Shown piece by piece: positions 1 through 24,095 of a stretch of DNA of 24,095 nucleotides. The position numbers were made by a program, and so were the translations under genes. The number at the start of each line of letters is the position of its first letter. Position 1 is the stretch's first letter. This DNA comes from a virus: positions 1 to 24,095 of IMG/VR virus record IMGVR_UViG_3300033141_001895. The stretch is one strand, 5' to 3'. The notes under the pieces are model-generated. The model had not been told where the DNA came from. It saw nothing but the letters and a program-made list of their open reading frames with translations, and ran no database searches.

Positions 1-43
1 ATCCGTCGATGTTTATAATAATGAAATTGTATATAAATTCCAT
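1..43 (-). CDS. possible partial gene leaving the window
   Basis: A minus-strand frame opens at ATG 43-41 and reads MEFIYNFIIINIDG before the window ends. A weak purine-rich stretch (GAAGAAG) lies just upstream, next to the T17 tract. It follows the gene ending at 68 and could be the next operon member. With only 14 codons visible no function can be proposed and the call is tentative. Confidence 0.25.
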   Translation of the reverse strand, partial: MEFIYNFIIINIDG

Positions 44-67
44 CACTTCTTCTTTTTTTTTTTTTTT

Positions 68-310
68 TTATGTAAATATTGTCAAACGACTTGTTTTACT
101 ACTGTTGTGACTGCTCCCAGCTCTTTCAAATTTGATTGTTTTTATGTTGTTAATATTTTTAATTGGTATCGCATATATATTTTTTTTAATAATATATCCC
201 TTTTTCTTCCATTTTCTCAATTCTGCTTGCTCAAAAAGATCATTTACCATAAGCATCAAAATGATAATCAATAGTGGAGTTCCCAACACCCACAAAATTA
301 TTTTAATCAT
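68..310 (-). CDS. small single-pass membrane protein, unknown function
   Basis: This gene encodes 80 residues. An N-terminal hydrophobic segment (about residues 4-21, MIKIILWVLGTPLLIIIL) is followed by a charged, lysine-rich tail (EQAELRKWKKKGYIIKK), which predicts a membrane-anchored protein with a cytoplasmic basic end. The ATG at 310 overlaps the upstream stop as ATGA and has GAAGGAG a few bases before it, so it is translationally coupled to the 160-residue gene upstream. It is the last complete gene of the leftward operon. The coding region ends inside a run of 17 T on the plus strand, so its last codons (which give a terminal Lys/Phe-poor tail) are the part most exposed to a sequencing indel. 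No family is recognised. Confidence 0.6.
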   Translation of the reverse strand: MIKIILWVLGTPLLIIILMLMVNDLFEQAELRKWKKKGYIIKKNIYAIPIKNINNIKTIKFERAGSSHNSSKTSRLTIFT

Positions 311-789
311 ATGTCAAACTCCTTCCTGTATTTTTCATCAATGGCTTCTTCAATAAGGGCTGTCATCGATCTTCCTGTTTGGTATTTCAAAGACATAAGC
401 ATGTCGTGATGTTTTACATCAACACGAACTGCTTTAAACTTCTTCCAGTTCTCCCTCGTCCTGTCGGTATAACGAGGGAAAAACTTTTTATAGAGGTCTT
501 GCCTGTCCGCCTCATTCACAAGTCTTTTCGCTTCTTTTTCTGAGATTAAATAGGCAACAGGTTCCTTTTTGGAGTCAAAAGAATATATAGAAACAAAAGA
601 CATGCCTTTATACTCCTTTTGTAAACGGGTTATGCCAAGATGCGCGCCCACTTTCAGGTAATACCATATCTTGTATTTGGGATCGTAAACATCCAAATCC
701 CTATTGATGTTCACGGCTGGCACAAACCAGGGATCTCCCTCGCAATAGATGTTCACTTTGTCAAATTTGGTTTTTCTTCGCTTGCTCAT
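307..789 (-). CDS. putative ribbon-helix-helix (RHH-like) protein
   Basis: The 160-residue reading starts at MSKRRKTKFDKV. The frame stays open further upstream, but this ATG has AGAGGGG before it and overlaps the stop of a 29-codon ORF as ATGA, so I prefer it. The N-terminal two thirds (about 1-110) are of unknown type. The last 45 residues look like a ribbon-helix-helix fold: a short strand (FKAVRVDV), a helix (HHDMLMSLKYQTG) and a second helix after RSMTALIEEAIDEKY. In other phages such domains bind DNA as dimers and often act as repressors, so a regulatory role is plausible by inference. It lies in the short operon driven by the 1777-1749 promoter. The alternative start MNNGNSNN at 882 would overlap the upstream gene by 8 nt. 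Confidence 0.65.
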   Translation of the reverse strand: MSKRRKTKFDKVNIYCEGDPWFVPAVNINRDLDVYDPKYKIWYYLKVGAHLGITRLQKEYKGMSFVSIYSFDSKKEPVAYLISEKEAKRLVNEADRQDLYKKFFPRYTDRTRENWKKFKAVRVDVKHHDMLMSLKYQTGRSMTALIEEAIDEKYRKEFDI

Positions 790-875
790 TGCAAGTCCCC
801 TCTCTCTTCTCTGAGCATCTGTATGCCCATAACAAGAACAGAGTATGCCAAAATATATATTGTTGCTGTTTCCAT
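786..875 (-). CDS. hidden 29-residue membrane miniprotein
   Basis: A short minus-strand ORF begins METATIYILAYSVLVMGIQ and ends REERGDLQ. Its ATG overlaps the upstream TAA by one base (TAATG), an AGGAGGAGG site lies 7-9 nt upstream, and its TGA overlaps the next ATG as ATGA. These junctions are typical of real coupled genes. The product would be one hydrophobic helix (about residues 5-18) with a charged C-terminal end. An alternative is that this interval belongs to an N-terminal extension of the gene ending at 307, read in another frame. Confidence 0.45.
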   Translation of the reverse strand: METATIYILAYSVLVMGIQMLREERGDLQ

Positions 876-1177
876 TATTCATCCTCCTCCTTTGCGGGTG
901 ATCCATAAAACCCAACCCAGTCATCGGCACTTATAATAAACGGCTTTTCTTCCCATGTCGGAAGTTGTCTTTTTGCTCGCTCAGCGTTTTCTCTCCCTTT
1001 AGGACACGAGCAAAACTTACTGTGAAGGTATCGCCCGTTTTTGTATCCGTCAACAACGCCATTGCCACCACATACAGAGCAAACATGTTTATAATAATTT
1101 GGTTTCCATTCAATGCCACCAACAGAATCAATGATCTTCGACGGTATAAACATAGAGATTTTTTCGTTATTATCCAT
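875..1177 (-). CDS. small protein with DnaJ-like zinc motif
   Basis: A 100-residue protein with a CxxCGGxG motif (Cys33, Cys36, then GGNG) and a CxC pair (Cys56, Cys58). Together these can form a four-cysteine zinc site like the zinc-binding part of DnaJ-type proteins. The J domain and the rest of a chaperone are absent, so this is a phage protein with a zinc knuckle and not a DnaJ. The start at 1177 has GGAGG six bases upstream and overlaps the preceding gene's end by 8 nt. The C-terminal third is acidic (ends PAKEEDE). The zinc motif is visible in the sequence, but the role is unknown. Confidence 0.7.
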   Translation of the reverse strand: MDNNEKISMFIPSKIIDSVGGIEWKPNYYKHVCSVCGGNGVVDGYKNGRYLHSKFCSCPKGRENAERAKRQLPTWEEKPFIISADDWVGFYGSPAKEEDE

Positions 1178-1358
1178 TATCCGCCTCCTCTTTAAGTCTT
1201 TCCCACTCTATTTTAATCATTTTCTTTGACATTTTAAGGGTTTTAATGTCCCAAAAACCCTTCTCGTCCTTTTTGTAAATAACAATTTCCTTTTCGGTTA
1301 AAATAGCCGTATCGCCGTTTTTATATTTGATCTTGTCCAATGGATCCATCTTTGTCAT
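1170..1358 (-). CDS. hypothetical protein, 62 residues
   Basis: A short lysine- and glutamate-rich protein (MTKMDPLDKIKYKNGD...) with an N-terminal part predicted as beta strands (DTAILTEKEIVIYKKD) and a helical C-terminal half (MSKKMIKIEWERLKEEAD). Its start overlaps the preceding gene by 38 nt. A strong GAGGAGG site lies 8 nt before the ATG, inside the upstream coding region, which supports this start over the second Met (MDPLDK). No family is recognised. Confidence 0.65.
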   Translation of the reverse strand: MTKMDPLDKIKYKNGDTAILTEKEIVIYKKDEKGFWDIKTLKMSKKMIKIEWERLKEEADNG

Positions 1359-1725
1359 TGCGCGCCTCCTCTATGTTCCGCCATTTTATAACTTCATCCT
1401 CGTTGTAAAATCTCTTTAACTCTCGTTCAACAAAGATTCTTATTGTTTTTCCAATGTCGGTTAAAGATGACTCTATAACCATCTTGGAATCGTCAGGTTT
1501 GGCATCACCAAAACATGAACGATGATACGTAGAAATAATCACAACCTTCTTTTTGTCTGTCAAACAAAAAGAGTGTTCGACAACTTCACGAACAAAATTA
1601 TTCGTAAGGTGTTTTGCCATCTCTTGAAAACCAACGCGGATAATGGTTTCGGATCTAACCGACTGTTTGAACACATAGCCCTCGTAATTTATTCCTATCA
1701 CAATATCCAAATACATAAGCCTCAT
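1321..1725 (-). CDS. hypothetical protein, first gene of the distal operon
   Basis: A 134-residue protein of mixed strand and helix (MRLMYLDIVIGINYEGYVFK...). Its middle carries VREVVEHSFCLTDKKKVVII, followed by a polar loop and a helical, charged end. AAGGAGG sits 8 nt before the ATG at 1725; the ATG five bases upstream gives only ATG AAA TGA. It lies directly behind the consensus promoter at 1777-1749, with about 17-20 nt of leader. No domain is recognised. Confidence 0.7.
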   Translation of the reverse strand: MRLMYLDIVIGINYEGYVFKQSVRSETIIRVGFQEMAKHLTNNFVREVVEHSFCLTDKKKVVIISTYHRSCFGDAKPDDSKMVIESSLTDIGKTIRIFVERELKRFYNEDEVIKWRNIEEARNDKDGSIGQDQI

Positions 1726-1748
1726 TTCATGCCTCCTTTTATACTTTT

Positions 1749-1777
1749 ATTATAGCACATCAATGTTACATTGTCAA
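1749..1777 (-). promoter_or_regulatory. consensus sigma70/sigmaA promoter
   Basis: On the minus strand TTGACA (1777-1772) and TATAAT (1754-1749) are both perfect, with a 17-bp spacer. It is placed between the terminator at 1807-1781 and the gene at 1725, so it restarts transcription for the distal part of the left arm. Confidence 0.9.
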
Positions 1778-1780
1778 CAT

Positions 1781-1807
1781 AAAAAAAGAGCATGTTTTCA
1801 CATGCTC
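1781..1807 (-). terminator. rho-independent terminator
   Basis: The minus strand shows GAGCATG, a six-base loop, and CATGCTC (7-bp perfect stem), followed by seven T. It ends the long leftward operon (last gene 1878-2075) and sits only 3 bp upstream of the -35 box of the next promoter. Confidence 0.88.
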
Positions 1808-1829
1808 CGCAATGGAGGAAACTAACCTT

Positions 1830-1868
1830 TTCACCTCGTGAAGTGAAGCGTTACACTCGCAAGTGTAA
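1830..1868 (-). other. two tandem hairpins in the 3' untranslated region
   Basis: Between the stop at 1878 and the terminator there are two extra perfect inverted repeats. One is TTACACT-CGCA-AGTGTAA (1851-1868, 7-bp stem, 4-nt loop). The other is TTCAC-CTC-GTGAA (1830-1842). With the terminator hairpin they make a three-stem 3' end, which may stabilise the messenger or bind a regulator (inference). Confidence 0.5.
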
Positions 1869-1877
1869 ACCTACCCT

Positions 1878-2075
1878 TCACATCTTTTCATCTAATATCA
1901 TCACGTCATGCTTTCCGTTGAGTTTACGAACAAATTTATTCCATGTTTTTTTGGCTTCAAATTTGTTTTTACACAACCTTCTTTTGATTTTCTTATACCG
2001 ATAATACAAATAAACATCATTGTCTTTATACCACACTAACGAATAGTTACGATACCTGTATTCTCTTAATATCAT
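1878..2075 (-). CDS. hypothetical basic protein, 65 residues
   Basis: A very basic, tyrosine-rich small protein (MILREYRYRNYSLVWYKDND, then a YRYKKIKRRLCKNKFEAKK stretch). The start has GGGAGG five bases upstream, within the end of the preceding reading frame. The high Lys/Arg content suggests nucleic-acid binding, but no fold is recognised. It is the last gene before the operon terminator. Confidence 0.6.
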   Translation of the reverse strand: MILREYRYRNYSLVWYKDNDVYLYYRYKKIKRRLCKNKFEAKKTWNKFVRKLNGKHDVMILDEKM

Positions 2076-2076
2076 A

Positions 2077-2259
2077 TTATCCTCCCAATTCGGGTTTAAA
2101 CTCTGCCATGTCAGACATCATCAAAATTAAATATCGCATAACCATGCTTTTAAAAAACTCATTCTTTGGATGTGATCTATCCAACAAGATATCTATCATT
2201 GCTTGTGATCGCCCTACTACACTTATTATTATTTCATCATTTGTTAAATTTTTTAATAT
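2077..2259 (-). CDS. probable hidden gene with non-AUG start
   Basis: A frame with no upstream ATG reads LTNDEIIISVVGRSQAMIDI and continues to FKPELGG, stopping at 2077 two bases before the next gene's ATG and overlapping its ribosome binding site. The only well-placed ribosome binding site (AAAGGAG) is followed after five bases by ATA at 2259, which would give 60 residues. The first in-frame ATG is at 2199 and would give 40 residues with a poor site. The sequence looks protein-like (amphipathic helices, clean junctions) and it fills what would otherwise be an unusual gap. I take the gene as probable and the start as undecided between rare AUA and internal AUG. Confidence 0.45.
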   Translation of the reverse strand: MLKNLTNDEIIISVVGRSQAMIDILLDRSHPKNEFFKSMVMRYLILMMSDMAEFKPELGG

Positions 2260-2509
2260 TTGATCTCCTTTCTTTAATTTGTTTCAATCTGTTTTTTAAC
2301 CAAATTATCTTTACTTTATCTTTTTTTATCATTTTTTGACAATGAATTACGGAACCCTTACGCTCTTCAATCTCAATTTCTATTTCCCTTATTTGTTCTT
2401 TACAATCTCGGAAGGTCATATTTTTTAACTCATCGTTGAGTTCGACTTCAGTTATATCATCTTGGAAATAACGGATAAATGATCCTAATGCTCTTCTGAT
2501 TTTAAACAC
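2237..2509 (-). CDS. coiled-coil small protein; start disturbed by a G6 run
   Basis: Ninety codons from a GTG at 2509. The second half (residues 30-85) is a charged heptad-like coiled coil (REIEIEIEERKGSVIHCQKM and beyond). The GTG has only G-rich sequence directly against it, a poor start site. A much better start exists upstream: ATG 2541 with AGGAGG and an ATGA overlap with the previous gene. It reads MNKSFINQKGG and runs into a GGGGGG tract (2510-2515 on the plus strand as C6), where a -1 shift or one missing G would join it to this frame. The true product is therefore probably about 100 residues, MNKSFINQKGG joined to VFKIRRALGSF. Function is unknown. Confidence 0.6.
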   Translation of the reverse strand: MFKIRRALGSFIRYFQDDITEVELNDELKNMTFRDCKEQIREIEIEIEERKGSVIHCQKMIKKDKVKIIWLKNRLKQIKERRSNIKKFNK

Positions 2510-2541
2510 CCCCCTTTCTGATTAATAAATGATTTATTCAT
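2485..2541 (-). CDS. 18-codon leading ORF, probably the true 5' end of the next frame
   Basis: It starts at ATG 2541 with AGGAGG 5 nt upstream and an ATGA overlap with the gene ending at 2538. It reads MNKSFINQKGGCLKSEEH and then stops. Its first nine residues match the start of the protein at 6042 (MYKSFINQK), which supports genuine translation. As written it is a miniprotein, and after a -1 shift on the G6 run it continues as the coiled-coil protein. Confidence 0.4.
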   Translation of the reverse strand: MNKSFINQKGGCLKSEEH

Positions 2542-2819
2542 TCCCCCTCCTGAAAAATTTCGCTAATTATGCTTTCCAAGTCGGACATACTCATGTCCTT
2601 TATTCTAATTTCGCAACAGTCATCGGTTTCGATAACGCCATCTTCAATCGAAATAATCTCACCTGCCATAAAACCATTACCATACATCACAAATCGTTCG
2701 TTTTTTATGAGTTTTTGGCAGTTCTCTTCGCTTTCTATAAACTCGTAAAGAAAATCAACCATTTCTTTTCGAAACCTTTCTGTGGCTTTCCACTTTTTGT
2801 CAAATTGTTTCTTCGTCAT
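2538..2819 (-). CDS. clamp-flanking paralogue A, unknown function
   Basis: A 93-residue acidic protein with a basic N-terminal helix (MTKKQFDKKWKATERFRKE), then FLYEFIESEENC and a C-terminal IKDMSMSDLESIISEIFQE. It is clearly related to the gene at 4018-4293 on the other side of the sliding clamp: both begin MTKK, share an FIE...C segment, a DG.I turn, and a final (K/R)D(M/L)S(M/I)SDL...I(S/T)E helix. GGAGG lies 7-8 nt before the ATG, and the start overlaps the clamp stop as ATGA. The conserved C-terminal helix might be an interaction surface. A clamp partner role is only inferred from position. Confidence 0.7.
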   Translation of the reverse strand: MTKKQFDKKWKATERFRKEMVDFLYEFIESEENCQKLIKNERFVMYGNGFMAGEIISIEDGVIETDDCCEIRIKDMSMSDLESIISEIFQEGE

Positions 2820-4021
2820 TTTACGCCTCCTTTTGGTTTTATAGGCATTATCAAAAACGTTTCGTTCGATGAAAAATGCTCATTATTATCTTTTATTATT
2901 ATTGGATCGTAAGAACTATTAACGATAATATCTATTTCCTCACTGTTCAATACATCAACCATTTCATAAAACAATTTCGCGTTAATGTTAAACTTAACAT
3001 TACCTTGAACAATACTTTTCATGTTTTTTGAAATTGTTATACCTGCAAAAGAGTTTGCCCCCGCTTTTATTTTTCCATCGGCGAAAGATTCAATTTCCGC
3101 CACATAATTATCGTTATCTTTTTCTTTTAGTTTTATTATCGGTTTTAAAAACCTTAAAAAGTCTTTTTTATTAACGGTTATAATGTTGTTTCTGTTGTTT
3201 TTTATTAACTCGCCATACCCGACAAAACTTGTATTATCATTATCGTAAACGACAATGCCAAAATCTTTTATTTCTTGGAAATAATCGTTCTTGCCATTTA
3301 TTTCAATTATTCTGCGTCCCTTGTCGTTTTCAAAGATGGTAAAATATGTTTTACCGCCCTTTTTTTTGTTGGTTTTTGTCAACCGCCAAAGGTTCTTTAT
3401 TGCATTGTCGGTTAAATAAAAACTAATCTTTTTTTCTGTTTCTTTTTCTGGAATAATATTATACTCAATGTGCGTTAAACGCTTGCCGTCTGTTGTAGTT
3501 AACTTGAGGGTCATTCCCTCCAGTTCACAATAAACTTTCTTAAGGCTTTCTCTTCTTACGTCTTTTGGTGCTATGGACATTAAAAGTTTTTTTGTTGTGT
3601 CATGAATATCCATAGAATCCATTTTAAATGAATTAACGAGGCTAAAACCCTCAAATCCTCTTGTCTGGTATTTTTCAACGTCGCTTAACGGCAGGGTGTA
3701 TATTTCACTTGTGCTTAACACTGTTATTTTAAGGTTCTCTTCTTTGCTCAACCCTATCCTATCGTTTTTGTCAATGTTAGACAGAACCTGTTGTAAGGTT
3801 TTTCCATCGACACAAAAAGGATCGTCAATAAAACTTGAGAGCAATTTTACTTCTTTTTTTATAACAACATCGTAGTTTGTTGCCTCAACGATAGCACTAC
3901 CACCCAAAATTGTTATTTTAATTAGTTTTAAGTTTTTCTGCCATTTTTCGATGGCTTTTGTTATTGGCAGAACGGCGTTGACCGCCTCCAATAATAAACA
4001 TGCTTTTACGTCAAAACTCAT
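2816..4021 (-). CDS. dnaN: DNA polymerase sliding clamp (beta subunit, DnaN-like)
   Basis: This 401-residue protein resembles the bacterial beta clamp, the ring that tethers the replicative polymerase to DNA. The best signature is residues 163-182 (VYCELEGMTLKLTTTDGKRL), matching the domain-2 pattern of a hydrophobic strand, G, then (A/T)TDG.RL. The C-terminal domain has NAKLFYEMVDVL, then the strand I..NSSYDPIIIK and a terminal FLIMPIKP, equivalent to the YLIMP end of DnaN. It is about 35 residues longer than typical bacterial clamps. The start at 4021 has GGAGG four bases upstream and overlaps the preceding stop. No polymerase, clamp loader or helicase gene is in the window, so it may serve the host replicase or act as a platform for late transcription, as in some phages (inference). 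Confidence 0.85.
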   Translation of the reverse strand: MSFDVKACLLLEAVNAVLPITKAIEKWQKNLKLIKITILGGSAIVEATNYDVVIKKEVKLLSSFIDDPFCVDGKTLQQVLSNIDKNDRIGLSKEENLKITVLSTSEIYTLPLSDVEKYQTRGFEGFSLVNSFKMDSMDIHDTTKKLLMSIAPKDVRRESLKKVYCELEGMTLKLTTTDGKRLTHIEYNIIPEKETEKKISFYLTDNAIKNLWRLTKTNKKKGGKTYFTIFENDKGRRIIEINGKNDYFQEIKDFGIVVYDNDNTSFVGYGELIKNNRNNIITVNKKDFLRFLKPIIKLKEKDNDNYVAEIESFADGKIKAGANSFAGITISKNMKSIVQGNVKFNINAKLFYEMVDVLNSEEIDIIVNSSYDPIIIKDNNEHFSSNETFLIMPIKPKGGVK

Positions 4022-4293
4022 TTTTCCTCCTTACATTCTGTTATAAGGATTTTTAAATCACTTATGCTTAAATCCCTAACGTTAACAATTTGACCGCCTG
4101 ACAAATCTATGTTGCCATCGGAATCAATGGAATGGACAACAGAATCATAAAATTCACTGCCACCGTTAAGATATATATGCTTATGCTGTGTTATCGTCTT
4201 ACAAAAACCCTTGTTTTCAATAAAACCCACAACGTATTCAATCATTTTCTCTTTAACCTTCTCTAAATCTTTATAAATTTCTTTTTTTGTCAT
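4018..4293 (-). CDS. clamp-flanking paralogue B, unknown function
   Basis: A 91-residue protein (MTKKEIYKDLEKVKEKMIEY...) directly upstream of the clamp and coupled to it by an ATGA overlap. It shares pattern and length with the 93-residue protein on the clamp's other side, including FIENKGFC, the SDGNIDL turn and VRDLSISDLKILITE. The start has AGGAGG 5 nt upstream. That site belongs to a 40-bp direct repeat (4293-4332) that is also found upstream of the next gene. The function is unknown, and the symmetrical placement around the clamp suggests gene duplication. Confidence 0.7.
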   Translation of the reverse strand: MTKKEIYKDLEKVKEKMIEYVVGFIENKGFCKTITQHKHIYLNGGSEFYDSVVHSIDSDGNIDLSGGQIVNVRDLSISDLKILITECKEEK

Positions 4294-4332
4294 AATTTCC
4301 TCCTAATAATTCTGTCTGCCCGCACAGGCGGG
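4293..4332 (-). repeat. 40-bp direct repeat, copy 1 (leader hairpin plus RBS)
   Basis: Identical over 40 bp to 4670-4709. On the minus strand it reads as a GC hairpin (CCCGC-CTGT-GCGGG), then CAGACAGAATTATT, then AGGAGGAAATTA against the start of the downstream gene. It is a mobile or duplicated translation leader in an otherwise AT-rich arm. Confidence 0.9.
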
Positions 4333-4378
4333 TCTTGAAAAGTTAAGGCAGACCTCGCAAGAAGCCTGTCTGTGAATT

Positions 4379-4666
4379 CTATTTTTTTGAAGCCAGTTCT
4401 TTTTTTCTGGCTTCCCAGCTATATATACTCTTTCGGTTGTCCAGTTCGAACCAGACGACAGTGCAGTCATTTGCTCTGTCCACGTCGTGGCTGAATCTTC
4501 TCCACACCTGCCCGAAGGCAAATATGAACGGGTAATACTTTCTCATGAATGTCCCATGACATCCGTTCCCGACCATTTCTTCTCTTGTTTCAAGGTGCTT
4601 GAAATCAGGTGCCACTTTCAATTCCTGATAATGTTTTCTCTTATCATCTTCAAAATACTTTCTCAT
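4379..4666 (-). CDS. hypothetical protein, 95 residues
   Basis: It starts at MRKYFEDDKRKHYQEL, chosen because AGGAGG lies 8 nt upstream. The frame is open for 12 more codons, but these fall in the repeated leader. The protein is rich in Lys, Arg and aromatic residues, with FMRKYYPFIFAFGQVWRRF in the middle and a helical charged end (EARKKELASKK). No family is recognised. It is preceded by copy 2 of the 40-bp leader and followed by an imperfect hairpin between 4346 and 4371. Confidence 0.6.
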   Translation of the reverse strand: MRKYFEDDKRKHYQELKVAPDFKHLETREEMVGNGCHGTFMRKYYPFIFAFGQVWRRFSHDVDRANDCTVVWFELDNRKSIYSWEARKKELASKK

Positions 4667-4669
4667 TTC

Positions 4670-4709
4670 TAATTTCCTCCTAATAATTCTGTCTGCCCGC
4701 ACAGGCGGG
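4670..4709 (-). repeat. 40-bp direct repeat, copy 2 (leader hairpin plus RBS)
   Basis: Second copy of the 40-bp element at 4293-4332, with no mismatches. It supplies the ribosome binding site for the gene starting at 4666. The identity stops at the GC hairpin on one side and just before the start codon on the other, so the duplicated unit is the leader and not the gene. Confidence 0.9.
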
Positions 4710-4975
4710 ACTTTGAAAGTAACTTCTCATCGGCACTTCCAGCCGTTAAAAAACAAAGTAAAAATCCAATAAGTCAAGCCATTGTCAGAGAGAGAGAGAA
4801 TAAGTTGAATTAAATTCCCTGAAGATACCCCACTATAGTTATTATATATATATATATACTATAATAAGGTGTATATACACGATCTTGTCTTATTCTTATT
4901 CTTCTCAGATCCTATATATATACCCTCTCTCTCTCTCTATATATTATAAGATTAGATCATGTATTATTATATAAA
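4710..4975. other. AT-rich, palindrome-rich gap; candidate origin or control region
   Basis: No credible gene lies in these 266 bp. The stretch contains a 13-nt AG tract (4787-4799) and a complementary 14-nt CT tract (4925-4938) that can pair, enclosing long AT alternations (around 4838-4865), an imperfect palindrome with TTATTATA/TATAATAA ends, and the perfect palindrome GTGTATATACAC (4869-4880). No consensus promoter or T-tailed terminator was found. The low melting stability, the palindromes and the nearby clamp gene make a replication origin possible. An operator region is an alternative. Confidence 0.45.
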
Positions 4976-5263
4976 CTATACTTTTAGTTGGTTCACAAAA
5001 CCATTTGCAAACTCTTCTAATTCCTCAAGGATTCGCCATCTCAAGAGGTTTATAATGCTTGCAGGTTCAGCAAGTGAGATGTCCCCGACATCAACAAGGT
5101 AAAAGCGGTTAAAATCACTATTTGCCACTTCTACAATATCGCTATTGTAAACAGGGACTATTGGATCTATAATATCATAAAGATTGTCCTTGTCAAAAGC
5201 ATCCCTTTCAACCTCTTCTGTTATGACCTGCTTGGTCATTTTCTTTAAACTTTCCCATGTCAT
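4976..5263 (-). CDS. hypothetical acidic protein, 95 residues
   Basis: An acidic small protein (MTWESLKKMTKQVITEEVER...) with a central FYLVDVGDISLAEPASI and a helical C-terminal part (INLLRWRILEELEEFANGF). The shape, with a strand followed by D(I/L)S and a terminal helix, loosely recalls the two clamp-flanking paralogues, but the match is too weak to assign. GGAGG lies 7-8 nt before the ATG at 5263. It is the last gene before the palindromic AT-rich gap. Confidence 0.65.
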   Translation of the reverse strand: MTWESLKKMTKQVITEEVERDAFDKDNLYDIIDPIVPVYNSDIVEVANSDFNRFYLVDVGDISLAEPASIINLLRWRILEELEEFANGFVNQLKV

Positions 5264-5287
5264 GATTTTTCCTCCTTTTGTAATACT

Positions 5288-5743
5288 CTATATAGTCATT
5301 TTGAATTTACTATGTCCGCATAATTCACACTCATAAACCAATTCGAATTTTGCTGATTCAAGTTCTTTTAATCGTTTGATGATATTTTTTATGGTATCAT
5401 CAATGAACCGTTCGTTGTGATCTATAATATTTCGCAGACAACTGTTTGTATCAAACCCTATTACGAAATATTTATCTAAATTATTAAATATTTCAGATAT
5501 TTTCTTGACCTGTTCGTGTATGTGAACATCACAGGCTATTCCGTCTGCTTTCTCTTTAAAAGTGATTTCTACGTTTAACGCCTCGTTGATGGCGTTATAA
5601 TCTAATTCTGACGAAATCAATGGATGTTCTATCGGCATGATAACATAACCATTTCCCCAGCCTCCTTCCCTTTCTCCATCAATAATAAATCTTGGATCTT
5701 CCTCAGGGGAATCATAACTATGTTTTAGACTATAATATTTCAT
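5288..5743 (-). CDS. hypothetical protein with a C-terminal CxxC
   Basis: A 151-residue protein starting MKYYSLKHSYDSPEEDPRF. It has a glycine-rich turn (GEREGGWGNGYVIMP), a mixed middle, a long helix (IKNIIKRLKELESAKFE) and a CELCGH element near the end (about residues 140-145). The CxxC with a following His might bind a metal, but a second pair is not evident. The start overlaps the preceding stop as ATGA, and GAGG lies just upstream. No family is recognised. Confidence 0.65.
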   Translation of the reverse strand: MKYYSLKHSYDSPEEDPRFIIDGEREGGWGNGYVIMPIEHPLISSELDYNAINEALNVEITFKEKADGIACDVHIHEQVKKISEIFNNLDKYFVIGFDTNSCLRNIIDHNERFIDDTIKNIIKRLKELESAKFELVYECELCGHSKFKMTI

Positions 5744-6042
5744 TCTGCCTCCTCAAAGCCAAACTCCTTCAGTTTGTCAGTCGCCTGCAGTTCACTCAAT
5801 GCGAACTTAACATCTTTTGCCTGTAATTTGCCGTAGAACCTGCCAACGCTGACATACAGGTTAGTGTAACCGTTTTTAGTCATGATTTTACTTATAGCGG
5901 CTTCTCCGCCATAGATGCCCTGATAAATAATTGAATGTGCTTTGAATTCCCCATCAAACCAGATCAACTGAAAATACTCTCCAGTGCAACCCATCTTTCC
6001 CGACGTGTAGCCCACCTTCTGATTGATAAATGATTTATACAT
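5740..6042 (-). CDS. hypothetical protein with the MYKSFINQK N-terminus
   Basis: One hundred residues starting MYKSFINQKVGYTSGKMG. I chose this start because AGGAGG lies 8 nt upstream; the frame is open for 20 more codons but the earlier ATG has no such site. The body is glycine- and aromatic-rich beta sequence (GEYFQLIWFDGEFKAHSIIY) followed by a helical acidic end (KLKEFGFEEAE). The N-terminal nine residues and the matching DNA recur at 2541-2515 in another gene's 5' end. Function is unknown. Confidence 0.65.
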   Translation of the reverse strand: MYKSFINQKVGYTSGKMGCTGEYFQLIWFDGEFKAHSIIYQGIYGGEAAISKIMTKNGYTNLYVSVGRFYGKLQAKDVKFALSELQATDKLKEFGFEEAE

Positions 6043-6089
6043 TTTCTTTCCTCCTTTTTTTTCAAAGCCCCACAAAACCGCTTCCACTT

Positions 6090-6341
6090 TTAAGTAATCC
6101 ATTCAAGCCCATCGGGAATATTATTTCTATAATAATCAAAACAATGGGTTCCGTCTCGGTATTTCCAACTTTTGGCTTCAGCGTTGGAAATAATTTCTGC
6201 GGGGCAGTAACTTGTTATATTTCCCCCTTGTGCTTTTACTTTCGAGTGTATTTTTTCGATCCAATTTCCACATTCTTTTTTAGTCCCAGGTCCGAAAGTT
6301 TCAAAGTTTCCTGATCCTGGTATATTTATATGTGCAAACAT
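6090..6341 (-). CDS. hypothetical protein, first gene of the long left operon
   Basis: An 83-residue protein (MFAHINIPGSGNFETFGPGT...) with two cysteines (about Cys24 and Cys46) and several aromatic residues. It has GGAGG 7 nt before the ATG and follows the consensus promoter at 6400-6372, so it is the first gene of the leftward operon that leads to the clamp. As the earliest product it might act against the host, but nothing in the sequence says how. Confidence 0.65.
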   Translation of the reverse strand: MFAHINIPGSGNFETFGPGTKKECGNWIEKIHSKVKAQGGNITSYCPAEIISNAEAKSWKYRDGTHCFDYYRNNIPDGLEWIT

Positions 6342-6371
6342 TTCTAACCTCCTGTTTTTATTTTATGACTC

Positions 6372-6400
6372 ATTATAGCACACTTTCTATTTTATGTCAA
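6372..6400 (-). promoter_or_regulatory. consensus sigma70/sigmaA promoter
   Basis: Minus strand TTGACA (6400-6395), a 17-bp spacer, then TATAAT (6377-6372), both boxes perfect. It drives the long leftward operon. The 5' part of the plus-strand structured RNA begins immediately on the other side, so the two are transcribed divergently. Confidence 0.9.
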
Positions 6401-6424
6401 GAACATGTTAAAAATAAATGTAAA

Positions 6425-7020
6425 CCCGATGAATACTACGGAAGAACAGAATACATCATAAATGATGTGTAAAAAACACGTTTTAAAAGAGGAAATCTAA
6501 CGGCTTGAATCCTGCGGCATGGGATGATTCTGCCTAAAAGGAATTTCAACGGCTTAAAAATGAAATTAGGGGTGTTAGAGACGATTCTAAGCAAGGAGAC
6601 GACCTCCGAAATAAACACCTGTTTTAACATACAAAAGTCATATCTTTTGTTAAAAGTGATAGAAACGTAGTGTTTGCAACGTTCAACCAATTTGTTAACG
6701 TCAACAAAAAGGTATATTTCAACGGCATGTTGAAAGTGTAAAAAAGTGAACTCATCGAGTTTTTCGAATAGTTGGTTGAGTAAAAATAAAATGTAGAATG
6801 TGATAAAAGTCATATTGTTTGGGTTGTGAGTGTGGTATTGTAAGGATAGAATCCTATATAAATCATACGTTAGTGATTCAGCAGGGTTTTCGCTGTTGAT
6901 GGGTGGCAACCCATCTAGTGTTGTTATGTCCAGGCATGGACAACTAACAAGGCGGAGTTTTAATATTACCTTGCGGCACGGCTAAGAAAGACTACGGGTT
7001 GATCGCCTGTAGTCTTTTGC
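6425..7020 (+). ncRNA. candidate large structured non-coding RNA
   Basis: About 600 nt with no plausible plus-strand gene but dense perfect hairpins. Examples are ACATCAT-aa-ATGATGT (from about 6452), AATTTC...GAAATT (around 6542-6567), a junction closed by GGTGTT/AACACC (6571-6618) holding two hairpins whose loops both carry GACGA, TTTTAA-CAAAAG/CTTTTG-TTAAAA (6622-6655), TTTCAAC-ggcat-GTTGAAA (near 6717-6735), TCAGCAG/CTGTTGA and GATGGGT-ggca-ACCCATC (6897-6914), CAAGG/CCTTG, and a terminator. Several stems contain G-U pairs only when read on the plus strand, fixing the orientation. The size, phage setting and absence of a gene recall the giant ornate RNAs ROOL and GOLLD (ROOL is about 600 nt), but I cannot confirm membership. 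No consensus promoter was found for it; the start is approximate. Confidence 0.7.
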
Positions 7021-7024
7021 TTTT
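6987..7024 (+). terminator. rho-independent terminator of the structured RNA
   Basis: AAAGACTAC and GTAGTCTTT form a 9-bp perfect stem, extended by a G-U and two G-C pairs, followed by TTTTGCTTTT on the plus strand. It marks the 3' end of the RNA at about 7018-7024 and separates it from the convergent gene at 7135-7365. Confidence 0.85.
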
Positions 7025-7041
7025 CGGTTAAACATCCCCGA

Positions 7042-7076
7042 AATGAAAAAGCCCCTGCCTTATGCGGCGGAGGCTT
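7042..7076 (-). terminator. rho-independent terminator of the 76-residue gene
   Basis: The minus strand shows AAGCCTCCGC paired with a GCAGGGGCTT arm (one mismatch, one G-U), followed by TTTTT. It lies 58 bp after the stop of the gene at 7135-7365, making that gene a single-gene transcription unit. Confidence 0.8.
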
Positions 7077-7134
7077 AATCGAATATGGCATGACCCTCAC
7101 CTTCTTTTTTCCTTTTCTTCCTTCCACGTGGCTT

Positions 7135-7365
7135 TCAGTTCCACATCGCACTTACAATGTCGTTTGCCACGCCAAGCGGCGTGAGCGGCTTTCCTTCTTC
7201 GTCCTCTGTCAGGTTCCATCTTTCGATAGCGTTATTATTTAGCTCGTTTGTAGCAGAAGGGTTTCCGCAGGTGCCGTTCGGGTCGTTCGCCCACTTCTTC
7301 GCAAGGGTAAGACCTCTTACAATTGCTTCATAGCGATCGAATTTACCTTGATTTGTTGATCTCAT
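7135..7365 (-). CDS. hypothetical protein, single-gene transcription unit
   Basis: Seventy-six residues starting MRSTNQGKFDRYEAI. The open frame runs 27 codons further upstream, but that part covers the promoter, and GGGAGG lies 5 nt before this ATG. The protein is predicted helical at both ends (YEAIVRGLTLAKKWANDP and LGVANDIVSAMWN) with a conserved-looking NGTCGNPSATNELNNNA loop between. It has its own consensus promoter and terminator, a layout often seen for early or lysogeny-linked genes. No domain is recognised. Confidence 0.7.
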   Translation of the reverse strand: MRSTNQGKFDRYEAIVRGLTLAKKWANDPNGTCGNPSATNELNNNAIERWNLTEDEEGKPLTPLGVANDIVSAMWN

Positions 7366-7395
7366 TTTTCCTCCCTTGATATTCTTTCTGTATTC

Positions 7396-7424
7396 AGTAT
7401 AACACACATCCTCCCGTTTGTCAA
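7396..7424 (-). promoter_or_regulatory. near-consensus sigma70/sigmaA promoter
   Basis: Minus strand TTGACA (7424-7419), a 17-bp spacer, TATACT (7401-7396). It drives the 76-residue gene starting at 7365. Confidence 0.88.
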
Positions 7425-7489
7425 GCATTTTATAAAGATAATTCAAATAAAGATAATATAACTGAACACGCCAGAAGCACGCTGAAGCC

Positions 7490-7600
7490 TACGCCTGAAA
7501 CAGGCTAATATCACACCATAATACACATAACGCCTGAATCCCGCTTATTCAGAATGTATGATATACTCTATACCCCCGCCTGAAGGCTTGAATCATACAT
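7490..7600. ncRNA. cluster of hairpins carrying CGCCTGAA; possible small RNA or control element
   Basis: CGCCTGAA occurs three times (7492-7499, 7531-7538, 7577-7584), each within a hairpin. These are GCCTG-AAA-CAGGC (7493-7505), CTGAAT...ATTCAG (7534-7552) and GCCT-GA-AGGC (7579-7588). The last is enclosed by a perfect 9-bp inverted repeat ATGTATGAT/ATCATACAT (7554-7562 and 7592-7600). No gene fits here. The strand and any transcription are unproven. Confidence 0.4.
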
Positions 7601-7859
7601 CATGGACATAAACTACCCCCATTCTTGGCTTGTTTTGGGACTTTTGATACATTCACGGCGGACACGGGCGCGCTCGTTCTCGGATGAGGATAGGAAAACA
7701 TACGCATACATCACGGACATACGCACCCCCCTACACCCCCTTTTGCTGTTAGACCTATATACACATGCCGCTCCGTCAAATTTATTCGGTTTTAAAGTCC
7801 GCCAAAAAGGGTTTAATTTAATTCAATTCGAATAGTCAAGGAATATTTGATGATTGAAC
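7601..7859. other. non-coding stretch between divergent promoters
   Basis: No ORF with a ribosome binding site lies here. A 17-nt repeat with one mismatch, CATACATCA(T/C)GGACATA, occurs at 7594-7610 and 7705-7721, each followed by a C-rich run. A looser relative (ATACATTCACGGCGGACA) lies near 7648. The spacing of the two good copies is 111 bp. They could be binding sites for a phage regulator controlling the divergent promoters at 7396-7424 and 7860-7888. Confidence 0.4.
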
Positions 7860-7888
7860 TTGACAACGTGTTGTTTTTATGGTATTAT
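7860..7888 (+). promoter_or_regulatory. near-consensus sigma70/sigmaA promoter
   Basis: TTGACA (7860-7865), a 17-bp spacer, TATTAT (7883-7888). It starts the rightward arm. Transcription would begin near 7895, only about 9 nt before the ATG at 7904. Confidence 0.85.
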
Positions 7889-7903
7889 AGTGTTGGGGTA
7901 TTT

Positions 7904-8257
7904 ATGAATAATATGAAGGGCAGAGAGGTTTGGAATGTTGAAGGGTTAGTGCCTACGTGGGGTGATGAAGATATAGTTAAGCATTTTAGTGATATTGAAA
8001 TCATACAAACAATGCTTGACAATCCTGATGAATACAAATGGAGTAAGCATGAATTTAAAGCACTAAAAGGAATTCTCGATCTTTTAATTAGGCATAAAAA
8101 AGGTGCGATAGAAAGTCCGATTAGTAGAGATTTTGATGTTGATATGGGAATGGACAAAGAAGATTTTGTAAATGGAACTATTTATAAATATAGAACAATA
8201 TTCTTTTTATTTATACGTGTAAATTGGAAAACTATGATTTACAGAATAAAATTTTGA
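7904..8257 (+). CDS. hypothetical protein, first gene of the right arm
   Basis: A 117-residue protein read from MNNMKGREVWNVEGLVPTW. Upstream in-frame ATGs lie in or before the promoter and are excluded. The leader is very short with GGGG near the transcription start; MKGREVW at 7913 is an alternative start. The middle is helical and acidic (EIIQTMLDNPDEYKWSKHEF), followed by a LKGILDLLIRHKKGA helix and a hydrophobic-aromatic C-terminal end. No domain is recognised. Its TGA stop lies inside the -35 box of the next promoter. Confidence 0.65.
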   Translation: MNNMKGREVWNVEGLVPTWGDEDIVKHFSDIEIIQTMLDNPDEYKWSKHEFKALKGILDLLIRHKKGAIESPISRDFDVDMGMDKEDFVNGTIYKYRTIFFLFIRVNWKTMIYRIKF

Positions 8258-8282
8258 CAAGTTTACATCTTTATGTTACTAT
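8254..8282 (+). promoter_or_regulatory. near-consensus sigma70/sigmaA promoter
   Basis: TTGACA (8254-8259), a 17-bp spacer, TACTAT (8277-8282). The TGA within the -35 box is also the stop codon of the upstream gene. It drives the methyltransferase and nucleotide-metabolism operon. Confidence 0.82.
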
Positions 8283-8299
8283 AGAGTGGGAGGAATAAC

Positions 8300-9121
8300 A
8301 TGGAATCAATAAAAAGTCCCTTAATCTATATAGGTGGCAAATATCATTTGGCAAAAAATATCATTGGTTTCTTCCCAAAACACACGATATATGTTGAGCC
8401 CTTTGGTGGTGCCGCCCATGTATTGTGCCAAAAACCAAGGAGTATGTCTGTAACTGAGGTTTACAATGACACCAACGAAGAAATGATTAATCTTTTTAAA
8501 GTGTTGCTTAACCCTGAAACGGCAGAAGAACTTCTTGAGATATATGATTTAACGCCATATTCAAGACAGTTGTTCATCGAAATAAGGGATGGGATATATA
8601 ATTTACCAATTAAAAACAACATGGTTAAGAAAGCATGGGAAACACTCGTAATAATGAAACAGTGTTTTTCTGGAAACTTTACAAATAAAAAACCCTCGTT
8701 TGGTTTTGATAAACACAAACACAATAAAAACGCAAGTCATGTTTTGTTTACGGGAAGACTGAGAAATTTAATTGATAGGCTTCGTAGTATTCAGATTGAA
8801 AAGTTAGATTTCAGAGATTGTATTAAAAAATACGATTCACATGAAACGCTTTTTTATTGTGATCCCCCGTATGTGGACAAAGAGGATTATTATACTGGTG
8901 TTTTTAACAAAAAAGACCATATAGACCTCGCTGGGTTATTGAACAACATACAAGGCAAAGTAATTGTGTCTTATTATCCTTTTGAAGGGTTTGAAGGATT
9001 ATATCCACAAGAAAAGTGGAATTACAAATATTTTAACATCGCAAAATACTCATCTATTACAAACAAGACAAATCCCAAAAAACCAAGGGCAAAAGAGTTG
9101 TTACTTATAAAAAAGCAATAA
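8300..9121 (+). CDS. Dam-like DNA adenine N6-methyltransferase (D12 class)
   Basis: This 273-residue enzyme transfers a methyl group from S-adenosylmethionine to adenine in DNA. It has the D12/Dam order of motifs. The N-terminal PLIYIGGKYHLAKNI (residues 7-21) belongs to motif X. YVEPFGGAAHV (31-41) is motif I, the cofactor site, and DPPY (188-191) is the catalytic motif IV. The length is normal for the family. The start at 8300 has GGGAGG 7 nt upstream, behind its own promoter. It has no linked restriction endonuclease, so protection of phage DNA from host restriction, or control of replication or packaging by methylation, is more likely than a restriction-modification system. The target site cannot be read from the sequence. 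Confidence 0.9.
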   Translation: MESIKSPLIYIGGKYHLAKNIIGFFPKHTIYVEPFGGAAHVLCQKPRSMSVTEVYNDTNEEMINLFKVLLNPETAEELLEIYDLTPYSRQLFIEIRDGIYNLPIKNNMVKKAWETLVIMKQCFSGNFTNKKPSFGFDKHKHNKNASHVLFTGRLRNLIDRLRSIQIEKLDFRDCIKKYDSHETLFYCDPPYVDKEDYYTGVFNKKDHIDLAGLLNNIQGKVIVSYYPFEGFEGLYPQEKWNYKYFNIAKYSSITNKTNPKKPRAKELLLIKKQ

Positions 9122-9131
9122 GGAGGCAAAC

Positions 9132-9635
9132 ATGGAATTACAATACGCATGGGCGATGCCAAACGCGGAAACATTTACCATTAAACCGATAAAAAAACTT
9201 CTTAAAAAGGAGTTAGTAAACAAGTTCATTGTTGATCCTTTCAGTGGAAACAGCAAATTTGCAGATTGCACAAATGATATAAACCCTGAAATAAAAGCGG
9301 ACTTCAATCTTGACGCATTAGAATATTTAAAATTGTTTTCTGGTAATTCTATGGATGGCGTTCTGCTTGACCCTCCATATTCCTCAAGACAGGTTGCGGA
9401 ACACTATAAAGCGGCAGGTGTAAAATGGGATGGGCGGTCATCTTGGATGTCAAAGATTAAGGATGAGATTGCGAGAATTACTGTGGTTGGCGGGAAGGTT
9501 ATAACTTTTGGCTGGAATTCAACTGGGATTGGAAAGTGCCGTGGCTTCAGGAAGGATAAGATTTTACTTGTATGCCATGGTGGAAGTCATAATGACACTA
9601 TTTGCGTGGTTGAAACGAAGATAAAGGAGGCATAG
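9132..9635 (+). CDS. second DNA methyltransferase (DPPY type), small
   Basis: A 167-residue protein with VDPFSGN (from about residue 34, cofactor-site motif) and LLDPPYSSRQVAEHYK (catalytic DPPY at 80-83). It is typical of compact phage adenine-specific methylases, though N4-cytosine modification cannot be excluded. It is much shorter than the Dam-like enzyme upstream and lacks an obvious target-recognition insert. AAGGAGG overlaps the upstream stop and lies 6-7 nt before this ATG, so the two methylases are co-expressed. The substrate may be DNA or, less likely, another nucleic acid. Confidence 0.82.
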   Translation: MELQYAWAMPNAETFTIKPIKKLLKKELVNKFIVDPFSGNSKFADCTNDINPEIKADFNLDALEYLKLFSGNSMDGVLLDPPYSSRQVAEHYKAAGVKWDGRSSWMSKIKDEIARITVVGGKVITFGWNSTGIGKCRGFRKDKILLVCHGGSHNDTICVVETKIKEA

Positions 9636-9636
9636 T

Positions 9637-10335
9637 ATGATAATAGGTTTCGCGGGAAAGGCTGGGAGTGGGAAGAATTGGTATGGACAAAAACTGAACT
9701 GTGTTTTATCTGGGTTGGGTTATTGTGTGGGGGAATGTTCAATTGCAGAGGATTTGAAAAAGATTACCAATGGTTGTCTTAATGATAATTTATCTCTTGT
9801 GATAGACATAATTCAAGATTTCTGTTTTGGAACTGAGCAATATTTTTCTGCTATCAAAATCAATAAGTTGGCAAAAAAATATATTAATTATTCCAAAAAG
9901 CATTACAAGGACGAAGATAAACGACGGTTTTTACAATTGCTTGCCGACGACATAAAACATGATTTTGGTCAAAGTGTTTTCATACAAAGTCTGTTTTCAT
10001 GGTTTGGAAAGTCGATTTCAAATAAACGTAACATGCTCATTATCACCGATGTTCGCTTCCCATGCGATGTTGACGAGATTGTAAAAAGAGGCGGTATAGT
10101 CTTTTACCTTGACGTATCAGAAGGTATCAGATCGGAGCGACTTGACACACGAGGCGACAATAGACAGGTTGTGGGTGATGCAAAGAACCATTCTTCCGAA
10201 ACGGCATTATCGGAGTTTACCTACGATGTTATTTGTCCACACGCCGAACAGGTTAAAGGATCTGCCATAGACGAAACACTCAAGGTTGTTTTGGACGTGG
10301 TTTTTGATAGATTGATAAATGAGGAGGCATCATGA
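9637..10335 (+). CDS. deoxynucleoside monophosphate kinase (P-loop)
   Basis: A 232-residue protein with an N-terminal P-loop IGFAGKAGSGKN (residues 3-13) and the phage dNMP-kinase signature near the C-terminus: IITDVRFPCDVDEIVKRGG, then FYLDVSE and a NHSSETALSEF stretch. Such enzymes convert dNMPs to dNDPs to supply phage DNA synthesis. The start has AAAGGAGG upstream and lies one base after the preceding stop. The context with methylases and a deoxyribosyltransferase-like protein points to nucleotide supply or unusual nucleotide handling. Confidence 0.85.
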   Translation: MIIGFAGKAGSGKNWYGQKLNCVLSGLGYCVGECSIAEDLKKITNGCLNDNLSLVIDIIQDFCFGTEQYFSAIKINKLAKKYINYSKKHYKDEDKRRFLQLLADDIKHDFGQSVFIQSLFSWFGKSISNKRNMLIITDVRFPCDVDEIVKRGGIVFYLDVSEGIRSERLDTRGDNRQVVGDAKNHSSETALSEFTYDVICPHAEQVKGSAIDETLKVVLDVVFDRLINEEAS

Positions 10336-10757
10336 AGAAACCGTTGATTTACTTAGGGGGTCCCATTGAGGGCTTGAAAATTGCTGATGCAAAAGAGTGG
10401 AGAGAAAAAGTTAAAAGTGGATACTCTTATTGGTTTGAGTTTATTGACCCGACAGACAACCTTGACGAGAACACAAAGGCTGAGGACAAGTATGACATCG
10501 ACATGGCGAATATAAACCGTTGTGATGGTCTTCTTGTCAACTACACTCGTTATGACAGGCAGAACATTGGGACAGAGAGAGAAATACAAAGTGCCTGCGA
10601 TCAAGGAATTCCAGTTTATGCTTTCTTTGGTGAAAACAACTATGCCCGTAATTACGGGTGGAATAAAAAGAATTTAAGGGTGAGAACAGCAGAAATGAGC
10701 AGAGCGGCAAAATTAATGACGCTTGATTTCCATAAAGATCGTGTTGTTTTTAAATAA
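10332..10757 (+). CDS. nucleoside 2-deoxyribosyltransferase-like protein
   Basis: A 141-residue protein with the typical N-terminal strand and loop PLIYLGGPIEG (residues 4-14), a W/R helix (AKEWREKV), a DIDMANINRCDGLLVNY segment, and GTEREIQSACDQGIPVYAF, where the glutamate of G.E is the expected nucleophile position. The family cleaves or exchanges the base of deoxynucleosides or monophosphates. It is coupled to the kinase by an ATGA overlap. It could salvage host nucleotides or remove an unwanted dNMP from the pool. The substrate is not predictable. Confidence 0.78.
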   Translation: MKKPLIYLGGPIEGLKIADAKEWREKVKSGYSYWFEFIDPTDNLDENTKAEDKYDIDMANINRCDGLLVNYTRYDRQNIGTEREIQSACDQGIPVYAFFGENNYARNYGWNKKNLRVRTAEMSRAAKLMTLDFHKDRVVFK

Positions 10758-10760
10758 AAA

Positions 10761-10803
10761 CCGACCCTTTCGAGTCGGCTGATCCAGCGATTCTATCTAC
10801 TGG
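10761..10803 (+). terminator. possible weak terminator, two hairpins without a strong T run
   Basis: Directly after the deoxyribosyltransferase-like gene CCGAC...GTCGG (10761-10778) and CCAG...CTGG (10784-10803) form two short stems. No uridine tract follows at once, so termination would be inefficient; the hairpins may instead be a processing site. Confidence 0.35.
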
Positions 10804-10854
10804 AGTTGCTAATTATATATTAACACATTTTTGGGGATTTGTCAAGGAGGCAAT

Positions 10855-11025
10855 ATGACCAATTCAAGAGAAGTAATATTAAAACTTCAAACACTCGAAG
10901 ATTTGGAGATGACGATGAAAGAACTTGAGAAGATGAAGCCTGCTTATGATATATATTTTGTTAAAATTAGAAAAGATCCAACGGGTTCTTTGGATATGCT
11001 TAAAGGAAGACCGTATTTTCATTAA
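10855..11025 (+). CDS. hypothetical protein, 56 residues
   Basis: It starts at MTNSREVILKLQTLED, selected because AAGGAGG lies 6 nt upstream; an upstream in-frame start has no site. The N-terminal half is an amphipathic helix rich in Leu, Glu and Lys (LEDLEMTMKELEKMK), followed by a short basic end (KGRPYFH). No family is recognised. It begins a small cluster after the nucleotide-metabolism genes. Confidence 0.55.
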   Translation: MTNSREVILKLQTLEDLEMTMKELEKMKPAYDIYFVKIRKDPTGSLDMLKGRPYFH

Positions 11026-11034
11026 GGAGGCAGT

Positions 11035-11067
11035 ATGGGATATACAACAACATTTAAAGGACAGTAA
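11035..11067 (+). pseudogene. 10-codon remnant reading MGYTTTFKGQ
   Basis: A near-ideal AAGGAGG lies 5 nt before ATG 11035 and the frame reads MGYTTTFKGQ then TAA. MGYTT.F.G is the familiar beginning of a widespread small phage and plasmid protein family of about 100 or more residues. The 5' end with its ribosome binding site survives and the rest has been deleted or replaced by the next gene. It might instead be kept as a leader peptide for the following gene, whose start is 15 nt later. Confidence 0.5.
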
Positions 11068-11081
11068 AAGAGGTAAATATA

Positions 11082-11366
11082 ATGCTTGATATTTATAAGA
11101 TTTGGGGGGAAATAAAAAATCGCAAAAAAGAAGGAAAGTCTTGTAGTGAAAAATCTCTGGTTGAATTTTTCAACAAACAACGAATTCTTAAAAAAGACAC
11201 AAGAAGATTAATAAAGTCGGCGTTAAAATTACAACAAATAATGAAAGAGCCAAACGGCGAATTGAGATTGTCAACAAGAAAAGAGAAAAAAGAGATTGTT
11301 ATGGAGATATTGCAAATGATCAAAGAAAAAGAAAGAAAAAGTAAAAAATCTTTAAAAACCCCTTGA
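11082..11366 (+). CDS. hypothetical lysine-rich helical protein
   Basis: A 94-residue, very basic protein, helical throughout (MLDIYKIWGEIKNRKKEGKS, then KKDTRRLIKSALKLQQIMKE and a C-terminal KEKERKSKKSLKTP). It could bind nucleic acid. AAGAGG lies about 8 nt before the ATG. Its TGA stop lies inside the -35 box of the late promoter, so the two are physically interlocked. No domain is recognised. Confidence 0.6.
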   Translation: MLDIYKIWGEIKNRKKEGKSCSEKSLVEFFNKQRILKKDTRRLIKSALKLQQIMKEPNGELRLSTRKEKKEIVMEILQMIKEKERKSKKSLKTP

Positions 11367-11391
11367 CAAACTTGACAAGAGGGTGTATAAT
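11363..11391 (+). promoter_or_regulatory. consensus promoter of the packaging and head module
   Basis: TTGACA (11363-11368), a 17-bp spacer, TATAAT (11386-11391), both perfect. A second TTGACA at 11372-11377 is too close to serve as a -35 box. It drives the small terminase and the downstream structural genes. Confidence 0.9.
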
Positions 11392-11397
11392 AAAGAT

Positions 11398-11513
11398 GGT
11401 GGAAGAGAATAACTAATTATCTCATCTGCCAATCGAGGCAGAAAGAGTTCATGATCCGCCTGTTCGTGCAGGCAGGCGGTGATTGTTTCCATTTAAGGTG
11501 ATGAAATAAACGG
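11398..11513 (+). promoter_or_regulatory. structured leader of the terminase operon
   Basis: About 115 nt of untranslated leader contain TCTGCC-aatcga-GGCAGA (11425-11442, perfect 6-bp stem) and a GC-rich element CCGCCTG...CAGGCAGGCGG (about 11456-11479). There is no T run, so it is not a simple attenuator. The second element resembles the GC hairpin of the 40-bp repeat at 4293 and 4670. Regulation of late gene translation is possible. Confidence 0.45.
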
Positions 11514-11966
11514 ATGACGAAAAAAGAAAGACAACACGAAAAAGAAAAAGAAAAAATGAAACTGGCTCGTGAAACAACCGAGTGGAGGTTTGTCCAACTC
11601 GTTGAGATTGTATCGAATCCAACGGAACATAACTTAGGTGCTAAAGAAATATTCGAAAAATATGACATCCCGATTTCAACAACCAATGCAATTAAAAGGA
11701 AAGCCTCTTTTTACGAAGAGGTTAAAATGGTTAATAGAAACAGGGCAATCGAAAACACAGCACCTATTTTTGACGCTCTTATCAATAAAGCGAAATCAGG
11801 GCATGCACCGAGCATTAAACTGTTTTTCGAGGTAACAAGACAGTATGAAACTTTCCACAACCACAAACATGAGGTTAAACACAAAGAAGAGATTGCGAAA
11901 ATGACTACGGAGCAAATCATTGAAAGAATTAAACAAACGTCGATAAACTTTGTTTCTAATAACTAA
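11514..11966 (+). CDS. terS: terminase small subunit (TerS)
   Basis: This 150-residue protein sits immediately before the large terminase, as TerS does. It begins with a very charged tail (MTKKERQHEKEKEKMKLARE), then a helix-turn-helix-like part (LGAKEIFEKYDIPISTTNAI) for recognising the packaging start on the genome, then GHAPSIKLFFEVTRQYE, a common TerS pattern, and a C-terminal helix (TTEQIIERIKQTS) that normally contacts TerL. AAGGTGATG lies somewhat far (about 14 nt) from the ATG, so the internal start MKLARET (residue 15) is an alternative. Confidence 0.82.
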   Translation: MTKKERQHEKEKEKMKLARETTEWRFVQLVEIVSNPTEHNLGAKEIFEKYDIPISTTNAIKRKASFYEEVKMVNRNRAIENTAPIFDALINKAKSGHAPSIKLFFEVTRQYETFHNHKHEVKHKEEIAKMTTEQIIERIKQTSINFVSNN

Positions 11967-11981
11967 TCATGGCGGGGTGTA

Positions 11982-12671
11982 ATGACAACAGAGGAAAAAG
12001 AAAGAACAAGGGCGATTAATCGCTATAACCTCAATGTTGCATGTGGTGATGAAAAGCGTGCCGCTTTAGAGTGGGAGTTATGTAAGAGGGATCCATGGCA
12101 TTGGATATATAATTGGGTGTGGACGTTAGACACACATGACAAAAAGTGTCCAAAGAAATGGTTTCCCGACAAAGAATATATCAAGAGATTTGTGGAGGTT
12201 TACCAAAAAGAAGATTTGTTGTTGGTTCCAAAATCAAGGCAAATGATGTTGACGTGGATATGTGTATCATTATTCTTACATGAAGCAATCTTTAATAACG
12301 GGCGTTATCTGTTCATGATTTCCAAGAAGGAAAAAGACGCCGACGATCTGGTTCAAAAGAGAATAAAATACATATACGACCAATTGCCAAAGTTTATGCA
12401 ACCAAAAGTAGTTTTTACTTTTTGTAATGCAAATTTCCCCGACAATAATTGTGTTATACATGGTTTTCCTCAAGGGGCAGACCAAATTCGTTCGCAAACA
12501 GCATCGACGGTTTTGGTGGACGAGGCTGCGTTTCAGCCAGAAGCGGAGTCAACGTATGAGGCGATTAAACCGTCAATTGATGGCGGGGGTAAGATTATAA
12601 TGATTTCATCGGCGAACCCAGGTTTCTTTGAGAGGCTGGTGAACGATAAAACGGAAATGGCTGACAAATAA
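11982..12671 (+). CDS. terL: terminase large subunit, ATPase half (split TerL)
   Basis: A 229-residue protein equivalent to the N-terminal motor domain of TerL. It has LLLVPKSRQMMLTW (about 79-92, Walker A-like loop; the usual glycine is replaced by Met), STVLVDEAAF (175-183, Walker B with catalytic Asp180-Glu181) and MISSANPGFFERLV (207-220, coupling motif). It stops soon after at 12671, where an intact TerL continues to its nuclease domain. The nuclease is encoded by a separate gene at 12940. It pumps DNA into the prohead with the energy of ATP. GGGG lies 5 nt before the ATG. Confidence 0.9.
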   Translation: MTTEEKERTRAINRYNLNVACGDEKRAALEWELCKRDPWHWIYNWVWTLDTHDKKCPKKWFPDKEYIKRFVEVYQKEDLLLVPKSRQMMLTWICVSLFLHEAIFNNGRYLFMISKKEKDADDLVQKRIKYIYDQLPKFMQPKVVFTFCNANFPDNNCVIHGFPQGADQIRSQTASTVLVDEAAFQPEAESTYEAIKPSIDGGGKIIMISSANPGFFERLVNDKTEMADK

Positions 12672-12680
12672 GGGGGCGTG

Positions 12681-12956
12681 ATGGATTTCTCTAAAGATGA
12701 TGCTGTAGATGCTTTTAGCGAAATTGTTGACATTGCAAAAAACAAACAAAGAGCAAAACAAGCAATAGATGGATACAAACCAACGTTCAACGGAATTATA
12801 ATTGTGTATGAAAGCGATGATAAAGATGTTGGTTTCCATTTTATAAACAGTAATTTCGCCTCGGCAAGACAATCTCTGTTGAGAGCAGCAGATATATTTC
12901 TTAAAACAGAGATGAAAGAAGAATTATACGGAGAACTCGATGAAGGGAATCTATGA
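12681..12956 (+). CDS. unknown 91-residue protein inserted between the TerL halves
   Basis: It reads MDFSKDDAVDAFSEIVDIAK and continues with TFNGIIIVYESDDKDVGFHF, then INSNFASARQSLLRAADIFL and an acidic end (EELYGELDEGNL). The pattern of a helix, a short beta hairpin and a long helix fits small phage proteins of unknown function. No endonuclease (HNH, GIY-YIG, LAGLIDADG) motif is seen, so it is not an obvious homing element. AGGGGG precedes the ATG; GTG at 12678 is an alternative start. Its end overlaps the nuclease gene by 17 nt, coupling their translation. Confidence 0.72.
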   Translation: MDFSKDDAVDAFSEIVDIAKNKQRAKQAIDGYKPTFNGIIIVYESDDKDVGFHFINSNFASARQSLLRAADIFLKTEMKEELYGELDEGNL

Positions 12957-13773
12957 GAGAAAGAACAAAAACGGCTTTTATGTGTTTAGGATACACTACT
13001 CGGCTGATCCCGACAAAGATCCCGACACAAAGCAGGGTAAGGTATGGTATGATAAAGTCCGCAAGGGAATGATGGATAAATCATGGCAGAAGGAATACGA
13101 GATTGACTGGTTCGCAAAATCGGGAGAACTCGTTTATCCGATGTTTGATCCTTCCGTTCATGTAGTTCAACCCTTCGCAATACCAAAGAGTTGGACACGG
13201 TATATGGCATTAGACCCTGGTTTAAGGAATCCGACGGCGGCGTTATGGGCGGCGGTTGATCCTGATGATAATATATATTTCTATCGGGAATACTACAAAG
13301 CGGAGATGACACCGAAAGAACATGCCGTTGTAATAAAGGAGTTAGAAAAAGGGGAAAAGATATTTGTAAGACTCATCGATCCTGCGGCACGTGGCAGGGA
13401 TATGACAACAAAGAAGTCGGTGAGCGAGTCTTACGCCGAAAATAAACTGTTTTTTATCGAGGCAAACAACAAGGTTGAACTCGGTATATCGAAAGTTCAA
13501 GAAGCAATGAAAATCGGCAAGACAGGTCCAAGGATGTATGTATTCAGCACGTTGAGAAATTACATACAAGAAAAGAGTGAATATAGGTGGCATCAGGAAA
13601 CCGAAACGGTTTTAAGGCAAAAAGATCCGACTGAGAAGCCGATAAAGAAACGAGATCACCTTATGGACTGCGAAAGATATATAATAGTGGCTAATCCGCA
13701 CTATAGGCGGATATACGGGTTTAAGAAAAACAAGGACATTCATGTTTGGGATGGAATGTCAACGGGGTATTAA
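12940..13773 (+). CDS. terL: terminase large subunit, nuclease half (split TerL)
   Basis: A 277-residue protein that carries on where the ATPase half stops: KNGFYVFRIHYSADPDKDPD, then SWQKEYEIDWFAKSGELVYP. The RNase H-type nuclease has its three acidic sites: ALDPG (Asp92), LIDPAA (Asp147) and KRDHLMDC (Asp239/Asp243). It cuts the DNA concatemer at start and end of packaging. Together with the ATPase half it gives about 506 residues, normal for an intact TerL. GGAG lies 8 nt before the ATG inside the preceding gene. Both halves appear intact, so the enzyme probably works as two chains. Confidence 0.9.
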   Translation: MKGIYERKNKNGFYVFRIHYSADPDKDPDTKQGKVWYDKVRKGMMDKSWQKEYEIDWFAKSGELVYPMFDPSVHVVQPFAIPKSWTRYMALDPGLRNPTAALWAAVDPDDNIYFYREYYKAEMTPKEHAVVIKELEKGEKIFVRLIDPAARGRDMTTKKSVSESYAENKLFFIEANNKVELGISKVQEAMKIGKTGPRMYVFSTLRNYIQEKSEYRWHQETETVLRQKDPTEKPIKKRDHLMDCERYIIVANPHYRRIYGFKKNKDIHVWDGMSTGY

Positions 13774-15519
13774 ATGGATAAAGATGCAAAAATTGTTGAC
13801 ATGGTTATTGACCATTTTAACGCTGCGAAAGATAGTCGTAGTGATAATGTTGACAAATGGAAACGCTGGTATGACTTATATCGCTCAAAATCACCGACAA
13901 GAAGTGATAGTGAGGGTAAGTCTAATATTTTTATTCCAATGACATTTACGGCAATTGAAACAATCACACCACGGTTGGTTTCTGGATATATGAACTCGAC
14001 AGAACCTCCGATTTCCGTTATTCCTCGTGGCGAAGAAGATATAGAGAAGGCTGAATCTTTCGAACAACTTTTAACTTATCAATTCGAACAGATTAATTTT
14101 CCTGCAAAACTGTTAAATTATTACAAACAATGTCTGATATATGGCACATCTGTAATAAAAGTGTTTTGGGATTTAGACACGGTTTACTCACAGTTTGACA
14201 GACCAAATTTTGAAGTGTTAGACTTGTATGACTTTTATGTTGACCCTACCGCAGTAACCATTGATGATGCCCGTTTCTGTATTCATAGAAGTTATATTTC
14301 CAAAGAAGAACTTGAATCAAAAAGAGATGTCCCTGGTTTTAAAAATATCAACAAGGTGTCAGGTGAAGACCTTTCACGTGATAGTGAATCAGCCCCAAAA
14401 TATGAAGAATACGGAGATTTTGAACAAGAACTTGACGATGACATAAAGAGAGACATTGAGATTCTTGAGTATTGGGAAGATGACAGGATTATTGTTGTGG
14501 CAAACCAAAAGACGTTGATTTGCGACAAGAAGAATCCATTTGAACACAAAAGAAAACCATTTGTAGCGATTAAACTTATTCCCGTTCCAAACGAATTTTA
14601 CGGAATCGGGATTATAGAACCGATTGAAGGGCTGCAAAACGAATTAAACACGAAACACAACCAGCGTCTTGACAATGTCAATCTTATTTTAAACCAAATG
14701 TGGACAGTTCTGCGTGGTGCTATTGATGATTACGACCAGTTAAAATCAAGACCTGGCGGTATTATTACGGTGAACGACATGGGCGGTATAAAACCCCTTG
14801 TTGTCCCAGATGCTACAATGGGAGCATACAGGGAAGAACTCAGTTGTATGGACAGGATTAAGGAAACCACAGGTGCCACAGAACTCATCCAAGGTATGTC
14901 CCAGCAAGGGCAAAAGGATATGACAGCAACAGAGGTTACGATTAAGACAAAACAAGCCTCTACCCGTATAGACTTTTATTATAAACTGATGGCTGAAACG
15001 GGCTTAAGAGGGCTTGGAAATATGTTTATAGCCTTAGACCAACAGTTTATAAAAGAAGAGCAGGTGGTGCGGATAATGAACGACAGATCAGCGTCTTTTA
15101 TTCACATTGACCCTGAAAACATATCGGGAAGGTTTGACGTTACGGTTAACCCAGAACCGATGCTTTTGAACAGAAACGAAGAACTTAACAAATACATATC
15201 AGCATTTGGTATGGGACAAAGCGTTGAGGGTTTCAATCCAATACCAGTCTTAAAAGAAGCATACAAAAAATTACAAATACCGAAAAAGATAACAAACGAT
15301 GTTTTTGAATTACCCGAACAAATAATGGACTTCAGGCAGGATCAATTGAAACAGCAGGAAATAGCAGCCAAAATGCAGCAAGACCAACAATTACAAACAG
15401 GTCAAATGGATCAATTTCAACCTCAAGGGCAAATGCCTTCTCCCAACGAGATTCCGCAGGATTTCGGTTCTGCGGGATCTCAGCCCTTACCTAATATGAT
15501 GATGGGAGGAATGGAATGA
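13774..15519 (+). CDS. portal protein
   Basis: A 581-residue protein that would form the dodecameric ring at one vertex of the head, through which DNA enters. Its position right after the terminase, its length, and its sequence support this: an N-terminal WKRWYDLYRSKSP, then SNIFIPMTFTAIETITPRLVSG, a hydrophobic core with FYVDPTAVTIDDARF, a GIGIIEPIEGLQNELNTKHN stem region and a helical wing, all typical of P22-like portals. The C-terminal 80 residues are rich in Gln, Met and Pro, which may be the barrel or a flexible end. GGGG lies 6 nt before the ATG, directly after the nuclease gene. Confidence 0.87.
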   Translation: MDKDAKIVDMVIDHFNAAKDSRSDNVDKWKRWYDLYRSKSPTRSDSEGKSNIFIPMTFTAIETITPRLVSGYMNSTEPPISVIPRGEEDIEKAESFEQLLTYQFEQINFPAKLLNYYKQCLIYGTSVIKVFWDLDTVYSQFDRPNFEVLDLYDFYVDPTAVTIDDARFCIHRSYISKEELESKRDVPGFKNINKVSGEDLSRDSESAPKYEEYGDFEQELDDDIKRDIEILEYWEDDRIIVVANQKTLICDKKNPFEHKRKPFVAIKLIPVPNEFYGIGIIEPIEGLQNELNTKHNQRLDNVNLILNQMWTVLRGAIDDYDQLKSRPGGIITVNDMGGIKPLVVPDATMGAYREELSCMDRIKETTGATELIQGMSQQGQKDMTATEVTIKTKQASTRIDFYYKLMAETGLRGLGNMFIALDQQFIKEEQVVRIMNDRSASFIHIDPENISGRFDVTVNPEPMLLNRNEELNKYISAFGMGQSVEGFNPIPVLKEAYKKLQIPKKITNDVFELPEQIMDFRQDQLKQQEIAAKMQQDQQLQTGQMDQFQPQGQMPSPNEIPQDFGSAGSQPLPNMMMGGME

Positions 15520-15794
15520 ACAGAGAAACGGAATTAAAGTATAGGGAACAACATAGGATTTCAATAGCGGTAAAAGAGATGATAAAAACTGAAGGTTGGA
15601 AGTGTTTTGAAAGAGAGGTGGAAAACCATAGACAATTTATAATTAATAAAATAAAAGCATGCGACAGGGATGAATTATTAGAAACAAGATCGCGTTTAAA
15701 AACGATAGATTTTGTTATGGGTATGTCAAGAACAATAATAAATACAGGCAAATACGCTCTAAGCGAATTAAACAGGGGAGGGTTAAATGGCTAA
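15516..15794 (+). CDS. hypothetical helical protein next to portal
   Basis: A 92-residue charged helical protein (MNRETELKYREQHRISIAVK ...), coupled to the portal gene by an ATGA overlap and overlapping the scaffold start. It ends with KYALSELNRGGLNG. Small helical proteins between portal and scaffold occur in many head modules and may assist prohead assembly, but no specific role can be read here. Confidence 0.65.
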   Translation: MNRETELKYREQHRISIAVKEMIKTEGWKCFEREVENHRQFIINKIKACDRDELLETRSRLKTIDFVMGMSRTIINTGKYALSELNRGGLNG

Positions 15795-16680
15795 GGAAAA
15801 TATTACAGAAGAAGAATTTGATGTTAGGGATGATTTTAGCGATGCAGTTTTAGAAAGCGTAGAGGATGAATCATCTTTCGAGGATCTTATGCAGTCTGCG
15901 TTTTATAAAGAAGCGGACAAGGAAGAACCAGAAGAAGATGCCGATATAGAAAAACCCGAAGATGATGATGGTAGAGAAGAAGAGCCTATAAAAGAAGCGG
16001 AAGCAGGAATAGAAGAACCTGAAAAAGAGGCTGACACAAAAACAGACTTCACTCAAGAAGAAGTTTTGAAGATGAAGAACACATTATCAAAACTTGGATA
16101 CAAAGTAGAATCAACACAGCAGCAGGCGATGTTAACAGATGATAAGATTCTTGCTAAATATTCGAACGATATACAGCAAGCCATTAATGATGATGTGGCG
16201 AAACGACTGAGTCTTTATGACAAAAACTTTATGACAGAAGAAGAATATAACGAGAAAAAGCAAAAAGCAGAAGAATTGGCACGACAAGGGGCGTTCCAAT
16301 ATGTAAATAACGCAAAAGCGTATGAGGTTCAAAATCATCCGAGGAAAAACGAGATAATAAATCTTATGACAGCAGTAAAAGATAGCACGGGCGTCGCGTT
16401 ATCACCTGAACAGGCTGAGGCAATAGTGATAACAACTGGGAGATACAAGACTGACAAAAACCCCAACGACGAAAAAGAAAAACGGGAAGCGGTTGCCGAA
16501 CGAGAAAAAAAGGAATTGACCACATATCGGAAAAAAGAAAAAGAAAATGCTGGTGTAGTAAAATCAAGAAAAGAAAAAGAGAGCAAATCTATATCTAAAA
16601 GCCAAAAGAGGGTTTGGGGTAAACTGGGTTTAAACGACAAAGACTTCTCTAACATGGAAGTTGATTGGAATTCAATATGA
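15787..16680 (+). CDS. scaffolding protein (putative)
   Basis: A 297-residue, highly charged protein whose first 100 residues are very acidic (repeated E and D, such as EEPEEDADIEKPEDDD), followed by helical segments and a basic C-terminal end (KKEKENAGVVKSRKEKESKS). This acidic-to-basic, coiled-coil make-up and the position between portal and major capsid are typical of internal scaffolds, whose basic tail binds the coat protein. It is expelled or degraded after assembly. GGAGGG lies upstream of the ATG and overlaps the preceding gene. Confidence 0.75.
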   Translation: MAKENITEEEFDVRDDFSDAVLESVEDESSFEDLMQSAFYKEADKEEPEEDADIEKPEDDDGREEEPIKEAEAGIEEPEKEADTKTDFTQEEVLKMKNTLSKLGYKVESTQQQAMLTDDKILAKYSNDIQQAINDDVAKRLSLYDKNFMTEEEYNEKKQKAEELARQGAFQYVNNAKAYEVQNHPRKNEIINLMTAVKDSTGVALSPEQAEAIVITTGRYKTDKNPNDEKEKREAVAEREKKELTTYRKKEKENAGVVKSRKEKESKSISKSQKRVWGKLGLNDKDFSNMEVDWNSI

Positions 16681-16727
16681 AAAAATATAGAAAAATTTAT
16701 GCAGAATTAAGGTTGCAAATTAGATAA
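16677..16727 (+). CDS. possible 16-residue mini-ORF
   Basis: It overlaps the scaffold stop as ATGA and reads MKKYRKIYAELRLQIR, ending 13 nt before the next gene's start. The basic sequence and the junction fit coupled translation, but there is no good ribosome binding site. It may be chance. Confidence 0.25.
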   Translation: MKKYRKIYAELRLQIR

Positions 16728-16740
16728 GGAGGCGTGAGAT

Positions 16741-17139
16741 ATGGGCAAAAACATAACGGATAAGATTAGGGAGTCGGTTTTAAAAGAAGAACCCGTCGTA
16801 ATTATTAATGAGAATTCTTTTTCTGAGGATATATACAAGATATACGGAGAAGAATCTGGCTATAAATACAGATGGTGCTGGGTTAACGACAGACAAATGA
16901 CGAGAAATAAATATCTTGGCTGGGAGGTTGACACTAACGAAAAGACATATTCGCTTAATCTTTATGGCGAAAGAATAGAACCTGGAGTTGATGGCTCTAA
17001 AAGAATTGAAGATTTGGTATTGTGCAGAATCCCAAATAGAAAATATGCTATTCTGAAAGCCAAAAACGACAGGCTAAGGATATTGGAAGAAAAAGCAAGA
17101 TTAAACGATATTGACAATACAATAAAAGGAGATGATTAA
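16741..17139 (+). CDS. conserved-looking head-module protein, unknown role
   Basis: A 132-residue protein (MGKNITDKIRESVLKEEPVV...) with KYRWCWVNDRQMTRNKYLGW (about 42-61). A YRWVND..GR....GW-like element is common in small proteins encoded just before the major capsid gene in many phages. The C-terminal 30 residues are a charged helix. GGAGG lies 9 nt before the ATG. It may be a minor head component or assembly factor; the function is not established here. Confidence 0.65.
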   Translation: MGKNITDKIRESVLKEEPVVIINENSFSEDIYKIYGEESGYKYRWCWVNDRQMTRNKYLGWEVDTNEKTYSLNLYGERIEPGVDGSKRIEDLVLCRIPNRKYAILKAKNDRLRILEEKARLNDIDNTIKGDD

Positions 17140-17622
17140 ATGGCTACCATTACACAGAGAGCAGCGCGGGTTGCGAGGACTATTTCGGGAAACTCTCCTG
17201 AGATTCTCACTTTTCCCGAAGCGGCTTCTCAGTCGTTCAAAGCGGGAGAGTTTGTTTATCTGTCAAGCGGCAAGGTAACCGTATGTGCGGATAACGCAAC
17301 AACAATTCTCGGCATGGCTACGCATAACGCAAGTGGCACAACTGATACTGATTGTGAGATTGCAATTGCAAACTATGATACAGTGTTCGAAGCAAACGTG
17401 TATCACGGCACGCCTGGAAGTGCAATAACAACGATAGAACAGCCTGGTGTAAACTATGCTTTGCAGTCTGACTCAAACAAAAGTTATGTTGACGTCGAAG
17501 ATACCGATAACGATGCGTTTGTTGTGAGAAATCTCTCACCGAGAGATTCTGTTGGCGACCAATACGGAAGAGTGGAGTTTCAGGTTCTCGGCTCAGTTGC
17601 AGAATTAAGTGCTGGTTCGTAA
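17140..17622 (+). CDS. head decoration / stabilisation protein (putative)
   Basis: A 160-residue, beta-rich, Cys-poor protein directly before the major capsid gene. It begins MATITQRAARVARTISGNSP, with GEFVYLSSGKVTVCADNAT and later VRNLSPRDSVGDQYGRVEFQV. The pattern of small Thr/Ser/Gly-rich beta proteins just upstream of the coat gene is that of capsid decoration proteins, which bind the outside of the expanded head. AAGGAG lies 7 nt before the ATG. A minor head protein is the alternative. Confidence 0.65.
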   Translation: MATITQRAARVARTISGNSPEILTFPEAASQSFKAGEFVYLSSGKVTVCADNATTILGMATHNASGTTDTDCEIAIANYDTVFEANVYHGTPGSAITTIEQPGVNYALQSDSNKSYVDVEDTDNDAFVVRNLSPRDSVGDQYGRVEFQVLGSVAELSAGS

Positions 17623-17668
17623 ACTACTAAAATCCTTGGAGAAGGCAAAAATCTAAGGAGTGAAAATA

Positions 17669-18586
17669 ATGGCAGATGCGGTAAGAAGATCAGAACATAC
17701 CGATTTAACTGATCTCAGGAAAGGCATCGACAAGGTTGTTTATAATAGATACAAATATTACAAACAACTTTACAAGCAAATATACAATCTTGAACCAATG
17801 ACGACAAGAACAGCAAAAGATACATCGGTGTCTGGGTTGTCAATGGCGACAAAAAAACTGGAAGGACAGTCTATAAGATGGGATAAACCTCTCAAGGGTT
17901 ACACCTATACCTATACCCCCGATGCTTATGGTATGGGAATTCGTATTACAATGGAAATGCAACAGGATGATCAGTTTGGGATTATAAAAAAGCAGGCGGC
18001 AGAACTTGGTCGTCAAATGAACTATCGTGTTGAATATGACGGAGCATCCCTGTTTATTAATGCGTTTGATAGCGGTGTTGGTGGTGATGCTAAGTATTTA
18101 TGTGATACAGAACATCCACTCGGACAAGGTCAAGAAGGCACCTATGATAATATGCCCTCTGTCGCAACCGACCTTTCAATTACTTCTTTGAGATCAGCAA
18201 TTGAAAATATTAAAGCAACACCAGATGACAGGGGACAGTTGTTACATTTAAAACCCAAGGTTTTGTTGGTTCCCCGTGAGTTAAAGTGGGCGGCATACGA
18301 AATTCTGCTCTCTGATAAAAGAGCATACACTGGTGATAATACAATGAACGCCTTCAAAGACGAAGGAATAAAAATTGTTGTGTGGGACATGCTTACAGAT
18401 GCAAATGCTTGGTTTTTAATGACAGATAAAGCAGAACATAGCATACAATTCAGATGGAGAATGAAACCTAAATCAAGTATGGGAGATGACTTTGATACAG
18501 CAGACTTGAAATACAAACAGATTATGAGATATGCCTACGGCTTTTCCGACTGGAGAGGTGTATATGGCTCTGCAGGTGCAGCATAA
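17669..18586 (+). CDS. major capsid protein (Mu gpT-like)
   Basis: This 305-residue protein is read from MADAVRRSEHTDLTDLRKGI; AAGGAG lies 8 nt upstream, so the in-frame GTG at 17660 is rejected. It resembles the coat proteins of the Mu gpT type with an HK97 fold: an N-terminal helical arm, a DTEHPLGQG loop near residue 145, then KPKVLLVPRELKWAAYEILL, an EGIKIVVWDMLTDANAWFL core, and a C-terminal FRWRMKPKSSMGDDFDTADL strand pair. Position and length fit. It is followed by a strong terminator, which would let the coat gene be expressed as the last gene of the main head message. Confidence 0.82.
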   Translation: MADAVRRSEHTDLTDLRKGIDKVVYNRYKYYKQLYKQIYNLEPMTTRTAKDTSVSGLSMATKKLEGQSIRWDKPLKGYTYTYTPDAYGMGIRITMEMQQDDQFGIIKKQAAELGRQMNYRVEYDGASLFINAFDSGVGGDAKYLCDTEHPLGQGQEGTYDNMPSVATDLSITSLRSAIENIKATPDDRGQLLHLKPKVLLVPRELKWAAYEILLSDKRAYTGDNTMNAFKDEGIKIVVWDMLTDANAWFLMTDKAEHSIQFRWRMKPKSSMGDDFDTADLKYKQIMRYAYGFSDWRGVYGSAGAA

Positions 18587-18613
18587 TAACTCCCTCCCTC
18601 CCTATACTCGCAA

Positions 18614-18641
18614 GGGGAGTCTTTGCGGCTCCCCATTTTTT
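18614..18641 (+). terminator. rho-independent terminator after the capsid gene
   Basis: GGGGAG, a nine-base loop and CTCCCC form a 6-bp G+C-rich stem, followed by A and six T (18636-18641). It lies 27 bp after the major capsid stop and 18 bp before the fibre gene's start. No promoter is seen after it, so the genes downstream depend on read-through or on an unrecognised promoter. Confidence 0.85.
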
Positions 18642-18658
18642 CACAAAGGAGTGATATA

Positions 18659-21166
18659 ATGTTTAGAAACAAAACAATACTTGCCGTTATAATGATTATG
18701 GCGTTATTGTTTATTCCTATAGCAAGTGCCGATACGACCCACTACCACAGTATCGGCTTCATAGGAGATACGGTAAAGCCTGATTCAACTACTGTAACAG
18801 CATGGTTATATGATGGCGATGGGAACTTGCTGTTTGCATCGGGAACCACGGCTCCCTCTTCTGAAGAAGGTTACGCCAAGGGTTGCACGTTTTTGGATAC
18901 AGATGCAACGGGTGATAGTATATATCTGACCAACAAAGGAACCACAAGTTCTTGCACATTTTCAACAGGAACGGCGGCAACTTCCTTTATTGCGTTGACT
19001 GATACACCCGTGGGTATAACTACAAATACTTATTACAAAGGTGATAGTGCTGGGACTGCTCTTGACGCAGGCATTGTAATGGGAACCACAACCGCCACAA
19101 ATGGTAATGTTCTCATTGCCGATGGAACTGACTGGGATACCTCAACAAAAGATTCTGCAGGCATTGTTACCAAAAGTGGCGATCAGACAGGTATTGCTGG
19201 TGCGAAGACATGGACAGGAGCGGCTACATTTAGCAGTAGTGTTGCTGTTGCAGGCGGGCAGAAATTAACACTAAGAGATGCAACAGAATATATTTATTCT
19301 TCTGCAAATGGTCAAACTGATATTGCCGCAACCGATAAGGTTCAGATTGTAACTTCCACTGTTGATATTAACGGTGCTGTTACAATGTCTGGTAATATGC
19401 TTGCTGAATCAACTGCTGAGGTTCAGTTCTATGATAGTGATATGGCTATCAGAGCGATGAGCGACGGCACGCTTGGCGTTAAGGCTGATACAGAGGTTCA
19501 AATAGATACAACCACATTAGACATTAATGCTAATGTTGATATATCTGGAACATTGGGCGTTACAGGTGCTTTAACAGCCTCATCCACGACAGCATTAAAT
19601 GATACTGTTACAGTTGGGACTGACAAGAAATTGCAGTTCAGAGATACTGGTTTGTTTGTTCGGTCTGGAACTGATGGCAAATTGACTTACTCTTCAGATG
19701 GTGCTGGTGATGACGACCATTCGTTTATTGGAACTGTAACTTTCAGCGATGCTGCCTTGTTTAGAGAAGACGTAAAATTGCAGTTCAGAGATAGCGGTGT
19801 ATATGCACAGTCTGGAACTGATGGCAAATTTACATTATCTTCAGATGGCACAGGTGCGGACGACATCACACTTGATGGAACTGTTACCTTTGGTGATGAC
19901 ACAATCTTGGGAACAGACAAGAAAATACAGTTTAGAGATACTGGTATCTATGCACAATCTGGTGCTGACGGCAAGTTGACCATTGCGGCAGATGGCACAG
20001 GCTCTGACGACATTACAATATCTGGCACATTGGCATTAAGTGATGATGTTCTTGTCGATACTGATAAATCTATTCAATTTAGAGATATTGGTATTTATAT
20101 GAAGTCTGGATCAGATGGTAAATTGACTATATCATCTGATGGTGTTGGAGCCGACGATATTACAATGGACGGAACTGTAACATTCAGTGATGATGCTATC
20201 TTTAGCACTGACAAAAAAATACAGTTTAGAGATACTGGAAATTATATCAAATCAGGATCTGACGGAGAATTTAACTTCTACTCAGATGGAACTGGTGCAG
20301 ACGCTTTTAATGTTGTATCCGACGGTGGATTTGTTCTTGATGCCGTAGATGCAGTTGATGTTAATAGTTCAACAAGCACAATTAACATTGCTAATGATGA
20401 TATTGATCAGGCTGTAAATGTTGCGACAGACGGAGAGAGAACCGTAACCATCGGTTCCGTTAATGGTGCTGCTGGTTTAGTTCTTCAGGCTGGAACAGGC
20501 AATTTCAGTATGGCTGGTGTTGCTGCTTCTACGTTTACATTTGGCAAGGCAGATCAGACTGGCACAATGTCTTTTGCTGCTTCTACAGGGGCATTAACCT
20601 GCAATATCGCAACAGGTGCAACTGGCAATAAGACCGTTCATATTGCCGATCACGACACACCCGCAAGCACAATTACACAGGGTGGTGCTGCATCTACAGT
20701 AACGCTTGATGGTGCAACAATTACAATTGGTGATAGTGATACCGTAAGAACAACTGGTATCGCAACTGGCAATGCCGTGCAGACAGTTAATGTTATGACA
20801 CATGACACCCCTGTAAGCACATATAGCCTCGGCGGAACAAACTCAAAAGTAAACATTAAAGCCAATGCTGGCATTACAATGGCGGCAGTTAACTACGCTG
20901 CAGATGCTGGCGGCGATGATGCTTATGTAACAACGCTTTCACCCGCCCCAACGGCTTATACAACAGGACAAATGTTTCTCCTTAAAGTGGCAACCGCCAA
21001 TACTGATGGTTGTTCGCTTGACGTAAACGGACTTGGAGCATTGGCAATTAAAACTGCAACAGGCACAGATCCAGCAACCAACGATATTGTTGCAACAAGC
21101 ATTGCGATAATTGTCTATGATGGCACAGATTTTCTGCTTGTTAATCCCGCGACTACAACCGACTAA
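18659..21166 (+). CDS. secreted-type fibre or adhesin-like repeat protein
   Basis: An 835-residue protein starting MFRNKTILAVIMIMALLFIP, a textbook Sec signal peptide (basic start, hydrophobic core, then IASA before DTTHYHS). Residues about 320-560 hold five tandem 49-residue repeats with the core (K/S)(L/I)QFRD.G.Y..SG.DGK and an SDG.G.DD...GT unit. The C-terminal 100 residues (TLSPAPTAYTTGQMFLLKVA and beyond, with VYDGTDFLLVNPA) match the shape of many phage tail-fibre ends. AAGGAG lies 6-7 nt before ATG 18659. Host attachment is the likely role, but the signal peptide would send it across the membrane, unusual for a virion fibre. It may instead be an exported surface protein. Confidence 0.75.
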   Translation: MFRNKTILAVIMIMALLFIPIASADTTHYHSIGFIGDTVKPDSTTVTAWLYDGDGNLLFASGTTAPSSEEGYAKGCTFLDTDATGDSIYLTNKGTTSSCTFSTGTAATSFIALTDTPVGITTNTYYKGDSAGTALDAGIVMGTTTATNGNVLIADGTDWDTSTKDSAGIVTKSGDQTGIAGAKTWTGAATFSSSVAVAGGQKLTLRDATEYIYSSANGQTDIAATDKVQIVTSTVDINGAVTMSGNMLAESTAEVQFYDSDMAIRAMSDGTLGVKADTEVQIDTTTLDINANVDISGTLGVTGALTASSTTALNDTVTVGTDKKLQFRDTGLFVRSGTDGKLTYSSDGAGDDDHSFIGTVTFSDAALFREDVKLQFRDSGVYAQSGTDGKFTLSSDGTGADDITLDGTVTFGDDTILGTDKKIQFRDTGIYAQSGADGKLTIAADGTGSDDITISGTLALSDDVLVDTDKSIQFRDIGIYMKSGSDGKLTISSDGVGADDITMDGTVTFSDDAIFSTDKKIQFRDTGNYIKSGSDGEFNFYSDGTGADAFNVVSDGGFVLDAVDAVDVNSSTSTINIANDDIDQAVNVATDGERTVTIGSVNGAAGLVLQAGTGNFSMAGVAASTFTFGKADQTGTMSFAASTGALTCNIATGATGNKTVHIADHDTPASTITQGGAASTVTLDGATITIGDSDTVRTTGIATGNAVQTVNVMTHDTPVSTYSLGGTNSKVNIKANAGITMAAVNYAADAGGDDAYVTTLSPAPTAYTTGQMFLLKVATANTDGCSLDVNGLGALAIKTATGTDPATNDIVATSIAIIVYDGTDFLLVNPATTTD
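19619..20339 (+). repeat. five tandem 147-nt coding repeats
   Basis: The QFRD core codons start at 19634, 19781, 19928, 20075 and 20222, exactly 147 nt apart with no indel. Each unit encodes 49 residues. The last unit is degenerate, and two weaker relatives lie upstream near 19260 and 19424. The units have diverged in codon use, so the duplication is not recent. Confidence 0.9.
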
Positions 21167-21226
21167 TATATACGGCTTTAGCCGTTGAGCCATAATCAAC
21201 GGTTAATTCAAAACAAGGAGGGCGAC

Positions 21227-21487
21227 ATGGAGGAATTTCTTAATCTCATAACACCAGAAAACTTTTCAAGGCTTCTTGTTGTTTATCTTCTCTTTAGGTT
21301 TGAGAAAACAATGAAAGAAAGTCAAAAAAGCAACGAGGAACAGACAGACAAGACACTCACCATTCTTAACAATTTATCAAAACTGATAGCAGCATTATAT
21401 GTTCGTTGCCACGGTAAAACCAGCAAAAACAACGGCAAGCCAAACAGTGATATTGAGGCGATAATGGGTGAAAAGAAGGTGTTATAA
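21227..21487 (+). CDS. holin-like protein
   Basis: An 86-residue protein read from MEEFLNLITPENFSRLLVVY, with AAGGAGG 5 nt upstream (longer in-frame extensions lack such a site). One hydrophobic stretch (FSRLLVVYLLF) is followed by a charged helix (EKTMKESQKSNEEQTDKTL), the form seen in small BhlA-like holins. It overlaps the amidase by one base, a typical lysis cassette. With a single clear membrane segment the holin role is inferred mainly from position and size. Confidence 0.6.
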   Translation: MEEFLNLITPENFSRLLVVYLLFRFEKTMKESQKSNEEQTDKTLTILNNLSKLIAALYVRCHGKTSKNNGKPNSDIEAIMGEKKVL

Positions 21488-21933
21488 TGTATAAGCGACC
21501 TGTATCCGATATAAAGTATCTTGTGGTTCATCACAGCGTAACTGGTGAGGGCTGGACGACCGACGAAATACGCTATATTCACAAATGTATGGGATACTCC
21601 GACATCGGGTATCACTTCTTGGTCAACTGGGAAGGACTCAAGGTCGGGCGTTGTGCATTATACACGGGCGCGCACGTGATACCAGAGAAACCCCCTTACA
21701 AGTATTGGAATATGAACTACTTGGCATTGGGATTGTGTATCATTGGTAACTACCAATACAATATTCCAAGCAAAAAAGTTATAAACGAAACAGTATATGC
21801 GATAAAAAGAATTTGCAAGAAATACAATATACCGATTGACAGGAAGCATATCCTTGGACATAGGCGTATTTCAAGAACTGTATGTCCTGGTATTGGCACA
21901 ATGCCAGAGATTTACAAAAAATTAGGGATATAG
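21487..21933 (+). CDS. endolysin, N-acetylmuramoyl-L-alanine amidase
   Basis: A 148-residue amidase that cuts the bond between the sugar chain and the stem peptide of peptidoglycan to release progeny. It has the Amidase_2/PGRP fold: YLVVHHSVTG (zinc His at 15 or 16), a GYHFLVNWEG segment, TGAHV, then ILGHRRISRTVCPG with His125 and Cys133 as further zinc ligands. The length is minimal and there is no wall-binding domain. The start overlaps the upstream stop by one base (TAATG). The short form acts from inside after the holin opens the membrane. Confidence 0.88.
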   Translation: MYKRPVSDIKYLVVHHSVTGEGWTTDEIRYIHKCMGYSDIGYHFLVNWEGLKVGRCALYTGAHVIPEKPPYKYWNMNYLALGLCIIGNYQYNIPSKKVINETVYAIKRICKKYNIPIDRKHILGHRRISRTVCPGIGTMPEIYKKLGI

Positions 21934-21945
21934 GGGAGGATAATT

Positions 21946-22167
21946 ATGGGAATTTATCAGAATGTGGGGAACAGCAGGCTTCTTGGCAATATAACAGGCA
22001 GTAAGGTTTGCCCAAAATGTCAAGAACAAACATGGTATTTCAAAAAAACCATACAAGTGCCATGTGATTTTAGAATTTGGTTCATCAAGGTTAGAATAAG
22101 ATTTAATATTGGGTTTCAATATTGCCCAAAATGTGGCTTTTTGAGAGTAGAATTAAACAAGGCATAG
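21946..22167 (+). CDS. zinc-ribbon miniprotein
   Basis: A 73-residue protein with two CPKC pairs (Cys22/Cys25 and Cys60/Cys63), a classic zinc-ribbon arrangement with a 34-residue strand-rich spacer (FKKTIQVPCDFRIWFIKVRI). GGGGAGG lies 6 nt before the ATG. Its function is unknown; such proteins can bind nucleic acid or act in assembly. It follows the endolysin gene by 12 nt. Confidence 0.65.
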   Translation: MGIYQNVGNSRLLGNITGSKVCPKCQEQTWYFKKTIQVPCDFRIWFIKVRIRFNIGFQYCPKCGFLRVELNKA

Positions 22168-22176
22168 GAGGTTATT

Positions 22177-22509
22177 ATGGCTAACACATGGGGAACAACA
22201 CCCATCATACTTGATACAGCAAACGCTGACGGTTCTTACGATGCCGACAATGATGCAAAAAACGGTGGGGTGAAATACTCCACACTTAGATACAAACTTA
22301 ACAAAATTGAAGTTGTTGGTGCTGTCAATGGCAATGATGTTGTCCTTACACAATGTGAAAAGGACACAATAACAGGCAACGCCTTACTGACATTAAAACT
22401 TGAAACGGGCGACTTAAACAAGACTGTTTATTTTAACGGGCAATGGGTCCAGGGCATCATTCCCGTAACACTTGACGGTGCTTGTGTTGTCCGTGTATGG
22501 AGAATGTAA
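22177..22509 (+). CDS. small beta-rich protein, possible virion component
   Basis: A 110-residue protein beginning MANTWGTTPIILDTANADGS, then KVEVVG-like strands (NKIEVVGAVNGNDVVLTQC) and a final GACVVRVWRM. It is Gly/Asn/Thr-rich with alternating strands, as in small tail or head-completion proteins. TAGGAGG lies 5-6 nt before the ATG. The structural role is inferred from the composition and from its location before the connector-like gene. No family is firmly recognised. Confidence 0.55.
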   Translation: MANTWGTTPIILDTANADGSYDADNDAKNGGVKYSTLRYKLNKIEVVGAVNGNDVVLTQCEKDTITGNALLTLKLETGDLNKTVYFNGQWVQGIIPVTLDGACVVRVWRM

Positions 22510-22676
22510 TGAGTGATTATGTAGGGAAACAACCCTTACCGTCATGGTATAAAGGACAATTGTATGATTGCGACCGTTGCGGTTTTACGTGGGCAAAGAG
22601 CGAAACCGTTGTTCAAGGTGGTTGGCGACTTTGCCCAAGGTGTGTTGATGAGGATGTGGATTATGACGCTGACTGA
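22509..22676 (+). CDS. second zinc-ribbon miniprotein
   Basis: Fifty-five residues read from MSDYVGKQPLPSWYKGQL, starting on the last base of the previous stop (TAATG). CDRC (Cys21/Cys24) and CPRC (Cys42/Cys45) form a zinc ribbon, and the tail is very acidic (VDEDVDYDAD). Small zinc-ribbon proteins of this type often precede tail-connector genes in uncultured phages. The gene overlaps the next one by 14 nt. Confidence 0.65.
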   Translation: MSDYVGKQPLPSWYKGQLYDCDRCGFTWAKSETVVQGGWRLCPRCVDEDVDYDAD

Positions 22677-23547
22677 GATGCTTGCAAGTTTTTATCTTAA
22701 AATTAATGAATCGTCAACCAATACGAGGTTCAGTTCTGCTTTTGTTACAGAACTGCTTAATGAAGGGTATAAAAAGATATGTCAATTTAGGAATATTCCA
22801 TGGAATTGGTTGATTGACACCGCTAAAATGACTTGTGTATATACTACAGTTGCAACCTCTTCCACTTCCACAACGCTCAACGTAACTTCTCATACCAATA
22901 TATTTGACGATCAATGGCTTATGGTTACGGATGATGATATTTACGAGCGTGTCAAAGTAGATGATTCTTCCATTGACGGCTCAGTTACACTTGATAGTGA
23001 TTTTCCCCTTGTTAACACATGGGCTGCCGATAACTATGTTCTGAGCGGGCAATTAGAACTTCCATCTGACTTCCGTTCAGCCATTTCTTTGCGGGCAGAG
23101 GATTTGGAATCAGATAGTCAAGATATTGTAACGCTTACAAAGGTATCCAAAAGGGAATTTGATGTTGTTTACAACTGGAAGAACTCCTCTGGGACACCAA
23201 CTTATTATTATATTGACAGTTCGCACCTTTATATATACCCGCTTCCTGACGACAATTGGAACATTTGGATGGATTATATTATCATGCCATCTGATTTAAG
23301 TGCTGGAAGCGATACTCCCGCAATGCCCACAATGTATCATCAAATGCTTGTTGGCTTTGCCGTGGCAAATGCTTTATTATCGGACACAAGGGCGATGAAT
23401 CAGGCTGCGTCGGGACAGGCGAAATATTATTTAGATAAATTCCACAGGGATTTAAGCGAAATGGCAGCCGACCATAACAACCAATGGAATGAATTTCGGT
23501 CAATGACGGTAAGTTCTGACAAGGATTTACCACAATTCAAATGGTAA
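22663..23547 (+). CDS. head-to-tail connector / adaptor protein (putative)
   Basis: A 294-residue protein read from MTLTEMLASFYLKINESSTN, with AGGA 8 nt upstream. The N-terminal helices (FSSAFVTELLNEGYKKICQF, RNIPWNWLID) resemble the adaptor proteins that bind below the portal (P22 gp4 type), followed by a Thr-rich beta domain (TLNVTSHTNIFDDQWLMVTD) and a C-terminal helical part (MYHQMLVGFAVANALLSD). It would close the head after packaging and carry the tail. The assignment rests on pattern and order and is moderate. Confidence 0.65.
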   Translation: MTLTEMLASFYLKINESSTNTRFSSAFVTELLNEGYKKICQFRNIPWNWLIDTAKMTCVYTTVATSSTSTTLNVTSHTNIFDDQWLMVTDDDIYERVKVDDSSIDGSVTLDSDFPLVNTWAADNYVLSGQLELPSDFRSAISLRAEDLESDSQDIVTLTKVSKREFDVVYNWKNSSGTPTYYYIDSSHLYIYPLPDDNWNIWMDYIIMPSDLSAGSDTPAMPTMYHQMLVGFAVANALLSDTRAMNQAASGQAKYYLDKFHRDLSEMAADHNNQWNEFRSMTVSSDKDLPQFKW

Positions 23548-23560
23548 GGAATGATTTTAA

Positions 23561-23953
23561 ATGGGATACGAAACATATTACGGTTCAGGTCCTTGGTGGG
23601 AAAGACCACAAAACACGCCAGGTCCTTCATATCACAATCAATATCATGGATCAACATACGGAGGTCCCGCACAGGCACATGGATACCAACCCCCACAGGT
23701 TCAAAACACCACACCAACAACTTCCCATGGTGTCCCTGGTGTCCCTGACTCAAACGCTGGAACACCTCCCTCTATCACGATGCCTGGTTTCCCCCAAATG
23801 CCAGAAGCGACACCGCCTCCAATGAATCCAGAGATATTAAACATATTCAGTGGACTGAAAGACATAATGGGACAAGCATATAAACCTGAAAAACAACAGT
23901 GGCAGGCTCCACAGGGATTGGGGCAAATAAAATATAAACCGTTTGGAATTTAA
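23561..23953 (+). CDS. Pro/Gly/Gln-rich low-complexity protein
   Basis: A 130-residue protein (MGYETYYGSGPWWERPQNTP...) rich in Pro, Gln, Gly, Tyr and His for its first 90 residues, with PPPMNPEILNIFSGLKDIM as the only likely helix. It is almost surely disordered. AGGAA lies about 11 nt before the ATG, a modest site. It sits between the connector-like gene and the next, truncated gene and might be a virion or ejected component; no domain is known. Confidence 0.55.
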   Translation: MGYETYYGSGPWWERPQNTPGPSYHNQYHGSTYGGPAQAHGYQPPQVQNTTPTTSHGVPGVPDSNAGTPPSITMPGFPQMPEATPPPMNPEILNIFSGLKDIMGQAYKPEKQQWQAPQGLGQIKYKPFGI

Positions 23954-23958
23954 TTTTA

Positions 23959-24095
23959 ATGAAGTTATTTAAAATGCCAATTGACAAAGGTAATGCTGCA
24001 TCTATTGATTGTGGCTGTAATTCCGTTTCAACTATAACACAGGCGAATATACCGCCTGGTTATGTTTACGCACAGAATTTAAGATACCTCCCAAA
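23959..24095 (+). CDS. partial gene running off the right edge
   Basis: The first 45 codons read MKLFKMPIDKGNAASIDCGC, then NSVSTITQANIPPGYVYAQN, with no stop. The ribosome binding site is weak (GGAATTT), and MPIDKG at 23974 is an alternative start. By order it may be a tail accessory or hub protein, as follows gp4 in P22-like phages, but the visible part does not prove it. Confidence 0.55.
   Translation, partial: MKLFKMPIDKGNAASIDCGCNSVSTITQANIPPGYVYAQNLRYLP

What the first reader, a model, noticed from the sequence alone, without database searches (positions are those of the whole stretch)
6425..7020. Large ornate non-coding RNA, possibly ROOL/GOLLD-like
About 600 nt with no plus-strand gene, many perfect or near-perfect stems, a multi-branch junction whose two hairpin loops share GACGA, recurrent AACGGC loop sequences (about 6499, 6548, 6721), and an intrinsic terminator. 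G-U pairs in at least two stems fit only plus-strand RNA. Known facts: ROOL and GOLLD are large phage-associated structured RNAs of unknown function, ROOL averaging near this length. Membership in either class, or a new class, is inference.
Basis: partly seen in the sequence, partly recalled or inferred. Interest (0 to 1): 0.88.

Follow-up and report, generated by a model that had tools for sequence, protein, structure and literature searches.

The report
Orphan phage non-coding RNA candidate
Between the early and late genes of an uncultured bacteriophage lies a roughly 600-base stretch that codes for no recognisable protein, folds well and ends in a clear transcription stop, so it is probably an RNA gene; it is not ROOL or GOLLD, no relative was found to prove its structure, and it carries one copy of an apparently undescribed 28-bp palindrome found in many unrelated phages.

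Summary
The observation largely holds. Window 6342-7134 has no gene-like reading frame, a strong plus-strand intrinsic terminator (6986-7018) and a plausible multi-domain fold. The fold is only moderately unusual: z = -5.65 with the terminator and -3.30 without it, and 7 of 94 same-sized windows of this phage score about as low. ROOL and GOLLD are rejected: Rfam gives no match, even at E = 10. No homologue turned up among about 160 relatives of the phage's portal and recombinase genes, 50 whole viral records, 449 bacterial genomes, or three direct scans of IMG/VR with sequences from the region. The only other copy is identical, in a longer contig of the same phage, so covariation cannot be tested. 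A 181-codon minus-strand open frame is a rival, but lacks gene-like codon use and a ribosome-binding site at a useful start. Best reading: an orphan stand-alone structured RNA transcribed rightward from the early/late divergence, function unproven. By-product: 6686-6713 is a degenerate copy of a 28-bp palindrome (half-site AYCATTTTGTTGAC) found in 90 distinct contexts in unrelated viral contigs, both between genes and inside dinD-like genes. I found no description of it in the papers searched.

The parts
6400..7020 (+). Candidate non-coding RNA, 5' end inferred at about 6400-6423, 3' end at the terminator
   Evidence: No coding-like frame; fold z -5.65, -3.30 without terminator
6365..6393 (+). 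Weak candidate promoter ATGACT-N17-TATTTT (8 of 12), overlapping the minus-strand promoter
   Evidence: Read by eye; below the scan threshold; inference
6372..6400 (-). Perfect sigma-70-type promoter TTGACA-17-TATAAT for the leftward early operon
6423..6429 (+). Overall closing helix, 5' arm, pairs with 6819-6825 (probability 0.82)
6431..6675 (+). 5' domain, closed by 10-bp helix 6431-6440/6666-6675 (probability 0.88)
   Evidence: z -3.31
6570..6619 (+). Alternative local three-way junction with the two GACGA hairpins
   Evidence: z -1.62; not in the global MFE
6682..6780 (+). Middle domain, closed by 10-bp helix 6682-6691/6771-6780 (probability 0.83)
6686..6713 (.). Degenerate copy of the dispersed 28-bp palindrome (consensus AYCATTTTGTTGACGTCAACAAAATGRT)
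6797..6816 (+). Stable linker hairpin AAUGUGAU/GUCAUAUU (probability 0.97)
6818..6985 (+). 3' domain: multi-branched, G-U-rich closing helix and several hairpins; used as covariance model R1
   Evidence: z -3.60
6986..7018 (+). Intrinsic terminator
   Evidence: z -5.52
7044..7076 (-). Minus-strand terminator-like hairpin AAGCCUCCGCC...GGCAGGGGCUUUUU that would stop leftward transcription before the RNA region
   Evidence: -19.5 kcal/mol, z -4.24; tail read by eye
7396..7424 (-). Promoter TTGACA-17-TATACT of the leftward gene 7135-7446
6436..6981 (-). Open frame of 181 codons (157 aa from a TTG), judged not a gene

Best explanation
A stand-alone non-coding RNA gene of about 600 nt. It is transcribed rightward from the divergent early/late control region (start about 6400) and ends at its own terminator (7018). 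The transcript folds into a 5' domain, a middle domain and a multi-branched 3' domain, with a long-range helix enclosing the first two. The most likely mode of action is as a trans-acting folded RNA made during infection, that is, a scaffold or binding surface for protein, ribosome or RNA partners, in the manner proposed for ROOL/GOLLD, but from an unrelated sequence. Shown: absence of a normal gene, the terminator, and better-than-shuffled folding. Inferred: transcription, start site, exact fold and function.
For: A gap of about 790 nt in an otherwise gene-dense phage, with no coding-like frame. The terminator points rightward. The fold is better than shuffles, and the closing helices have pairing probabilities of 0.82-0.88. 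There are 25 G-U pairs on plus against 8 on minus. A minus-strand terminator-like hairpin at 7044-7076 and a perfect minus promoter at 6400-6372 bracket the region, so leftward transcription need not cross it. Candidate rightward promoters for the next rightward genes lie at 7860 and 8254, so the RNA need not be their leader.
Against: No homologue, so no covariation. Fold stability is not exceptional for this phage, and the minus strand scores nearly as well. No good plus-strand promoter. The minus frame is unexpectedly open. No expression data.
Confidence: 0.48

Rival explanations
1. DNA control region without a functional long RNA: divergent promoters, a protein-binding palindrome and a terminator at the early/late boundary; the other stems are AT-rich coincidence.
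For: Phage-wide palindrome at 6686-6713; overlapping promoters; fold z within the range of other windows of this phage; no homologues.
Against: Long-range closing helices are not local palindromes; a terminator of this strength implies a plus-strand transcript that ends there; 600 bases is long for a simple operator region.
Confidence: 0.22
2. Rightward leader with a terminator under antitermination control, like the lambda pR'-6S RNA-tR' region or HK022 put sites (from general knowledge); the fold would be the antitermination signal.
For: Lies on the late strand at the early/late divergence and ends in a terminator upstream of the rightward genes.
Against: A leftward gene with its own promoter (7135-7446) lies between, and candidate rightward promoters exist at 7860 and 8254.
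Confidence: 0.12
3. An unusual protein gene on the minus strand (6436-6981), part of the leftward early operon.
For: 181 codons without a stop (4 of 4000 shuffles); neighbours on both sides are leftward genes; the frame reads LFVDVNKLV like dinD-type genes.
Against: Codon score -0.134 against 0.015 to 0.305 for 26 window genes; first-position purines 0.48 against at least 0.62 in 21 genes; no Shine-Dalgarno at any start except a TTG at 6594, while 7 of 10 leftward genes have a perfect AGGAGG; no Pfam, NCBIfam or PHROG match; single-sequence model pLDDT 57 (weak evidence).
Confidence: 0.08
4. A highly diverged ROOL or GOLLD that the Rfam models miss.
For: Size near the ROOL model length (574 positions), phage location, large multi-branched fold.
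Against: No match; hits of 8.6 bits or less elsewhere in the contig; none for GOLLD; no tRNA island at the locus.
Confidence: 0.03

Closest known systems
ROOL RNA (RF03087)
   Same: Phage-encoded, about 600 nt, elaborate predicted fold, no associated protein recognised
   Different: No covariance-model match; no tRNA island at the locus; ROOL has many members with covariation (1,596 non-redundant in PMC12286853), this has one
GOLLD RNA (RF02032)
   Same: Large structured phage RNA
   Different: No match at all; GOLLD members often exceed 800 nt and share a conserved 3' region (PMC12286853)
Lambda 6S RNA / Q-dependent tR' leader (general knowledge)
   Same: Non-coding transcript ending at an intrinsic terminator next to the late genes
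   Different: About three times longer; an intervening leftward gene and candidate downstream promoters
dinD / BRO-N-type antirepressor genes (for the palindrome only)
   Same: The palindrome inside them reads (D)HFVDVNKMV, and the window copy reads LFVDVNKLV on the minus strand
   Different: The window open frame has no family match and lacks the rest of the DinD protein

Membership tests
ROOL (RF03087) | Match to the Rfam covariance model at 99.1 bits | tested here: not met
ROOL (RF03087) | Often near a tRNA island | tested here: not met
   No tRNA in the window; one tRNA-like cluster about 16 kb away
ROOL (RF03087) | Octameric nanocage with conserved kissing loops | not testable with these tools
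   Needs cryo-EM or native gels; feature from PMC12286853
GOLLD (RF02032) | Match to the Rfam covariance model at 150 bits | tested here: not met
Any described RNA family (Rfam 15, 4227 models) | Match at or above the gathering score | tested here: not met
   best sub-threshold hits are chance-level
Conserved structured RNA class | Homologues with covarying helices | tested here: inconclusive
   Only an identical copy found
Protein-coding gene (minus strand) | Phage-like codon use and a ribosome-binding site at the start | tested here: not met
Intrinsically terminated transcript | GC-containing hairpin followed by a U tract | tested here: met

The most novel reading that the evidence does not exclude
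A new class of large structured phage RNA, unrelated to ROOL, GOLLD and the other Rfam families, made at the early/late switch and carrying within its middle domain a copy of a phage-wide 28-bp palindrome that a common regulator or enzyme recognises.
Probability: 0.2. Interest if true: 0.75.

Novelty: new variant of a known kind. Interest (0 to 1): 0.42.

Why it matters
Large structured phage RNAs are few and their functions unknown; a further independent one would help separate what the kind needs from what one family happens to have. The embedded palindrome may be the more testable lead: a sharply bounded 28-bp dyad shared by unrelated phages implies a common recognising factor.

Tried and rejected
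ROOL/GOLLD membership. Homologues by blastn/nhmmer in portal and recombinase relatives. A six-pattern IMG/VR scan built from the minus-frame translation found only the phage itself. Two direct motif scans gave 71 and 11 stretches; none aligns to the RNA beyond the motif, and the L362 hit is inside a coding frame. Covariance model R1 of the 3' domain: nothing in 111 sources (95 including the window and its own contig, plus 16), 50 whole virus records, 391 genomes of one class and 58 of one phylum; a 14.4-bit hit in L180 is 50 nt and 62% GC and was discounted. These negatives are weak, because a single-sequence model has limited reach. AACGGC as a specific signature: it is a common word in the phage. 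A local protein partner of the palindrome: the most widespread protein clusters reach only 10 of 118 loci, one being DinD-like. The palindrome as a bacterial chromosomal motif: 1 of 391 genomes against 1 for the reversed control.

Full report
What the window is. The window is an IMG/VR virus record of 24,095 bases. Another record (IMGVR_UViG_3300033148_006358, 46,573 bases, called G001 here) matches window 3774-24095 at 100%, so it adds length but no variation. The phage has an SU10-like portal, a Mu gpT-like capsid protein, a two-gene terminase and, on the leftward side, a sliding clamp, RecT, a YqaJ exonuclease and a helicase-loader-like protein. Leftward genes run from about 30 to 12 kb of G001 and rightward genes from about 30 kb onward. 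The finding lies at that divergence, on the rightward strand (28,243-28,873 of G001).

Is it non-coding? Plus-strand frames in 6380-7130 are at most 51 codons. The minus strand has a 181-codon open frame (6436-6981), longer than expected: only 4 of 4000 dinucleotide shuffles of the region reach it. It does not look translated. Its codon log-odds score is -0.134, among the spurious frames, while the 26 genes used for training score 0.015 to 0.305. Its first codon position is 48% purine against at least 62% in 21 genes. None of its usable starts has a Shine-Dalgarno match, the one exception being a TTG at 6594, although 7 of 10 leftward genes carry a perfect AGGAGG. No Pfam, NCBIfam or PHROG model matches. 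The openness of that frame remains unexplained.

Is it structured? RNAfold gives -167.4 kcal/mol for 6400-7030 (z -5.65), but the terminator contributes much of this: without it 6423-6985 has z -3.30 on plus and -3.04 on minus. Windows of the same length sampled across the phage average -1.09 (sd 1.34), and 7 of 94 are about as low. So the fold is better than chance but not outstanding. Helices with high pairing probability are 6423-6429/6819-6825 (0.82), 6431-6440/6666-6675 (0.88), 6682-6691/6771-6780 (0.83), 6797-6804/6809-6816 (0.97), several hairpins in 6861-6950 and the terminator 6986-6999/7005-7018 (0.97).

Transcription signals. The minus strand has a perfect TTGACA-17-TATAAT at 6400-6372 and TTGACA-17-TATACT at 7424-7396, and a terminator-like hairpin at 7044-7076. 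The plus strand has the strong terminator at 6986-7018 and candidate promoters for the next rightward genes at 7860 and 8254. No good plus-strand promoter was found for the RNA itself; ATGACT-N17-TATTTT at 6365-6393 is a by-eye candidate that overlaps the leftward promoter.

Family membership. No Rfam family matches at gathering thresholds, and nothing credible at E up to 10. ROOL gives 8.6 and 7.5 bits in a tRNA-containing region about 16 kb away, GOLLD nothing. ROOL and GOLLD are phage RNAs often near tRNA islands, known from many members (PMC12286853); neither model matches here and there is no tRNA in the window.

Search for relatives. Portal searches of IMG/VR and GTDB genomes returned, apart from the identical contig, only proteins at about 43% identity or less, and RecT gave at most 43%. 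None of these loci contains the RNA by blastn or nhmmer or by a covariance model of the 3' domain. Three direct IMG/VR scans with region-derived patterns found only the phage itself. Therefore covariation, the decisive test, could not be done. The single-sequence model has limited reach, so these negatives are not strong.

The palindrome. A 29/29 match to an Eremiobacterota MAG led to 6686-6713 as a degenerate copy of a dispersed palindrome. Arm complementarity is high for five bases outside the core (58 to 76 of 90) and falls to near chance from the sixth (15 to 30 of 90), giving a sharply bounded 28-bp site with half-site AYCATTTTGTTGAC. Copies lie between genes, some beside promoter-like sequences and one directly downstream of a tRNA-like 3' end, and inside dinD-like genes where they encode (D)HFVDVNKMV. 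It is rare in the sampled bacterial genomes (1 of 391, equal to the control) and absent at this sensitivity from E. coli genomes. No protein is shared widely by the loci, and no held paper found contains the core sequence. The scans had no matched random control in the viral collection, so the enrichment there rests on the sharp arm conservation.

Conclusion. The most likely reading is an orphan stand-alone structured RNA gene (0.48), followed by a DNA control region (0.22), an antitermination leader (0.12), a minus-strand gene (0.08) and a diverged ROOL/GOLLD (0.03).

Noticed in passing
window 6686-6713; L182:385-413; L190-L308: 28-bp palindrome AYCATTTTGTTGACGTCAACAAAATGRT dispersed in unrelated phages, 90 distinct contexts, both intergenic and inside dinD-like genes. 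Not found in the papers searched.
   Followed up: partly
G001 11826-12050 minus (L088): DUF3800-IX RNA, then an ~80-nt tmRNA-like element with a CCA end and no room for a tag frame, then a tRNA called with a four-base anticodon.
   Followed up: no
window 11982-13773: Terminase large subunit split into two genes (ATPase part 11982-12671, nuclease part 12940-13773) with a 92-codon frame of unknown family between them.
   Followed up: partly
window 7450-7860: Second non-coding stretch of about 400 nt, weakly folding (z +3.0 at 7600-7799), with a 25-nt imperfect repeat at 7596 and 7707 (20 of 25); possibly an origin.
   Followed up: no
window 6436-6981 minus: 181-codon open frame without gene-like codon use; its openness (4 of 4000 shuffles) is unexplained.
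   Followed up: yes
window 19614-20303: Internal repeats of about 72-78% identity within the gene 18623-21166 (self-matches).
   Followed up: no
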